Shown here: positions 1 to 64,000 of the stretch, in pieces
How positions within the stretch are numbered: the first letter of the stretch is position 1
How the letters are laid out: every line of letters starts with the position of its first letter
Assembly (NCBI RefSeq): GCF_009192765.1
Contig: NZ_VOHQ01000009.1
Coordinates: 1-64,000, forward strand
DNA: 64,000 nt
Direction of reading: 5' to 3'
From: Agriterribacter humi
GTDB lineage: Bacteria; Bacteroidota; Bacteroidia; Chitinophagales; Chitinophagaceae
Position numbers and translations under genes: made by a program
The notes under the pieces: generated by a model
What the model was told of the DNA's origin: nothing
The model's database searches: none
Seen by the model: the letters and a program-made list of their open reading frames with translations, nothing else

Positions 1-237
1 AAAAAGATAACCGATGCCCGCCTTTTGAATAGAATCAACAAAAAAGAAATCAGAATGAGGGCCTCGGCACCTCCCCAACTGCTCAAAATCGTCTCGAAAA
101 TAATCAGACCGCACTAAATCGGACAAGCCGGGTGCTTATTTTTGATATTTCTATTGTGTGTCTATGCTTCTATTGTGCCTATGTATTGAATTGCTTATAC
201 CACACATACACATCGGAGTAGTACATCATCACAAGTA

Positions 238-3087
238 TCAATGCGCTTCCAGCCAGTTCTCCCCTTCTCCTGCTTCGGCAACAACCGGCACAGCATTGGG
301 CAACAGCATAGCGGTTTGCATACATTCAATGATCAGTGCTTTTAATTCATTCGCTTCCTCTCTTACAGCATCAAAAATCAATTCATCATGTACCTGCAGG
401 ATCATTTTGCTCCGCATATTCTCCTTTTTTATTGCAGCATGCACTTTTTGCATGGCCAGTTTTATCATATCCGCCGCGCTGCCCTGGATAGGCGAATTGA
501 TGGCATTTCGCTCGGCAAATCCGCGCACTGTAAAATTGGATGAATTAATATCACGAAGCCAGCGCTTGCGTCCCATCAGCGTTTGTACATAGCCGTGCTC
601 GCGGGCAAAATTGATGGTATCATCCATATATTTCGTGATCCCTGCAAACTGCTTTTTATAATTGTCTATGATCTCCTTTGCTTCCGTGCGGCTGATGCCC
701 AGGTTATCAGCCAATCCAAATGCGCCCTGCCCGTAAATGATGCCAAAATTTACGCTCTTGGCTTTATACCGCTGTTCCTTTGTAACCGCTATTTCTTCAA
801 TGCTATATACTTTTGAGGCAGTAGCTGCATGAATGTCTTTGCCATTTCGGAATGCATCGCACATGGCAGGATCGCCGCTGATGGCAGCAACAATGCGCAG
901 TTCAATTTGCGAATAATCGGCAGAGAGTAATATATGTTTATCATCACGCGGCACAAAAGCTTTCCGTATTTCTCTTCCCCTTGCTGTACGCACCGGTATA
1001 TTTTGCAAATTGGGATTATTGCTCGCCAGCCTGCCGGTAACGGCCACTGCCTGCCCGTAGGTGGTATGTACCCTTCCCGTTTTACGGTTCACCATTTGGG
1101 GCAATGCATCCACATAGGTAGATTTTAATTTGGTCAGTTCGCGGTATGCTAAAATATCTTCCACAATTTTACTGGAGTGCGCCAATTTCAGCAACACATC
1201 CTCGCCTGTGGCATATTGCCCGGTTTTGGTTTTTTTCGCTTTAGGATCCAACTGTAGTTTTTCAAAAAGCACTTCTCCCAGTTGTTTGGGAGAGGACAGA
1301 TTAAACCGTACCCCCGCCTGCTCATATACATTTCCTTCCGCCTGCTTCGCCTCTCTATCCAATTCCGCTGAATACTGGTTTAAAAAACCGGTGTCAATCC
1401 TTACCCCCTCAAACTCCATATCAGCAAGCACTTTTACCAGGGGATTTTCTACTTCATAAAAAACCTTCTCTACATCTTTTGCCTTCAGTTCAGGCAACAG
1501 GGCCAGCTTCAACTGCAATGTTATATCCGCATCTTCAGCAGCATATTCTTTTATCCTTTCCAGCTCCACATCGCGCATATTGCCCTGTTGCTTGCCTTTT
1601 TTGCCAATCAGTTCTTCTATATGTACCGGTTCATAGCCCAGATACTGCGCACTCAGCATATCCATACCGCGCTTGCCATCAGGTTCAATTACATAATGGG
1701 CCAGCATGGTATCAAAAAGCGCTCCCTGTATTTCTATGCCATACCATTTTAAAACCAGCATATCGAATTTAATATTCTGGCCAACCCAGGTAATATCTTT
1801 TTTAGTAAAAAGCGGTTTAAAGTGACTGAGGATTGCATTTGTTTTTTCCCGGTCAGGAGAACAGGGGATATAATAAGCTTCGCCCGGCTTCCATGAAAAA
1901 CTCAACCCTACAAGTTCTGTATCATTGGCATCCAGTCCTGTTGTCTCTGTATCGAAACATATTTCTTTTTGCAACAATAATTTTGCTGCAAATGTTTTTA
2001 ACTCCTCCTCTTCCGTAATGGCGGTATAGGTATGTGGCGTGTTATGAATATTTTTACCTTCAGGTAAGCTTGTTAACGCTGCATCTTCACCTGTTTGCTT
2101 TTTTTCGGGAAAGGTGCTTACCGAAACTTCCTGAACATTGGTATTCCCGAAAAGGTCGGTTTGCACCGCGGTGATAGTAACTTTTTCACCCGCATTCCTG
2201 GCGGCAAGGGGCAATGTTTCTCCAAATATTCTTTGGGCTATTGTACGAAACTCAAGGCTGGTAAACACTTCCATCAGCAGTTCGCGGTTCCAGTCCTTTA
2301 GTTTAAAGTCTTCATCATGAAAAGTAACGGGCACATTCGTAATAATGGTAGCCAATTTTTTACTCAGTATGGCGGAGTCTTTTCCGTTCCTTATTTTTTC
2401 TCCCAGCGCACCTTTTATTTTATCCGCATTTTCAAGTATATTTTCCAAGGTTCCGTACTCGGCCAATAGTTTAGCGGCGGTTTTTTCACCTACACCCGCA
2501 ATACCCGGAATATTATCCACCGCATCGCCCATCAAACCCAATACGTCTATTACCTGTTCCACACTTTTAATGTTCCATTTGGCACATACTTCCTCCGGCC
2601 CCATTATTTCCACATCGCCGCCCTGGTAACCGGGTTTATAAATTTTTATTTTATCGCTTACCAACTGTCCGTAATCTTTATCCGGCGTTACCATAAATAC
2701 ATCATATCCTGCATTTGCAGCCTGTATGCTTAATGCGCCAATAATATCATCTGCTTCGTATCCGTCGAGTTCAATTACAGGAATATTAAACCCCTGTATA
2801 ATGCGTTTAATATCGGGCAAAGCGCTCAACAGGTCTTCCGGCGCCTCCTGCCGGTTGGCTTTGTATTCCGCAAAATCGGTATGCCGTTCAGTAGGTGCAT
2901 GCGTATCAAAGCACACGGCCATATGCGATGGTTTTTGATTGTTGATCAGTTCTACCAGTGTATTGGTAAACCCAAACTGGGCATTGGTATTACGCCCTTT
3001 TGAAGTAATGCGCGGATTGCGGATCAATGCATAATAAGCGCGAAAAACCAGCGCCATGGCATCCAGGAGAAATAGCTTTTTACTCAT
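238..3087 (-). CDS. polA: DNA polymerase I
   Basis: Replicative gap-filling and repair polymerase, 949 residues, typical full length. Three domains are visible in order. Residues 1-290 are the 5'-3' flap nuclease, with GYEADD near 109-114 and the H3TH segment near 180-208. Residues about 370-540 are a 3'-5' exonuclease whose DTE pair (D379, E381) and later acidic residues (YAAEDAD) are intact, so proofreading is probably active. The polymerase domain has motif A (SADYSQIE, D724), motif B (KAKSVNFGIIYGQG, about 775-788) and motif C (QVHDE, 898-902). The start is the only sensible ATG. A TACCTTAG box (3092-3099, minus) lies four bases before it, which resembles the Bacteroidota -7 element and suggests a very short leader. 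It is transcribed alone as far as can be seen. Identification is secure. Confidence 0.98.
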   Translation of the reverse strand: MSKKLFLLDAMALVFRAYYALIRNPRITSKGRNTNAQFGFTNTLVELINNQKPSHMAVCFDTHAPTERHTDFAEYKANRQEAPEDLLSALPDIKRIIQGFNIPVIELDGYEADDIIGALSIQAANAGYDVFMVTPDKDYGQLVSDKIKIYKPGYQGGDVEIMGPEEVCAKWNIKSVEQVIDVLGLMGDAVDNIPGIAGVGEKTAAKLLAEYGTLENILENADKIKGALGEKIRNGKDSAILSKKLATIITNVPVTFHDEDFKLKDWNRELLMEVFTSLEFRTIAQRIFGETLPLAARNAGEKVTITAVQTDLFGNTNVQEVSVSTFPEKKQTGEDAALTSLPEGKNIHNTPHTYTAITEEEELKTFAAKLLLQKEICFDTETTGLDANDTELVGLSFSWKPGEAYYIPCSPDREKTNAILSHFKPLFTKKDITWVGQNIKFDMLVLKWYGIEIQGALFDTMLAHYVIEPDGKRGMDMLSAQYLGYEPVHIEELIGKKGKQQGNMRDVELERIKEYAAEDADITLQLKLALLPELKAKDVEKVFYEVENPLVKVLADMEFEGVRIDTGFLNQYSAELDREAKQAEGNVYEQAGVRFNLSSPKQLGEVLFEKLQLDPKAKKTKTGQYATGEDVLLKLAHSSKIVEDILAYRELTKLKSTYVDALPQMVNRKTGRVHTTYGQAVAVTGRLASNNPNLQNIPVRTARGREIRKAFVPRDDKHILLSADYSQIELRIVAAISGDPAMCDAFRNGKDIHAATASKVYSIEEIAVTKEQRYKAKSVNFGIIYGQGAFGLADNLGISRTEAKEIIDNYKKQFAGITKYMDDTINFAREHGYVQTLMGRKRWLRDINSSNFTVRGFAERNAINSPIQGSAADMIKLAMQKVHAAIKKENMRSKMILQVHDELIFDAVREEANELKALIIECMQTAMLLPNAVPVVAEAGEGENWLEAH

Positions 3088-3108
3088 GCCGCTAAGGTAA
3101 TTGTTTTG

Positions 3109-3400
3109 GATTTGAGATTTGAGATTTATGCAGGTTACAAGTTCCAGGTTGCAGGTCCAGGAAGATCCGTTTTAATGTGAGCTTATCGTTTGGGGCTATC
3201 AGCGATCAGCCTTCAGCTATCAGGTGAGTAACTACTAATGATAGGATAATATTCCTTCTGTACTGCTCATAGCTAATTGCTGATAGCTGACAGTCCTCGA
3301 TTCTTAGTGCTTTACGGCTATCAGGGGAGTAACTACCAATGATAGGATAATATTCCTTCTTTGCTCTGCTCATAGCTGACCGCTGATGGCTGATGGCTCA
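3109..3400. repeat. Composite intergenic repeat block with two core copies
   Basis: No gene is seen between polA and the esterase. The stretch starts with a short tandem TTTGAGAT motif. It then carries two similar ~95-base units, each with CTATCAG, GAGTAACTAC and the core AATGATAGGATAATATTCCT (cores at 3231-3259 and 3332-3360). Both are followed by a CTGCTCATAGCT segment and by GCTGATAGCTGA-like words that are partly complementary to the start of the unit, so each unit could fold. Related cores occur at 13.3, 17.7 and 24.5 kb. It looks like a dispersed non-coding repeat, not an insertion sequence, since no transposase is inside. Confidence 0.75.
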
Positions 3401-3403
3401 CCC

Positions 3404-4132
3404 CTAAAACCTTGTTCCCAAAAAATGAGGCAGCATTTTGCGCCAGGTGGGCCAGTCGTGGGTAATATCTTCACCCCATATATCCAGCTCATGCGGAATC
3501 CCTTTATCGTGCAGTACACCCGAAAACCTCCTGTTGGCCTGCGGATCTTCATAAGCGCCGCTGCCTGTTGCTATAATAATTTTCCCTGCTCTTATCCGGC
3601 TGAGATACCAGTCATCTGTAAGATTGGGAATATAGTGTATGGGTGAATTGTAGTAAACCTGCTCATCGTAATATCCCTTTGTATATTCTGTAAGATCATA
3701 CACCCCGCTCATGGCTATAGCTCCGTTAATGAGGTCGGGACGTTTTAAAAACAAATTCATGGAATGCAGCGCGCCAAAAGATGCGCCACTTATGATCACC
3801 GGAGCATCCCACGACGTATGATTTTTAACAAAAGGTATTACTTCATTAAAAACATATTCATTAAACTGGTTGTGCCGTATTCCTTTATGTGCCCCTTCCA
3901 TGTCATTATGTAACCAGCTTTCGTTATTGATACTATTTATAGAGAATACTTTTATTTTGCCCTGGTTAATAAAAGGCGCAATGGCATCAATCAATCCAAA
4001 ACGTTCGTACTCTAAGTAATCTGCTCCGGCTGTTGGTACCAGCAATAAGGTGAAGCCGTAATGTCCGTATGCAGCTATTGGCATTTCTTTTCCAAGGGCA
4101 TGACTAAACCAGGAAGTGAGCTCTTTCTTCAT
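3404..4132 (-). CDS. Esterase-family alpha/beta hydrolase
   Basis: 242-residue protein of the putative esterase family (PF00756 type, as in esterase D and antigen 85). The nucleophile elbow is G-A-S-F-G with Ser at residue 118, preceded by the hydrophobic strand PVIIS; a late DITHDW segment offers the catalytic His and an acidic partner. An N-terminal VPTAGADYLEYERFG segment is where this family forms the oxyanion hole. There is no signal peptide, so it is probably cytoplasmic; the substrate cannot be told. It begins 74 bases after parA ends, both on the minus strand, without an obvious functional link. Family is fairly sure, substrate unknown. Confidence 0.8.
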   Translation of the reverse strand: MKKELTSWFSHALGKEMPIAAYGHYGFTLLLVPTAGADYLEYERFGLIDAIAPFINQGKIKVFSINSINNESWLHNDMEGAHKGIRHNQFNEYVFNEVIPFVKNHTSWDAPVIISGASFGALHSMNLFLKRPDLINGAIAMSGVYDLTEYTKGYYDEQVYYNSPIHYIPNLTDDWYLSRIRAGKIIIATGSGAYEDPQANRRFSGVLHDKGIPHELDIWGEDITHDWPTWRKMLPHFLGTRF

Positions 4133-4206
4133 ACGATTGGTATTGTGTTAGAAATGTAACTTCATTCGTAAAAATGTAATACTCAGCTTCCGAACTATTT
4201 TCCGCA

Positions 4207-4950
4207 TTATTCCAGTACCCCCTCCTTTATTTCCGTCCACAGATCCCTGTAGCACTGCGCTGCATAACCCGACCGGGCATATGCTTCAACAGGCGCTTTG
4301 TGTATGCCCATTTTTTCCACGTCGGAAAGATAAGGGATATAGTTTCCAAAAAACCTTTTGTCTTTATATAATGTTTCCATGATCTCATTGTGCATATTCT
4401 TTCTCAGGTCAACCATGGTAAAAAAGCACATCATCTTAGAAAGATCAATACTCTTTTCTTTAAAATAATCCTTTACCATATTGTAGGTACGAATGGAAAG
4501 TGTGGTTGGAATAACGGGCATCAGTACAATATCGGCAGCATTAAAAATATTTTCAGATAATACGGAAAACCCCGGCGGACAGTCCATGAACACAAAATCA
4601 TATGTTTTGTTTAATGGCTGAAGAATGGTTTTCAATCTTTTCTTTGACGACTTCATTTCTTCCGTGATCACATCAAAGCTTTTAGCGGAAAGATCGGCCG
4701 GAATAATATCTAAGTTCTCATAGTCCGTAGCCATAACCGCCTCTTCCAGGTCGGCATCTTTTTCAATTAATTTTTTGATGCCCCCTTTATGTTTGGGTTT
4801 GGACTGGTAATAAAAACTGGAGGATCCCTGCGGGTCAATATCCCAAAGCAGGGTTTTATAGCCATCCTGTGCGGCCAAATAAGCAAAATTTACGCAGGAG
4901 GCCGTTTTGCCCACACCTCCCTTTAAATTGTATAGTGCAATGGTAACCAT
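4207..4950 (-). CDS. ParA/Soj-family ATPase (orphan)
   Basis: 247-residue MinD/ParA-type P-loop ATPase. It opens with the deviant Walker A KGGVGKT (residues 10-16, with the signature Lys), has the switch I-like DIDPQGSSS and the Walker B-type FMDCPPG near the middle, and ends without a membrane-targeting helix. This family segregates DNA or positions large complexes, usually with a ParB or other partner encoded next door. No ParB or centromere-like repeat array is seen nearby, so its cargo is open. It lies at the edge of the 5-8 kb accessory island and may be part of it. Family assignment is firm; role is inference. Confidence 0.88.
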   Translation of the reverse strand: MVTIALYNLKGGVGKTASCVNFAYLAAQDGYKTLLWDIDPQGSSSFYYQSKPKHKGGIKKLIEKDADLEEAVMATDYENLDIIPADLSAKSFDVITEEMKSSKKRLKTILQPLNKTYDFVFMDCPPGFSVLSENIFNAADIVLMPVIPTTLSIRTYNMVKDYFKEKSIDLSKMMCFFTMVDLRKNMHNEIMETLYKDKRFFGNYIPYLSDVEKMGIHKAPVEAYARSGYAAQCYRDLWTEIKEGVLE

Positions 4951-5114
4951 ACAATGAATATATAATTTTTTAGCTATTGATGGAAAGAGCGGAGGGAATT
5001 ATTGCCTGTACTGCTATATTTCGCAACATTTTTTGCGGATAAAATACCCGGTATATTGAAATATCTATGCTAAATATCTTAGCTTAGCAATAATAAAGCG
5101 GTAAGGCAGGAAGC

Positions 5115-5432
5115 ATGGCAGATGTGCATACCAAAGAAGTCAGGAGCTATAATATGAGCCAAATCCGGCCAAAAAACACAAGACCGGAGTTAGTAGTTCG
5201 TAAATATTTATTTGCAAAGGGGTTTAGATACAGACTGCACAGTAAAAATTTACCCGGCAGACCGGATATAGTGCTGCCAAAGTATAGAACCGTCATATTT
5301 GTTCATGGATGTTTTTGGCATGGACATGAAGGGTGTAAATATTTTGTAGTACCAAAAACCAAAACAGAATGGTGGTTAAACAAAATTGCCAGAAACAAAC
5401 AACTGGTTCAACCGCTTATGAAGGCTGCTTAA
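5115..5432 (+). pseudogene. vsr: Truncated Vsr mismatch endonuclease
   Basis: The first ~95 residues match the very short patch repair endonuclease closely, including numbering: D51 (GRPDIV), H64, C66, H69 and H71 in VHGCFWHGH, C74, then the WWLNKIARN segment. E. coli Vsr has 156 residues and continues with a helix and a strand carrying the last zinc ligand (Cys117, in VWEC). Here the reading frame ends after 105 residues in an unrelated tail (KQLVQPLMKAA), so the C-terminal part with that cysteine is gone. It nicks T:G mismatches made by deamination of 5-methylcytosine and normally sits beside a cytosine methyltransferase; none is present. I read it as a broken remnant, although residual activity cannot be excluded. 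Confidence 0.8.
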
Positions 5433-5459
5433 ATATACTTTTTGTCAAAAACAATTATA

Positions 5460-5621
5460 ATGAAAAAAGCGGAATTTAATATAACTATTGAAGAACTTTC
5501 AGAGAGATACAAAAACTATCAGCATCAGGTTGAATTGAGAACTTTGGACAATTCCCCTTTTATTGTTTAAACAGATATTGGAGTTATTAAAATAACATCC
5601 ATTTTCGAAGATAAAGAATAA
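5460..5621 (+). pseudogene. Small ORF interrupted by an in-frame stop
   Basis: An ATG at 5460 opens a 36-codon frame (begins MKKAEFNITIEELSERYKNY) that stops at TAA 5568-5570. The same frame continues open for 16 more codons (ends VIKITSIFEDKE) to a double stop at 5619-5624, directly before the ATG of the next gene at 5625. The tail has ordinary protein composition and perfect operon spacing, so the simplest reading is a ~53-residue gene broken by one nonsense mutation, for instance CAA to TAA. I do not recognise the family. Its position suggests a small partner or regulator of the nuclease-helicase downstream. Confidence 0.5.
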
Positions 5622-5624
5622 TAA

Positions 5625-7601
5625 ATGCTGAATTACTACTTTAAAGACACGATAGAATCTTTTCTACTAAAAAGCACCGAAGAAATAATTGGTTTGATTA
5701 CCATGGCAAATCAGTTTGATTCTACGTCTAATCAAAATAAATCATGGGAACAACAAATACCTATTCTGAAAAGTGCTCTTAACGGTTATAGCGGAACAAT
5801 ATTTTTCGAATTTTCTGTACCGAGAATGGGTAAGAGAATAGATTCTCTTGTAATTGTGGATAATGTTGTCTTTGTAATAGAATTTAAAGTTGGAGAAAAC
5901 AGGTTTCTTTATTATCAAATTGAACAGGTTTGGGATTATGCACTTGACTTGAAAAATTTTCATAAACCGAGTCACAATTTAATATTAGCACCAGTACTAG
6001 TTGCAAGCGAATCAAAGAAATCTTTTATTGAAATTATAACAACATCGCATAATGACAATTTGATATTGCCGATAAAAACAAATAAGGAAGATTTAAAGGA
6101 GGCAATTAAAAGCACATTAATATTTTTTTCTGAGACAGAAATTATTAACGTTGATGAATATGCAAAAGGAAGTTATTCACCAACTCCAACCATTATAGAA
6201 GCAGCTATTTATCTTTTCAATAATCATTCTGTTGAAGAAATTACGAGAAGCGATGCTGCAGCAATAAACTTGACCACCACGACTTCTGCCATTTCTGAAA
6301 TAATTGATTTTGCCAAGTTGAACAGGAAGAAAATAATATGTTTTGTCACAGGGGTCCCGGGTTCTGGAAAAACTCTTGTTGGATTAAAAGTTGCAACTTC
6401 TCATTTGGATGCAGAGAAAGGAAATGCCAGTGTCTATTTATCGGGGAATGGACCTTTAGTTGCAGTATTGCAAGAAGCTTTGACGAGAGATAAAGTTAGA
6501 AGAGAGCAGGAAATTGGAAATAAATTATCTAAAGGCAGAGCTAAAGAAAGTGTCAAGGCTTTTATACAAATTATCCATCATTACAGAGATGCTTATTTAG
6601 TGGATCCAAGCCCGCCTTATGATCACGTTGCAATTTTCGATGAAGCACAAAGGGCATGGGATAAGGAGCAAACGGTTAAATTCATGATGCAGAAAAAAAA
6701 TCAACCGCAGTTTGATTACTCTGAACCAGAATTTCTTATTTCATGTCTCGACAGACATAAAGATTGGGCTGTCATAGTTTGCCTGGTAGGCGGAGGACAA
6801 GAAATAAATACAGGTGAAGCTGGAATATCGGAATGGTTAAAAGCTATTCATAATCGATTTCAAGAGTGGGAAGTTAATATTTCATCAAACCTAATCGATA
6901 CAGAATACTCAGCAATTGATGCAATTAAAATATTGCAAGAAAAATGTAAGGTAAATTTTAATGATGCCTTGCATCTTTCAGTTTCAATGCGTTCATTCAG
7001 AGCGGAAAACCTTTCTTTATTCGTCAAAAACCTTTTAGACCTGAATATTGGAGAGGCGAAAAATATTCTACTAAACATTTCAGAAAACTACCCCATCGTT
7101 CTAACAAGAGATTTGACCAAAGCAAAAAAATGGTTAAAGGAAAAAGCAAGAGGAAGTGAGAGATATGGAATGATAGTTTCTTCGCAAGCACAACGATTAA
7201 AACCTTTTGCAATTGACGTTAAGTCTCCAATGAATCCAGTGAATTGGTTTTTAGATGATAAAGATGATGTTCGTTCTTCATTTTATTTGGAGGATGTTGC
7301 AACTGAATATAAGGTTCAGGGTCTTGAACTTGATTGGGTCTGCGTTACATGGGATGGAGATTTGAGATATTCGGAAAATGGCTGGAAGCCATTCTCGTTT
7401 TCAGGCAATAAATGGCAAAACATTCATAAAGAAGAACGAAAAAGGTACTTAGTTAATGCTTATAGAGTACTCTTAACAAGAGCCCGGCAAGGTATGGTAA
7501 TTGTAGTTCCTGAAGGGAATATTGAAGACCACACAAGAAAAGCGGAATACTATGACCCAACATATAACTATTTAAAAACTCTTGGCATTAATACCCTATA
7601 A
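5625..7601 (+). CDS. PD-(D/E)XK nuclease-DUF2075 helicase fusion, probable defence protein
   Basis: 658 residues, not membrane-bound. The N-terminal ~130 residues carry a nuclease-like pattern: D73 in KRIDSLVIV, followed by the strand VVFVIEFKVG with E86 and K88, the D...ExK arrangement of PD-(D/E)XK enzymes. Residues ~235-640 are a superfamily 1 ATPase of the DUF2075 type: Walker A GVPGSGKT (243-250), Walker B FDEAQRAWD (338-346), and the terminal YRVLLTRARQGM motif (about 614-625) that contains the arginine finger region. Related nuclease-helicase fusions are found in phage-defence islands. It starts one base after the broken small ORF. Its codons look more A+T-rich than the flanking repair genes, consistent with transfer. 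The domain reading is good; a defence role is inference. Confidence 0.82.
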   Translation: MLNYYFKDTIESFLLKSTEEIIGLITMANQFDSTSNQNKSWEQQIPILKSALNGYSGTIFFEFSVPRMGKRIDSLVIVDNVVFVIEFKVGENRFLYYQIEQVWDYALDLKNFHKPSHNLILAPVLVASESKKSFIEIITTSHNDNLILPIKTNKEDLKEAIKSTLIFFSETEIINVDEYAKGSYSPTPTIIEAAIYLFNNHSVEEITRSDAAAINLTTTTSAISEIIDFAKLNRKKIICFVTGVPGSGKTLVGLKVATSHLDAEKGNASVYLSGNGPLVAVLQEALTRDKVRREQEIGNKLSKGRAKESVKAFIQIIHHYRDAYLVDPSPPYDHVAIFDEAQRAWDKEQTVKFMMQKKNQPQFDYSEPEFLISCLDRHKDWAVIVCLVGGGQEINTGEAGISEWLKAIHNRFQEWEVNISSNLIDTEYSAIDAIKILQEKCKVNFNDALHLSVSMRSFRAENLSLFVKNLLDLNIGEAKNILLNISENYPIVLTRDLTKAKKWLKEKARGSERYGMIVSSQAQRLKPFAIDVKSPMNPVNWFLDDKDDVRSSFYLEDVATEYKVQGLELDWVCVTWDGDLRYSENGWKPFSFSGNKWQNIHKEERKRYLVNAYRVLLTRARQGMVIVVPEGNIEDHTRKAEYYDPTYNYLKTLGINTL

Positions 7602-8144
7602 ATTCAGAAGATATTTATAAGATTAAACCAGTATTCCGGAGGCATTGCGTATAATAGAATATTAGGAAAAAAGAACAGAACATTCGCACCGTTGTTAGTG
7701 TTTGTGAGAGCGGCTAAGTGAGCTGGCATCACCAACCCGTCCGATCTCTTTTGTTGTTGGTCTCTTATACACGGCACAAGAAGCCCATCACTCTTTTCCT
7801 GCACCTCATTCTTGCGCCAAAACATGGCTGACCGGGCAAAAGTAGTAGGCTTAAAAAGCAGGGCGAGTGAAATTTTGAATAAGAAAAGAAAATTGTCTAT
7901 AGATATGATACGTCAGTTACACGACATGTTAGAGATACCTACCGATGTATTGATACAGGCTTATTGACAAAGCATAAACGCCCAACACCAGCCGCAAGGT
8001 TGCCAACCTTCAACACCTACTTATAAACTGAAGTTTGGCGGATATAATGAAATGAGGATTTGGCGGATAAATGGCAGATATAATGTTAAATATTGAATTG
8101 CACTGATTGCAACAGATCAAAAAACAAGCGCTTAGTCGTGAGGA
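7602..8144. other. Intergenic junk between the nuclease-helicase and uvrB
   Basis: No complete gene is supported in these ~540 bases. It holds the tail of an antitoxin gene (listed separately), a perfect inverted repeat AAGGTTG-C-CAACCTT at 7996-8010, and a short direct repeat of TTTGGCGGATA at about 8034 and 8069. A 73-codon minus-strand frame at 7604-7825 has internally repeated, low-complexity composition (KSDGL...RSDGL) and resembles nothing; I regard it as chance. The mixture of fragments marks the right edge of the accessory island. Confidence 0.5.
7824..7967 (+). pseudogene. C-terminal remnant of a HigA-type HTH antitoxin
   Basis: A 47-codon frame containing GLKSRASEILNKKRKLSIDM and ending IPTDVLIQAY. 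The KSRASEILNKKRKLS segment matches the recognition-helix region and the M-I-R-x-L-H helix matches the C-terminal dimer part of HigA/HTH_3 antitoxins, which typically read SRVSEVLNxKRxLSxxMIRxLHxxLGIPxxxL. The first half of the HTH domain is absent: upstream of the ATG the frame stays open but no longer looks like the family. No HigB toxin is present. It is therefore a decayed antitoxin tail, a common occupant of variable islands. Confidence 0.7.
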
Positions 8145-10190
8145 TCAGGAGCCTTTCTTCATCTCCTGCAGCTTCTTCTGCATCGTAAACATTTCATCCC
8201 GCAACCTGGCTGCTTCCATGAAGTCAAGGTCTCTTGCAGCCTTTTCCATTTCTTTTTTAATTTTTGTTATGGCTTTTTCCATTTGGGGAACAGTATGATA
8301 GATCTCCTGATCCTCCGCCGCTACGGTTACCAGGTCTTCATCCGGCGCCATAGCATAAGGCTTATTTACATCATATCCCTTAATGTCAAGCACCGATGTT
8401 TGCGCAAATACCTGCTCCTTTGATTTTTTTACTGTTGTTGGCGTAATATTGTGCTCAATGTTATAAGCGACCTGTTTTTCCCGGCGACGATCCGTTTCGT
8501 CAATCGTGCGCTGCATGCTTTCGGTCATCTTATCCGCATAAAAAATAACCAAACCATCCACATTTCTTGCTGCACGGCCTGCCGTTTGCGTCAGTGACTT
8601 TTCATTGCGTAAAAAGCCTTCTTTATCAGCATCCAGAATGGCCACCAGCGATACCTCCGGCAAATCCAGCCCTTCACGCAAAAGGTTAACGCCTACCAGC
8701 ACATCAATTTCTCCAAGACGCAACTGCCGCAGTATCTCCACACGTTCCAGCGTATCTACCTCACTGTGTATGTATTTTGATTTGACATTAATGCGATGCA
8801 GGTATTTGTCCATTTCTTCGGCCATTCGTTTGGTTAAGGTAGTTACCAGTACCCGGTCACCCTTCGTTATTCTTTTATCTATTTCATCCAGCAAGTCGTC
8901 TATCTGGTTCACACTTGGCCGTATTTCTATAGGAGGATCAAGCAATCCTGTGGGCCGTACAACCTGTTCCACTACCACCCCGCCTGTTTTTTCCAGTTCA
9001 TAATCCCCCGGCGTGGCAGATACATACACGGTTTGGTTCAGCATGGCATCAAACTCATGAAAGTTCAACGGGCGGTTATCCATTGCCGAAGGCAGGCGGA
9101 AACCATAATCAACCAGCACCAGCTTGCGGCTTCTGTCGCCGCCATACATACCACTGATCTGAGGTATGGTTTGATGGCTTTCATCAATTACACATAAAAA
9201 GTCTTTCGGAAAATAATCTATCAAACAGAAAGGCCTTGTGCCTGGCTCGCGGCGGTCGAAGAACCTGGAATAATTTTCTACCCCATTACAATAACCCAGC
9301 TCACGGATCATCTCCACATCATAATTTACCCTTTCGCTGATACGTTGCGCTTCTATGTATTTACCGGTGCTTTTAAAATACTCCACCTGCCTCGCCATTT
9401 CGTCCTGTATTTCATACAACACCTGTTGTAACTGGTCCTTTGGCGCCAGGTAAAGATTGGCGGGAAAAATAGCTGCATTTTCTACAGGGCTGATGCGTTT
9501 GCCACTATTGATTTCCAGGGTTTCGATCGTTTCAATTTCATCACCAAAAAAACTAATGCGGTAACCATAATCCATATAAGGCAGGTTAATATCAACGGTA
9601 TCACCCTTTACCCTAAAGTTTCCACGGTTAAAATCGCCCTGGCTGCGGCTATACAGTGAATTAACCAATGCATGCAAAAATCCCTGGCGGCTGATCACCT
9701 GTCCCTTATGAATACGGATGATTCCATTGGCAAACTCAGCGGGATTACCAATACCATATATACAACTTACCGATGCCACTACAATAATATCCCGCCTGCC
9801 GCTTAACAACTGGGCAGTAGCCTGCAGGCGCAACTTGTCTAATTCTTCATTTATGGAAAGATCCTTTTCAATATAAGTATCACTAACAGGCATATACGCT
9901 TCGGGCTGGTAATAATCGTAATACGAAACAAAGTACCCTACCGCATTTTCAGGAAAGAACTGCTTAAACTCGCCATATAACTGTGCAACCAAAGTTTTGT
10001 TATGTGTAAGCACAAGGGTGGGCCGTTGCACATTCTGTATTACATTGGCCATGGTAAAGGTTTTACCGGAGCCCGTAACCCCCAGCAACACCTGGTGTTG
10101 CTCTCCTTCTGTTATTCCCTCGGTGAGCTGACGAATAGCTTCGGGCTGGTCGCCAGCGGGTGTATAGGATGAATGTAGTTTGAAAGACAT
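8145..10190 (-). CDS. uvrB: UvrABC excision nuclease subunit B
   Basis: 681-residue damage-verifying helicase-like subunit of nucleotide excision repair. Walker A is GVTGSGKT (37-44). The strand-separating beta-hairpin region YYDYYQPEAYMP follows at about 95-110, then the DESHQ Walker B segment with GMYGGDRSRK, the helicase C-terminal motifs (REGLDLPEVSLV, QTAGRAARN), and a C-terminal UVR motif (KEMEKAARDLDFMEAARLRD) used to bind UvrC. Length and all motifs are normal. It is the last gene of a minus-strand run mgsA, GNAT, hypothetical, uvrB, starting only six bases after the stop of the upstream hypothetical gene, so it is probably co-transcribed and perhaps translationally coupled. Confidence 0.98.
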   Translation of the reverse strand: MSFKLHSSYTPAGDQPEAIRQLTEGITEGEQHQVLLGVTGSGKTFTMANVIQNVQRPTLVLTHNKTLVAQLYGEFKQFFPENAVGYFVSYYDYYQPEAYMPVSDTYIEKDLSINEELDKLRLQATAQLLSGRRDIIVVASVSCIYGIGNPAEFANGIIRIHKGQVISRQGFLHALVNSLYSRSQGDFNRGNFRVKGDTVDINLPYMDYGYRISFFGDEIETIETLEINSGKRISPVENAAIFPANLYLAPKDQLQQVLYEIQDEMARQVEYFKSTGKYIEAQRISERVNYDVEMIRELGYCNGVENYSRFFDRREPGTRPFCLIDYFPKDFLCVIDESHQTIPQISGMYGGDRSRKLVLVDYGFRLPSAMDNRPLNFHEFDAMLNQTVYVSATPGDYELEKTGGVVVEQVVRPTGLLDPPIEIRPSVNQIDDLLDEIDKRITKGDRVLVTTLTKRMAEEMDKYLHRINVKSKYIHSEVDTLERVEILRQLRLGEIDVLVGVNLLREGLDLPEVSLVAILDADKEGFLRNEKSLTQTAGRAARNVDGLVIFYADKMTESMQRTIDETDRRREKQVAYNIEHNITPTTVKKSKEQVFAQTSVLDIKGYDVNKPYAMAPDEDLVTVAAEDQEIYHTVPQMEKAITKIKKEMEKAARDLDFMEAARLRDEMFTMQKKLQEMKKGS

Positions 10191-10196
10191 AATATT

Positions 10197-10712
10197 TTAT
10201 TCAGCAGAAAGGCTGATAATTTTTGCGGGTCTGTCCTCGTTCAGGTAAAAATTATCAAACCCGTTTTCAAATATTTCGTTTAGGTATTTCAGGGAGTAGG
10301 TCATTATTTTATCGGCGCCCTCCTGTGGGTCAATATTTTCCAAAGCATCTGTTCCATTTACTTCTTTATAGTCCCTCATACCCAACTGGAAAGAAGCTAT
10401 TTCGGCTGTTTTGTTAAAATAAGCGCTATTGGATATCATTTGCTGATCCTCCAAAAATGGTTCACTATAATTTAATTTATCTTCACCGGCATCCAGGCTG
10501 ATTATGTCTTTAACTCCAAATTTTTTAAAATGCACCATAAGAAAAGCCTCAAGGTCAACAGCATCATTAAATAAAGGAGATTCATCGTTCACTTCAACAT
10601 CGTCATCTTCTTCGTCATTACCTAAAGCCGCATTATCAATAAGGTCAATCCCCAAAGACACCAATTGAAGAAGCAGCCTGTATTGTTTGTTGGTCAGTTC
10701 TATTTTTTGCAT
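10197..10712 (-). CDS. Acidic hypothetical protein upstream of uvrB
   Basis: 171 residues from the ATG at 10712 (begins MQKIELTNKQYRLLLQLVSL). A longer frame begins at 10808 but would overlap the end of the GNAT gene and adds an ill-fitting 32 residues, so the inner start is preferred. The protein is acidic, with a DEEDDD run near residue 36, no signal peptide and no membrane segment; it looks alpha-helical and cytoplasmic. I do not recognise the family. The six-base gap to uvrB suggests coupled expression, but nothing in the sequence ties it to repair. Confidence 0.72.
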   Translation of the reverse strand: MQKIELTNKQYRLLLQLVSLGIDLIDNAALGNDEEDDDVEVNDESPLFNDAVDLEAFLMVHFKKFGVKDIISLDAGEDKLNYSEPFLEDQQMISNSAYFNKTAEIASFQLGMRDYKEVNGTDALENIDPQEGADKIMTYSLKYLNEIFENGFDNFYLNEDRPAKIISLSAE

Positions 10713-10789
10713 ACTTAATTGTTTGTTGCCGATCAAATAATTGCACAAAGATAAGTTGATACTTATTTTCTGCCTCATACGGCTGTGGT

Positions 10790-11290
10790 TTATCTGAATT
10801 TTACCCAAACATATTCATCTATGATTTCGTTATTTTTAATCGCCGACTTTTTCTGCACACTTTCTAAGTGAAAGCCATTTCTTTCCAATACGTTCATGGA
10901 AGCTTTATTGTATTCAAATACTTTAGCGTAAATACGGCTGAGTACGGGAAAAGCTTCAAATATATATTCCATCATTTGCTTTACAGCTTCAGTTGCAACG
11001 CCTCTGCCCCAATAAGGTTCTCCTATCCAATAGCCCAGTTCTGCACTAATACGTGAGATATCGTCCTGTAATTCAAGACCTATGCATCCTGCAAGCTGCC
11101 CCTCAACCTCAATGGCCAATACAGGTGATGGATCCTGCTTTCTGCAATACTTTATAAATGCACTGGCATGTTGTATGGTATAAGGATGAGGCAGCCGGTC
11201 ACGCACATTGTTCCATATCCTGATATTATTGGCCAATGCAGCCAATATAAAACGGTCTTTTTTTTGCCAGTGGCGTAAGGTCACCTGCAT
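10790..11290 (-). CDS. GNAT N-acetyltransferase (RimJ/RimL-like)
   Basis: 166-residue GCN5-related acyltransferase. Visible are the substrate-side segment PYTIQHASAFIKYC, the beta-4 strand GCIGLELQDD, the acetyl-CoA binding loop in GYWIGEPYWGRGVATEAVKQM (Q/R-x-x-G-x-A form WGRGVAT), and the late N-x-A-S-M-N-V-L-E-R-NGF motif typical of the RimJ/RimL/SpeG subgroup that acetylates N-terminal amines or small amines. It starts 11 bases after mgsA ends. The acceptor substrate cannot be deduced. Confidence 0.9.
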   Translation of the reverse strand: MQVTLRHWQKKDRFILAALANNIRIWNNVRDRLPHPYTIQHASAFIKYCRKQDPSPVLAIEVEGQLAGCIGLELQDDISRISAELGYWIGEPYWGRGVATEAVKQMMEYIFEAFPVLSRIYAKVFEYNKASMNVLERNGFHLESVQKKSAIKNNEIIDEYVWVKFR

Positions 11291-11301
11291 GAGCTTCTGC
11301 T

Positions 11302-11754
11302 TTATAACTTCCTTTTTATATAACTGCTGTAATCGGGAATCACAGCTTCATACACTTCGTGCATGAGCGGGGAAGTCATTAAAAAGTCGGAACTGGTTCT
11401 GTTGCTTGCCGCCGGAATATTCCAAACCACAGCAAGCCGAAGCAATGCTTTTACGTCGGGATCATGGGGCTGTGCTTCCATCGGATCCCAAAAAAAGATC
11501 AGTACATCAATTTCTCCTTTGGCGATCATCGCTCCAATTTGCTGGTCGCCACCTAACGGTCCGCTCAATACCTGTTTTACCGGTCTGTCCAGGCTTTCTT
11601 CCAGCAGCTTACCCGTGGTTCCTGTGGCAATTAGTTCATGGCGCGCCAATACTGTTTTGTTAAAATCCGCCCATTCAATAAGGTCTTTCTTTTTATGATC
11701 ATGTGCCACTAATGCTATGCGTTTACGTGCGCCTAAAATGCGGGAGGTAGTCAT
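11302..11754 (-). CDS. mgsA: Methylglyoxal synthase
   Basis: 150 residues, the normal length. Converts dihydroxyacetone phosphate to methylglyoxal and phosphate, a bypass that relieves sugar-phosphate stress. Family marks are the N-terminal RIALVAHDHKK, the phosphate loop TGTTGKLLEE, the SGPLGGDQQIG segment with the catalytic Asp (D70) and AQPHDPDVKALLR with His97. First gene of the apparent mgsA-GNAT-hypothetical-uvrB run. The ~200 bases upstream contain the recA terminator, so it should have its own promoter; a TACTTTTC box occurs about 17-25 bases before the start. Confidence 0.96.
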   Translation of the reverse strand: MTTSRILGARKRIALVAHDHKKKDLIEWADFNKTVLARHELIATGTTGKLLEESLDRPVKQVLSGPLGGDQQIGAMIAKGEIDVLIFFWDPMEAQPHDPDVKALLRLAVVWNIPAASNRTSSDFLMTSPLMHEVYEAVIPDYSSYIKRKL

Positions 11755-11874
11755 GGAAATGTATTTAGTATGGAAAAGTAAAACCCTAAAAGCAATAAAA
11801 AAAGGCTTTGGATTATTTATTGAGCATGTTCACACAATAATAAGCCATATTTTTTAATGCATGGTTTTAGAGAT

Positions 11875-11911
11875 GGCGTAAAAAAGCCGTTGAAAAATTA
11901 ATCTCAACGGC
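11875..11911 (-). terminator. Intrinsic terminator of recA
   Basis: Perfect 8-base stem GCCGTTGA (11886-11893) / TCAACGGC (11904-11911) with a 10-base loop. Read on the minus strand the stem is followed by TTTTTT. It lies ~45 bases after the recA stop and before mgsA, so it should end recA transcripts. Confidence 0.8.
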
Positions 11912-11954
11912 CTGCCTTAATAACCGTCCATTATTAAAAAGGTAAATATTGTAT

Positions 11955-12956
11955 TTATGCCAATTGCACTTCTTTGATCTTCTCCCTGATCCTGGCTTCA
12001 ATTTCGTTTGCCAGTTCCGGGTTATCAATCAGTAATTGCTTTACTGCATCTCTGCCCTGTCCCAGCTTATCTGTATTATAACTATACCAGCTTCCGTTTT
12101 TTTGTATGATGCTCATTTCAACACCCATATCAATAATTTCACCTGCTTTAGAAATACCTTCACCATACACAATATCAAATTCAGCCGCACGGAAAGGAGG
12201 CGCCACTTTATTTTTTACCACTTTCACTTTTACACGGTTCCCTACAGCCTCATCGCCGTCTTTAATTTGCGCCATGCGCCTGATGTCTAACCGTACAGAT
12301 GCGTAAAACTTTAAGGCATTACCGCCTGTGGTAGTTTCGGGGTTACCAAACATAACGCCGATCTTTTCCCTTAACTGGTTAATGAAAATACATACCGTAT
12401 TGGTTTTGCTGATGGTAGCTGTTAGCTTACGCAAAGCCTGCGACATGAGTCTTGCCTGCATTCCCATTTTACTGTCTCCCATTTCTCCCTCCAGTTCGCT
12501 CTTAGGTACCAGCGCGGCTACAGAATCTATTACTACCACATCTAAGGCGCCGGAAAGGATCAGCCGGTCTGCAATCTCCAGTCCCTGTTCGCCATAATCC
12601 GGCTGGGAAATCAGCAGGTTGTCTATATCTACACCCAGTTTTTGCGCATAACCGCTGTCAAAAGCATGCTCAGCATCTATAATAGCGCATACACCTCCTT
12701 TTTTTTGCGCCTCCGCAATGATATGTATGGCAATGGTAGTTTTACCCGAAGATTCAGGCCCGTATATTTCAATAACCCGTCCTTTTGGCACACCACCAAC
12801 GCCCAGGGCAACATCCAGTCCAATTGAACCCGTAGAAATCACTTCTATCTGCTGTACTCCCTTTTCATTCATCATCATCACACTCCCTTTACCATAGTCT
12901 TTTTCAATCTTATCCATGGTAAGTTTCAGCGCCTTTAATTTTTCATTGCTTGACAT
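11955..12956 (-). CDS. recA: Recombinase RecA
   Basis: 333 residues. Forms filaments on single-stranded DNA for homologous recombination and, in many bacteria, triggers LexA self-cleavage. Walker A is GPESSGKT (66-73), Walker [11 protein letters not shown], loop L1 GEMGDSKMG, loop L2 [20 protein letters not shown], all canonical; the C-terminal tail is short. It appears monocistronic, with a terminator downstream and a repeat-rich gap upstream. A TATCTTTA box about 40-50 bases before the ATG resembles the -7 element. I see no clear SOS box. Secure. Confidence 0.99.
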
Positions 12957-13077
12957 ATTGTATGGGTTTTATATCCTCAAAATTAACTGTTGAACGTAAA
13001 GATATATATAAACTTATTAACACTAACATATTTAGCAAAAAAATACTAAAATTTTTTGTTTTGCCTCAATGACCTTT

Positions 13078-13400
13078 TAAAATCCGAAGCCGGAAGTCCG
13101 AAATCCGAAGCGAAATACAGCCGAAAAGAACCAGGAACCAAATCACAAGAAACAAACATGCCTAAAGGGCAGGCAGGCCTGTCCGCCGGGGCGGATAAAT
13201 TTCAAGGCGAAGATTTAAATTTCGAAATCCGAAACGAAATGCAACCATAAACCACAAACGATAAACCACACATTAAAAATCCGAAGGAAGGGGTGTCAGC
13301 AATCAGCCAATAATGCTATCAGCAAAAGACGGAGTATGCATCCTATCATTAGTAATAACCCACCTGATACCTGATACCTGATACCCAATACCTGATACCA
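13078..13400. repeat. Composite intergenic repeat block upstream of recA
   Basis: No gene is credible in 12957-13452. From about 13078 the DNA is a mosaic of modules seen elsewhere in the window: AATCCGAAGCCGGAAGT words (also 17.5 kb), AACCAAATCACAAGAA (also 17.46 and 51.55 kb), GGCAGGCCTGTCCGCC with GGCGGATAAA (also 16.7 and 17.5 kb), ACCATAAACCACAAACGATA (also 17.58 and 45.08 kb), a reverse copy of the core repeat (13327-13356), and a tandem run of the heptamer CTGATAC (13364-13398). Confidence 0.75.
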
Positions 13401-13433
13401 AAAAAATACCCTCTCCGGAGAGAAGGTATTTCT
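13401..13433 (-). terminator. Intrinsic terminator of gldJ
   Basis: Near-palindrome AAATACC-C-TCTCC / GGAGAGA-A-GGTATTT centred at 13415-13416. On the minus strand the stem is followed by TTTTTTT (13400-13406). It starts ~20 bases after the gldJ stop, so it is a good terminator for that gene. Confidence 0.8.
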
Positions 13434-13452
13434 TTATGAATAAACCTTAATA

Positions 13453-15012
13453 TTAGTTTTTGCGGGAATTCTGGCGGCGTTTGCTCCAGTTGTTGCCTGG
13501 CTTAAACCCATTGCCTTCCTGGCTGCCCACCCTGTCCATGGCGCATCGGAAACCAACAGTGCTGCTACCCTGTGTTTCATCAAGGAAGCGGCGCGTGCCG
13601 GGACTTAACCAGTAAGCGCGGTCGTTCCAGCTTCCGCCCTTAATTACCCTGGCGTGATCACTTATTAACGTAGTTTTTCCATAACCATAGGTAACCTGTG
13701 AGGCAGAATCACCATCAAGATAATCAATTACATCACCTCTCTGGTAGTTACGGCGGTTCTTACTTTCTTCATCGGTAACAAATTCCTTTACCACTCTGCC
13801 GAGGCTATCCCTCTCGAATTCGCTATTTTCATTTTTCTTGAATTTCTCAAAGCGGTTACCACGATAAGGATTGAAATCGTCATTATCCATACTGGAAAGC
13901 GGACGATATACATCGGATACCCACTCATTGACATTTCCTGACATATTATATAATCCAAAACCGTTAGGATAAAAAGCATCAACCGGACCTGGTATAGAAG
14001 CGTTGTCATTTAAACCGCCTGCCACACCCATCATATCGCCACTTCCACGCTTAAAGTTGGCCAAAAATTTACCCTGCCAGCTTCCGTGACGACCATCGCG
14101 TAAGCCGTTAACATTCTGGCTCCAGGAGTATACTTGCTTTTCTTTAATCAGCTCTTCGCCCGAACCATTGGATTTTTTCTTTGGCCTGGGGTTTTGATTG
14201 ATATATCCGTATGCGGCGTATTCCCATTCGGCTTCGGTGGGCAGCCTGTAGTTGGGCAGCATATAACCATCTTCAAAAGTTACTTTTAGCCTGGGTCTGC
14301 CATTGGCGTCCATTAAAGGATTTTTCTTGGGTTTGCCCGGTTGCGGCTGATATAAATCTTTCAGATAAGACTGGGTGTTAAAGTTTTCCTGTCCCTGACC
14401 CTGCGTAGTTTTTAATTGGTTTTTATTGATATAGCCTTTTTCAACCAATATTCTTTCATTTACCCTGTCGCTGCGCCAAAGGCAGAAATCATTTGCCTGC
14501 TTCCAGCTTACTCCTACTACGGGGTAATAATTATAAGAAGGATGACGGAAATAGTATTCCACCAACGGTTCATTATATGCCAGCTCTTCTCTCCACACCA
14601 GCGTATCAGGTTTTGCCGCTTCTAAAACGGCGGCATACTGAGGATCATCAAATACCGATTCCAGCCAGTGCAGGTATTCGCGGTAATGAACGTTAGCTAC
14701 TTCTGTTTTATCAATATAAAATGAAGAAACCGTTACACGGCGGGGTATATTATTCCAATCTCCCATAACATCTTCATCTGTAGCGCCCATAGTAAACGTA
14801 CCACCCTGCACAAACACTAATCCTGGGCCGGTATTCTGCTCTTTTTCCTTAGAAACGTTGAAACCACCCATATTTTTATCATTGTAGTTCCAACCGGTTA
14901 CATCCGATTTCTCGAATTTCTTCTTGCCAAAAAGGCCATTTTTACACGAAGTAAAAAAAAGCCCGGCAGCAGATAAGAGAAGAAGCGTTTTCAAATTCAG
15001 TACTCTTTGCAT
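13453..15012 (-). CDS. gldJ: Gliding motility / T9SS lipoprotein GldJ
   Basis: 519 residues with a lipoprotein signal: hydrophobic stretch 8-20 and lipobox FTSC (Cys23). Then comes the GldJ-type lead-in TGWNYND...GGF and a formylglycine-generating-enzyme-like fold: PGLVFVQGGTFTMG, DKTEVANVHYREYL, YPVVGVSWKQANDFCLWRSDRVNE, YRLPTEAEWEYAA, SGNVNEWVSDVYRP, VIKGGSWND, GFRCAMD. In the GldJ/GldK group this fold is structural; GldJ is an outer-membrane-anchored periplasmic protein that stabilises GldK and the T9SS/gliding motor. The DVMGDWNNIP segment favours GldJ over GldK. Divergent from porV across 450 bases, which fits a secretion-system gene pair. Enzymatic FGE activity is unlikely. Confidence 0.85.
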   Translation of the reverse strand: MQRVLNLKTLLLLSAAGLFFTSCKNGLFGKKKFEKSDVTGWNYNDKNMGGFNVSKEKEQNTGPGLVFVQGGTFTMGATDEDVMGDWNNIPRRVTVSSFYIDKTEVANVHYREYLHWLESVFDDPQYAAVLEAAKPDTLVWREELAYNEPLVEYYFRHPSYNYYPVVGVSWKQANDFCLWRSDRVNERILVEKGYINKNQLKTTQGQGQENFNTQSYLKDLYQPQPGKPKKNPLMDANGRPRLKVTFEDGYMLPNYRLPTEAEWEYAAYGYINQNPRPKKKSNGSGEELIKEKQVYSWSQNVNGLRDGRHGSWQGKFLANFKRGSGDMMGVAGGLNDNASIPGPVDAFYPNGFGLYNMSGNVNEWVSDVYRPLSSMDNDDFNPYRGNRFEKFKKNENSEFERDSLGRVVKEFVTDEESKNRRNYQRGDVIDYLDGDSASQVTYGYGKTTLISDHARVIKGGSWNDRAYWLSPGTRRFLDETQGSSTVGFRCAMDRVGSQEGNGFKPGNNWSKRRQNSRKN

Positions 15013-15463
15013 TTTGCTGGATTTAAACTAAAAAAAGATAACGGGTATACACTGTAATTATTGTATTAAAAGAAAGCCAAACTCTCCTTTTTTAATGGTA
15101 TAGAACAAGGTTAACAGCATGCAATTTAATTACTTTACAAAAATGCCGGTATACCTGTTGTGTTTATTAAATGCTAAACTTACGAAACACTATCTATTAT
15201 TGCGCCAAAGTGGTGAAAATCATATACAAAACAATAATTATTTTTTTACCCCGTTTGTAAGAAAGGTTTAACAGGAATGAGATATGATAATAGTTAAATG
15301 AGCCCGGTTTTTGAAGGGATGTTAACAATTTGATGAAGAAAAGCCCTGAAAAACAAAAAACACTGCCTTACTTTGCAAATCAATTTCAAAACACATTAAA
15401 CAGATTCCGAATATTGAATAAAATGCTACTTCTTTATTCATTTTCAATCAAACACAATTTCTG
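15013..15463. other. Divergent promoter region gldJ/porV
   Basis: AT-rich 450-base gap holding the regulatory DNA of two divergent genes. No ORF, no repeat module and no strong hairpin. Boxes resembling TAnnTTTG appear before both genes (TTACTTTG at 15363-15370 on plus; TATCTTTT about 35 bases before gldJ on minus), but neither has a convincing -33 partner at the right distance. Confidence 0.4.
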
Positions 15464-16621
15464 ATGAAACATTCATTGAGGAGATTTTCTGTTGCCGGCC
15501 TGCTGCTTATTGGGATATCGGCCAGCACTTTTGCGCAAAGTGCCGAACCCATAAACATTGTTACTACTGCGGTTCCTTTTTTGCGTATTTCACCCGATGC
15601 ACGTGCAGGTGGAATGGGAGATATGGGCATATCTACAACTCCGGATATCAATTCGCAATTTTATAATGTTGCCAAGTATCCTTTCATGAAAAGTAGCGCC
15701 GGTATTGGACTCACCTACACTCCATGGTTAAAGGACCTGGGGCTTAATGATGTGTTCCTGGCTTCTTTGGCCGGGTATTATAAGTTTGATGAACAACAGG
15801 TTATTTCCGCTTCCTTAAGATATTTTAGCCTGGGTAATATACAGTTTACAGACGCTCTGGGCAATGATTTGAACCAGTTTAACCCCAGGGAGTTTGGGCT
15901 GGATCTTGGTTATTCCCGTAAATTATCTGATCAATTGTCTTTAGGTGTTGCGCTTCGTTATATTTATTCCAACCTGGCAGGCGGAGCGTCTTCAAATGGC
16001 GTTTCTTATAAAGCGGGTACTGCTGTGGCAGGAGATATTGGATTGTACTATACAACAGCCAATGAAGAAGGACAGGGATGGAATATTGGCGCAGCATTTA
16101 CCAACCTGGGTTCAAGGATATCGTATACTTCGGATGCCACACAGAAAAATTTTATCCCCGCCAATTTCGGTATAGGAGCAGGGCATACGTGGGTCAGCAA
16201 CGAAGTGCATAAAATAACGCTCAGCGGAGAAATTAATAAATTACTTGTTCCGGCGCCTCCGGGATCAACCGGCGACCAGTCTAAAGATTCAATTGCCTAT
16301 GCAAATTATAACAGCGATGGCGTGGTAACCGGCTGGTTCAAGTCTTTCAGCAATAACGCGCTTGCTTATTCTGTTGGCGGAGAGTATATGTATAATGACC
16401 AGTTTGCTTTAAGAGCAGGCTATTATGGCGAAAGCGCCAATATGGGAAAAAGAAGTTATGTTACCCTCGGTGTGGGTATCAATTATAATATTTTCGGGCT
16501 CAATTTTTCTTATCTCCTGCCTTCAGGAAATGGCGTAAACAGGAACCCGCTTTCTAACACAATTCGTTTCAGCCTGCTGTTTAACCTTGATGGCAACATG
16601 GAAACAGGGACCGGAGAGTAG
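15464..16621 (+). CDS. porV: T9SS outer-membrane protein PorV (LptO)
   Basis: 385 residues: signal peptide (1-24, ending TFAQS) and a FadL-like 14-strand outer membrane barrel. The diagnostic start of the mature protein is present: PFLRISPDARAGGMGDMG followed by ISTTPDINSQFYNVAKY. In the type IX secretion system PorV collects cargo proteins at the SprA translocon and passes them to PorU for removal of the C-terminal signal. Frequent aromatic-ended beta strands and a final hydrophobic strand (TIRFSLLFNL) support the barrel. It sits divergently from gldJ. Very confident. Confidence 0.95.
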   Translation: MKHSLRRFSVAGLLLIGISASTFAQSAEPINIVTTAVPFLRISPDARAGGMGDMGISTTPDINSQFYNVAKYPFMKSSAGIGLTYTPWLKDLGLNDVFLASLAGYYKFDEQQVISASLRYFSLGNIQFTDALGNDLNQFNPREFGLDLGYSRKLSDQLSLGVALRYIYSNLAGGASSNGVSYKAGTAVAGDIGLYYTTANEEGQGWNIGAAFTNLGSRISYTSDATQKNFIPANFGIGAGHTWVSNEVHKITLSGEINKLLVPAPPGSTGDQSKDSIAYANYNSDGVVTGWFKSFSNNALAYSVGGEYMYNDQFALRAGYYGESANMGKRSYVTLGVGINYNIFGLNFSYLLPSGNGVNRNPLSNTIRFSLLFNLDGNMETGTGE

Positions 16622-16635
16622 TAGTAATATGTGAG

Positions 16636-16862
16636 AGGTGAAATAGTGAATAATGAAGGGAGTAAACCGCGATTCACTATTGCCTATTGCCTGTTCACCT
16701 TCAATAATCGCCGGGGCGGATAAAGCCCGAAAGCTCAATTTCGAAATCCGAAGATAAAGCCAGGGAGCCAAATAAATCAGAAATCAACAAACCAGCAATC
16801 AAAAGGGCTCCATACCTGATACCTCAATAGCCGATTGCCGGCGGCTGATTGCTGGGAGCTTA
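16636..16862. repeat. Intergenic repeat block between porV and ispF
   Basis: Nested inverted repeats AGGTGAAATAGTGAA (16636-16650) with TTCACTATT (16673-16681) and TTCACCT (16694-16700) could form a long hairpin after porV. They are followed by modules shared with other gaps: CGCCGGGGCGGATAAA (16709-16724), CGAAATCCGAAG, AACCAAATAAATCAG-like words, ATACCTGATACCT and GGCTGATTGCTGGGAGCT. No gene seen. Confidence 0.6.
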
Positions 16863-16914
16863 TGAGAATATATGCTGCCTCCTGGGTCTTTCTTTTTATT
16901 TTAGCAAAAAAAAC

Positions 16915-17394
16915 ATGTCGTACAGAATAGGATTGGGAGTAGATTTTCACCAGTTGGCTGAAGGAAAAAAATTATGGATAGGCGGAATTGAAATCCCCCA
17001 TCATAAAGGATCGCTGGGGCACAGTGATGCCGATGTATTGCTGCATGCCATTTGTGACGCCATGCTGGGCGCTTTGTGTTTAGGTGATATTGGCGTTCAT
17101 TTCCCCAATACTTCCGCGGAATTTAAAGATATTGACAGTAAAATTCTGCTGGAGCGAACTTTTGCATTAATTCAAAAAGAAGGATATGTTATTGTAAATA
17201 TTGATTCCACCCTTTGCTTAGAACTTCCTAAAATAAAGCCCTATGTACTGCAAATGCGCGAAACGATCGCGCGTATTGTACAGCTTACGGTTAAGGATGT
17301 TTCGGTTAAAGCCACTACTACCGAACAAATGGGCTTTGCCGGAAGGGAAGAAGGATTAATGGCCTATGCAACGGTATTGCTGAGGAAGAAGTGA
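16915..17394 (+). CDS. ispF: 2-C-methyl-D-erythritol 2,4-cyclodiphosphate synthase
   Basis: 159 residues from the ATG at 16915; an in-frame start 66 bases earlier falls in repeat DNA and adds an unrelated leader, so it was rejected. Catalyses ring closure of CDP-ME 2-phosphate to MEcPP in the non-mevalonate isoprenoid pathway, as a trimer with zinc. Metal ligands are D10 and H12 (GVDFH) and H44 ([12 protein letters not shown]); [23 protein letters not shown] and [16 protein letters not shown] complete the active site. A TATTTTAG box lies 11 bases before the start. Secure. Confidence 0.97.
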
Positions 17395-17770
17395 ATGGTG
17401 AATGGTGAATTGGTGAGAAGAGAGAAGAGAGAAGTGAGCGGGTAAATACAAAACACCAAGAACCAAAAGACAAGAACCAAACTTGCATAGGGCAGGCAGG
17501 CCTGTCCGCCGTGGCGGATAAAAATCAAATCGTAAAGTTGAAATCCGAAGCCGGAAGTTCTAAATCCGAAGCGAAATGCAACTATAAACCATAAACGATA
17601 AACTACAAATAAAAAAATCCAAAACCGTGAGACTCTTAACCACAGAGAGACAGTGGCACAGAAGCTCGCAGGGGAATGCATATAGTCTGTATAAGGAGCA
17701 TTCAGTCTGTCATTAGTAGCCGCTCACCTGAAAGCTGACAGCCGATACCTGACAGCCTATAGCTAAATAA
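17392..17770. repeat. Composite intergenic repeat block between ispF and dut
   Basis: About 390 bases without a gene. In order: a GTGAATG tandem followed by GAGAAGAGAGAAGTGAG purine-rich DNA (17392-17440); AACCAAAAGACAAGAACC; GGCAGGCCTGTCCGCC with GTGGCGGATAAA (17494-17522); AATCCGAAGCCGGAAGT; ACCATAAACGATAAACTACA; a CACAGAGAGACAGTGGCACA segment similar to 51.64 kb; a reverse copy of the dispersed core (17691-17719); and GATACCTGACAGCC words. A long minus-strand frame across it is an artefact of these repeats. Confidence 0.75.
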
Positions 17771-17773
17771 TCT

Positions 17774-17781
17774 TATTTTTG
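17774..17781 (+). promoter_or_regulatory. -7-like box (TATTTTTG) before dut
   Basis: Exact match to the Bacteroidota TAnnTTTG element, ending four bases before the dut ATG. If used, transcription would begin at or next to the start codon (leaderless mRNA). No TTG -33 element at the usual spacing was found, so this is tentative. Confidence 0.35.
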
Positions 17782-17785
17782 CCGC

Positions 17786-18232
17786 ATGTCAGCAACACTC
17801 ACTATTAAGATTATCAATCAATCTGATAATGCCCTGCCCGTGTATGCCACCCCGGGAGCATCCGGTATGGATATCCGCTCATTTCTTCCGGCGCCGGTTA
17901 TTTTACAACCCCTGGAACGTTCATTGATCCCTACAGGGCTTTTTGTTGAAATACCCGAAGGGTACGAAATACAGGTTCGCCCACGCAGCGGATTGGCTGT
18001 TAAACAAGGAATTACCTGTTTAAATACACCGGGCACTATAGATTCGGATTACCGTGGTGAAATAAAAGTTATTCTTATTAATCTTTCCAATGAACCCCAG
18101 TCCATTCAACCCGGAGACAGGATCGCTCAAATAATCGTTCAGCGGGTAGAACAGGCCCAGTGGGAGGCAACAGAAAAAATAAGCGTTACCTCCAGGAATG
18201 AAGGAGGTTTTGGCCATACAGGAAAAAATTAA
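17786..18232 (+). CDS. dut: Deoxyuridine 5'-triphosphate nucleotidohydrolase (dUTPase)
   Basis: 148 residues, homotrimeric dUTPase type. Hydrolyses dUTP to dUMP and pyrophosphate, keeping uracil out of DNA and feeding dTMP synthesis. Five family motifs are visible: GASGMDIRS, RPRSGLAVKQGI, NTPGTIDSDYRGEIKVILIN, GDRIAQIIVQ and the C-terminal lid RNEGGFGHTG. The start follows four bases after a TAnnTTTG box. It leads a plus-strand set with the DUF4292 lipoprotein 24 bases downstream. Secure. Confidence 0.97.
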   Translation: MSATLTIKIINQSDNALPVYATPGASGMDIRSFLPAPVILQPLERSLIPTGLFVEIPEGYEIQVRPRSGLAVKQGITCLNTPGTIDSDYRGEIKVILINLSNEPQSIQPGDRIAQIIVQRVEQAQWEATEKISVTSRNEGGFGHTGKN

Positions 18233-18256
18233 TTCAGCTAAAAAGCAAAAGCGATC

Positions 18257-19069
18257 ATGCGGTTTATTATTACCATACTTTTCTTTATCGCTCTATTGTG
18301 CAGTTGCCGCAGCTCAAAAAAACTACAATCAGCTATCAGTAAAAAAGATACCATCGTTACTGTGCTTTTAAACCCGGCAGAAACCGATTCGGCCAGGCTG
18401 GTGCATGAAACATTCGAAAAAATAAAAGCCAATCATATTGACTTCAATACTTTTTCTTCCAAAATAAAAGTGCAGTATAAAGACAATAAACAAAGGAATT
18501 ATGATTTCAATGCATTTGTGCGTATTCAAAAAGACAGCATCATATGGATATCTATAAACGCTGCATTTGGCATTGAAGCTTTCAGGGTTTTTATTACGCC
18601 GGACAGTGTAAAGGTGATGGATAAGTTAGACAAGAATGTACAACATCGTTCTGTGGAATATATCAGGGAAATTATACAGCTACCGGTAGATTTTTATATC
18701 TTACAAGACTTAATAGTGGGCAACCCTGTATATTTAGACAGCACACGTGTGCTTATGTATAAGGAAAGGGAAAATTCAATTACATTATCTACGATGGGCG
18801 ACTTTTTTAAACATTTGCTTGCTTTGCGAAAGTATGATTTTGCTGTATTACATAGTAAACTGGATGATGCAGATGTTGTACGCAGCCGTACTGCCGATTT
18901 CACCTATAATGATTACGTTACGATAAATGGAAGGCTTTTTTCCACCAGCAGAAAAATTGCCGTAGCCGAAAAAACAAGGCTGGATGTAAGTCTTGAATAC
19001 AAACAGGTAGCATTTAATGAGCCCCTCAGCTATCCTTTTAATATACCCCGTAATTACAGTACAAAATAA
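18257..19069 (+). CDS. DUF4292 lipoprotein
   Basis: 270 residues with a lipoprotein signal (MRFIITILFFIALLCSC, lipobox LLCSC at Cys17). The rest, with DFNTFSSKIKVQYKD, FNAFVRIQKDSIIWISI and AFGIEAFRVFITPDSVKVMDK, is the DUF4292 pattern, related to LolB/LppX-like beta barrels that carry lipid in the periplasm. In Bacteroidota this gene is regularly followed by an M23/EnvC-like gene, as here (82 bases downstream). The biochemical role is not established; lipid or lipoprotein handling at the outer membrane is inference from fold similarity. Confidence 0.85.
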   Translation: MRFIITILFFIALLCSCRSSKKLQSAISKKDTIVTVLLNPAETDSARLVHETFEKIKANHIDFNTFSSKIKVQYKDNKQRNYDFNAFVRIQKDSIIWISINAAFGIEAFRVFITPDSVKVMDKLDKNVQHRSVEYIREIIQLPVDFYILQDLIVGNPVYLDSTRVLMYKERENSITLSTMGDFFKHLLALRKYDFAVLHSKLDDADVVRSRTADFTYNDYVTINGRLFSTSRKIAVAEKTRLDVSLEYKQVAFNEPLSYPFNIPRNYSTK

Positions 19070-19151
19070 TTTTAACAAAATTCAGTACAATCACATTCCT
19101 ATACCATCGTTATTTGCAGTACCATCCCTTACATCATATAAAATTTCAGGC

Positions 19152-20435
19152 ATGCGCAAATTCTTTTTCTTACTGTTCGTTTTACTTTGCGGGTTACAAA
19201 TTTCATCCTGGTCACAATCAAAAGATGAATTAGAAAGCCAGCGGAAACAAATACAACAGGAGATTGAGGAGTTAAGAAAATCGCAAAGTAGCATCAAAAA
19301 AGATAAAAAGGAAAGCCTGGGACAACTGGCCCGCATACGTAACCTCATTAAGAAAAGGGATGCTGTTATAGAAACCATTAACAGGCAGGTACGTCTGATC
19401 AATGATGATATTCACACCAATAACAGGGAAATAGCACGTTTAAAAAATGAGCTGGATACGCTTAAAGCCCAGTATGCCAAAACGATTGAATACGCCTATA
19501 AAAACAGGAGCAGTTACGACATGCTCAACTTCATTTTTTCCGCTGTTAGCTTCAACGATGCCATCAAAAGAATTACCTACCTGAAAGCATACCGTGAATA
19601 CAGGGGGAAACAGGTAGATAATATCCATCAAACCCAATTGTTGTTGGCTCAAAAAAACCAGACGCTTGCCGAAAATAAAAACCTCAAAACACAAACGCTT
19701 GCTGTGCAAAGCCAGCAAATGCAGAAGCTGGAAGAGGAAAAGAAGCAAAAAGACGCCGTTGTTTCCAAGCTGAAGCTTAAGGAAAGAGAGCTGGACAAAC
19801 AGCTCACTTCAAAAAGGAAGTTAGAGAATAATATTAAAAATTCAATTGCTGCCATTATTAAAAGAGAAATAATGGAAGCGGAAAAAGCAGAGCGGGCAAA
19901 AAGAGAAGCCGCCGCTAAAGCTGCAGGCGGCAGTAAGCCTGTTGCTGCTGCAAGTACCAGCTCCCGCGCGGCAAATAAGCTTGAAAATACACCCGAAGTA
20001 ACCGCGGTTTCAGTAGGCTTTGAAAATAACCGCCGTAAACTTCCCTGGCCGGTATCCAAGGGAGATATTACCGGGCCCTTTGGCAGGCATAAAATAGAAG
20101 GAACCCGGTTATTTGAAGACAATATCGGGGTTTACATTCAAACAAATATTGGTGCACCCGTAAAGGCTGTATATGAAGGCACCGTATCTTCCGTACACAG
20201 TTTTGGCGCTGTGTCTGCCGTAACCATACGGCATGGTAAATACCTTACTACTTATTATAATCTCATCGGTATAACTGTTAATAAAGACCAGGAAATAAAA
20301 CTGGGACAAGTGCTTGGCAAAGCCGCTGAATCGGAAGATGAAGACGGCATAGGCAAAGTTCTTTTTGTTGTAACCGTGGTGGTAGGTAACAATCCCAAAT
20401 ATCTTAATCCCGAAGACTGGATAAAACCAAGATAG
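19152..20435 (+). CDS. EnvC-like murein hydrolase activator (degenerate LytM domain)
   Basis: 427 residues from the ATG at 19152, which starts a clear signal peptide (MRKFFFLLFVLLCGLQISSW); the longer frame from 19017 overlaps the previous gene. Residues ~22-270 are two long coiled-coil stretches (QRKQIQQEIEELRKSQSS, KQKDAVVSKLKLKERELDKQ), then a low-complexity Ala/Ser linker, then a C-terminal M23/LytM domain (GDITGPFGRHK onward). The zinc-binding HxxxD and HxH residues of active M23 peptidases are missing: FEDNIGVYI and VLFVVTV stand in their places. This is the EnvC/NlpD situation, in which the inactive domain switches on an amidase during cell division. The Amidase_3 enzyme at 25.2-26.3 kb is a candidate partner. 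Confidence 0.88.
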   Translation: MRKFFFLLFVLLCGLQISSWSQSKDELESQRKQIQQEIEELRKSQSSIKKDKKESLGQLARIRNLIKKRDAVIETINRQVRLINDDIHTNNREIARLKNELDTLKAQYAKTIEYAYKNRSSYDMLNFIFSAVSFNDAIKRITYLKAYREYRGKQVDNIHQTQLLLAQKNQTLAENKNLKTQTLAVQSQQMQKLEEEKKQKDAVVSKLKLKERELDKQLTSKRKLENNIKNSIAAIIKREIMEAEKAERAKREAAAKAAGGSKPVAAASTSSRAANKLENTPEVTAVSVGFENNRRKLPWPVSKGDITGPFGRHKIEGTRLFEDNIGVYIQTNIGAPVKAVYEGTVSSVHSFGAVSAVTIRHGKYLTTYYNLIGITVNKDQEIKLGQVLGKAAESEDEDGIGKVLFVVTVVVGNNPKYLNPEDWIKPR

Positions 20436-20525
20436 GGCATGAATGACATGTGGCGAAAGGGAGTGATTTTCAAATTTTTCTCCTTATGATAGTATCCAGC
20501 CTAATTATTAACCTCTATACCTGCT

Positions 20526-21917
20526 ATGTACAGGCCAAATAGAATTATCCTGCTGTTGGCTTTTTGCGGTATTTTTTTGATGGCTTCCTGCTCAAATAAA
20601 AAAATCAACGAGCCAATGCACTTTACTGAAACGCAGCTTACCAATGACAGCTACGGCCATTTTTTAAATTCAACCCAGGTTTTTTCTCCCGATGATGAAT
20701 GGATTGTATATGATACCCGCAATGATGATGGCGGTATTGGCGTAACGGGCCGCATTGAAATGGCAAACGCAAAAACGGGTGAGATAACCCCCTTGTACCG
20801 TACTCAGAATCAAACACCATATGGCCCCGGCGTTGGCGCTGCTACTTTTTCACCGGTTGATCAAACTGTATTATTCATTCACGGCATCCGCAATGCCAGC
20901 CAAAATAATCCCTATGGTTTTACCCGCCGCACGGGGGTAGCCATTCATACCGCTAAGCCTTTTGAGCCTGTATTTATGGATGCCCGCAATATTGTACTAC
21001 CTTTTACACCCGGAGCCTTACGGGGAGGAACACACGCCCACTCGTGGAGCGGCGACGGGCAATGGATAAGCTTCACCTATAATGATTATATTATGGAACA
21101 GTTGGCCAAAACTGATTCCACGGTTAAAGATTTAAGGACCATTGCTGTAATGATGCCTGAAAAAGTAACAGTTCCGGATGATGGTACAATGGAGAATAAT
21201 AATGGTGAATATTTTTCGGCAGTAGTGGCAAAGGTTACAGAAAATCCCAAACCAGGGAGTGATGAAATTGAGAAAGCATTTGACGAGGGCTGGATTGGCA
21301 GAAAAGGATATCAAAAACCAGATGGAAGCTGGCAACACCGGGCTATTGCTTTCCAGGGAAATGTACGCGATGAAAAGAATGAAACAATAGCCGAAGTTTT
21401 TGTAACCGACATTCCGGATGATATAACCAAAGCTTCACCTGGCAGTCCTTTGGAAGGTACTGCCCGCACAAGACCTAATCTCCCGCAAGGCGTTTTGCAA
21501 AGAAGAATAACCTATACCCAGCAGGGTATTCAGGGACCCAGGCATTGGTTGCGCACCACCTCCGATGGAACGCTAATATTATTTATGGCAAAAGATCCCA
21601 AAGGAATTGTCCAGGTTTTTGGCGTTTCGCCAAATGGAGGAGCGATCAGTCAGATCACATTTAATGATTTTTCTATCCAGGGACCCATCAATATAAGCCC
21701 CGATGATGCTTATGTTTCCTATATAGCAGATAATAGTGTATACGTCACCGGTATAAAAAACCATTTGTCCGAAAGGCTAACGCCAACCAGTTCTGATGAA
21801 GATGCTCCATTCGGGGCGGCAATATGGTCGAACAATGGGAAAGCATTAGCTTTCAACCGCAGGGTAAAGAAAGGAGCGCAAAGATATGTTCAGGTATTTT
21901 TGCTGAAGGAACAATAG
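20526..21917 (+). CDS. DUF3748 (YidR-like) beta-propeller lipoprotein
   Basis: 463 residues, lipoprotein signal with lipobox LMASC (Cys22). The body carries TolB/WD40-like propeller repeats: TQVFSPDDEWIVYDTRND, AATFSPVDQTVLFIHG, HAHSWSGDGQWISFTYND, RTTSDGTLILFMAKD, NISPDDAYVSYIAD, AIWSNNGKALAFNRR. The set matches the DUF3748 family (E. coli YidR). The function is unknown; propellers of this sort bind ligands or proteins in the periplasm. It follows the EnvC-like gene by 90 bases on the same strand and converges on the transglutaminase gene. Confidence 0.8.
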   Translation: MYRPNRIILLLAFCGIFLMASCSNKKINEPMHFTETQLTNDSYGHFLNSTQVFSPDDEWIVYDTRNDDGGIGVTGRIEMANAKTGEITPLYRTQNQTPYGPGVGAATFSPVDQTVLFIHGIRNASQNNPYGFTRRTGVAIHTAKPFEPVFMDARNIVLPFTPGALRGGTHAHSWSGDGQWISFTYNDYIMEQLAKTDSTVKDLRTIAVMMPEKVTVPDDGTMENNNGEYFSAVVAKVTENPKPGSDEIEKAFDEGWIGRKGYQKPDGSWQHRAIAFQGNVRDEKNETIAEVFVTDIPDDITKASPGSPLEGTARTRPNLPQGVLQRRITYTQQGIQGPRHWLRTTSDGTLILFMAKDPKGIVQVFGVSPNGGAISQITFNDFSIQGPINISPDDAYVSYIADNSVYVTGIKNHLSERLTPTSSDEDAPFGAAIWSNNGKALAFNRRVKKGAQRYVQVFLLKEQ

Positions 21918-21943
21918 ATAAAAATTGAGCAGACTGCAGAGCA

Positions 21944-22969
21944 CTAATTTTGGTTCAATGCTTCAAAAGCACCTTCCCATTTAACCCCGGTGTAAGGTTT
22001 ACCATCTATTTCAACATACGGATCGGCAAAGATATTCAATGCCGGTCCTTGTTGGGCGGGCTCAAGCACCACATCTCTTCCATGTGAAATAGTAAGATAC
22101 AGGTCGCTTAGTGTTCCAAATAAATAATCCCGCAGTTCGGGATGTTTGTCGGCCTCAGACGCATCAATAGTAATCCAGCCCGGCCCTTCCACGTAAAACC
22201 TGGCCCAGCAGTGCCAGTCTTTTGCTTTCCCTTTACCCTGCGCAGCTCTCAATGGCAAACCAAAAACATGATCAGCCGGAATACCCCGCGACCGGCACAG
22301 CGCAATAAAAATAGAATGATAATCAGAACAATCGCCCGTTTTGCTGTTACAGGCCCACCGTACGTCACCTATTCCCGCACCCGGTGCTTTATAATTGTAA
22401 ACCATATTGTCAATCAAATAATCATATATCTGTCGCGCCGCCCTAATGGGTTCGTTTTCCAATTGCAATTGCTGATTCAGGGCTTCAATGGGTCCATCAA
22501 GGGGGATCAACCTGTTGCTGGTTAAATAAACCTTCATCCAATCACTATTTCCGGCTTTAGGCAGGCTTGCCAGAGCTTTGGCCTCCGGTACCGACTTTTC
22601 ATTTAATTTTATTTTATAACTTAAGGTAATAGTTAGGCTGTCTTTAACGTTTACTCTGTCAAATGCAATCTGCCTGTAATACATCCGGTTGCCGTATTTG
22701 TGTTCAGTAGTTATTTTTCCGGAGTCCAATACCGGCAATAACTCTACTGTTTGCCGTTCATCAGAAGAGGGAACAGGGATCCAACAGTTCAATTGCCTGG
22801 CACCGGAAGGAATATTCGTAATATGGCAGGTATAGGTAAATGTTAGTGTACGTGGTTGAATAGTACCGGCATAGCCACTGCATGCAATAAAACAGGCCGC
22901 TAATAATGTTACATACCATTTGTATGAACACGCGCCTTTGGGAAACAAATTACCTGGTTGCTGCTGCAT
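21944..22969 (-). CDS. Secreted transglutaminase-like protein
   Basis: 341 residues. Signal peptide at about 16-36 (WYVTLLAACFIACSGYA). After a beta-rich N-terminal region (RTLTFTYTCHI...), the transglutaminase-core triad is intact: Cys214 (TGDCSDYH), His253 (DWHCWARFYV) and Asp269 (WITIDASEA). Bacterial members act as cysteine proteases or amidases in the periplasm. It ends 26 bases from the convergent DUF3748 gene. The fold is confidently recognised; the substrate is not. Confidence 0.88.
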   Translation of the reverse strand: MQQQPGNLFPKGACSYKWYVTLLAACFIACSGYAGTIQPRTLTFTYTCHITNIPSGARQLNCWIPVPSSDERQTVELLPVLDSGKITTEHKYGNRMYYRQIAFDRVNVKDSLTITLSYKIKLNEKSVPEAKALASLPKAGNSDWMKVYLTSNRLIPLDGPIEALNQQLQLENEPIRAARQIYDYLIDNMVYNYKAPGAGIGDVRWACNSKTGDCSDYHSIFIALCRSRGIPADHVFGLPLRAAQGKGKAKDWHCWARFYVEGPGWITIDASEADKHPELRDYLFGTLSDLYLTISHGRDVVLEPAQQGPALNIFADPYVEIDGKPYTGVKWEGAFEALNQN

Positions 22970-23129
22970 ATTTAAATATTGAAAATATATAGATAAAAAT
23001 ACAACTGGGCCAACAAAAATGAAAATAAGTATGGGTATCTCTAATATGAAGATAAGCTAAAACTATGTTCATCAAAAACCATATATCCTATAAAATGAGG
23101 GTGTGAAGCATCCTTACAAAACCTTCGTT

Positions 23130-23915
23130 ATGAAACAAAAATACATTTTATTTTTCAGCATGATCATTCTTGTAGCGGGAAGCAGTTGCAACCGCTATTA
23201 TTATAAACCCAATGGGGTAAATGCGCCTTTGTTTACAGATGGCGGGCAGGCGCACCTGAATGTAGCGGGAAGCATAGGGGGCAACAGCGGCGACTATGAA
23301 GGCAACCGTTATGTTTTTGATCTGCAGGGTTCCGTTTCGCCAATAAAGCACCTGGGCATTATTGCCAATTACAGCACTTATGGCTATACCCCTGATAATC
23401 CCGATGCTATGAATGGTAATGTGGAGGGCAAAGCGCATTTACTTGAATTTGGCGTGGGAGGATATTACGCCAAAGGCAACAAATTTAAAATGGTTACAGA
23501 CTGCTATGTGGGCTATGGAACCGGGCAGATCAGAAGTGATGTTGACATGCGGATGAAGCGTTTTTTTATACAACCCGGTATAGGTGTTCGCTCTCCTGCT
23601 TTTGATGCCGTATTTAACCTTCGTTTCATCAACCTGAAGTACGATAATTTTAATGCAAAAGGAATGAGCAACGATTATCTTCTGCAGCAAAACCTTATCA
23701 ACAGCAGCGGACGCCGCATTGATAATTCCAATTATACATTTGTTGAACCTTCTTTTACGGTAAGAGCCGGGTACAAATTCCTTAAAGTACAATTGCAGAT
23801 GGTATTTGCGCAGGAGATTACAGGTGTGGCATGGCATTATAATCCTTCCAGGTATACAGTTGGACTTTATTTTAGTTTAGAAGATGCTATAGCGGAAGCC
23901 ATGAAGGGCCGATGA
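23130..23915 (+). CDS. Putative outer-membrane beta-barrel lipoprotein
   Basis: 261 residues from the ATG at 23130 (an in-frame GTG at 23103 adds nine residues ahead of a clear signal peptide and is less likely). Signal and lipobox are MKQKYILFFSMIILVAGSSC. The mature part alternates polar and aromatic residues in strand-length blocks (HLNVAGSIGG, NRYVFDLQGSV, GIIANYSTYGY, LLEFGVGGYYAKG, VTDCYVGYGTG, FFIQPGIGVR, SFTVRAGYKFLKVQLQMVFAQ), the look of an 8-10-strand outer membrane barrel. No named family recognised. It ends one base before the convergent tag gene. Confidence 0.75.
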   Translation: MKQKYILFFSMIILVAGSSCNRYYYKPNGVNAPLFTDGGQAHLNVAGSIGGNSGDYEGNRYVFDLQGSVSPIKHLGIIANYSTYGYTPDNPDAMNGNVEGKAHLLEFGVGGYYAKGNKFKMVTDCYVGYGTGQIRSDVDMRMKRFFIQPGIGVRSPAFDAVFNLRFINLKYDNFNAKGMSNDYLLQQNLINSSGRRIDNSNYTFVEPSFTVRAGYKFLKVQLQMVFAQEITGVAWHYNPSRYTVGLYFSLEDAIAEAMKGR

Positions 23916-23916
23916 C

Positions 23917-24462
23917 TTACCTGTTCCAGGCAGGCTTGCTCTTTATTATTTTTTTATATACAGGGCAATCAGCAGTGTGTGCGCCGGGTAAATATCCTGT
24001 GCTGAGAAGAAACTCATTTACAATTTCACCGCCGGTGAATTTGAATGTAGTTTTAAAAATCTTCATCCATTCCTCTTTGGTTTTAGGATGATGATGTTCT
24101 ATCCAGCTTTTGAATGAACCAAATTCTTTTTGAAGCTGAACAACGGCTTTGGCATTTTCAATAGCCGCATTCACTTTCAAACGGTTCCTTATAATGCCGG
24201 CATCATTCAGCAACCGTTCCCTATCCTTGTCTGTATATTTTGCAATACGGGCAATATTGAAATTGTGATAGGCTTTCCGGAATCCTTGTTCTTTTTTTAA
24301 AATGGTAGTCCAGCTTAAGCCCGCCTGGTTAATTTCCAGTATTAAACGGCAAAACAATTCATTATCATCCTCAATAGGAAATCCGTAGTGGTTATTGTGA
24401 TAATCCCTGTGCACATTTTCTTCCGCAGCGCTTAATCCGTTTATATAACTGCAATAGCTCAT
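23917..24462 (-). CDS. tag: DNA-3-methyladenine glycosylase I
   Basis: 181 residues from the ATG at 24462; the longer frame adds an unrelated leader in repeat DNA. Excises 3-methyladenine from alkylated DNA. Family features: N-terminal MSYC with zinc ligand Cys4, YHNNHYG (E. coli YHDNEWG) with His22, EINQAGLSWTTILKK containing the catalytic-pocket Glu and Trp51, LLNDAGIIRNRLKVNAAIENA (HhH region), FKFTG, and the late H-T-A-D-C pair that completes the zinc snap. It adds to the repair genes in this segment. Start is preceded by TATATTTT five bases upstream. Confidence 0.94.
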   Translation of the reverse strand: MSYCSYINGLSAAEENVHRDYHNNHYGFPIEDDNELFCRLILEINQAGLSWTTILKKEQGFRKAYHNFNIARIAKYTDKDRERLLNDAGIIRNRLKVNAAIENAKAVVQLQKEFGSFKSWIEHHHPKTKEEWMKIFKTTFKFTGGEIVNEFLLSTGYLPGAHTADCPVYKKIIKSKPAWNR

Positions 24463-24499
24463 GGTATAAAATATACGGTGTGGTGAGTATAATGCTATA

Positions 24500-24722
24500 T
24501 ATGCGATCAGCAATTAGCTTTCAGTGAGTTTACTACTAACGACAGGATGAATACTCCTTCTTTCACTGCTTTTCTCTTTCTTCTCATTACACCCTGCTTC
24601 CTTTTTCACACCAGCCTGTCGTCCGCCCGGATGAGCCATTCGGACGGGCCTGGCTGCCTCTCTTTAAACCTATGAGGTTTTCCCCACCCTGCAATTGCTG
24701 TCCGCAAATCTCATGGGTTGCT
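24500..24722. repeat. Intergenic repeat block with a core copy
   Basis: Contains a plus-strand copy of the dispersed core (24531-24561: TACTACTAACGACAGGAT then GAATACTCCTTCT), preceded by CAATTAGCTTTCAGTGAG, plus TCTTTCACTGCTTTTCTC. It also holds a GC-rich imperfect palindrome CGTCCGCCCGGATGAGCC / ATTCGGACGGGCCTGG (24618-24652) related to the GGCAGGCCTGTCCGCC module of other gaps. No gene seen. Confidence 0.65.
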
Positions 24723-24730
24723 CCACGTTC

Positions 24731-25048
24731 TCAAACATTTACGGTATCGTACACCACCACTTTTTTCCAAAGGTGCTTGCATTCGTCAACAAATTTTAAA
24801 TGGATGGGATCAGTCTGGTAACTATCCTGGTCCGCTTTATTGTTAAACAGCAGCAGCCATGAAACGGAATACGACCGGTCTATCACATCGCGGTTGGTGT
24901 CGGCAGGCTTGCCCATGTAAAAGGTTTTAATGGTTTTAACGGCGGAGAGCTTTCTCAATCCTGCTACCAGTTCTTCAAAATCTTCCTTGCTTTCCGGCTT
25001 GTTCAGCCAGAAATAAACGTGGTGAATAAAAATACTGTTATCACTCAT
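24731..25048 (-). CDS. Dabb-family (stress-responsive alpha/beta barrel) protein
   Basis: 105 residues, the usual length for a single dimeric alpha+beta barrel. The Dabb pattern is present: IHHVYFWLNKPESKEDFEEL at the start, the central GKPADTNRDVIDRSYSVSWLLLFNNKADQDSYQTDP, and HLKFVDECKHLW near the end. Cytoplasmic, no signal. Members range from stress proteins to small cyclases; nothing here fixes a reaction. It stands alone between a repeat block and the amidase gene. Confidence 0.88.
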   Translation of the reverse strand: MSDNSIFIHHVYFWLNKPESKEDFEELVAGLRKLSAVKTIKTFYMGKPADTNRDVIDRSYSVSWLLLFNNKADQDSYQTDPIHLKFVDECKHLWKKVVVYDTVNV

Positions 25049-25164
25049 AGCTTGTGTATTTACAATAGCGCCTGCCGTTATTACAGTGGCGGGGGCCGTT
25101 TTAGTGTTTTAATGAACAAACTTACGATGCGAAATTTTATGCATGGGTAAATTTTATGAAAAGC

Positions 25165-26334
25165 TTATTTCATTTCTTTCAGCCAGTCTTTTATACCCCT
25201 GTATATTTTTTTAGCTACAGCATTCTGAAACCGCGGATCCAGTATCATTTTTTCATCGTCCATATTGCTTAAAAAAGCCACTTCTACAAGGCAATTCGGA
25301 TAATCCGTTGGACCATTCAGGGCAAAATTGAAACCGCCTACGTTACCTGCTTCCATTAACGGAAGTTCCAGCATACGCCGAAGTATAGATTGGGACAGGC
25401 TTCGGAAACCAATATAACGGTAATATGTACTCGTTCCTTTTATAAGCATATTACCCGAAGAGTTGAGGTGAATACTTATCAGCAGACTGGGGTTTTCGGT
25501 GCTCAGCATTTCCACCCGTTCCACCATACTGAGGGTTGTATCCTTTTCCCTGGTCATATATGTTGTTATCCCTTTCCGTTTCAACAATTTGTTTAATGCA
25601 TGCGAAATTTTAAGCGTGTACGCTTTTTCCATTATGTTACTGGTTACACCTGCAGCACCAATGTTTGTACCTCCGTGGCCTGCATCAATAGCAATTTTAA
25701 GTTTGCGGATATTCAGATCTCCGGGCTGTCGTTTTACACGTATCACCAGCTTTTTCCCTGTGCTGTCGTACCCGATATGATAACCCCAATGCTGCTCATG
25801 CTTTAATTCAATATATACCCGCATCACATCATCATCTGCTTGTTCATACCAGGCATTTTTGATTTCTTTTGCTGATTTGAATTGCGATATCCAGTTCGTA
25901 TTGGAATTGGCCCCGAAAATATCCACTACAATACGGGAAGGGCCGATTTGCTGTATACTGCGATAGGGTAATCTTTCATCGAGGCCAATGGTAACATAAT
26001 CGAACTGATCATCCCCGTATACCCGCCAGCTTGATGTAAGATGATACGGCGCCGGCGCTTTGCATGGCAGCCATTGTGTATTGACTTTAGCGATATATGC
26101 AAAATGATTTTCAGAGAGCCGCACTTTATAATCGGTGTTCACAGAATCCACTACCCGCATTACTACGCCCGAATCCAGGTAGGTCATTTTTGCACCGCCC
26201 AAACGGTCTTCACCCAATCCATATTTTAAAAAAGGGAGTTTGCCAACAGTTTGTACCATCATCGCTTTTGTGGTATCCTGTGCAACAGCAAGAAGTGGTA
26301 AACAGAGCAAAAAATTTAAAAGCGTTTTTTTCAT
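25165..26334 (-). CDS. N-acetylmuramoyl-L-alanine amidase (Amidase_3 with AMIN-like domain)
   Basis: 389 residues from the ATG at 26334, which begins a signal peptide (MKKTLLNFLLCLPLLAVAQ). The middle part (YRSIQQIGPSRIVVDIFG, MRVYIELKHEQHWGYHIG, KKLVIRVKR) resembles an AMIN peptidoglycan/septum-binding domain. From about residue 215 the zinc amidase follows: KIAIDAGHGGTNIGAAG (His ligand), EKAYTLKISHALNKLL, ISIHLNSSGN (His ligand), and CLVEVAFLSNMDDE with the catalytic Glu. It cuts the lactyl-peptide bond of murein in the periplasm and in other bacteria is activated by EnvC-like proteins such as the one at 19.2 kb. A terminator-like hairpin lies in its leader. Confidence 0.9.
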   Translation of the reverse strand: MKKTLLNFLLCLPLLAVAQDTTKAMMVQTVGKLPFLKYGLGEDRLGGAKMTYLDSGVVMRVVDSVNTDYKVRLSENHFAYIAKVNTQWLPCKAPAPYHLTSSWRVYGDDQFDYVTIGLDERLPYRSIQQIGPSRIVVDIFGANSNTNWISQFKSAKEIKNAWYEQADDDVMRVYIELKHEQHWGYHIGYDSTGKKLVIRVKRQPGDLNIRKLKIAIDAGHGGTNIGAAGVTSNIMEKAYTLKISHALNKLLKRKGITTYMTREKDTTLSMVERVEMLSTENPSLLISIHLNSSGNMLIKGTSTYYRYIGFRSLSQSILRRMLELPLMEAGNVGGFNFALNGPTDYPNCLVEVAFLSNMDDEKMILDPRFQNAVAKKIYRGIKDWLKEMK

Positions 26335-26767
26335 CGGTTGAAGATAAAGCAAACGCTATATAAAAAGAAAACCCCACGGCAGGCAGTGTGGGGTTTCTCT
26401 GAATCCGTTATGTTATCACATTCACGGAATGAAGTAAGCACATCTTTACAGATTGTTATTGGCAGGTTTTCGCTGCAAGGCCTTTCTTTTTTATACGTAT
26501 GATAACTATTTCGGTGCGCAAGGGCAGGCATGCGGGCTTAAACGATAAATGATTTAGCTTTTGATAACAGGAAAGGCAGGATTTGAGGTTGATGCAGGTT
26601 ACAGGGGTGCATGTTACAGGGGTATTGCTCATAGCTCCTATTTTGCTTTGCTGAAAGCTGATAGCCCTCTTCGGATTTCAAATTTTAGTTTTCGGATTTA
26701 ATCCACTCGGGGAAACAGGTTTGGTTCTTATTTTTTGGTTCTTATTATTTTGTTCTCTCCAGCATTA
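26335..26767. other. Gap between amidase and L,D-transpeptidase
   Basis: 433 bases without a credible gene. From the amidase outward: a GC-rich hairpin with minus-strand U-tract (listed separately); a stretch 26400-26530 without repeat modules, in which GTTATCA (about 26501-26507 read on minus) could pair with TGATAAC nearer the hairpin, so a small RNA is possible; then repeat DNA with ATGCAGGTTACAGGGG words, TTGCTCATAGCTCC, GCTGAAAGCTGATAGCCC, TTCGGATTTC and TTGGTTCTT(A) tandem words as in other gaps. Confidence 0.4.
26359..26397 (-). terminator. Terminator-like hairpin in front of the amidase gene
   Basis: Nine-base stem AAACCCCAC (26369-26377) / GTGGGGTTT (26388-26396). On the minus strand it is followed by TCTTTTTATA. 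It lies only ~35 bases before the amidase ATG, so it either ends an upstream transcript (L,D-transpeptidase or a small RNA) or acts as an attenuator in the amidase leader. Confidence 0.6.
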
Positions 26768-27373
26768 TCATTTCTCAATGATCACTTCTGTGCCAATGGG
26801 CAGCATATCATACAACTCATCCATGTCGCTGTACCGTACAGAAATACAACCGGCGGTCCAGTTAATGTATTTGTCAATCACCCATTCTTCATTCGGACGT
26901 GTTCCATGAATACCTATTCCGCCACCTATGGAGGCCTTTTTAGGTATTACACCTGATGCTTTACGCACTTTAAATTTTTCGTAGCTTTCTTTGTTTGGAT
27001 AATCCAGCATTAGAAACTTGCCCCACTGCTTATGGATCTTTTTGCCTACAATTCTGAAATGTCCTTCAGGTGTAAGCCTGTCGCCTTCCATGCGTTTATC
27101 GGCCTGGCTTTTATTACCAAAAACAACCGGGTAGGTGCCATACCAGCCTTCATCATCATAAAGGGTCATTTCGTAAGCGCCCTTTTTTATTACCAAACGG
27201 TAAGCAGAACTGACGGGTGTATTGGCCGCCTTTTTTTTATCCTTAACCGCAGAAGTATCTGAAACTGCTGAAAGCACCCCGGCTAAAGCGGGTTTTTTGT
27301 TTTTAATGCCTTGAAAACCAAAGCACATTCCAATTGTCAAAAATGAAAAAAGGATTCGGACGGGATTATTCAT
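26768..27373 (-). CDS. L,D-transpeptidase (YkuD family)
   Basis: 201 residues from the ATG at 27373. N-terminal hydrophobic signal (ILFSFLTIGMCFGFQG), Lys/Ala-rich linker, then the YkuD fold beginning YRLVIKKGAYEMTLYDDEGWYGTYPVVFG. The active-site signature is intact: G-I-H-G-T (His156) and TAGCISVR with the nucleophile Cys176. These enzymes make 3-3 cross-links in murein or tether lipoproteins to it, outside the inner membrane. Part of a minus-strand cell-wall group with the M23 peptidase and amidase, though gaps of ~200-430 bases suggest separate transcripts. Confidence 0.92.
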   Translation of the reverse strand: MNNPVRILFSFLTIGMCFGFQGIKNKKPALAGVLSAVSDTSAVKDKKKAANTPVSSAYRLVIKKGAYEMTLYDDEGWYGTYPVVFGNKSQADKRMEGDRLTPEGHFRIVGKKIHKQWGKFLMLDYPNKESYEKFKVRKASGVIPKKASIGGGIGIHGTRPNEEWVIDKYINWTAGCISVRYSDMDELYDMLPIGTEVIIEK

Positions 27374-27570
27374 ACTAATCAACAATTAAGCATTTTAAAA
27401 AACGAGTGCAGCGTTTAAATATTTCCACTTACTCATTTCTTTGACTTTTGTTATACCACAAATTAAAAGCCGTTAATTGTTATTCTTTTTTTAATAAATG
27501 CTATCTATTCTGCAATTTACTATACAACCTGTTAAATCATAGCTGTTGAATAATGATGCCATCAGAAATA

Positions 27571-28170
27571 TTAAAGTCCGGCTTTGAGCTCCAGTAAAAA
27601 CCTTCTGAGCTTTTCCAAACGTTGTATGAGTTCGAAGTTTTGCTGTGCTTTTGATTTGTTTTTTTTCAGGTAATCCTTTGCGCCTTCAATGGTATATTTC
27701 CTTTGCCGCAACAGGTGATGAATAAGAGAAAGATTTTTAATATCTTCCGGGCGAAAATGCCTGTCGCCTTTCCGGTTTTTCCGTGGTTTTAAAATGTCAA
27801 ATTCTGTTTCCCAGTAACGCAATAAAGAAGTATTGAGGCTAAACATTTCTGCCACTTCACCAATACTATAATATTGCTTCTTAAAAAGCAATTCATCATC
27901 CGGTATGCTGATCATAGCGGATTCTGCGTCCATTTCCTTAATTGATTTTCGGCCTCTTTTGCCTTTTTTTGTGGGTTGTGCAGTGGCTTTTTTATTTTTG
28001 GCGGCACCATTTTCTTCAGCAGGGGGCTGAATTTCCTCATCCATATCGGCCGCCACTTCTGTTTTAGCAACAACAGGCAAGTCCTGTTTATCAGCGTTTG
28101 CGGGTGAAGAAGGTTTAATTTTCTGCTCTTCTTCCACTTTGGATCCGAACAAGTCTAATTGCTTAAACAT
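27571..28170 (-). CDS. MerR-family transcriptional regulator
   Basis: 199 residues. The first ~100 residues are a charged, low-complexity tail (AAKNKKATAQPTKKGKRGRK), followed by a MerR-type winged helix: KQYYSIGEVAEMFSLNTSLL, RYWETEFDILKPRKNRKGDR, HFRPEDIKNLSLIHHLL. A short coiled helix (FELIQRLEKLRRFLLELK) ends the protein and may be the dimer helix; there is no effector domain. The N-terminal extension before the DNA-binding domain is typical of the Bacteroidota form. It lies 51 bases downstream of the M23 peptidase gene on the same strand, probably one operon. TAATTTAG sits four bases before the ATG. Confidence 0.9.
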   Translation of the reverse strand: MFKQLDLFGSKVEEEQKIKPSSPANADKQDLPVVAKTEVAADMDEEIQPPAEENGAAKNKKATAQPTKKGKRGRKSIKEMDAESAMISIPDDELLFKKQYYSIGEVAEMFSLNTSLLRYWETEFDILKPRKNRKGDRHFRPEDIKNLSLIHHLLRQRKYTIEGAKDYLKKNKSKAQQNFELIQRLEKLRRFLLELKAGL

Positions 28171-28221
28171 ACTGCTAAATTAACGGTATGCAGAAAAAAT
28201 GATGCCGGGAATTATCAACAT

Positions 28222-29193
28222 TTAATCAAAGCTCTGGTTGCCCGAGGCGGCCATTTTCACTATCCGGTCAAATTGTTCAGGGGTAAGATCATTATAAAAG
28301 AAATAAATAGGGTCAATATGCCGCTTGTTTTTATGTACTTCATAATGCAGATGCGGCCCGGTAGATTTACCTGTGCTGCCTACCCAGCCTATCAATTCGC
28401 CACGTTTCACTTTTTGTCCCACTTTGGCTTTAATACGGTACTGGTGCCCGTATAAGGTTTCATAACCATAGCCATGATTGATAATAATATGATTACCATA
28501 ACCATTACCTGTATTGCCGGCTAACCGCACCACGCCATCTGCCGTAGCATAAATAGGCGTTCCCTGCGGCGCGGCAAAATCAAGCCCCGCATGCATTTTT
28601 ACAGTTTTATACACGGGGTCTATCCGGTAACCAAAACCGGAAGCGATCCGGCTGAGATCCTTATTGCTCACCGGTTGAATGGCCGGTGTTGCGGCCAGCA
28701 TCTTTTCCTTATTCCTGATCATTGCCTCAATTTCTTCGTAAGATTTTTTCTGGAAAGCGATCCGGTTCATCATCTTATCTAATGTAGCGGCAATGGAATA
28801 AGCCAGCTCGTTATCTTCCATGCTTTCCGCTAACTGCACTTCCTGCTGTTTTTCCAGGCTTTTTGCCCTTGCGCTATCTGGTATAGGATTGGCTTCAAAT
28901 ATTTCACGGTACACATGATTATCCCTTTTTTCCAGTTCAACCATCTGCTGCTGCATGGTTCTTACCCTGGCATTCAACAAACGGTAATCCTCCTTTATGC
29001 GGTTATTTTCCTGCCGCATCATCATTTCTTTGGGAGAATCTATTACCTGGAAGGCTATTACTACTATAATTAAAGCGGTTACTATGGCCCCGGCTAAAAA
29101 GCCCAGTATGCGCAGGAGTTTTACCCGCAGAGGGGTTACCAGTTTTTCGTAACGGAGTGAGTTGGTATTGTAGTAATACTTTATTTTTTTCAT
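28222..29193 (-). CDS. Membrane-anchored M23 metallopeptidase
   Basis: 323 residues: one N-terminal membrane helix (about 28-50, ILGFLAGAIVTALIIVVIAF), a coiled coil (residues ~57-95), a helical spacer, then an M23/LytM domain. Unlike the EnvC-like protein at 19.2 kb, the zinc site is complete: HAGLDFAAP (HxxxD) and GPHLHYEVH (HxH), plus NHIIINHGYGYETLYGH. It should be an active DD-endopeptidase acting on murein cross-links in the periplasm. Divergent from alaS across 136 bases and followed by the MerR gene. Confidence 0.93.
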   Translation of the reverse strand: MKKIKYYYNTNSLRYEKLVTPLRVKLLRILGFLAGAIVTALIIVVIAFQVIDSPKEMMMRQENNRIKEDYRLLNARVRTMQQQMVELEKRDNHVYREIFEANPIPDSARAKSLEKQQEVQLAESMEDNELAYSIAATLDKMMNRIAFQKKSYEEIEAMIRNKEKMLAATPAIQPVSNKDLSRIASGFGYRIDPVYKTVKMHAGLDFAAPQGTPIYATADGVVRLAGNTGNGYGNHIIINHGYGYETLYGHQYRIKAKVGQKVKRGELIGWVGSTGKSTGPHLHYEVHKNKRHIDPIYFFYNDLTPEQFDRIVKMAASGNQSFD

Positions 29194-29329
29194 GAAGCAG
29201 GTATCTGTTGCCGGCTTTATTCAGCGTATAAAATCCAGCTATAATTTAACTACCTTCGGCCCCGGTTTTACGGGTAAAGGCAAATATAAAATTTAAACAT
29301 CCAAACGCCACAAAAAATATAACGGTGCA

Positions 29330-31969
29330 ATGATGACTTCAGTACAAATAAGGCAGGCTTTCCTTGATTTTTTTCAATCCAAACAACACCATATTGTTCC
29401 ATCAGCCCCTATTGTAGTTAAGAATGACCCTACGCTTTTGTTTACCAATGCGGGGATGAACCAGTTTAAAGACTATTTCCTTGGAAACAAAAAAGCGCCT
29501 TATCAACGGGTAGCCGACACGCAGAAATGTTTGCGGGTAAGCGGTAAGCATAACGACCTGGAGGAGGTTGGGGTGGATACCTATCATCATACGATGTTTG
29601 AAATGCTGGGCAACTGGAGCTTTGGCGACCCTTCCCGCCCCGAAGGCGGATATTTTAAGCAGGAAGCCATTGCCTGGAGCTGGGAACTATTGACATCCGT
29701 ATATAATATTCCAAAAGATCGCTTATACGTAACCGTTTTTGAAGGAGATGAGAAAGAAGGGCTTCCCGGGGATGAGGAAGCATACAACGAGTGGAAAAAA
29801 GTAATCGCTGAAGAACGGATATTGCAGGGAAAGAAAAAAGACAATTTCTGGGAAATGGGTGACACAGGACCTTGCGGACCCTGTACAGAAATACATGTGG
29901 ATTGCCGCAGCGAAGAAGAAAGAAAAAAAACGGATGGAAAATCATTAGTAAACAATGATCATCCGCAGGTAATTGAAATATGGAATAATGTATTTATACA
30001 ATTCAACCGTTTAAAGAACGGAAGCCTTGAACCATTGCCTGCCCGCCACGTGGATACGGGAATGGGATTTGAAAGATTGGTGAGAGTGCTGCAGGAAAAA
30101 AACTCCAATTACGATACAGATATTTTTACAGGAACCATTGCAGGCATAGAAAAAATAACCGGACAAAAATATGACTTCGGCGACAGTAAGCAGGCTGTGG
30201 CTTTCCGGGTGCTTGCTGATCATATAAGGGCTATAAGCTTTACTATTGCCGATGGGCAATTGCCTTCAAATACCGGGGCAGGGTATGTTATCAGACGGAT
30301 ATTGAGAAGAGCCGTAAGGTATTATTATTCTTATCTTAATTATAAACAACCCTTGCTGCACCAGTTGGTGATGGATACAGCCCTCCGGTTCAAATATGTT
30401 TTCCCGGAATTGTACCAGCAGGCGGAGTTTGTTATAAAAGTGGTGCGGGAAGAAGAAGATGCATTTTTAAGAACCCTGGAAAAAGGATTGAAGCGCATTG
30501 ACGATATTATCGGATCTGTGAGTGACAGCAAAGCCATCTCCGGCAGGGATGCGTTTGAATTGTATGATACTTATGGGTTTCCTTTTGATTTGACACGACT
30601 GATCGCAGATGAAAATAAATTGACAGTGGATCAGGCCGGTTTTGAAAAGGAAATGCAGGAACAAAAAAACCGGAGCCGGGCCGCAACCGCTATTGATACT
30701 GAAGACTGGATTGAAATAAATAAAACCGATAAATTTACTTTCGTTGGCTACAATGATCTGCTGGTAGAAACACTCGTAGTTAAATACAGGAAAGTTAAAA
30801 CGAAAGGAAAAGAACAATACCAGTTGGTATTAGAAACTACACCCTTTTATGCCGAAAGCGGCGGACAGGTGGGCGATAAAGGCATTCTTCAGTTCGGAGA
30901 TGAAAAGATTGCCGTTACGGATACCAAAAAAGAAAATGACCTGATCATTCATTTCACTGAAAAATTACCTTTCGATATTACCCTTCCGGTTACTGCTTCG
31001 GTAAGTTTCGAAAACAGGTTGTATACCATGTACAACCATACTGCCACGCATTTGCTTCATGCCGCGCTGCAACAAATTTTAGGCAGGCATGTAGCGCAAA
31101 AGGGTTCATTGGTATCGCCAGGCGAATTGCGTTTCGATTTTTCACATTTTGCAAAAGTTACGGAAGAGGAAATCCGGAAAGCAGAGTTGCTGGTAAATGA
31201 AAAGATACGCCAGAATATTCCTGTGGTGATTAAAGAAATGCCGAAAGCCGAGGCGCTGCAACTGGGTGCTATGGCCTTGTTCGGAGAGAAATACGGCGAT
31301 ATTGTGAGGGTAGTGATCATTGATCCGGATTATTCCGTTGAGTTGTGCGGTGGTACGCATGTGAGCAATACCGGCATGATCGGTTTATTTGCTATTGTAT
31401 CTGAATCGGCTGTAGCCGCCGGCGTAAGGCGCGTGGAAGCGCTTACCGGCCCGGCAGCCATACAATACAGTTTTGATAAAATAAGTGAGTATAAGCATAT
31501 TAGTGAATTGCTGAAAGCAAGGGATCCGCTAAAAGCGATAGAAAAACTGATAGAAGACAAAAATGCCCTCCAAAAAAAAGTTGAAAGTTTGGAGGCAAGG
31601 CAACTGGTGCAGATCAGGAATGAACTCCTGCAAAAAGATGAAATAATAAATGGCGTAACTTTTATCGGCGACATTGTGCAGGTAAGCCATGCAGATGCAT
31701 TAAAAAAGCTCTGCTTTGATGTAAAAAACAACCTTCGTGATTATGTAATGGTGCTTTGCGCCAATATTGATGGTAAGCCCTTCGTGGCCGTTGGCATGAG
31801 TGACGTGGTTGCTGCTGCAAAACAATTAGACGCAGCTAAAATCATTAAAGAACATATAGCACCATTGATTAAAGGCGGTGGTGGCGGACAAAAAACCCTG
31901 GCCACGGCAGGCGGACAGGATGCATCCCAGTTACACCAGGTTATCGAAAAAGTAAAGTCCCTACTATAA
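29330..31969 (+). CDS. alaS: Alanyl-tRNA synthetase
   Basis: 879 residues (878 if the second Met at 29333 is used). Class II synthetase charging tRNA-Ala. Order: catalytic core with FTNAGMNQFKDYFLG, TFFEMLGNW-type motif (MFEMLGNWSFGD), TGPCGPCTEIH, DTGMGFERLVRVLQ; the editing domain with HTATHLLHAAL and CGGTHV zinc residues; and a C-terminal C-Ala domain ending in GGGGGQKTLATAGGQDAS. All motifs and length are normal. It begins a long plus-strand stretch. Secure. Confidence 0.98.
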   Translation: MMTSVQIRQAFLDFFQSKQHHIVPSAPIVVKNDPTLLFTNAGMNQFKDYFLGNKKAPYQRVADTQKCLRVSGKHNDLEEVGVDTYHHTMFEMLGNWSFGDPSRPEGGYFKQEAIAWSWELLTSVYNIPKDRLYVTVFEGDEKEGLPGDEEAYNEWKKVIAEERILQGKKKDNFWEMGDTGPCGPCTEIHVDCRSEEERKKTDGKSLVNNDHPQVIEIWNNVFIQFNRLKNGSLEPLPARHVDTGMGFERLVRVLQEKNSNYDTDIFTGTIAGIEKITGQKYDFGDSKQAVAFRVLADHIRAISFTIADGQLPSNTGAGYVIRRILRRAVRYYYSYLNYKQPLLHQLVMDTALRFKYVFPELYQQAEFVIKVVREEEDAFLRTLEKGLKRIDDIIGSVSDSKAISGRDAFELYDTYGFPFDLTRLIADENKLTVDQAGFEKEMQEQKNRSRAATAIDTEDWIEINKTDKFTFVGYNDLLVETLVVKYRKVKTKGKEQYQLVLETTPFYAESGGQVGDKGILQFGDEKIAVTDTKKENDLIIHFTEKLPFDITLPVTASVSFENRLYTMYNHTATHLLHAALQQILGRHVAQKGSLVSPGELRFDFSHFAKVTEEEIRKAELLVNEKIRQNIPVVIKEMPKAEALQLGAMALFGEKYGDIVRVVIIDPDYSVELCGGTHVSNTGMIGLFAIVSESAVAAGVRRVEALTGPAAIQYSFDKISEYKHISELLKARDPLKAIEKLIEDKNALQKKVESLEARQLVQIRNELLQKDEIINGVTFIGDIVQVSHADALKKLCFDVKNNLRDYVMVLCANIDGKPFVAVGMSDVVAAAKQLDAAKIIKEHIAPLIKGGGGGQKTLATAGGQDASQLHQVIEKVKSLL

Positions 31970-32220
31970 AAACATACTGCGTGTTATATGACTTGCTGTG
32001 GATGTATTGTAGAAGAAATTCCCCTGCTCCGTTAAAAATGAATGCCATTTCCGTTAACTTTAACAGCATAATCATTCACTATAAATAAACGAACCGTACT
32101 GAAAGACTTTTCAAGGCTCATTCTCAGTCAAACGGAAAAGCCTTCCAATACATATGCTTTTGCATGTTCTTTCATTGGTTTGATTATTGAGGTTAGTAAT
32201 AAAAAACAAAATCTATACAT

Positions 32221-32694
32221 ATGGCTAAAGTAAACATCGGGATTACCGAAAAAAACAGGCAGGCAGTTGCCGCCATCCTGAATCAGATTCTTGCTGATGA
32301 ACATATACTGTACAATAAAACGCGCAGCTACCACTGGAATGTAGAAGGATCCAGTTTTATGGAGCTGCATAAACTCTATGAAGAACAATATACTGCTTTG
32401 GCTGAAATCATTGATGAAATAGCGGAACGCATACGTACGGTTGGGCATTATGCCGAAGGAAGGTTAGTGGAACTGCTGAAATTAGCAACACTTAAAGAGC
32501 CGCAGGTACCCACAGGTTATAAGCAACAAATCCCCAATCTTGATGCGGATCATGAGAAGATCATCATTAATCTGCGCAAACAGATTACAGAATTTGACGA
32601 AAAATATAAAGATATAGGCAGCAGCGATTTTTTAACCGGACTGCTGAAGCAGCATGAAAAAATGGCCTGGATGCTGAGGTCTTATGTAGGATAG
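32221..32694 (+). CDS. dps: Dps-family ferritin-like DNA-protection protein
   Basis: 157 residues. Forms a dodecamer that oxidises and stores iron and protects DNA from peroxide. The inter-subunit ferroxidase ligands are visible: His38 (SYHWNVEG), His50 (FMELHKLYEE), and Asp65/Glu69 in AEIIDEIAERIRTVG. The N-terminal tail is short with few Lys, so direct DNA binding may be weak. Single gene with its own strong terminator; the 250-base upstream gap has no repeat module and should contain the promoter, but I could not pick one with confidence. Confidence 0.95.
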   Translation: MAKVNIGITEKNRQAVAAILNQILADEHILYNKTRSYHWNVEGSSFMELHKLYEEQYTALAEIIDEIAERIRTVGHYAEGRLVELLKLATLKEPQVPTGYKQQIPNLDADHEKIIINLRKQITEFDEKYKDIGSSDFLTGLLKQHEKMAWMLRSYVG

Positions 32695-32710
32695 CAGCAT
32701 TGTACTTATT

Positions 32711-32753
32711 AAAAAGAGAGACAAACACGCGCCAGGCTGTTTGTCTCTTTTTG
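32711..32753 (+). terminator. Intrinsic terminator of dps
   Basis: Ten-base perfect stem AGAGACAAAC (32717-32726) / GTTTGTCTCT (32739-32748) followed by TTTTTG. It starts ~20 bases after the dps stop. The A-run before the stem also makes it usable in the reverse direction, but no minus gene needs it. Confidence 0.88.
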
Positions 32754-32890
32754 TTTCCAGGAATGCATATGATGCGAAACTTGTGTATTAAATGCGGTAA
32801 AATGAATAATTTCATTACTGGTTGCCCTGCATTATGCTTGTATGGCATTATTCGCGGTCAAATAAGATGCTTAATTCAAAATACCTTTAA

Positions 32891-34876
32891 ATGATGAGAC
32901 TGACTTTATCCCAAGCAGCCCTTTTGAAAGAATGTTTAATGGTTCCGGCGGTACTTTTTGCAACCGTGGCAGCATCACAAACCTCCTTACAAAAATTATA
33001 TCCTGTACCTTTTTCAGATGTAACCATCACGGATCCGTTCTGGAAGCCGAAAATGGAAACCGTAGCCACCGCTACGCTTGATGCCTGCGTAAATTACACG
33101 CAGGATAAAACCGGGCGAATCCGCAATTTTGAAAAAGCGGCCAAACGCTCCGGCAGGCATGAGGGCATATATTACGATGACTCTGATGTGTATAAAGCCA
33201 TCGAAGCCATTGCCTATTCCCTGAAAAACTATCCCGATGCCGGACTGGAAAAAAATACGGATGAATGGATTGACAAAATCGCCGCGGCACAGTTGCCGGA
33301 TGGTTACCTGAACACCTATTATATCCTTACTGATATTAGTAAGCGCTGGACGGACATGGAAAAACACGAGGATTATTGTGCAGGCCATCTTATTGAAGCA
33401 GGCATCGCTTATTACAACACAACCGGCAAAAGCAAGCTGCTGAATACGGCCATCCGTTTTGCAGATCATATTGATTCTGTTTTCCGCCAACAAAACCGGC
33501 CATGGGTAAGCGGTCACCAGGAAATAGAATTAGCGCTGATGAAGCTGTATCATCATACACAAAATAAAAAATACCTTGAATTATCAAACTGGTTCCTGGA
33601 ACAGCGCGGGCATGGAAATGGAAGAGGCGTGATATGGGATCAATGGAAAGATCCGGATTACTGCCAGGATGGACTACCGGTAAGGGAGCAACGAAAAATA
33701 ACCGGCCATGCGGTAAGAGCCATGTACCTGTATACCGGCGCTGCGGATGTGGCAGCCGTTACCAATGATGCGGGATATATTACGGCCATGGATTCCATTT
33801 GGCATGATGTAGTATTCCGTCATATGTACATTACCGGTGGCATTGGCGCACAGGGAACCAATGAAGGATTCGGTAAACCCTATGAACTGCCTAACGCCAC
33901 CGCTTATTGCGAAACCTGTGCTTCCGTGGGCATGGTATTCTGGAACCAGCGTATGAACATGCTTTCGGGAAATGCAAAATACATTGATGTGCTTGAAAGA
34001 AGCTTATATAATGGCGCCTTAGATGGCTTATCGCTATCAGGTGATCGCTTTTTTTATGGTAATCCCCTGGCATCTTCGGGTAACCATAACCGGAGTGAAT
34101 GGTTTGGAACAGCCTGTTGTCCCTCGAACATTGCCAGGCTGGTAAGCTCATTGGGCAATTATATATACGGAACTTCAAATGATGCCGTGTGGGTGAATTT
34201 ATTTGCCGGCAGCCATACAACAGTACAACTGAACAATAGCAAAGTAGATCTTACCATGGAAACCGGTTATCCCTGGAAGGGAAATGTAAAGCTGCTGGTA
34301 TCACCCACCAAAAAACAGAACTTTGAACTGCGCATACGGATTCCCGGCTGGCTCTCAGAACCTGTTCCGGGTGATCTGTACAGGTATGCCACACCGGAAA
34401 AGGAGATTCCGGCAATACAAGTGAACGGAAGCCCTGTTCCATACGATATGGCAAGCGGTTATGCTGTTGTAAAACGGGTTTGGAAAAAAGGCGACATTGT
34501 TACGATGGACCTGCCAATGAAAGTAAGAAAGATTGTAAGCAACCCGGCCGTTAAGCAGAATAAGAACCGGGTAGCGCTTCAATACGGACCCCTGGTATAT
34601 TGTGTGGAAGGCGCCAATGACGAATTTGATGCAGGAGGAGTAATCGTTCCGGACGGTACTACATTTGAAATATCGTATGAACCTTCTTTACTGGGTGGCG
34701 TGAATGTATTGCGCTTTGATGCGCCCGTAGTAACAGTAAATAAGGACAGCTTATCGGTAGCTACGTTTAGAAAAAAAATTACAGCCATCCCTTATTTTAG
34801 CTGGAACAACAGGGGCGCCAATGATATGCAGGTATGGTTGCCATCCGGCATTCAGCAAATAAGTATAAATGAATAG
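32891..34876 (+). CDS. Glycoside hydrolase family 127 (beta-L-arabinofuranosidase-like)
   Basis: 661 residues with a signal peptide (core MVPAVLFATVAASQ, residues 17-30; translation may start at 32891 or at the Met at residue 17). An (alpha/alpha)6 barrel with GH127/DUF1680 marks: PFSDVTITDPFWKPKM at the start, AQLPDGYLNTYY, HEDYCAGHLIEAGIAYY, ITGHAVRAMYLYTGAADVA, YITGGIGAQGTNEGFG, then the catalytic/zinc segment AYCETCASVGMVFW (Glu and Cys) and the second cysteine pair in GTACCPSNIARL. Family members release arabinofuranose from plant glycans by a cysteine nucleophile. It stands outside any SusCD locus. Family certain; exact sugar not. Confidence 0.92.
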   Translation: MMRLTLSQAALLKECLMVPAVLFATVAASQTSLQKLYPVPFSDVTITDPFWKPKMETVATATLDACVNYTQDKTGRIRNFEKAAKRSGRHEGIYYDDSDVYKAIEAIAYSLKNYPDAGLEKNTDEWIDKIAAAQLPDGYLNTYYILTDISKRWTDMEKHEDYCAGHLIEAGIAYYNTTGKSKLLNTAIRFADHIDSVFRQQNRPWVSGHQEIELALMKLYHHTQNKKYLELSNWFLEQRGHGNGRGVIWDQWKDPDYCQDGLPVREQRKITGHAVRAMYLYTGAADVAAVTNDAGYITAMDSIWHDVVFRHMYITGGIGAQGTNEGFGKPYELPNATAYCETCASVGMVFWNQRMNMLSGNAKYIDVLERSLYNGALDGLSLSGDRFFYGNPLASSGNHNRSEWFGTACCPSNIARLVSSLGNYIYGTSNDAVWVNLFAGSHTTVQLNNSKVDLTMETGYPWKGNVKLLVSPTKKQNFELRIRIPGWLSEPVPGDLYRYATPEKEIPAIQVNGSPVPYDMASGYAVVKRVWKKGDIVTMDLPMKVRKIVSNPAVKQNKNRVALQYGPLVYCVEGANDEFDAGGVIVPDGTTFEISYEPSLLGGVNVLRFDAPVVTVNKDSLSVATFRKKITAIPYFSWNNRGANDMQVWLPSGIQQISINE

Positions 34877-34979
34877 CCCTGCTTTATACAGCGCAGCAGG
34901 GGCCCGTTATGGATTTTTGGCGGTCATTGCGCCTCAGCACAACGGGTAACAGATAACAGCGCCACAGGAGGAAAAAAAC

Positions 34980-36323
34980 ATGACCAAACCAGAGAATATA
35001 TCTTCCAGAAACCAACTGGGTTTTTTCTCTGTTACCATGATCGTGGTAAGCCTGGTTGTTGGCATGGGCATATTTGGTACGCCCGCTAATGTAGCTGCCT
35101 CTTCAGGCTCAGCCTGGATTTTTTTTGCAGCATGGGTGGCAGGCGGCCTGGTTGCCTTATGCGGAGCGCTCACTTATGCAGAAATAGGTGTACGGTTGCC
35201 GGTAATGGGTGCTTACTATAAGGTTTTTTCCACCTGCTATCACCCCGTGGTAGGATTTACTGTAAATGCGCTTATTCTTATCAGCAATGCAGCATCACTG
35301 GGCATTGTATGCCTCATTGGCGCCGATTATGTAAGCGACCTGCTGTTTGGCCAACCTTCGGGAATAGTATTTAATATCTTAGTTTCTATATCAGCGGTTT
35401 TTATTTTTTATATCGTGAACCTGTTTGGTTTGTATACGAGCAGCCTGACGCAAAATATACTTACGGTAATTAAAATTGCGCTTATTGTTTTACTCATTGC
35501 CAGTATGCTGAAAGGAGTAGTGGTAGAGCCCCATGGCTATATTGAAGGCGCCCGGCTATACCAGTTTAAAGACAATCACTGGCTCACTTTGTTTTTGGCG
35601 AGCATGATACCGGTTAGCTTTTCTTACGGAGGTTACCAGCAAACCATCAATTTTGGCAGTGAAATAAAGGATACACGGCTTTTACCCAGAGCCATTGTAA
35701 CAGGTATTTGTATTGTTATCATTCTATACCTGGCGCTCAATGTCGCTTATACGGAGGTCATTGGCTACGATAAAATGAAAAACGCTTCCGCCATCGGAGC
35801 ACTGTTGTGCGAAGCATGGTTCGGTACAACAGGTGCAAAGGTTTTTGATGCATGTATGTTCCTTTCGGTGCTGGCTTATGTAAATATTATATTGATGAGC
35901 AATCCCAGGGTAATGTACGCCATGAGCGGGGACAAGGTTTTTCCTTCAATATTTTTACGCAGGCACTCCAAAACCCAGGCGTTGGTTCCCGCACTTACCG
36001 CTTTTTCATTAGCCACCATTTTCATTACCTTCTTTGGTAAAAGTGTAGACAGCATCCTGGGGTTCACTATGTTTTTAGACAGCATTGGTATGAGTACTTC
36101 TGCAGCCGCCCTGTTCTATTTAAGAAGAAAGCAGCAAAAGGATGCAGTTCGGGGCAAATGGACAAAACTTACACCTTTCTTAACCGTTATTTTCGTATTG
36201 TCGTATTTTGGAATTGCGGTTGCTGTAGTTATCAGCAAACCCCTGGCCGCCGTTACCGGAATGTGCCTTTTGCTGCTATTGGCCGCGATCTATTTTATTT
36301 TTTATTACAAAAAGAAACAATAA
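34980..36323 (+). CDS. APC-superfamily amino acid permease
   Basis: 447 residues, about 12 membrane helices. Helix 1 has VVSLVVGMGIFGTPANVAASSGSAW, the unwound G-x-G-I-F-G substrate site of the amino acid/polyamine/organocation family, followed by AWVAGGLVALCGALTYAEIGVRLPV. It has one of the few good ribosome binding sites in this window (GGAGG, ~10 bases before the ATG). The next gene, a PLP-dependent lyase, begins five bases after the stop, so import and breakdown of a sulfur-containing or related amino acid is a reasonable guess. Substrate not determinable. Confidence 0.92.
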   Translation: MTKPENISSRNQLGFFSVTMIVVSLVVGMGIFGTPANVAASSGSAWIFFAAWVAGGLVALCGALTYAEIGVRLPVMGAYYKVFSTCYHPVVGFTVNALILISNAASLGIVCLIGADYVSDLLFGQPSGIVFNILVSISAVFIFYIVNLFGLYTSSLTQNILTVIKIALIVLLIASMLKGVVVEPHGYIEGARLYQFKDNHWLTLFLASMIPVSFSYGGYQQTINFGSEIKDTRLLPRAIVTGICIVIILYLALNVAYTEVIGYDKMKNASAIGALLCEAWFGTTGAKVFDACMFLSVLAYVNIILMSNPRVMYAMSGDKVFPSIFLRRHSKTQALVPALTAFSLATIFITFFGKSVDSILGFTMFLDSIGMSTSAAALFYLRRKQQKDAVRGKWTKLTPFLTVIFVLSYFGIAVAVVISKPLAAVTGMCLLLLLAAIYFIFYYKKKQ

Positions 36324-36328
36324 GGCGT

Positions 36329-37489
36329 ATGGATCTTTCCTACATCATTAATGAACTGGGCGAAGAACGGGAACAATATTTTAATGCTGTTGCTCCACCC
36401 ATTATACAAACCAGCAATTTCACTTTTAAAAAAGTGGATGAAATGCGTAAGCTGTTCAAAGATGAATACAGCGGCTACATTTACAGCAGGGGGCTGAATC
36501 CCACCATTGATATTCTCCGGAAAAAATTAGCGGCGCTTGATGAAGCCGAAGACTGCCTGGTGTTCAACAGCGGCGCTTCAGCCATATTTGCCTCAGTATT
36601 GGCCAATGTAAAAGCAGGCGATCATATCGTTTCTGTTGAAAAACCTTATTCATGGGCGCAGCACATGTTTAATGTGATACTGCCACGTTTTGGTGTAACA
36701 ACTACTTATGTAGACGGCACACAAATAGAAAACTTTGAAAGAGCCATTTTACCCAACACTTCCATCATTTACCTGGAATCGCCAAACTCATGGAGCTTTG
36801 CACTGCAGGATTTAACTGCCGTTGCGGAATTGGCCAAAGCGGAAGGTATTATTACCATTTGCGACAACAGCTATTGCACTCCTTTATATCAAAAACCATT
36901 AATCATGGGCATTGATATCGCGTTGCAATCGGCTACAAAATACATAGGCGGTCACAGCGATGTAGTGGCGGGCGTATTAACGGGGCGCCGCGAAATGATG
37001 GCTAAAATATTTAACAGCGAGTATCTTACCGCAGGAAATGGCATTTCGCCTTTTAACGCATGGCTGCTGATCAGAGGATTAAGAACCCTTCCCATACGGC
37101 TGCAAAAAGTAACGGAAAACACAAAAGTGGTGCTGGCCTATCTGAAAGCGCATCCAAAAGTGGAATCTGTATTGTTCCCGCACGATGAAAGCTTTCCCCA
37201 GTATATTTTAGCGAAGCAGCAAATGAAGGCTGCCTGTGGTCTTATATCATTTTATCTGAAGGTGGAAAAGATTGAAGATATTGTGAAATTTTGTGAAAGT
37301 CTTAAACATATACTCATGGCCGTTAGCTGGGGCGGCTATGAATCTTTAATTATACCCGGTTGCGCTTCGGTGACTCCTGAAGCATATGATATAAATCAAA
37401 AACCGCAAAGGATGCTGCGGCTGTATATAGGACAGGAAGAACCTGATTATATCATTCAGGATATAGACCAGGCGTTAAATAATACATGA
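36329..37489 (+). CDS. Cys/Met-metabolism PLP-dependent lyase
   Basis: 386 residues from the ATG at 36329, five bases after the permease; a much longer frame runs inside the permease gene and is rejected. Fold type I PLP enzyme of the transsulfuration family: YSRGLNPTIDILRKKLAAL, FNSGASAIFASVLANVKAGDHI, YLESPNSWSFALQD, CDNSYCTPLYQKPL with Asp179, and the PLP lysine K204 in LQSATKYIGGHSDVVAG, then PFNAWLLIRGLRTLPIR. Members include cystathionine gamma-synthase, cystathionine lyases and methionine gamma-lyase; the exact reaction cannot be fixed. Co-transcription with an amino acid permease favours a catabolic lyase. Confidence 0.9.
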   Translation: MDLSYIINELGEEREQYFNAVAPPIIQTSNFTFKKVDEMRKLFKDEYSGYIYSRGLNPTIDILRKKLAALDEAEDCLVFNSGASAIFASVLANVKAGDHIVSVEKPYSWAQHMFNVILPRFGVTTTYVDGTQIENFERAILPNTSIIYLESPNSWSFALQDLTAVAELAKAEGIITICDNSYCTPLYQKPLIMGIDIALQSATKYIGGHSDVVAGVLTGRREMMAKIFNSEYLTAGNGISPFNAWLLIRGLRTLPIRLQKVTENTKVVLAYLKAHPKVESVLFPHDESFPQYILAKQQMKAACGLISFYLKVEKIEDIVKFCESLKHILMAVSWGGYESLIIPGCASVTPEAYDINQKPQRMLRLYIGQEEPDYIIQDIDQALNNT

Positions 37490-37584
37490 AGGGTTTTGTC
37501 AAATCTTTTTTTAATTGAATATTTGTAGCCTAAACAGAAAATTTGACGTCATCCAAAAGGCAGGCTTCCTGCCATGGTATATTA

Positions 37585-37592
37585 TAAATTTG
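37585..37592 (+). promoter_or_regulatory. -7-like box (TAAATTTG) before the TolC gene
   Basis: Exact TAnnTTTG match, four bases before the ATG, as seen before dut and nearly so before polA. A small GGCAGG-CTT-CCTGCC hairpin lies just upstream at 37559-37573. No -33 TTG at standard distance was found. Confidence 0.35.
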
Positions 37593-37596
37593 TTTC

Positions 37597-39057
37597 ATGA
37601 GAAGATTACTATGCTGTCTGGTTGTACTAACAATCTTACTGGTTAATCAAATTGCCAATGCTCAAACGAATGAAAAATGGGGTCTCCGGCGGTGCGTGGA
37701 ATATGCCCTTACCAATAATGTTTCTGTAAGACAAGCTGATATACAGGCGCGACTTTCAGCTATTGCGCTTAAACAAAGCAAGCTTCAGCAAATACCTTCA
37801 CTCAACTTTTCCGGTAACCACGGTTTTTCGTTTGGACGTTCATTAGATTATTCAACCAATGTATACACCGACAATAATGTAATGTACCAACAACTGGGAT
37901 TGAACGCCCAGGTTAATTTATTCAATTGGAACAGCCAGAGAAATGCCATAAAATCAAACGATTATAATTACCAGGCTGATGCAGCCGCAATAGACAAAGC
38001 AAAAAATGATATCGCTTTGAATGTAGCCCGTCAGTATCTGCTCGTGCTTTTAGATGTTGAACAGGCCGAGGTAACAGATATACAATTAAAGCAAAGCCAG
38101 GCGCAATATCAAAATACACGCAAGCAGGTAGATGCGGGAGCATTACCGGAATTAAACGCGGCGGAATTAGAAGCACAGGTTGCCAGGGACAGCGCCAACC
38201 TGATCAGCGCCCTGACACAGATAGAAGTAGATAAACTTACCCTGAAAGCCCTCATCAATCTTCCGGCCGATGCTGCTTTTGAGCTGGAAGTACCCGTAAT
38301 AGAACAAATACCGGTAGATAATATCCTTGAAATTTCACCCGCAATGGTGTTCAATATGGCTATAAAATCGCAGCCCCAGATTAAAGTGAATAATTTGCGC
38401 CTGCTGGCATCCGAAAAAAGCTATGCGTCTGCAAAAGGAAGACAATATCCTTCCATTTCAGCATTCGGACAGTTAGGAACAGCTTTTAATAGTTCTTTTA
38501 AAGCAATAAACCAGGTTAACCTGGGTGATCAACCCACACCAGCCTATATACTTAATGGTACAGATAAAGTGTATGTGTATTCGCCACAGGCAGGTGTTGT
38601 AACCAGTAAAAAGAATTTTGGTCAATTATGGAATGGATATGGCAGCCAGTTGAAAAATAATTTCGGACAGGGAATAGGTATTGGCTTAAGCATTCCCATC
38701 TTTAACGGATGGTCGGCACGTGCGGATATAGAAAGGGCGAAATGGGATATTAAAAACAAAGAACTGGCAATCGAACAGGATACATTGAAGTTAAAGCAGG
38801 ATGTATATACTGCTTACAACCAGGCGCTGGGGTCCTTTCATACATTCAGTGCAAGACAAAAAGAGGTTGCCATTGCTGAACGTTCCTTTGATCTCGCTTC
38901 CAAAAGATATGATATTGGCGCCATGCAAACTATTGAATGGCTTACCAATCAAACCAATTTATACAATGCAAGAATAAATACACTTATTGCCCAGTATGAT
39001 TATGTATTTAAAATGAAAGTACTTGAATTTTATAAGGGACAGGGCATCAGGTTATAA
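37597..39057 (+). CDS. TolC-family outer-membrane efflux protein
   Basis: 486 residues with a signal peptide (LLCCLVVLTILLVNQIANAQ). Two repeats of the TolC barrel/tunnel: WGLRRCVEYALTNNVSVRQADIQ at the start, long helices (AALQSVR-like heptads, QYLLVLLDVEQAEVTDIQLKQ), and a second half with GQGIGIGLSIPIFNGWSARADIERAKWD. It forms the outer-membrane exit duct of a tripartite pump. The periplasmic adaptor follows after 17 bases. No inner-membrane transporter gene is next to them. Confidence 0.92.
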   Translation: MRRLLCCLVVLTILLVNQIANAQTNEKWGLRRCVEYALTNNVSVRQADIQARLSAIALKQSKLQQIPSLNFSGNHGFSFGRSLDYSTNVYTDNNVMYQQLGLNAQVNLFNWNSQRNAIKSNDYNYQADAAAIDKAKNDIALNVARQYLLVLLDVEQAEVTDIQLKQSQAQYQNTRKQVDAGALPELNAAELEAQVARDSANLISALTQIEVDKLTLKALINLPADAAFELEVPVIEQIPVDNILEISPAMVFNMAIKSQPQIKVNNLRLLASEKSYASAKGRQYPSISAFGQLGTAFNSSFKAINQVNLGDQPTPAYILNGTDKVYVYSPQAGVVTSKKNFGQLWNGYGSQLKNNFGQGIGIGLSIPIFNGWSARADIERAKWDIKNKELAIEQDTLKLKQDVYTAYNQALGSFHTFSARQKEVAIAERSFDLASKRYDIGAMQTIEWLTNQTNLYNARINTLIAQYDYVFKMKVLEFYKGQGIRL

Positions 39058-39074
39058 CTTCTAAACAACAACAC

Positions 39075-40481
39075 ATGAATAAAAAGCTGCTGTGGATCAT
39101 TATTAGCCTCGTAGTATTGGTAGTATTACTGGTAGTATTGAAAAAGAACGGTGTGATAGGCAAAGAAGAAGGAATAAAAGTTTCTTCCGAAAAAGTAATA
39201 CGCAGAAATATTACGGAAATTGTAACGGCAAGTGGTAAGGTATATCCCGAAATAGAGGTGAAGATCAGTCCCGATGTTTCAGGTGAAATAACAGAGCTGA
39301 ATGTGGAAGAAGGCGATAGCGTAAGAAAAGGGCAGATACTGGCACGCATATACGCTGATATTTATGCTACGCAGCGCGACCAGGCTGCAGCACAGGTTGC
39401 CGGCCAGCAGTCGCTGGTATCTAATGCAGAGGCGCAGTTAGAAGCATTGAAATCTTCACTTGAACTGGCAAAACTTACCTTCGACAGGCAAAAGCAATTG
39501 CTGGACGATAAAGTAATTTCAAGAGCGGAGTTTGAGCAGGCAGACAATACCTTAAAAACGGCCCAGGCCAATTATGAAGCCGCATTGCAGAGCGTTCGCA
39601 GCAACCAGGCCCAGGTAAGAAGCGCTACAGCCAATTTGCAAAAAGCCAATAAAGACCTGAGCCGGACGGCCCTGATATCACCCATGACAGGCGTAGTTTC
39701 TTTACTGAACGTAAAAGAAGGTGAAAGGGTAGTAGGTAACTCTATGATGGCGGGAACTGAAATGATGCGCATAGCAGACATCAGCGTATATGAAATTAGG
39801 GTAGAAGTAGGTGAGAATGATGTTCAGAAAATTGACCTGGGCGATACCGCTATTATTGAAGTTGATGCTTATAACAACCGAAAATTCAACGGCATTGTTA
39901 CTCAAATCGCCAGCAGCCAGAAAGGAGCAGCTTCGCAAACCGCATCTTCAGCCATTTCCAGCACAGATGTTACAAACTATGAAGTAAGGATCCGCATCGT
40001 TCGCGACTCTTATGCAGATCTTTTTGATCCCTCCAGACCTAAAAAATTTCCTTTTCGCCCGGGTATGAGCGCCAGTGCCGATATACAAACCAAAACGCAC
40101 AGGGATGTGCTTTCTGTTCCAATTAATGCAGTAACCACACGTGATAAGAAAGATACCGCCAGTGAAGGCGCTAAAACTAAGGATGTTAAAAAGCCAGACA
40201 ATGCTGCCGCAGAAAACAATAATGCGAACGGCGATAATGTACCCGTCATTGCATCAGATGACCTGCTGGAAGTAGTATTTGTTTTGCAAAAAGACAATAG
40301 CGTAAAACTGGTAACGGTAAAAACAGGCATTCAGGACATTAATAATATTGAGATAGTGGATGGGTTGAAAGAAGGTGATGAAGTAATTACGGGACCTTAT
40401 ACCATTGTAAGCAAAACACTCAAAAACAAAACAAAAGTAAAAGTAGTTCCCAAAGAACAATTATTTGAAATAAAGAAATAA
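39075..40481 (+). CDS. RND/MacA-type periplasmic adaptor (HlyD family)
   Basis: 468 residues: one N-terminal membrane helix (LLWIIISLVVLVVLLVVL), then lipoyl half-motif (KISPDVSGEITELNVEEGDSVRKGQIL), a coiled-coil hairpin (about 95-195, with QLLDDKVISRAEFEQADNTL), the second lipoyl half (DLSRTALISPMTGVVSLLNVKEGERV), a beta barrel, and a C-terminal membrane-proximal domain. A low-complexity insert rich in Lys/Asp/Ala/Asn (residues ~360-390) is unusual. It bridges a pump to the TolC protein encoded upstream; in Bacteroidota such pairs usually serve a MacB-like ABC pump, here absent from the operon. Confidence 0.9.
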   Translation: MNKKLLWIIISLVVLVVLLVVLKKNGVIGKEEGIKVSSEKVIRRNITEIVTASGKVYPEIEVKISPDVSGEITELNVEEGDSVRKGQILARIYADIYATQRDQAAAQVAGQQSLVSNAEAQLEALKSSLELAKLTFDRQKQLLDDKVISRAEFEQADNTLKTAQANYEAALQSVRSNQAQVRSATANLQKANKDLSRTALISPMTGVVSLLNVKEGERVVGNSMMAGTEMMRIADISVYEIRVEVGENDVQKIDLGDTAIIEVDAYNNRKFNGIVTQIASSQKGAASQTASSAISSTDVTNYEVRIRIVRDSYADLFDPSRPKKFPFRPGMSASADIQTKTHRDVLSVPINAVTTRDKKDTASEGAKTKDVKKPDNAAAENNNANGDNVPVIASDDLLEVVFVLQKDNSVKLVTVKTGIQDINNIEIVDGLKEGDEVITGPYTIVSKTLKNKTKVKVVPKEQLFEIKK

Positions 40482-40559
40482 ATGGAGTTTGAAAGTTTAT
40501 TGTTTGTTGTTTATGATGGGATGTATTCAAAACTATAAACAATAGCCGCATTTTAAAAG

Positions 40560-40593
40560 TTTGAGGCCTACTTTTGAGGCTCAAATTTTTTTT
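40560..40593 (+). terminator. Hairpin plus T-tract abutting the gpsA start codon
   Basis: TTTGAGGCC (40560-40568) pairs with GGCTCAAA (40578-40585, one bulged G), followed by eight T residues (40586-40593) that end exactly at the gpsA ATG. It should terminate the efflux operon. Its loop contains TACTTTTG (40569-40576), a perfect -7 match, so the same bases may also serve as the gpsA promoter. Confidence 0.6.
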
Positions 40594-41631
40594 ATGCAGT
40601 TTGGTATTATCGGCAGCGGAAGCTGGGGAACGGCGTTGGCAAAAATGCTTACAGACAATGGAATGCACATTAACTGGTGCGTACGCAACGATGCAGTAGC
40701 AAAACATATTCTGAAAAGACATCACAATCCCAATTACCTTCAATCCGTATCTTTTGATGCAGGCTTGCTTTCCCTGTTTACCAATCCCAGGGAGGCTTTT
40801 AATACGTCAGATCATATTGTTATCGTTACGCCCTCTGCTTATGTAATACAACAGTTTACCGGTATTACTGCCAAAGACCTGGCAGGGAAAAAAATCATTT
40901 CCGCCGTTAAAGGAATTTTACCGCAGCAGAATCTGCTGCTAAATGATTACCTGAAAAAGAAGTTCGATCTCAGCATTGACAACTATTTTACCATTATGGG
41001 ACCATGCCATGCCGAAGAAGTAGCGGCTGAACGATTATCCTATCTTACTTTTTCAGGAACAAAACAGGCGGCTACAAAAGTGATTGCCGGCAATTTCGCT
41101 ACCCCTTATATCAATACCATTATTAATCATGATATATATGGTGTGCAGTATGCCGCCGTACTCAAAAATATTTACGCTGTTGCGGCGGGCATGGCGCACG
41201 GACTGGGTTACGGTGATAATTTTTTAAGTGTGCTGATCGCTAACAGCGCCGATGAAATGGCAGGTTTTTTGCGCAAAGCGGGTATACGCAATATAAAAGT
41301 AGGCGTGCATACAGCGGCGAGTGCGCTGCAGCAAAAAAAGTCGCCCAATTATGCCGCATCGGTTTATTTAGGCGATCTGCTGGTAACCTGTTATTCGTTG
41401 TTCAGCCGCAACCGCACTTTTGGCGCCATGATCGGCAAAGGTCATTCCGTTCAGTCTGCTCAAACAGAAATGAAAATGGTGGCCGAAGGATACAATGCGG
41501 GGCGCAGTATTCATGAACTGAATAAAGAAATCAGGGCGGATATGCCCATCGCGGAAAACATTTACCAGGTATTATGGAAAAAGCTCTCTCCGCGTATTGC
41601 ATTCAAGTATATAGAAGACAGCCTGGTATAA
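40594..41631 (+). CDS. gpsA: NAD(P)H-dependent glycerol-3-phosphate dehydrogenase
   Basis: 345 residues from the ATG at 40594; a TTG 33 bases upstream lies inside the hairpin. Reduces dihydroxyacetone phosphate to sn-glycerol 3-phosphate for phospholipid synthesis. The N-terminal Rossmann motif is GSGSWGTALAKML (GxGxxG/A), followed by WCVRND, VTPSAYVIQQF, SAVKGI, MGPCHAEEVA, and the catalytic-lysine region VLKNIYAVAAGMAHGLGYGDN with NSADEM. Cytoplasmic, normal length. It converges on the HAD gene three bases beyond its stop. Confidence 0.96.
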   Translation: MQFGIIGSGSWGTALAKMLTDNGMHINWCVRNDAVAKHILKRHHNPNYLQSVSFDAGLLSLFTNPREAFNTSDHIVIVTPSAYVIQQFTGITAKDLAGKKIISAVKGILPQQNLLLNDYLKKKFDLSIDNYFTIMGPCHAEEVAAERLSYLTFSGTKQAATKVIAGNFATPYINTIINHDIYGVQYAAVLKNIYAVAAGMAHGLGYGDNFLSVLIANSADEMAGFLRKAGIRNIKVGVHTAASALQQKKSPNYAASVYLGDLLVTCYSLFSRNRTFGAMIGKGHSVQSAQTEMKMVAEGYNAGRSIHELNKEIRADMPIAENIYQVLWKKLSPRIAFKYIEDSLV

Positions 41632-41634
41632 AAA

Positions 41635-42249
41635 TTATAAATCAATATCAAGAATAGACATGCCGGGTTTAATATGTATTCCTTTTAAACCCACAGACTC
41701 AGCACCTTCAATATTTAGAATGGAATCGTCTATAAAAACCGTTTTTGAAGGATCAAGGTTATTTTCTCTGATGATATGCTCATACGATTCCTTATCGGGT
41801 TTGCGCATGCCTAATGTATGTGAGTAATAGGCTTTTTCGAAATGATCGTCAAAAACATTTCCATTGAATGTATCTGCATATGCTTTTCTGAAATTTGTTA
41901 AATGCAGCGCATTGGTATTGCTGAAGAGGAATAAACGGTATTTGTTTTTTAATTTGTTCAATAAGGAAATCCGTTCTTCAGGAAAATGGCCAAGCATTGC
42001 ATTCCATGCGGCTATAAGGTCATCATCCGTTAAGGGTAGTCCGGCCAATTTTTTCAGGGATCCCAGGAATTCGGCATCCGTTATACTACCCACTTCATAT
42101 TCTTTAAAAAAAGAGGAAACATTGCCGCTGCGGAAAAGCGTGTTGTAATCTTTTACACCCAAAGCTGTAAAATGTTGTTCGGCGCGGGGCATATCCAATG
42201 TAAGTATAACGCCTCCCAGGTCGAAGATCAGGTTTTCAATATTTTGCAT
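41635..42249 (-). CDS. HAD-superfamily (subfamily IA) phosphatase
   Basis: 204 residues. Motif I is FDLGGVILTLD, in which the first Asp is the nucleophile and the usual second Asp is replaced by Gly, as in the YihX/epoxide-hydrolase-like IA group. Motif II LFLFSNTNALH, motif III lysine in LGMRKPDKESY, motif IV FIDDSILNIEGAESVG. The helical cap follows motif I. Likely a small cytoplasmic sugar-phosphate phosphatase. TATTTTAG lies three bases before the ATG. Confidence 0.9.
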   Translation of the reverse strand: MQNIENLIFDLGGVILTLDMPRAEQHFTALGVKDYNTLFRSGNVSSFFKEYEVGSITDAEFLGSLKKLAGLPLTDDDLIAAWNAMLGHFPEERISLLNKLKNKYRLFLFSNTNALHLTNFRKAYADTFNGNVFDDHFEKAYYSHTLGMRKPDKESYEHIIRENNLDPSKTVFIDDSILNIEGAESVGLKGIHIKPGMSILDIDL

Positions 42250-42485
42250 GGGCTAAAATACGGAGGATTTTATAAAAATATGTATTGCAGCAATCGTGAC
42301 CGGTTCTTCTTCTTTTTTCTATACTTCTTTTCGTAACCAACATGTTTCTATTTCCATCCTGTTGTGGGGTAAATATTAATGCGGAGGAGGTGGCTTTATA
42401 TTCAGTACTAATGATCTGTTTCCGTCCCCGCGTCTCCGGTCAGGCTGCGTGAAACAATGCCCAAACAATGTCCCTTTTTTCCAAT

Positions 42486-42513
42486 TTTGTTTTGCAACAA
42501 CCAAATACTTTTG
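42486..42513 (+). promoter_or_regulatory. Bacteroidota-type promoter before the VOC gene
   Basis: TTTG (42486-42489), 16-base spacer, TACTTTTG (42506-42513), which is the TTTG / TAnnTTTG arrangement with a slightly short spacer. It ends 22 bases before the ATG at 42536. The best complete promoter seen in the window. Confidence 0.4.
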
Positions 42514-42535
42514 TTCTTATTATTTAACTAAATGT

Positions 42536-42916
42536 ATGAACATGAATATTCCAAAAGGTCACCAGCAGTTAATGCCTTATTTGATATTAGAGAATCCCAG
42601 GGATTTTATCCGCTTTGCTTCAACTGTGTTTGACGCCGTGCCCGGCAATGAGCATTTAAGGGATGATGGCGTTACCATTATGCATGCCGAATTAAAAATA
42701 GGTGAATGCACTATTATGTTTGCGCAGGCCACGGAACAATGGACTTTACAAACAGCTAACCTGTTTATATATGTTAATGACGCCGATAAAAGCTATGCAA
42801 CAGCGCTTGAAAGTGGCGGTATATCAGTAATGGAACCGGCAGACCAGAGTTACGGACGCGCCTGCGGCGTAAAAGATCCTTCGGAAAATACCTGGTGGAT
42901 CACAGGCGTACAATAA
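42536..42916 (+). CDS. VOC-family (glyoxalase-like) protein
   Basis: 126 residues from the ATG at 42536 (an alternative ATG lies two codons on); the longer frame from 42449 runs back through the promoter. PhnB-like vicinal-oxygen-chelate fold: QQLMPYLILENPRDFIRFASTVFDA, HAELKIGECTIMFAQA, NLFIYVNDADKSYATALESG, YGRACGVKDPSENTWWIT. Such proteins are small dimeric metalloenzymes or binding proteins; no substrate can be named. The methyltransferase gene begins 26 bases later, likely the same transcript. Confidence 0.85.
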   Translation: MNMNIPKGHQQLMPYLILENPRDFIRFASTVFDAVPGNEHLRDDGVTIMHAELKIGECTIMFAQATEQWTLQTANLFIYVNDADKSYATALESGGISVMEPADQSYGRACGVKDPSENTWWITGVQ

Positions 42917-42942
42917 AGATTCATAAACGCATCAACAAATGA

Positions 42943-43461
42943 ATGCACACGGAAATGCATGAACGCTATAAATGGGCAATAGCCCTGCTCAACATTCAGG
43001 CGGATGATCAGGTACTTGAAATTGGCTGTGGCACAGGTATTATGGCCGAACAAATTGCCATGCGGCTAAGGAGCGGAAGGCTTCATGCTATTGACAAGTC
43101 GCCGGCGCAAATACAAAAAGCCATAATGCGCAATCAAAAATATATTCAATCCGGCAAAGCGGTATTCAACACCATGGCGCTTGAAGCAATGGATGAAACC
43201 GAACGCTTTGATAAGATAACCGCCTTTAACGTAAATGTATTTCTCAAACCTAACCCACCGGCATTACGGTTGATCCGGCAAATGTTGAAGGTGAACGGAA
43301 AGCTGTTTGTATTTTATCAGCCGCCGTCTGAAAAAAGTGAAAGTCTTTGCGAAACAATAAAATACGCTTTGAAAGCAGGTGGCTTTGAAACTGAGAAGGA
43401 AATGATAAGATCAATGCACCCTGCTTCAGCAGTATGTGTAACAGCAACTGCAGATCGCTAA
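42943..43461 (+). CDS. Class I SAM-dependent methyltransferase
   Basis: 172 residues. Motif I VLEIGCGTGIMAEQIA binds S-adenosylmethionine, the acidic residue after strand 2 is in LHAIDKSPAQI, and motif II/III region follows (FDKITAFNVNVFLKPN, LKVNGKLFVFYQPPSE). Lacks a clear substrate domain, so it likely methylates a small molecule. It overlaps the convergent CGNR gene by four bases at the 3' end. Confidence 0.88.
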   Translation: MHTEMHERYKWAIALLNIQADDQVLEIGCGTGIMAEQIAMRLRSGRLHAIDKSPAQIQKAIMRNQKYIQSGKAVFNTMALEAMDETERFDKITAFNVNVFLKPNPPALRLIRQMLKVNGKLFVFYQPPSEKSESLCETIKYALKAGGFETEKEMIRSMHPASAVCVTATADR

Positions 43462-44108
43462 GAAGCGTGGGAGACCTGCTTTGTTTCTTTCTGCCGGTAG
43501 TACCACTCCAGCGCCTTTATGTTACTGCCACAGCTCTTCATGCTGCACCAGCGCCGTTTGCCATTTTTTGTAGTATCTAAAAACAACCACCCGCAATTGG
43601 AACATTCTTTTACACGATCAAGCCTGTTGCCCAGCAATAATTCGTAAGCATCCTTAACCACAGGCGCTGTAATGCGTTGCAGGCTGTCGTTTGGTAAATT
43701 CCAGCCTGCACGGTATTCGCCCTGCTTCGCTTTCAGATTTATGAACGAAAAATGATCAGCTATATAAGCATTAAATTTTTCAAGGTCGGCATTACGGGTT
43801 GCGTTTCCCTGGCTTATTGTAAAGAACATGTCGTACAGCAGTTCCCTGAGGCTAAGTGCATAAGTAAAAAACTGGTCGCTTTTTTTAAGATTACCGGGTA
43901 TACTGCGATTGAGCAATGTTTCCGATTTTTTATCAACCAATCCAATCTTCCCCGCCCATGCTACGAGGTCTATAATGTGGTGCAGGTAATCCGGCACAGG
44001 CTTTTTTTTACGATCATGCACGGTATTAACAAAATCCAGGCATAGTGTTCCCCCGTCAAATTGAATATGATCTATCCGTTCATTTCTTTTCAATACAACC
44101 TGCGTCAT
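43458..44108 (-). CDS. CGNR zinc-finger (ABATE-domain) regulator with variant motif
   Basis: 216 residues from the ATG at 44108. The N-terminal ABATE-type domain has FDGGTLCLDFVNTVHDR, and the C-terminal zinc finger reads ECSNCGWLFLDTTKNGKR then RWCSMKSCGSNIKALEWYYRQ. All four cysteines are intact, but the name-giving C-G-N-R is C-G-S-N here. Members are likely transcription regulators. Divergent from the AraC regulator over 80 bases, and tail to tail with the VOC/methyltransferase pair. Confidence 0.88.
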   Translation of the reverse strand: MTQVVLKRNERIDHIQFDGGTLCLDFVNTVHDRKKKPVPDYLHHIIDLVAWAGKIGLVDKKSETLLNRSIPGNLKKSDQFFTYALSLRELLYDMFFTISQGNATRNADLEKFNAYIADHFSFINLKAKQGEYRAGWNLPNDSLQRITAPVVKDAYELLLGNRLDRVKECSNCGWLFLDTTKNGKRRWCSMKSCGSNIKALEWYYRQKETKQVSHAS

Positions 44109-44188
44109 TACAAATAAAATTGTTACTTTACCGTCTAAATACATTTAAACAGTAATACAAATGTAGGTAAAATATAGATAAGCGATAC

Positions 44189-45007
44189 ATGGAATATACT
44201 ACCATCCAACCTTCTGCTCATCTTGCAGACATCGTGAGGCATTTCTGGATATTAGAAAGCCGGGGAGCCTATACTCATTTTTCCATGCCTGATGTGTGCT
44301 CCGAACTGATATTTCATTTCCGGGGAAGCTTTACTGAGCTATTGAATGATGGCAGGGAACAGCCATCTTTTACAGCCGGTGTGCATGGACAAAGCCGGCA
44401 GGCCAGAAAATTTGAGATCAATTGCGGCTTTGGTATTTTGGGCGCCTACCTGTATCCACAAGCCATCCCTTTATTGTTTAATTGTTCCACACCTGAAGTA
44501 AGCAACCAGATGGTGAACCTGGATCTGCTTCTGGGAACGGAAGGCAAATTGCTGGAAGATGCTATTGCAAGCGCCGCAGGCAATACTGAAAGAGTAAAGC
44601 TTTTGGAAGCATTTATAAGCAGGCAGTATAGCCGGAAAGATAAAAAAATATTACCTGTTTTCCGCACCATTCAAACCATCATTGACCAAAAAGGCCTTGT
44701 AAAAATAAAAGATATAGCCAAAGGAGTCTTCCTTTCGGAAAGGCAATTCAAGAGGCAGTTTTATCAATATGCGGGATTCAGTCCAAAGCTGTATGCACGC
44801 ATCGTACGATTCCAATCTGCAATGGCATTATACGGTCAAAAATGCAAATCGCTTACAGCTATCGCACTTGAATGCGGCTATTATGATCAATCGCATTTTA
44901 TCGGTGACTTTACTGAATTTGCCGGCATCTCACCTAAAACCTTCTTTTCGGGCAAATCCTGTGCAACAGCATGGAGGGATACAGCCATTGAGATTTCTGA
45001 TTTCTGA
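44189..45007 (+). CDS. AraC-family transcriptional regulator
   Basis: 272 residues. N-terminal ligand/partner domain of the DUF6597 type (YTTIQPSAHLADIVRHFWILE, MPDVCSELIFHFRGSF), then a C-terminal double helix-turn-helix: VKIKDIAKGVFLSERQFKRQ, FYQYAGFSPKLYARIVRFQS, TAIALECGYYDQSHFIGDF, and TEFAGISPKTFF. It probably acts on the adjacent divergent gene or on the VOC/methyltransferase pair, but no operator is evident. Confidence 0.93.
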   Translation: MEYTTIQPSAHLADIVRHFWILESRGAYTHFSMPDVCSELIFHFRGSFTELLNDGREQPSFTAGVHGQSRQARKFEINCGFGILGAYLYPQAIPLLFNCSTPEVSNQMVNLDLLLGTEGKLLEDAIASAAGNTERVKLLEAFISRQYSRKDKKILPVFRTIQTIIDQKGLVKIKDIAKGVFLSERQFKRQFYQYAGFSPKLYARIVRFQSAMALYGQKCKSLTAIALECGYYDQSHFIGDFTEFAGISPKTFFSGKSCATAWRDTAIEISDF

Positions 45008-45118
45008 TTTGAGATTTTTCCGGATCAGCAGTCAGGCCTCAGCTCCAGGTTAGCTATTAGATTCTTATGATTTGAGTTAAAAACTACAAACCATAAACGT
45101 ATAAACCATAAACTTTCC

Positions 45119-46618
45119 TCAATAGGTTCCCCTGTATAAATTATCGCCCTTCATTGGAGCTGCTCTTTTTAGAGGTATTTGAAGACCGCCGGTTTTATCG
45201 AGCCAGTTAAACAACTCCGTTTTCAGCTGCATGCCTGTTTTTCTATATGCCGTATCGCGGATCAGGTTGTTCATTTCATAAGGGTCATTTTTCAAATCAT
45301 ACAGCTCGTTAATATCCCACACGCCATTATAATAAATATACTTATAGCGATCCGTTCTTACTGCAAAAGTGGTAGGGGTTTGGGGAAAAGCCTGTTCCCA
45401 GTAATACTCATAAAACACTTTATCGCGCTGCCAGTCCGCTGTCTGCCCCTTTAATAAGCCTGCAAAAGAATAGCCCTGTATCTGCGATGGTTTGTCAATA
45501 CCCGCCAGTTGCAGGAAAGTAGGTGCGATATCCACGTTCATGATCACCTGTTCCAGTACCGATGAAGGTTTCACCATGCCGGGTGCCCATACCAGCATGG
45601 GAACCCGCATAGATTCTTCATACGCATGTCTTTTATCTATTAATCCATGCTCTCCAAATGAAAAGCCATTATCACCCATATATACAACCATGGTGTTTTG
45701 TTCCTGCCCGTTCTCTTTTACCCATTCCAATATTTTCTCAATGCTGTCATCCACCGCCTGCAGCGTTTCGAGGTAGCGCCGGTAAAAATCATCAAATACA
45801 ATAGTGCCATGGTACATATAATCCACACCATGCCAGCTATACCGCTGGTTGCGTACCCATTGGGGAATATCGCGGTAATTTACTTTTGTTTGAGGAGCCG
45901 TAACGGTGCCGAATGTTTTGCTGCTATCCGTTACCGTTAAATACATGGAAGGCGGGCTAACCACAGGAATACCGGCATACTTTCCTTTGTGCCTTTTGGC
46001 AGGGTAAAATTCGGCGTGCACACCTTTGTGCGACAAGTAAAGAAAAAAAGGTTTGCTTTTATTGGTTTTATTCAGCCAGGCAACGGCATAATCTGTCAAA
46101 AGATCAGTAGTATATGCGCTGTCAGTATGTTCTACCTGTTTACCATTGATATTAAATACGGGATTGTAATATACACCCTGGTCGCGGAAGCTGATCCAGT
46201 AGTCGAAGCCCGGCTGGGGATTATCATTATTGGTGGCGCCCATATGCCATTTTCCCATGAACGCAGTTTGATAGCCTTTCTGCTGCAGGTATTGCGGAAA
46301 GAATTTAAGGCCGCCGGGTAACGGAGAATTGTTGTCTACAACGGTGTGGGTATGCGCATACTGACCGGTTAATATGGAGGCCCTGCTGGGAGAACATAAG
46401 GCCGTAGATACAAATGCATTCTTTATATGCATCCCTTCCCGTGCCATCCGGTCCATGCCCGGTGTTTGCAATCCCTGTATTTTATTCATGAAGCCCATAG
46501 CATCGTAGCGGTGATCATCTGCCAGAATGAAAATGATGTTCATGGGTCTTTGCTTTTCCGGTTGCGGGAACGCCCGATTTGCGGATGCGATAAACAGCAG
46601 CAATAACAGAAAACGCAT
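45119..46618 (-). CDS. Secreted sulfatase (formylglycine type)
   Basis: 499 residues with a signal peptide (MRFLLLLLFIASANRAFPQ). Alkaline-phosphatase-fold sulfatase S1: metal ligands IIFILADDHRYDAMG, the formylglycine motif LCSPSRASILTG with Cys75, GKWHMG, VHAEFYP, VVYMGDNGFSFGEHGLIDKRH and a C-terminal RTDRYKYIYYNG...ELYDLKNDPYEMNNL. Cys75 must be converted to formylglycine by a maturase that is not in this window (GldJ has the fold but is structural). It lies in the decayed glycan locus, next to a GH3 remnant. Substrate, probably a sulfated glycan, is inference. Confidence 0.95.
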   Translation of the reverse strand: MRFLLLLLFIASANRAFPQPEKQRPMNIIFILADDHRYDAMGFMNKIQGLQTPGMDRMAREGMHIKNAFVSTALCSPSRASILTGQYAHTHTVVDNNSPLPGGLKFFPQYLQQKGYQTAFMGKWHMGATNNDNPQPGFDYWISFRDQGVYYNPVFNINGKQVEHTDSAYTTDLLTDYAVAWLNKTNKSKPFFLYLSHKGVHAEFYPAKRHKGKYAGIPVVSPPSMYLTVTDSSKTFGTVTAPQTKVNYRDIPQWVRNQRYSWHGVDYMYHGTIVFDDFYRRYLETLQAVDDSIEKILEWVKENGQEQNTMVVYMGDNGFSFGEHGLIDKRHAYEESMRVPMLVWAPGMVKPSSVLEQVIMNVDIAPTFLQLAGIDKPSQIQGYSFAGLLKGQTADWQRDKVFYEYYWEQAFPQTPTTFAVRTDRYKYIYYNGVWDINELYDLKNDPYEMNNLIRDTAYRKTGMQLKTELFNWLDKTGGLQIPLKRAAPMKGDNLYRGTY

Positions 46619-46634
46619 ATCGTTCTTTTTTAAG

Positions 46635-46786
46635 TAAATTCAGTTGCCCTATTTTTTCAGCAATCGTCATTTTGCTCATCAACGATGAAACAAAAGCGTT
46701 CATCTTTGTTTGCTGAGCAACAGTTTGCATCTGTGCTGTAAGCGGCAGGTAAGCACGAAAGTAATAATAGTAAGGAGGAGTTTCAT
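46635..46786 (-). pseudogene. N-terminal remnant of a GH3 beta-glucosidase
   Basis: On the minus strand an ATG at 46786 opens a signal-peptide-like frame (MKLLLTIITFVLTCRL). After a frame change, residues QQTKMNAFVSSLMSKMTIAE and KIGQLNL follow (to about 46635). That stretch is the hallmark start of mature BglX-type family 3 glycosidases (K-M-x-x-F-x-x-x-LMxKMTxxEKIGQLN). Everything after GQLNL, i.e. the whole catalytic domain, is gone, replaced by the upstream DNA of the sulfatase gene. So it is a deleted gene of which only the first ~50 codons remain, and those carry a frameshift. Confidence 0.75.
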
Positions 46787-46856
46787 AAGCAACTATTTAA
46801 TGACTATAAAAAAGATTGCTTCACTACAATGCTGCTAATGAAAATTACTTCGCAAC

Positions 46857-46940
46857 ACAGTCTTCCCTTCTCATCTTTTTCCTTTCACTTCTCAATTCTG
46901 ACTTCTCACTTTTCACCTCTAACTTCTCACTACTCATCCA
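46857..46940. repeat. Pyrimidine-rich CTTCTCAC repeat
   Basis: A run of CTTCTCA(T/C) and TTTCAC words (e.g. ACTTCTCACTTTTCACCTCT). On the other strand it reads GTGAGAAGTGAGAAG and GTGAA, the same composition as the block right after ispF (17.39-17.44 kb). No gene. Confidence 0.5.
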
Positions 46941-46941
46941 T

Positions 46942-47604
46942 TTATTTCAGGTAAGGTCCTATCGCCTTTTGCCAAATTGCATATCCGTTCTTATTCATGT
47001 GCAGCATATCCTCAACGAATAGTTCTTTCCGGGGCTTGCCATTGGCGTCCAGCATTAAATGATACGCATCAACATACACGGTTCTCTTTTGCTTCTTCAG
47101 AAATTCCTCTATAGCCCAATTGCCTGCATCCATTTTAGGCATCAGGTGTTCCCGGCTGGGACTGGGTTTCATGGAAACATACAACACCGGTATTCTGGGA
47201 TATTTATTCCTGATCATTGTGAAGAATGTAATAAATCTTTGGGCAACCGTTGCAGCACTAACGGTATCGGATGCGGCGAGGTCGTTTTCGCCACAATAGA
47301 TCACCACCTGTTTGGGATCATAGGCAAAAACAATATCATCCGCATAACGGATCAGATCGGGCAGGCACGAGCCGCCAAAACCGCGGTTAATAATAGTGCG
47401 TTGTGGGAAATATTCCTGCACATCTTTCCAGAAGGTAAACGATGAACTGCCAATGAACAGAACAGCCTGCTTTGGAGGGAAATGGGCGCTGTCGAGTTTT
47501 TTGAAATGCTGTATATCGTTATAGAAAGGGGGTTGCTGAGCATATACAGTTGTTACAGCAAATACAATAAGGAGTACAGTAATGATCCTGGTTATGATTT
47601 TCAT
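46942..47604 (-). CDS. Secreted SGNH/GDSL-type esterase
   Basis: 220 residues from the ATG at 47604, which starts a signal peptide (IITRIITVLLIVFAVTTVYAQ). SGNH hydrolase blocks: block I VLFIGSSSFTFW (Ser nucleophile), block II NRGFGGSCLPDL (Gly), block III YCGENDLA (Asn), block V DMLHMNKNGY (Asp/His). It probably deacetylates a glycan or hydrolyses a small ester outside the cell membrane. Part of the 45-51 kb minus-strand glycan cluster. Confidence 0.9.
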   Translation of the reverse strand: MKIITRIITVLLIVFAVTTVYAQQPPFYNDIQHFKKLDSAHFPPKQAVLFIGSSSFTFWKDVQEYFPQRTIINRGFGGSCLPDLIRYADDIVFAYDPKQVVIYCGENDLAASDTVSAATVAQRFITFFTMIRNKYPRIPVLYVSMKPSPSREHLMPKMDAGNWAIEEFLKKQKRTVYVDAYHLMLDANGKPRKELFVEDMLHMNKNGYAIWQKAIGPYLK

Positions 47605-47907
47605 TCGTAAGTTATTAATAATTTCAAAAATACAACTGGTTCCGGCTTTGGCAGCGATTATAATCAAATGATATACCTCATTTATATAAGGTTAAGTTAT
47701 TGAAGGTAACCCTTTCTGTTAATTAAGTTGCGCTGAGGGTCTTCATAAAGAGCCATTATGAGCAGCTATGAAACCCTGGCGTTGAACGATTCGCCAGGGC
47801 CGCTCTTCTCACGTTGCCCTGCTGTGGAGACCCCATCGAGTCCCAAATCACAATACAAAGCAGACCTGTGCCAGTCTTTAGAATGTCCATGTTATAGTAA
47901 TTTATAC
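47605..47907. other. Gap between SGNH esterase and GH43 pseudogene
   Basis: 303 bases without a supported gene. Contains a perfect 8-base stem CCCTGGCG (47774-47781) / CGCCAGGG (47792-47799) with a ten-base loop. A 149-codon plus-strand frame from 47758 mostly lies antisense to the GH43 pseudogene and is not credible. Confidence 0.45.
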
Positions 47908-49024
47908 TTACTCCGCTTTTATCAGACTGCCTTTTTGCGATACCCCGTTTTCATTGATCGCCTCTATGTTAAAGTAATAAGGTTTCTGGCTGTCCATTGC
48001 CTTAAACCAATACTCATTGGCATTGTGCACCATTATGCAATTGTACAATTTATCCGGCGCGGTGCCGTAATAAATATTGTATGCATAAGCATTATTTACC
48101 GGCCGCCATTTGAGCCAGGCGCTTCGTTTATCCTTTTCAGTACGCAATACAATAAAATCTTTTACCGCTTCAGGCTTTGCTCCAGCGCCTTTTCCAAAAA
48201 CCCTTAACCCGCTGATGGCAAACTTACCGGTAGGCATGTGTATATTTTCAGCTTAATGAATCTCGCCTGTACAGGAGTTGCCAGTTCCACGTAATCATGC
48301 GGCACATCTTTTTTATTACCGCTTTTATCTATCAGGATTTTCCATTTTTTGCCGTCTTCTGAATAATACATTTTATACTGGTGATATACCCCCAATAATT
48401 TACCGAGGAAACTACTGTCCACATCCTGGTCGGCATAATTAACCTGTATGGCATTAACGGTGTTCACTTCTCCCAGATCGGTTTGTATCCACTCTTCTTT
48501 ATTTGCGGTGGCGGCGCTCCAGTAGGTCTTAATGCTTTCATCCACCGCGTTATTGGCGGTATAACTACCCAGGGTAGACGAAACTGTAACCGGCTTATTA
48601 TAATTCAATAACATCCAGCCGGCAAAATATGCCGAAGGGGCGGCACTCTTTATAGTGCTTTCAACGGCAGTTGCATCGGGCAGGTAATGCGGGTAATCGC
48701 CAAAAGCCGTATTACAAAACATCACATCATCTTTATCAAATCCTGCGGGGCAAATGCTGATCCTTCTTTCAAGATTATTTTTTACTGACAACACGGTTGT
48801 TGACACATGCCAGTAATTGTTCCCCTTATCCTGAAAAGTAGCGCCATGGCCCGCACCCCGTGCAAATCCGCCAGGCTTATAACTGAAAGGATCGCTTTGT
48901 GGGGTGAAAGGTCCCAACGGATCGTCTCCTACCACAACGCCATCTGCGTAACCGCTGAACTCCGTACCCGGGGCTCCGTACTGCAGGTAATATTTACCGT
49001 TATGCTTAGTCATCCATGCCCTCA
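47908..49024 (-). pseudogene. 5'-truncated, frameshifted GH43-like glycosidase with F5/8C domain
   Basis: The minus strand encodes the C-terminal ~370 residues of a secreted family-43-type glycosidase of Bacteroidota: AWMTKHNGKYYLQYGAPGTE, FSYKPGGFARGAGHGATFQD, CNTAFGDYPHYLP, then an F5/8 type C (discoidin) domain (GSYTANNAVDESIKTYWSAA, WIQTDLGEVNTVNAIQVNYA) and a fibronectin-III-like end (WLKWRPVNNAYAYNIYYGTA). Two lesions: the first part of the catalytic domain is missing, the remaining gene starting exactly where the RAYT gene ends (49022-49025); and a frameshift near 48245, where a run of four T (plus strand) appears to have lost one base, moves RFIKLK out of frame with HMPTGKFAISGLRVFG. 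Nonfunctional unless rescued. Confidence 0.85.
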
Positions 49025-49579
49025 AAATAAATAATCAATTTCCATTATCCCCCTGCCTGTTATATAGTTGGAAGCACTGGAATACAAATAATCTTCAGGC
49101 TCTGCCACCCAACCCGCTTTTACAGGATTGTTATGGATATAGTCAAGCTTTGTCCTTAAAAACTTTTCTGTTACAATTTCTTCCGGATGATTTGTACCTG
49201 TCCATATTTTATACTCTTTATTTTGATTGGTTTGCTGCGCATGAAATTGAAACATACGCAGCAGCCATTCTCTCCTGCTTTCATTTTCGGTTTGTATGGC
49301 ATGAATGAATTCCTTTGTGCAAAAGGATTTAAAATCCCTGACCGTATCACTCAGTTTTCCACACTCAGACTGCCAGATAACATGCATATGATTCGTCATT
49401 ATTACATAAGCGCCTATCGAAAGCTGTTTCTTTAACCTGCAATGCTGCATGTTTTTTACCAAAATGTCCCTGTAACACTGGCGGCTGAACAAATCTATCC
49501 AGTCTACAACAGTAAAAGTCATAAAATGCAATCCGTGCTGGTTGCGAATTTTATAGCCATCAGCGTTTTCGTAACTCAT
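49022..49579 (-). mobile_element. REP-associated tyrosine transposase (RAYT, Y1 HUH type)
   Basis: 185 residues from the ATG at 49579 (an upstream frame to 49714 runs through the palindromes). Transposase_17/IS200-like fold: start YKIRNQHGLHFMTFTVVDWI, HUH motif NHMHVIWQ (H-x-H), catalytic-Tyr region ...LRTKLDYIHNNPVKAGWV, end DYLYSSASNYITGRG. RAYTs are domesticated single-copy transposases that act on REP palindromes. Two GC-rich hairpins lie 30-80 bases upstream. The stop codon overlaps the truncation point of the GH43 pseudogene, so the element probably sits where the glycosidase 5' half was lost. Confidence 0.9.
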
Positions 49580-49611
49580 AGGTGGTGTTTTTAAGGTGGT
49601 TAATGATCCGC

Positions 49612-49657
49612 ATCGCCAGAGGCGATAACAATATCGTGTGAGGCGATGACGCCTCAC
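49612..49657. repeat. Twin REP-like hairpins upstream of RAYT
   Basis: Hairpin 1: ATCGCC-AGA-GGCGAT (49612-49626). Hairpin 2: GTGAGGCG-ATGA-CGCCTCAC (49638-49657). Both have perfect stems of six and eight base pairs, 11 bases apart. Placement next to a RAYT gene is the classical REP/REPtron arrangement; no further copies were noticed in this window. Confidence 0.8.
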
Positions 49658-49852
49658 AAAGCGTTTTTCATACAGCGTTGTATTGCATGCAGCACAATTA
49701 AAGTGTTGTTTCATGGTTTTTATTTTAAGCGATGAATAAACCTTGTATCTATCTGCGGCTCATCACATCATTTGAAGGCTCATCGTACAAAAGCGCACAC
49801 AACGAGCACCTGAACAATATGTTTGCGACTCTGCGGCTAGCTATACATCTAT

Positions 49853-50278
49853 TTACTTCTTTTTCCTTTGAAGCCATTCAGCAACACTCCATTTTCCGGA
49901 ACCTGAAAAAAAGAAAACCAATCCCAGCAGCACAAATAAAAAAGGGTGCTGGTCTTCGTACCATATTTTTCCGTTACCTACGTAAAAAGCAATATACAGC
50001 ATGGTGGCTATTAACACCAGCGAAGCAAGACGGGAGAATAACCCGATAGTCAGGAATATGCCCGCCAGTAATTCTGCACTCTTGCCAATGTATACCACAA
50101 ATAAGGGTGAGGCAAATTTTTTAAAAAAATCCCATTCCGCATATCCTTTTATCTTACCGGCATCAAAAACTTCCCATCCATGGTAAACCATTAATAAACC
50201 TACGATGATGCGGATAAAAGCAAGTCCGCTTTGCTGTGCAACAGGCGAGGATGAAAGTAGCTTTACCATAACCAACAT
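49853..50278 (-). CDS. DoxX-family membrane protein
   Basis: 141 residues with four membrane helices (about 20-38, 58-78, 82-102, 111-128). DoxX marks: FIRIIVGLLMVYHGWEVFD, then VVYIGKSAELLAGIFLTIGLFSRLASLVL and a final FVLLGLVFFFSGSGKWS. Members range from quinone-reducing subunits to redox proteins; here no specific partner is apparent. It starts 24 bases after the Gfo/Idh gene, likely the same transcript. Confidence 0.9.
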   Translation of the reverse strand: MLVMVKLLSSSPVAQQSGLAFIRIIVGLLMVYHGWEVFDAGKIKGYAEWDFFKKFASPLFVVYIGKSAELLAGIFLTIGLFSRLASLVLIATMLYIAFYVGNGKIWYEDQHPFLFVLLGLVFFFSGSGKWSVAEWLQRKKK

Positions 50279-50302
50279 TTAATGTTGTAATAATTTGTAT
50301 TG

Positions 50303-51466
50303 CTATACCACCGGCCATTTAAAAACAGATTGCAACTGTATTTTTTTACCCGTATTGCCGGAAGCCCTTGCCGCTTCTATTACTTCCAGTACATGCAATG
50401 CATGTTCGGCAGCTATCAGCGGTTCTTTGCCGGTGATGAGCGATTCTGCAATAACACTTGCCCCCTGCTGCCATACATAGGTCCCCGGGTCGGGTAAGTG
50501 CCTTACCGGTGGCTCGGTAAATGAAGTAGCCAGATCCACACCAAACGGCGCCCAGTCATATCCGATCAATCCCATATTGCCCTTTGTTCCCCAAATGGTG
50601 ATCGTAGGATTTTGCTGTCCTTTTCCCTCATGGCCGTATGGATCAAAATAATTGAATCCACATTGCACATGTGAAATAACACCTTCACCATGATCCATTA
50701 ACAGCATGGTATTGTCTTCTGCTTCTACTTTTATCTTTCCTTTATTATCTACCGTCCTTTCAGAAGTTACAATACTGGTCATGGCCATTACATGTTTTGC
50801 AGGACCAAGTAATCCTGTTAAAGTGGCAATATTATATACGCCAAGATCGGGCAAGCTGCCGCCGCCCTTTTCATAAAAGAAGGCCGACCATGTGGGTCCC
50901 AGGTGACCGTAATGTGCATGTGCGCTGGAAATCTTTCCTAATTTACCTTCACGGATCGCCTGCGACATGAATGCAAATTGCGGGCTGTTAACCACAGCCG
51001 GTGCGCCCCATATCCGCAGGTTTTTACTTTTAGCCAGATCCAATAATGCTTTCCCCTCTTTATAGGTGTTTGCCATAGGCTTTTCGCTCCACACATGCTT
51101 TCCGTTCTGCAGCGCCTGCTTATTAAGCCGCCCATGTTCCTGCATATCGGTGAGCGTTATCAGCAAATCAAAAGGAGCGCCAGTCAATTGCTGATCTATA
51201 TGCGGGTATTGATGGGGGATATTGAATTCCTGTGCTCTTTTTTGAGCACGGGAAAAAACAATATCGCATGCACTTACCAATTCCACAAAGGGCGATTTTG
51301 ATAAATGTGGTAAGTACACACCGGAAACGCTGCCGCAACCTATTACAGCCACTTTAATTTTCTTATCCGGCATTGTAAGTGCAAAGCCCTCCAAAGCGGA
51401 TAACAGCATTGCGGCGCCGGCCATAGCAGTATGCTGCAAAAATTGTTGACGGGTGAAGATTTTCAT
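50303..51466 (-). CDS. Exported Gfo/Idh/MocA-family oxidoreductase
   Basis: 387 residues. The N-terminus (FTRQQFLQHTAMAGAAMLLS) looks like an export signal but lacks a full twin-arginine. Rossmann motif VAVIGCGSVSGVYLPHL, then FDLLITLTDMQEHGRLNKQA, the NAD-family signature GKHVWSEKPMANT (E-K-P), and the C-terminal substrate domain with GGGSLPDLGVYNI. Such enzymes oxidise, epimerise or hydrolyse sugars and glycosides with bound NAD(P). It fits the glycan-locus context (45-53 kb). Confidence 0.92.
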   Translation of the reverse strand: MKIFTRQQFLQHTAMAGAAMLLSALEGFALTMPDKKIKVAVIGCGSVSGVYLPHLSKSPFVELVSACDIVFSRAQKRAQEFNIPHQYPHIDQQLTGAPFDLLITLTDMQEHGRLNKQALQNGKHVWSEKPMANTYKEGKALLDLAKSKNLRIWGAPAVVNSPQFAFMSQAIREGKLGKISSAHAHYGHLGPTWSAFFYEKGGGSLPDLGVYNIATLTGLLGPAKHVMAMTSIVTSERTVDNKGKIKVEAEDNTMLLMDHGEGVISHVQCGFNYFDPYGHEGKGQQNPTITIWGTKGNMGLIGYDWAPFGVDLATSFTEPPVRHLPDPGTYVWQQGASVIAESLITGKEPLIAAEHALHVLEVIEAARASGNTGKKIQLQSVFKWPVV

Positions 51467-51961
51467 AACAATCGTTTTGCGTAATTTAATAAATATACTT
51501 GTTAAAGAAACAGGGAATTATATATCAGGTATCAGCATAAGCCGGAACCAAATCACAATAACAAGAGCGATAAAGTACAGTTGGTTCGTGCTCACCATTA
51601 CAGGCAAAATCCGAAGCCGTGAAGCAATGAACTACGGAGACAGAGTGACACAGAGAAGCACACAGGAGGTGGTAACTCACTACTGACCACTCACTAAGCC
51701 TGAGGATTGGAATGATCGTAGAAAAATAAAATTACATTGACAAAACCGCTTAGCGATGACATTCTTGCTAAACCCGAACTCAGGTCATTAATAATAATTC
51801 GGCAAAACCAAAAGCAGATATTCTTATCCACACTTCTCCATCCTGTAAAATGATCTAAAACGTCCGGTGGTCTCTGCTTACCTGCGGCAGGTAAGCAGCT
51901 CCGCGGGAGAATTATCGGGTAGCATAGGATTGACATAACAATAGTTATCGTTAATGATTAA
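51467..51961. repeat. Repeat-rich scar downstream of orphan FecR
   Basis: 495 bases where a SusC gene would be expected. It contains ATCAGGTATCAGC, GGAACCAAATCACAATAACA, AAATCCGAAGCCGTGAAGC, GACAGAGTGACACAGAGAAG and GGTGGTAACTCACTACTGAC words shared with other repeat blocks, and a CTTACCTGCGGCAGGTAAGC palindrome (51879-51898). An 80-codon minus frame (51694-51936) resembles no family. No intact gene. Confidence 0.6.
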
Positions 51962-52975
51962 TTATTGTATCTCGTACTGCTCTCCGGAATGCAATCGAGC
52001 GCCTGTTAGCTTGCAAAGAATAAGCAGCGCCTGTGATATTCCTATATCTTTTCTGAATGAAGCAGATATTCTCATTTGCTGCAGCTCTTTATTTGTAATG
52101 TCAATTTTTACATTATAGATTCTTTCCAGGTCGGCCACAATATCTGTAAAAACCTCATCGTCATAAATCATATCCCCCTGTTGCCAGGCAGCTACCTTGC
52201 TTACTGCAATATTTTTTTCGGCAATCTTTTCTTCTTCATTATCAATTTTAACCTGCTGTCCTTTGGTGAGCGTTGCCACAATACTTTGATTGCGCTTAAC
52301 ATTTACCCTGCCCTGGCTCACTGATATAATCACTTCCTTTTGGCCCGGGTACGCTTTTATATTAAAAGAAGTACCCAACACTACGGTAGATACTTTGCCT
52401 GTATGAATGATAAAAGGTTTGTTTGCCGCATGCTTCACTTTAAAAAAAGCTTCGCCACTAAGCAATACTTCTCTTCTGCCGCTGTTAAACTCGTCCGGGA
52501 ATTCAAGCGAACTGGCCGCATTCAGCCACACTTCAGTACTATCGGGCAGCAACAGGTATTTCTGTTCGGAACGCTCACTGAATTTTTTGATTAAAGAAAT
52601 GGCCGCATTCCGGTGGGCGCCATTACTGCCGGACATATCTTTCCGCATTAGCCATAGCGCAGCCGATACCATTAAAATAGCGGCCAACAGAACAACCAAT
52701 ACCGGAGTTTTAATCTTTTTTTTGAGCACTGTTTCTTTCCCCGCTGAAGCACTCCCCTGATCAGGCTCTGTAAGTATCAGCCGGCCACTTTCATCAACAT
52801 AGGTAAAGGAAGGATGGTTTTTCCGGATGTCATCGTATATTTTCCTTACCATGCGTTTCAACGGCGCCTCGCTGTTACGGGCATTCCGGATATAATAAAA
52901 CAATTCTTCAAGCTCTTCCTGAGAGCACTTGTTGTTTTCATACCGGCGAAGCAGGTATCGAATTCTTTCTTCCAT
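51962..52975 (-). CDS. FecR-family anti-sigma factor (orphan pair 1)
   Basis: 337 residues. Cytoplasmic N-terminal sigma-binding region (YLLRRYENNKCSQEELEELF), one membrane helix (about 91-109, PVLVVLLAAILMVSAALWL), periplasmic FecR domain (YLLLPDSTEVWLNAASSLEFP, VLLSGEAFFKVKHAANKPF, VLGTSFNIKAYPGQKEVIIS) and a C-terminal DUF4974-like domain (DIVADLERIYNVKIDI). It senses the STN plug of a SusC-type receptor and controls the ECF sigma factor encoded 70 bases upstream. No receptor gene follows it, which is unusual. Confidence 0.93.
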   Translation of the reverse strand: MEERIRYLLRRYENNKCSQEELEELFYYIRNARNSEAPLKRMVRKIYDDIRKNHPSFTYVDESGRLILTEPDQGSASAGKETVLKKKIKTPVLVVLLAAILMVSAALWLMRKDMSGSNGAHRNAAISLIKKFSERSEQKYLLLPDSTEVWLNAASSLEFPDEFNSGRREVLLSGEAFFKVKHAANKPFIIHTGKVSTVVLGTSFNIKAYPGQKEVIISVSQGRVNVKRNQSIVATLTKGQQVKIDNEEEKIAEKNIAVSKVAAWQQGDMIYDDEVFTDIVADLERIYNVKIDITNKELQQMRISASFRKDIGISQALLILCKLTGARLHSGEQYEIQ

Positions 52976-53045
52976 TGCACAAATATTCTCTTATTATGTA
53001 TTGACGAAACAACACACAATAGTTCCTATTGGCGAAAAAATTATT

Positions 53046-53591
53046 TTAAAAAAACAAAGAAAACAATTTCATTGTGCGGGTAAGAAAGTTCCTGACGGAG
53101 CGCATAGCAGTAAAAAGCTGGTTCTTCACCGTGTGCCGGGAGATCTGTAATTCATTGGCGATCTGGCAGTAATTAAGGCCCTGTTCTTTACACAGGCGGT
53201 ATATGCGTTTGCGCTGGGGGGGCAAATGACAAATGGCTTTTTCAATAATCTGGTTATATTCCCTGGAGGATACAGTGTCTTCTGTTTCATTCATCATATG
53301 CTGCATATTGGTCCACAATGCATCCCTCAATCTTTTATCGGCAGCGGTTTTACGCAAAAAATCAATCACTTTATTCTCGGTAAGCCTGTATAGCCAGGCA
53401 TCCATATTGGCGATAGTATGTATATGACTGCGGTGCTCCCACAGCTTTAGAAAAACTTCCTGAACAATATCCTTGGCGTACTGGTCGGATTTGGTAAGGG
53501 TTAAAGCAAGCGTATACAGCTTGTATTCGTGCCGTTTAAAAATATCCGTAAAACGAAGTTCCAGCGTGTGCTCACTACTTTGGGTGGTCAT
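53046..53591 (-). CDS. ECF sigma factor (FecI-like, orphan pair 1)
   Basis: 181 residues. Region 2: RHEYKLYTLALTLTKSDQYA, KDIVQEVFLKLWEHRSHI, NMDAWLYRLTENKVIDFLRK. Region 4: HLPPQRKRIYRLCKEQGLNY, CQIANELQISRHTVKNQLF. It directs polymerase to the promoters of an outer-membrane uptake system under control of the downstream FecR. Its natural target genes are not adjacent (see the scar at 51.5-51.9 kb). Head to head with the second sigma gene over 382 bases. Confidence 0.95.
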   Translation of the reverse strand: MTTQSSEHTLELRFTDIFKRHEYKLYTLALTLTKSDQYAKDIVQEVFLKLWEHRSHIHTIANMDAWLYRLTENKVIDFLRKTAADKRLRDALWTNMQHMMNETEDTVSSREYNQIIEKAICHLPPQRKRIYRLCKEQGLNYCQIANELQISRHTVKNQLFTAMRSVRNFLTRTMKLFSLFF

Positions 53592-53973
53592 GAAACACCT
53601 GTTTTGGGTTTAATCAATCCGATCATTTATTTTTTTAAAAATAACGAAAAAATGATACGCTTTCCTTTTTTGATATGTATTATTCTGTATTTTCTAAAAT
53701 TGGGTCTTTGAACCGGGTACAACAACCTGCCTATTCGTGGATGGCATGCGCATAATACAGTTCTTCACTATTATCCTGCATCTCATACAAAGAAGCGATG
53801 TGCCTGCTCTTACTTTGGTCATTGTGCTTTGTTGTTGAACCAGGTACAGATTACAGGATACAACATGCAGATCTACCGCTGACGCTCTCTATTTTTGAAA
53901 TACGTTTGGTATTTTCCCTGCCCTGCGGCCAAATTCTTTTTTCCTATCTTCATATGCTACTTACCAAAATACT
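53592..53973. other. Divergent region between two ECF sigma genes
   Basis: 382 bases, AT-rich near both genes, no ORF or repeat module worth naming. It contains TATCTTCA 25 bases before the plus-strand sigma gene as the nearest -7-like box. Presumably holds both sigma-gene promoters. Confidence 0.4.
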
Positions 53974-54582
53974 GTGAAAGAGAATACGGAATATATCATT
54001 GATAAAACCGTGCTTGCTAACATTGCCAGGGGTAATGAGGAGGTATTTGCAAAATTTGTACATGGGTTATATAAAAAACTTTTCCCGCTCACCGTTTCGC
54101 TTATTAAATCAGCATCTGAGGCCGATGATATCCTGCAGGAAGTTTTTTTAAAAATTTGGCTTCACCGTTCATCTCTCACCACTATAGAAAACCCTTTCGG
54201 GTGGATATGCAGAATAATAGCAAATACAGCTTCTAATCATTTGAGGTCAAGGATCAGGCGCGAGTTAAACATACACAGGTTTAATAGCCAGGTACCTGTT
54301 GTTGAAGAGATCGAGGGTGAGATAGATGCGAAATTTACCCAGTCTCTGATTGATGAAGCTGTAAGCCTGCTGCCTCCAAAAAGAAAGCTTGTGTTTTTAT
54401 TAAGCAAAAAAGAAGGGCTTAGCCGAAAGGAAATTGCGCACAGGCTAAATATTTCTGAGAATACTGTCCGCAACCAGCTAGCAGAAGCGATACATTCCGT
54501 TTACGAACATCTTAGCCACAAGGGAGACGCTATTATTCCTTTTTTAGTTGTGCTGCATTTTTCCTGTATTTTTTTTGAATAA
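53974..54582 (+). CDS. ECF sigma factor (FecI-like, Sus locus)
   Basis: 202 residues from a GTG at 53974; no in-frame ATG is available upstream and the frame is well filled, so GTG is the probable start. Region 2: VHGLYKKLFPLTVSLIKSAS, EADDILQEVFLKIWLHRSSL, NPFGWICRIIANTASNHLRS. Region 4: LLPPKRKLVFLLSKKEGLSR, KEIAHRLNISENTVRNQLAE. It has a short hydrophobic tail (IIPFLVVLHFSCIFF) as often seen in Bacteroidota ECF sigmas. It leads the sigma-FecR-SusC-SusD set. Confidence 0.94.
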   Translation: MKENTEYIIDKTVLANIARGNEEVFAKFVHGLYKKLFPLTVSLIKSASEADDILQEVFLKIWLHRSSLTTIENPFGWICRIIANTASNHLRSRIRRELNIHRFNSQVPVVEEIEGEIDAKFTQSLIDEAVSLLPPKRKLVFLLSKKEGLSRKEIAHRLNISENTVRNQLAEAIHSVYEHLSHKGDAIIPFLVVLHFSCIFFE

Positions 54583-54622
54583 GCAATAGTACATCCTGCT
54601 ACGATGCGGTGTCAGTAGTATT

Positions 54623-55864
54623 GTGAACAATAAGATTAACATTAAATATTTATTGCAGGGGTATATTACCAATAGTCTTACTGATGCGGAAAAATCGCAG
54701 TTACTGAAGGCGTTGCTCAATCCTGAATATATAAAGGAGTTTGCAGAGTTGATCCCTGTATTGTATAATAAAGCCTCAGAAGAAGACATAGTATACGATG
54801 AGGAAAAGGTTGAGATGATGATTCAAACCATTTTGAAAGGCAATACATCTCCGGGAGAGCCATCAGCATTAAACAATAAATATTTAAGGGATACTGCTGC
54901 TGTTTCAATTCTATGTTCAGCAGAGGAGCATGTTCAGGTAAACTTAAAAGACAGATTTTTTCTTTTCTTAAGGAACGGTTGGGTGCGTTATGCTGCCGCG
55001 GCAGTTTTTCTTGGAAGTACAGGCTTATATGGTTATTACCGTACCGGTATCTTTTCAGCAGCCACTGTAAAGGAGGTTGCTGCTAAACAAACTGATCCTG
55101 CAAATGATGCTTTGCCTGGTTCTGATAAAGCGATACTTATTTTGAGCAGCGGAAAAAAAGTACTATTGGATGCTGCTGTGCAGGATGTGATTACGGATGA
55201 AGGAGTGTCTATACACAATAATAACGGATCGCTTAACTATGGTAAATCAAATATTGTAGCCTACAATACCATGGAAACGCCCAAAGGCGGTCAGTACAAG
55301 TTGGCATTATCCGATGGTACAATCGTATGGCTAAATGCCGCGAGCAGTATTACTTATCCTACATCTTTCCCTGGAAAATCACGTGTGGTAAGCATTACGG
55401 GAGAGGCTTATTTTGAAGTAGCCAAAAATGCCTCAAAACCATTCACAGTGAAGACCTACAAAGATGAGATCACCGTAAAAGGCACATCGTTTAATGTTAA
55501 CAGTTATCCTGATGAACCGGGCATTAAAACTTCCCTGCTGGAAGGATTGGTAGAAATCAATCAAGCGCTTTTAAAGCCTGGCAATGCATACATCTCCGGC
55601 AAAATAATAAAAGCCGATCTGGGCAAAGAACTGGCATGGAAAAATGGTGTATTTAACTTTCATCACGTAAAGCTGGCAGACGCTATGCGCCAGATTGCCC
55701 GGTGGTACAATGTAGATGTACGCTATGAAGGGAATGTAGGAGAGATAGAGCTGGGTGGAGAGATTGGCAGAAATCTTACACTTAAGCAATTGCTGAACGG
55801 ACTACAGGATAAGGATATTCATTTCAGTTTGGAAGACAGGCTACTCACGGTTTCACAATTATAG
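54623..55864 (+). CDS. FecR-family anti-sigma factor (Sus locus)
   Basis: 413 residues from a GTG at 54623, 40 bases after the sigma gene. Cytoplasmic anti-sigma region (YLLQGYITNSLTDAEKSQLL), membrane helix (about 114-132, YAAAAVFLGSTGLYGYY), a Bacteroidota-specific insert with AILILSSGKKVLLDAAVQDV, the FecR domain (GGQYKLALSDGTIVWLNAAS, GEAYFEVAKNASKPFTVKTY) and a DUF4974 C-terminus (LADAMRQIARWYNVDVRYEG). Completes the trans-envelope signalling path from the STN domain of the SusC protein downstream to the sigma factor upstream. Confidence 0.94.
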   Translation: MNNKINIKYLLQGYITNSLTDAEKSQLLKALLNPEYIKEFAELIPVLYNKASEEDIVYDEEKVEMMIQTILKGNTSPGEPSALNNKYLRDTAAVSILCSAEEHVQVNLKDRFFLFLRNGWVRYAAAAVFLGSTGLYGYYRTGIFSAATVKEVAAKQTDPANDALPGSDKAILILSSGKKVLLDAAVQDVITDEGVSIHNNNGSLNYGKSNIVAYNTMETPKGGQYKLALSDGTIVWLNAASSITYPTSFPGKSRVVSITGEAYFEVAKNASKPFTVKTYKDEITVKGTSFNVNSYPDEPGIKTSLLEGLVEINQALLKPGNAYISGKIIKADLGKELAWKNGVFNFHHVKLADAMRQIARWYNVDVRYEGNVGEIELGGEIGRNLTLKQLLNGLQDKDIHFSLEDRLLTVSQL

Positions 55865-55915
55865 ATTCCCCCCTGGATAAAATAGTGCTAACTATAAAAA
55901 CTGTATAATAAAAAA

Positions 55916-55942
55916 CCGGACTCTGCTCGCAACAGAATCCGG
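55916..55942 (+). other. Hairpin between fecR and susC genes
   Basis: CCGGACTCTG / CAGAATCCGG, a ten-base stem with one G-T-type mismatch and a seven-base loop. It is followed by AAAATTTC, not by a U-tract, so it may slow decay or adjust SusC versus FecR levels; termination on the plus strand is unlikely. Confidence 0.4.
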
Positions 55943-56018
55943 AAAATTTCAGGCTAACTCTATATAAATTCCGGTTGAACAGACAATTTATTCATTAACC
56001 CAAAACAGAATCAAAAGT

Positions 56019-59000
56019 ATGCAATTAACTGCTTTTATTCGCGAACATAGTCATGTTCGCGGATGGTCATCCAAAATTGTGCGAGTGATGCAACTTACCA
56101 CTGTTCTACTCCTCGGTCTTTGCTTGCAAACTACTGCCTCTGGTGTTTCACAAACCATTACTTATTCAGGAAAAGATGTTTCGCTGGAGGAAGTATTTGC
56201 CGCAATCAAACAGCAAACCGGCTATTTCGTTAGCTACAAGGCCAGCCAGATTAAAAAAGCAAAGCCTGTAACGATTCATGGCGAAAATATGCCCCTCGGC
56301 CAATTTTTGAGTCGTGTGCTTGAAAAAGAGCGTCTTGGATTTACTATTGAAGTCAATACAATTTTTATTAAAAGGAAAAGCGAGCTGCCATTGTCGCCGG
56401 ACATTCAACCCGGGAGCAATGCAAATGCTCCCCCTGTTGACATTACGTTAAGAGGAAGGGTAACCAACGCCGAAAACGAACCGCTGCAGGGAGTTAGCGT
56501 AACAGTGAGGGGAACCCGTAATGGAACTATTACTGATGCTGATGGCAGGTTTCAGTTGTCCGTATCTTCCGCTAAAAATGTTGAACTGGTTTTTTCTATC
56601 GTAGGATATGAAACAAAAACGGTAAAAGCAGGTAGTCAAACGGTATTTGATATTGCACTGGAGACGTTTGCTTCTGAATTGACAGACGTGGTGGTGGTAG
56701 GATACGGTACGCAAAGGAAAAGGGATTTGACAGGCTCTGTAGCCCAGGTAAGTACTAAAGAGCTTCAGGCTGTGCCGGTATATAACGTGGGTGAAGCTTT
56801 ACAGGGTAGAGCGAGTGGGGTATCGGTAGCTCATAACTCCGGCGCACCAGGTTCAAGAGTTCAGGTGAGGGTTCGCGGAGGTAATTCCATGATCGGAAGC
56901 AATGATCCTTTATATGTTGTGGACGGTTTTCCGATAGTGGGTGGCATAAACTTTATAAATCCTGCCGATATAGAGTCTATAGATATATTGAAAGATGCTT
57001 CTGCTACTGCTATATACGGGGCAAGAGGAGCAAACGGTGTGGTGATGGTGACTACCAAAAGAGGAAAGCAGGGAACTAAAGACATGCTCTCGATAAATAG
57101 TTATTATGGAGTGCAGGAGACAGCCAAACGATTCAGGCTGCTTGATGCCAAACAGTATGCTGTCGTTGTGAACGAGTTTTTAAAAAATGATGGGAAAGAT
57201 CCCTATTTCGATGTAAACCAGGTTACCGGTCCGGGAACAGATTGGCAGGACGCCGTTTTCACGGCCGCCCCGGTACAAAATCATACGCTTAGCTTTTCGG
57301 GGAGCGGTGGTAAAACCAATTATGCACTTTCAGGGAATTATTACAACCAGCAGGGAATAATCATCAACTCAGGCGTTCAAAAAGGTTCGTTCCGGCTTAA
57401 CCTGGATCATGAAGTAAAAAGCTGGCTCAACCTGGCGGTTAATCTCAACGTATCACGGAGAGAACAGAATTCCGTTCCTGTTGACAATGGCAGAAGAGGC
57501 AATAATATGTTTTCTGGCGCTTTGTCTGCCCCGCCCACGGTATCCATTTATGATGATGAGGGATTGCCCGTTCGCATAGGAGAAGCCTATCCATTTACCG
57601 ACCCGGGAGACATCAGGAATCCGATGCTTTGGAACAAGCCTTACAAAAACAAAACATTGGCAAACACTATACTACTGAATAATGCGCTGAACATAAAAAT
57701 TACCAGCGACTTATCTTTTACCACAAGGCTCGGACTTGAATATGAAAGTTCGATAAACGACGGCTTCAGCCCCATTATTTATGCCAACGACCGTGGTGGC
57801 GCCTCTAACAGCAATACATACTGGAATTCATTCCTGAATGAAAACGTACTTACGTATTCAAAGCACTTTGACCATTCGCAGCGATTAACCGTTACCGGTG
57901 GATTTACCTATCAAACATATATGGCCAGGAGTTCCGGCATTTCTGTTTCAGGATTTACAAACAATATTACCGAAAACTACAATCTCGGCTCTGCAGAAAC
58001 CATTAATCCTCCATCTTCAGGCATCTCCGAATGGCAGTTGGTTTCAGGTCTTGGCAGAGTGAATTATTCTATTTGGGATAAATATTACGTTACTGCCAGC
58101 CTTCGTTCAGACGGATCTTCGAGGTTTGGCAAAGAGAATAAGTGGGGAATATTCCCCTCAGGAGCTTTAGCATGGAGAGTTTCTGAAGAGCGCTTCATGA
58201 GAGAAAACGTAAAGTTTATTGACAACCTTAAACTGCGGGCAAGCTATGGTATTACAGGCAATACGGCCTTGTCTCCCTATCAGTCTCTCGACAGGATGTC
58301 GCCAGTAAAGTATATCTATAACGGCAATACAGAAAGCGTGGGATATGCGCCTTCAGGTATTTCAAACAGCCAGTTGAAATGGGAAACCAGCAGTGAGCTC
58401 GATCTCGGGCTTGATCTCAGTATTTTAAACAACAGGCTTGGTTTTACTTTTGATTACTATAAGAAAAATACACACGATCTCCTGGCCTCTGTGCCACTGC
58501 CGCCATCTGTAGGTTTTGGATTCATTCTCCAAAACTTCGGTGAAATTCAAAATCAGGGACTTGAATTTGGATTGAATGCTGATATCCTTACACGTGAATT
58601 TAAATGGGATGTTTCTACCCAGTTGTCTATGAATAAGAACAAAGTGGTTAAAATAGCGGGAGGAAGCGATATCGTTACTGTGGGCCAAACCTCAGGGTTA
58701 CCGGGCTATAATATTGCACGGGTAGGTCAGCCATTGGGCGCTTTTTATGGTTACCAGGAAGACGGGCTGGATGAAAATGGGTATATAAAATTTGTGGATG
58801 TTAACAAAGATGGTTCTATCACACCATTGGATCGTGTGATACTCGGTACGCCATATCCTGATCTTGAATTCGGGTTCAATTCAAACTTTTCGTATAAAAA
58901 TTTTAGCCTGAATATTTTTCTGCAGGGAGTTAAGGGCAACGACATCTTTTTCGCCACCGCCTTCACCAATCTCAATTCATTCCAGAGAACACAAAATCAA

Positions 59001-59378
59001 TTTGCCGATTTGTTCGGCAACTATTGGACAGAGGATAATCCGAACCCAAAAGCCAAATACCCCAGGGTAAGTCCGCTCACACAAATGCGACCCTCCGACA
59101 GGTTCATTATGGATGGAAGCTATTTCAGGGTGAAGTCTGTACAGTTGTCCTACAACCTGCCGGTAGATAAGATGGGATTAAACTGGCTGAGTTACGCAAG
59201 CATATACCTGAAAGCAACGAATCTTTTTACAGTTACCAATTATCCGGGGCTTGATCCTGAAGTAAATACAAGGGGAAGCGATTCCCAATCCATTGAGGAT
59301 CGGTTGTTCATCGGCACAGATGAAAGCGGCTATCCCAATGCAAGAGTATTTGGAGCAGGTATAGAACTTAGGTTTTAA
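56019..59378 (+). CDS. SusC/RagA TonB-dependent receptor with STN domain
   Basis: 1119 residues. Signal peptide (about 24-45; translation could start at Met24). STN domain, ~50-112 (VSLEEVFAAIKQQTGYFVSY), contacts FecR. Then a carboxypeptidase-like CnaB domain (RGRVTNAENEPLQGVSVTVR), TonB box/plug (DVVVVGYGTQRKRDLTGSVA, GDPLYVVDG-like SNDPLYVVDGFPIVGGI, IESIDILKDASATAIYGARG) and a 22-strand outer membrane barrel to the C-terminal ARVFGAGIELRF. It imports a bound ligand with the SusD lipoprotein encoded 18 bases downstream. Ligand unknown. Confidence 0.97.
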   Translation: MQLTAFIREHSHVRGWSSKIVRVMQLTTVLLLGLCLQTTASGVSQTITYSGKDVSLEEVFAAIKQQTGYFVSYKASQIKKAKPVTIHGENMPLGQFLSRVLEKERLGFTIEVNTIFIKRKSELPLSPDIQPGSNANAPPVDITLRGRVTNAENEPLQGVSVTVRGTRNGTITDADGRFQLSVSSAKNVELVFSIVGYETKTVKAGSQTVFDIALETFASELTDVVVVGYGTQRKRDLTGSVAQVSTKELQAVPVYNVGEALQGRASGVSVAHNSGAPGSRVQVRVRGGNSMIGSNDPLYVVDGFPIVGGINFINPADIESIDILKDASATAIYGARGANGVVMVTTKRGKQGTKDMLSINSYYGVQETAKRFRLLDAKQYAVVVNEFLKNDGKDPYFDVNQVTGPGTDWQDAVFTAAPVQNHTLSFSGSGGKTNYALSGNYYNQQGIIINSGVQKGSFRLNLDHEVKSWLNLAVNLNVSRREQNSVPVDNGRRGNNMFSGALSAPPTVSIYDDEGLPVRIGEAYPFTDPGDIRNPMLWNKPYKNKTLANTILLNNALNIKITSDLSFTTRLGLEYESSINDGFSPIIYANDRGGASNSNTYWNSFLNENVLTYSKHFDHSQRLTVTGGFTYQTYMARSSGISVSGFTNNITENYNLGSAETINPPSSGISEWQLVSGLGRVNYSIWDKYYVTASLRSDGSSRFGKENKWGIFPSGALAWRVSEERFMRENVKFIDNLKLRASYGITGNTALSPYQSLDRMSPVKYIYNGNTESVGYAPSGISNSQLKWETSSELDLGLDLSILNNRLGFTFDYYKKNTHDLLASVPLPPSVGFGFILQNFGEIQNQGLEFGLNADILTREFKWDVSTQLSMNKNKVVKIAGGSDIVTVGQTSGLPGYNIARVGQPLGAFYGYQEDGLDENGYIKFVDVNKDGSITPLDRVILGTPYPDLEFGFNSNFSYKNFSLNIFLQGVKGNDIFFATAFTNLNSFQRTQNQFADLFGNYWTEDNPNPKAKYPRVSPLTQMRPSDRFIMDGSYFRVKSVQLSYNLPVDKMGLNWLSYASIYLKATNLFTVTNYPGLDPEVNTRGSDSQSIEDRLFIGTDESGYPNARVFGAGIELRF

Positions 59379-59396
59379 CAGCAAAAATATCTTACA

Positions 59397-60842
59397 ATGA
59401 AACGAACTATTTTATTTATAGGACTTATCGCCATCATCTCATCGTGCAAAAAAGAGTTGACGGAAGTGCCGAGGGATTTTATTTCAAAAGCCAATTTTTA
59501 TAAAAACGCTGCCGATGCACAAGCCGCTATTACAGGCGCTTATTCGTCTCTTGCTGATAATTATGGTATTACTTACTGGCTCTTTCTCGTTAATCATGCC
59601 GACTATGAAAACGGAAGGGGGTCGCAGGCTCCAATCTCGGTGTTTAGTCAGATACTTGATGTAGCCAACATTGGAAGAGCGGCTGATATCTGGTCGTCTC
59701 ATTACAGAACCATTAACCGCGCTAACTCTATTCTGGACAATGTGCCGGAAATTGAAATGGATGAGACTGCAAAGAATAAGATTCTTGCAGAAGCACATTT
59801 TTTAAGAGCAATGGCCTATTTTAATCTCGCAAGAGGGTTCGGTCCGCTGCCTTTAAAAACATCGGAAAGTGTTGATATCAGTACAGTGGGCGCTCCCAGG
59901 ATGCCGGAAGATGCAGTATATGACCTGATCATTGAAGACGGCATGGCTGCAGTTAATGGATTGCCTGAAACAGTGGGCGGTGAAACAGGCCGGGCATCTA
60001 AGTGGGCCGCAAAAATGCTTTTGGCAGAAGTATACCTCACAAGAGAAAAATGGGCTGATGCTGCAAAAGAAGCAGATGATATTATCAACAGTGGACAATA
60101 TAATTTAGTAAGGGTACAGCAATCTAATGATTTTTATAAAGTATTTGCTGCAACTACCAGCGCTGAAGATATATTATCCATCCACCATTCCGATTCAAGG
60201 CAGTCCGCATTGCCCGGCTATCTGCACCGGCCGAATACGCCTCCCTACAATTACAGCAGTGGAGGAGTGTATGCCTGGCTTCCCAATATGAATTCTTTTC
60301 TTTCAACCTGGGATGGTAAAGATCTGCGAAGAGATTTCAATCTCTATACAAAATATATCGGACCAAATGGAGATTCTGTTTTGTTGCCTTCGGCTACACC
60401 TGTTTTGTTTAAAAAATTCACTACCGATCCTTCCGGATTGGCTACCTATAGCGATCCTGTATTCCGTTATGCTGAAGCCTTCCTCATTTTTGCAGAAGCA
60501 GATTGTATGGATAAGGGGTTACCCGGCACTTTGGCGCTTGAGCGGCTGAACACGATTAAAAGAAGGGCCTATGGGTATGATCCTGAAGTGCCTTCGCCGG
60601 TTGATTATGCCTCGGGAATGAACCAGGAACAATTCCGCAATACCGTTTTAATGGAAAGAGCCTACGAATTTATTGTGGAGGGTCAACGCTGGCAGGATTT
60701 AAAAAGAACAGGCACTGTGAAACAGGCTATGGAGCTTGCTGGCAGAACTGTTATTGATGCCCGTCTTCTTTGGCCTATACCGCAGGAAGAGATTGATAAC
60801 AACCCGGATATGGAGCAACAGGATCAAAACCCGGGATATTGA
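59397..60842 (+). CDS. SusD/RagB-family surface lipoprotein
   Basis: 481 residues, lipoprotein signal MKRTILFIGLIAIISSC (Cys17). SusD family order: LTEVPRDFISKANFYKNAAD, AQAAITGAYSSL, helical TPR-like part with KILAEAHFLRAMAYFNLARG and WAAKMLLAEVYLTREKWADA, and the C-terminal RYAEAFLIFAEADCMD...LERLNTIKRRAYGY...VLMERAYEFIVEGQRWQDLKRTG...LLWPIPQEEIDNNP. It caps the SusC barrel and captures ligand at the cell surface. Confidence 0.96.
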   Translation: MKRTILFIGLIAIISSCKKELTEVPRDFISKANFYKNAADAQAAITGAYSSLADNYGITYWLFLVNHADYENGRGSQAPISVFSQILDVANIGRAADIWSSHYRTINRANSILDNVPEIEMDETAKNKILAEAHFLRAMAYFNLARGFGPLPLKTSESVDISTVGAPRMPEDAVYDLIIEDGMAAVNGLPETVGGETGRASKWAAKMLLAEVYLTREKWADAAKEADDIINSGQYNLVRVQQSNDFYKVFAATTSAEDILSIHHSDSRQSALPGYLHRPNTPPYNYSSGGVYAWLPNMNSFLSTWDGKDLRRDFNLYTKYIGPNGDSVLLPSATPVLFKKFTTDPSGLATYSDPVFRYAEAFLIFAEADCMDKGLPGTLALERLNTIKRRAYGYDPEVPSPVDYASGMNQEQFRNTVLMERAYEFIVEGQRWQDLKRTGTVKQAMELAGRTVIDARLLWPIPQEEIDNNPDMEQQDQNPGY

Positions 60843-60933
60843 CAAAAATATCAAGCCATATTTTGTAATAATTTCTCATTTCCAAATGATAGTGTATCGT
60901 TTTTACACTATATAACAGCCTAAAAATATTCGA

Positions 60934-62565
60934 ATGAAATATAAAATTATTAACCGGTTCCTGTTAGCCCTATCAGCACATATGCTGTTGCTGTGTGCGG
61001 CAATGGGTCAATCGGGCAAGACAACCACTCATTCTGCAGATATTTGTATTTACGGCGCCAGTTCTGCGGGAGTAATCGCGGCGTATGCAGCAGCAAAATG
61101 TGGTAACAGTGTTATACTGATTGAGCCGGGGAAAATGATAGGAGGACTAACTACAGGTGGATTGGGTAAAACAGATGCGGGGATAAAAGAGGCTATCACC
61201 GGATTGTCTCTGCAATTTTATCAACGGGTAGCAAAAAAATATGGACGCGCATCTGATGAACAATGGACATTTGAACCCCGTGTAGCATTGGAAGTAATGC
61301 AGGATTATATTCGCGAAGGAAAGATAACATTGTTGATGGAAACACAACTTTCTAAAGTTGAAAAAAAAGGAACTATTATCCGTGCAATTCAACTTAATGA
61401 TATGCCTGCCGGGAAATCCATCAGCGTGAGTGCAAAACAATTCCTTGATTGTACTTATGAAGGCGATTTAATGGCCATGGCCCGTATTTCCTATTTTGTA
61501 GGCCGTGAAGATAACAGTGTGTACAACGAAACTCTCAATGGTTTTCAACTGCCGGAGTATCACAGGCAATCCGGGTATCATCAGTTCCCGGATAATGTTA
61601 GTCCATATAAAGTTCCCGGCAATCCTTCCAGCGGACTGGTATGGGGTATCACTAAAAATAAGGTTAAACCTGCCGGTACAGGAGATAAAAAAGTGCAGGC
61701 ATATAATTTCAGGATATGCCTTACCGATAGTGCCGAAAACCGTATACCAATAACACGTCCTGGAGATTACGACCCCACCAGGTATGAGCTGATGGCGCGC
61801 CTTTTTGAAGCGCAGCCCACAATGAGAGACATTAATCATTATTTTATCTGGAGCCTCATGCCGAATCGGAAAACGGATATCAACAACCGGGGAGGATTTT
61901 CAACCGATATGATGGGAATGAATTATGATTGGCCGGAGGCAAGCTATGCAAAAAGAGAAAAAATGCTCGAAGAAGCACTTTCTTATACCAAAGGATTGCT
62001 GTACTTTATGACAACGGATAAACGGGTACCGGATACATTGCAGGCCTTTATAAAGGAATGGGGTTATCCCAAAGATGAGTATGAACAGTTTGGTCATTTT
62101 ACCCCACAACTGTATGTACGGGAAGGCCGCCGTATGATCGGCGAGTATGTGATGACCGAACACAACTGCAGGAGCGAAGCAAAAGTGGATGACGGCATAG
62201 GCTTTGCTTCTTATGGCATGGATAGTCATAACTGCGACCGGATAGTGGTAAATGGAATGGTAAAAAATGAAGGGAATGTGGAAGTAAGAGTAGAACATCC
62301 TTATGCGGTTTCTTATCGTTCCATTACGCCTAAACAAAAAGAATGTAGCAACCTGTTGGTACCTGTTTGCCTTTCTGCAAGTCATATTGCTTATGGCTCT
62401 ATACGCATGGAGCCTGTTTTTATGGTATTGGGACAATCCGCTGCCATGGCTGCCTCAATAGCTATTGCAAAAGATATCCCTGTACAAAAAGTCAGCGTGC
62501 CTGAATTGCAGGAGTGGCTTCATGCAGACCCTTACTTAGAGAAAGGAGGTTTCAATAATAAGTAA
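60934..62565 (+). CDS. Secreted FAD-dependent oxidoreductase (paralogue 1)
   Basis: 543 residues with a signal peptide (FLLALSAHMLLLCAAMGQ). FAD-binding Rossmann start ADICIYGASSAGVIAAYAAA (GxSxxG form), then IEPGKMIGGLTTGGLGKTD, RVAKKYGRA...[34 protein letters not shown] and [15 protein letters not shown]. This is the FAD-oxidoreductase group (PF12831) that is common in Sus loci and often mislabelled 'xanthan lyase'; the reaction is not established, but probable redox chemistry on a sugar or other imported substrate. A small TAGTGTA/TACACTA hairpin (60890-60910) precedes it. Confidence 0.88.
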   Translation: MKYKIINRFLLALSAHMLLLCAAMGQSGKTTTHSADICIYGASSAGVIAAYAAAKCGNSVILIEPGKMIGGLTTGGLGKTDAGIKEAITGLSLQFYQRVAKKYGRASDEQWTFEPRVALEVMQDYIREGKITLLMETQLSKVEKKGTIIRAIQLNDMPAGKSISVSAKQFLDCTYEGDLMAMARISYFVGREDNSVYNETLNGFQLPEYHRQSGYHQFPDNVSPYKVPGNPSSGLVWGITKNKVKPAGTGDKKVQAYNFRICLTDSAENRIPITRPGDYDPTRYELMARLFEAQPTMRDINHYFIWSLMPNRKTDINNRGGFSTDMMGMNYDWPEASYAKREKMLEEALSYTKGLLYFMTTDKRVPDTLQAFIKEWGYPKDEYEQFGHFTPQLYVREGRRMIGEYVMTEHNCRSEAKVDDGIGFASYGMDSHNCDRIVVNGMVKNEGNVEVRVEHPYAVSYRSITPKQKECSNLLVPVCLSASHIAYGSIRMEPVFMVLGQSAAMAASIAIAKDIPVQKVSVPELQEWLHADPYLEKGGFNNK

Positions 62566-62632
62566 TGAATTGAAGAAATTAATATGAGGTATCAATGCGA
62601 TTGAAAATGAACATGATAAAAAAACCATACGA

Positions 62633-64000
62633 ATGAAAAGAAGAAATTTTATAAGATCTCTTACCGTAGGTAGCGGCATAGCGATATCCGCAGGCGCTCC
62701 GGCATTTGCATATACCATACTGGGTAAAGGGAAAAAATATGACGCGGATATTATTATTTACGGAGGAACATGTGCAGCCGTTACTGCCGCAGTGCAGGCA
62801 AAAAAGCTGGGAAAGGCTGTAATCATTGTCTCACCGGATAAACATCTCGGCGGCATGACATCGGGAGGACTTGGATTTACCGACACAGGAAATAAAACGG
62901 TGATCGGCGGTTTGGCAAGAGAATTTTACCATCGCATATATATTCATTACGACCGCCCGGAATCCTGGAAGTGGCAGAAGAAAGCAGCTTATGGCAATAA
63001 AGGACAGGGCACACCTGCGGTAGATGGAGAGAACAGAACGATGTGGATATTTGAGCCACATGCTGCCGAGAAAGTATTCGAAGATTTTGTGAAGGAAAAT
63101 GGTATACAGGTATTGCGCGATGAATGGCTGGATCGTGAAAAAGGAGTAGAAGTAAAAAATGGAAGGATTACTGCTATCAAAACAGTAAGCGGGAATATTT
63201 TTACAGGAAAGATGTTTATAGATACCACCTATGAAGGTGATCTGATGGCGGCCGCACGTGTTAACTATACAGTTGGCAGAGAACCCGGCAGCTTATATAA
63301 CGAAAAATGGGGCGGTATTGTAACAGGTGTGTTTCAGCACGGGCACTATTTTAAATCAGACATTGATCCTTACAAAACGCCGGGCGATCCTTCAAGCGGG
63401 TTGCTTCCGCGTATTTCGCCAGATCCGCCAGGCAATAGAGGTGAAGGAGATAAAAAAGTGCAGGCGTATTGTTACCGCATGTGTTTATCCAGCCATACGG
63501 AAAACAAATTGCCTTTTCCTCAACCCAAAGGTTATGATCCTTTCCAGTATGAATTGTTAGTGCGCGTATTCAATGCAGGATGGCGGGAGCTTTTCCAGAA
63601 ATTTGATCCCATTCCCAATATGAAAACGGATACCAATAATCACGGTCCGTTTAGCACGGACAATATAGGAATGAACTATGCATACCCCGATGCTTCTTAT
63701 AAGTTGCGTCGCCAAATCATTGAAGAGCATAAAACCTATCAAAAGGGGCTGATGTATTTTATAGCTACCGATCCACGCATTCCCCGGGATGTACAGGATG
63801 AATTTAATGCCTGGGGGCTTGCTAAGGACGAATTTGTTGATAATGGCAACTGGCCGCAACAGTTATATGTGCGGGAAGCGAGACGTATGGTAGGAGAACT
63901 TGTGATGACAGAAAATGAGATTTTAGGAAAAAATCCTGTTACAGATTCTATTGGCATGGGTTCATATACATTGGATTCACACAATATTCAACGTTATGTA
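62633..64000 (+). CDS. FAD-dependent oxidoreductase (paralogue 2), 3' end cut by the window
   Basis: 456 codons from the ATG at 62633, frame still open at the window edge. The N-terminus [19 protein letters not shown] looks like a twin-arginine (RRNFIR) signal, so it may be exported folded with FAD, unlike paralogue 1. FAD motif [123 protein letters not shown]. Many blocks are shared with paralogue 1 in the same order, so the two arose by tandem duplication or joint recruitment. Confidence 0.9.

Follow-up and report, generated by a model that had tools for sequence, protein, structure and literature searches.

A private deletion at an old RAYT locus probably broke the adjoining GH43 gene in Agriterribacter humi

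In the 64,000-nucleotide stretch of Agriterribacter humi DNA analyzed here (the window), a truncated GH43 gene adjoins an intact RAYT gene (REP-associated tyrosine transposase) with twin hairpins upstream of it. Comparison with relatives makes it highly probable that a private deletion of about 783 bp at an old RAYT locus broke GH43, that the RAYT did not jump in, and that what we see is mostly ordinary gene decay. The break is a deletion and not an insertion, because the sister genome G006 carries the same RAYT upstream of an intact GH43 and the window differs from it there by one missing block. With the RAYT there first, the locus no longer serves as a tempting example of RAYT mobility.

The broken GH43 gene and its RAYT neighbor

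The features discussed below are as follows, in window coordinates.

47908..48248, minus strand: C-terminal tail of the GH43 remnant in a shifted frame, continuing after the frameshift
48248..48249, no strand: one-base frameshift in the GH43 remnant (alignment with G006)
48249..49021, minus strand: first frame of the GH43 remnant, beginning at residue 219 of the intact 588-residue G006 protein
49021..49022, no strand: deletion junction, where about 783 bp of G006 (L060 8043-8825) are missing (BLASTN)
49022..49579, minus strand: RAYT, 185 aa, intact (NF047646, invariant HuH/Tyr, dN/dS)
49611..49663, minus strand: twin-hairpin repeat pair A, upstream of the RAYT (covariance model, 67.9 bits; covariation)
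49612..49626, no strand: small hairpin of pair A, 6-bp stem (sequence)
49637..49658, no strand: large hairpin of pair A, 9-bp stem (sequence)
50306..50307, no strand: site at which a solo hairpin pair, present in G006 (L060:10063-10116), is absent (alignment)

Transcription on the minus strand runs through a gene that we take from its sequence to be Gfo/Idh-like, DoxX, the twin-hairpin repeat, the RAYT, the GH43 remnant and a GDSL-type lipase gene. In G006, a 97% identical RAYT lies directly upstream of a GH43 gene encoding 588 residues. In BLASTN, window 47842-49021 aligns to L060 6863-8042 and window 49022-49752 to L060 8826-9577, leaving colinear flanks and a single 783-bp gap. The missing block holds the inverted hairpin pair found 3' of the G006 RAYT together with the start of GH43 and its codons 1-218. 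An intact GH43 from a relative, which the sequence-only reading had proposed as a means to define the break, thus places the junction at 49021|49022. The same reading had put a RAYT with twin hairpins exactly at the break, and this is confirmed, with GH43 resuming at residue 219; it had also seen the RAYT stop codon overlap the GH43 fragment (A-W-M-T-K-H-N), and the stop codon at 49022-49024 indeed overlaps that frame, which reads L-R-A-W-M-T-K-H-N from 49025.

The RAYT itself is whole. Its conserved start is the ATG at 49579; a longer 230-aa ORF (49022-49714) reads through the hairpins as an upstream extension, and the alignable protein begins at the 185-aa ATG. The HuH motif is NHMH at residues 63-66 and the catalytic Tyr147 lies within YIHNNP, with H64, H66 and Y147 invariant in 11/11 aligned relatives. 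NCBIfam identifies a full-length family member (REP_Tyr_transpos, NF047646, 108 bits against a cut-off of 80). Pfam gave no family for it at E 0.001, and the sole match of a PDB profile search, 4er8 TnpArep (E 7.5e-8), covers the C-terminal part only. Against G006 the gene has a dN/dS of 0.056, from 24 synonymous and 7 nonsynonymous differences; it is under purifying selection and has been retained. By analogy with its family, the likely substrate of this RAYT is single-stranded DNA carrying its twin-hairpin repeats, at other places in the genome.

GH43, in contrast to the RAYT, is a pseudogene. The remnant spans 49021-47908 in all, and Pfam recognizes in it an F5/8 type C domain; its match to GH43 is partial (profile 186-286 of 288) and, at 27.6 bits, falls under the 32.2 cut-off. 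As the sequence-only reading had remarked, the lost 5' half is not to be seen: it has no match in the window's own genome at E<=0.001, in a search run without a positive control. The two parts of the remnant have dN/dS values of 0.096 and 0.108 against G006, and it seems that most of their divergence arose while the gene was still under selection. Measured against the split between the window genome (G000) and G006, the gene seems to have been lost recently, because these values are near those of the three neighbors (DoxX 0.084, Gfo/Idh-like 0.058, GDSL 0.053). On the sequences compared, the break also looks private to this genome among those examined.

A GH3-like gene nearby has fared similarly. 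Only a stub of 42 residues remains at 46623-46745, 85% identical to the 765-aa protein of G006 (42 of 749 residues matched), and other GH3 matches in the window's own genome are at most 42% identical. The carbohydrate-degradation cluster is decaying, because the GH43 fragment is frameshifted and the nearby GH3 is only a stub. A sulfatase-like gene (45119-46618) adjoins the stub, the rest of the GH3-like gene being gone; within the 20 kb surrounding the G006 RAYT, nothing matches this sulfatase-like gene above 38% identity. In the gap between GH43 and the GDSL gene, which is shorter and unalignable in G006, we also noticed by eye an inverted repeat with 8-base arms (47774-47799).

Age of the RAYT-GH43 adjacency

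RAYTs of this subfamily (E<=1e-60) occur as one copy in each of 6/12 genus genomes, G007 being the exception to the single-copy rule with its second, truncated unit. Under a stricter threshold (E<=1e-72), 17 of the 394 genomes drawn from the family have one. Five of the six RAYT-bearing genus genomes (G000, G006, G002, G004 and G007) have the RAYT directly upstream of GH43, and in all of these except G000 the GH43 gene is open and full length (577-588 aa). G000 and G006 group together in both trees (GH43 100/98, RAYT 97/96). G002, G004, G007 and G008 form one clade in the RAYT tree (100/99) and are grouped with G005 and G001 in the GH43 tree (86/94). The two trees agree on the well-supported groups; both are small, with weak support at several inner forks. 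The RAYT is therefore old and vertically inherited, given the adjacency in five of six genomes and the agreement of the trees. A 74% identical RAYT at another location in G024, of another genus, makes transfer between genera possible.

The sequence-only reading took the junction as evidence that the hairpin-RAYT unit had moved. That interpretation does not survive the comparison: the same RAYT stands upstream of an intact GH43 in G006, the adjacency recurs in three more genomes and the trees agree. It had also held that a junction fixed across distant relatives would mark an old event unrelated to RAYT activity. Here the answer is divided, for the adjacency is old, whereas the break looks recent and, among the genomes examined, occurs in this one alone.

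Three other genomes show how the locus has varied. In G008 the RAYT (L065) follows a GH144-like gene (a name we presume from its sequence) and GH43 is on another contig. The GH144-like gene also precedes DoxX-RAYT-GH43 in G002 and G004. We dropped movement of the RAYT in G008 as a candidate, the gene still being behind its GH144-like neighbor; a rearrangement starting just downstream of the RAYT unit seems to fit better. G005 has DoxX, one solo hairpin pair and GH43, without the RAYT, and its GH43 branches with those of G002 and G004 (99/98). The simplest reading is probably that the RAYT was lost there and left a solo repeat pair behind. The second RAYT unit of G007 (L062:3893-4196) lies between GH43 and the GDSL gene; it retains both hairpin pairs but, of the RAYT itself, only the final third. 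Between the two G007 units, identity is 95% in the upstream pairs and 83% in the shared 3' part. The second unit adjoins an unrelated 244-aa ORF. Judged from its sequence, it would show that whole units can be copied somewhere in the genus, the one such sign in our data, and it favors the general idea of mobility put forward earlier, but at a different junction. The genus thus shows the RAYT kept, probably lost and partly duplicated.

The twin-hairpin repeat and its dispersal

A covariance model of 53 nt and 16 pairs gives a usable description of the repeat. The foot is followed by a stem of 10 pairs capped by a 4-nt loop; then come a linker of about 10 nt and a second stem, of 6 pairs, with a 3-nt loop. 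In 22 copies, taken from the window genome and seven other genomes, standard pairs make up 97.4% of pair cells, and 7/16 pairs vary at both positions. Covariation scores 0.326, compared with 0.140 for shuffled and at most 0.088 for slid versions, with the structure derived from the same alignment that was scored. These 22 copies were chosen by a pattern fixing the GCT foot and parts of both stems, so their agreement at GCT proves nothing. We therefore turn for the foot to 50 copies found by the model, drawn from 66 model rows over 33 loci after leaving out 15 rows below 48.9 bits and one duplicate: GCT is present in 44/50. The repeat does not belong with the GTAG REPs, because GT[AG]G stands at the hairpin foot in 0/50 copies.

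In G006, G002, G004, G007 and G024 a hairpin pair precedes the RAYT and an inverted one follows it; the same holds weakly for G008, where the downstream pair scores 26 bits. The window keeps the upstream pair only, because the downstream pair was within the deletion. A wider scan covered 43 RAYT-like loci, seven of which were dropped when the HuH word was not found. Of the remaining 36, 17 have perfect twin hairpins on the upstream side, 15 on the downstream side and 11 on both, where shuffles expect 0.1 loci per side; 15/36 have none on either side. Some of the downstream matches (L033, L035, L037) are two large hairpins or a terminator-like one. Across these loci the stems vary and the layout is constant.

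Copies of the repeat are also dispersed. The sequence-only reading had suggested scanning the genome for the hairpin pair and for other RAYT copies. The first hairpin pattern had no second exact copy in the window genome, and the covariance model raised the count there to at least 10 (E<=0.001); the protein nearest to the RAYT there is 46% identical. Elsewhere we counted at least 14 copies in G006, 59 in G002, 50 in G004, 22 in G007, 24 in G005, 21 in G003, 26 in G009, 10 in G008 and one each in G001 and G010, with none in G011 among the candidates scored; all these are lower bounds, as 150 first-look candidates per genome were scored, at E<=0.001. G003, G005 and G009 have more than 20 copies each without this RAYT subfamily and encode other RAYTs, the best 39-47% identical. 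The RAYT may have been lost from these genomes, or another RAYT may serve the repeats.

Among the best 150 of 238 repeat matches there are at least 16 neighboring pairs within 200 nt. Of the pairs among these matches, 11 face each other as they do around the RAYT, 3 are opposite and 2 direct; six of the 11 facing pairs are only 5-6 nt apart, and one is the truncated G007 unit itself. One repeat pair has also come or gone between the sister genomes: the G006 interval separating DoxX from the Gfo/Idh-like gene holds 84 additional nt that contain the solo pair and have CTAT at both ends. The gap between GH144 and DoxX offers no clean presence/absence site, since each of the three genomes compared has a partly decayed repeat there. 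In G004 (L063:3340-5799), a gene of 705 aa that we take to be prolyl-oligopeptidase-like sits between two direct copies of the hairpin pair, and the 30 bases after each copy agree at 28/30.

Origin of the break and known systems

We propose that the starting point was an old, vertically inherited RAYT directly upstream of GH43, and infer that the G006 state is ancestral. A single deletion of about 783 bp, later than the split from G006, would have taken the downstream inverted hairpin pair and GH43 codons 1-218 while leaving the RAYT whole. What is left of GH43 also carries a frameshift and is a pseudogene, within a carbohydrate-degradation cluster that is losing genes. The deletion was presumably an ordinary illegitimate joining, and the RAYT presumably acts on the repeat. 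Some observations sit less comfortably with a plain deletion: the RAYT-side break, between the stop codon and the lost repeat, lies 8 nt from that repeat, nearer than a random deletion would often land; there is the truncated G007 unit; and as it stands the junction has no clear microhomology. The 4 bases GAAG occur at both deletion ends in G006, and their use would require a further 2-base change.

The idea that the hairpin-RAYT unit disrupted GH43 by transposing into it, as the sequence-only reading held, draws on the contact between the RAYT stop and the GH43 fragment and on a 5' half that has no match in the genome. It is hardly credible in the face of G006, which has the same RAYT in the same place with an intact GH43 and both hairpin pairs and so rules out insertion. 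The inverted downstream pair expected on a moving unit is missing in the window, and the RAYT and GH43 trees are concordant on supported groups. The hairpins could instead have promoted the deletion during replication, through slippage or through nucleases that cut palindromes, with no part for RAYT chemistry. Both hairpins of the downstream pair are inside the block and one of its ends is beside them, but the other end is about 700 bp off in coding sequence, with only a 5-bp stem nearby besides a 4-base direct repeat, and we think this route unlikely.

The earlier suggestion that the RAYT caused or exploited a deletion or insertion holds in part: about 783 bp were lost at the RAYT edge relative to G006, there was no insertion, and we strongly doubt that the RAYT was the cause. 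For it to be so, the RAYT would have cut single-stranded DNA 3' of the downstream repeat and joined the end to a distant GH43 site, an off-target deletion by a domesticated transposase that spared its own gene. The 8-nt distance of the RAYT-side break, 3' of the lost repeat, speaks for this, as does CTTC, read on the + strand at both break regions in G006; according to the available text of PMC8266576, other TnpAREP proteins cut C|T beside REPs, and that of E. coli also cuts at some distant sites. The junction, however, misses an exact C|T join by 2 bases, the dinucleotide CT is common, and the 110 bases around the GH43-side break contain only one 5-bp stem. Nor does CT have a preferred position beside 50 repeat copies (0-6/50 per position on the 3' side, 0-8/50 on the 5' side). 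We accordingly rejected the candidate of a conserved C|T cut next to the repeat.

Among described families the RAYT is closest to TnpAREP/RAYT subclass 2.6 (Bertels group 5), mostly from Bacteroidetes, whose pattern is given in the portions of PMC6006769 available to us as NH[LIV]H, WQ, YIH[QN]NP, about 82 aa between HuH and Y, and a C-terminal SS. The window protein has W69-Q70, YIHNNP, 81 residues from H66 to Y147 and YSSAS; its NHMH is one letter off the pattern, and V, I and L are found at this position in relatives. Flanking structures without GT[AG]G, with copies elsewhere in the genome, are a further likeness to that account. The structures there are called atypical and were found by eye, whereas the window locus has a resolved 53-nt twin hairpin with covariation, the downstream copy of which is deleted in the window genome. 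The protein does not fit IS200/IS605, whose members have several near-identical copies at different places, as the nearest protein in its own genome is 46% identical and the motif is YIHNNP rather than Y[IV]ENQ. In the literature searched, as far as its accessible text goes, we found no description of the twin hairpin of this RAYT in this bacterial family; PMC6006769 and PMC3733652 describe the kind.

TIRtrons, with their TIRYT genes, are RAYT-like genes with double palindromic inverted repeats, as described in the accessible part of PMC3733652. Inverted repeats of two palindromes each flank this RAYT in the relatives as well. Like those TIRs, some of which have two palindromes, the repeats are unrelated to GTAG REPs and occur elsewhere as single members or dimers. 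The GGGGWSAS of some TIRs is absent from the window-repeat consensus, repeats being compared by description. REPINs, as the available sections of PMC3116915 present them, offer another parallel: window-type repeats also occur in close inverted doublets, arranged as around the RAYT. They differ in having two hairpins per unit and not one, and in their low copy number (at least 10 here, up to at least 59 in the genus). The same sections state that RAYTs appear incapable of self-mobilization. The second G007 unit fits that immobility less well, while the window locus agrees both with it and with the double palindromes reported in the consulted text of PMC3733652.
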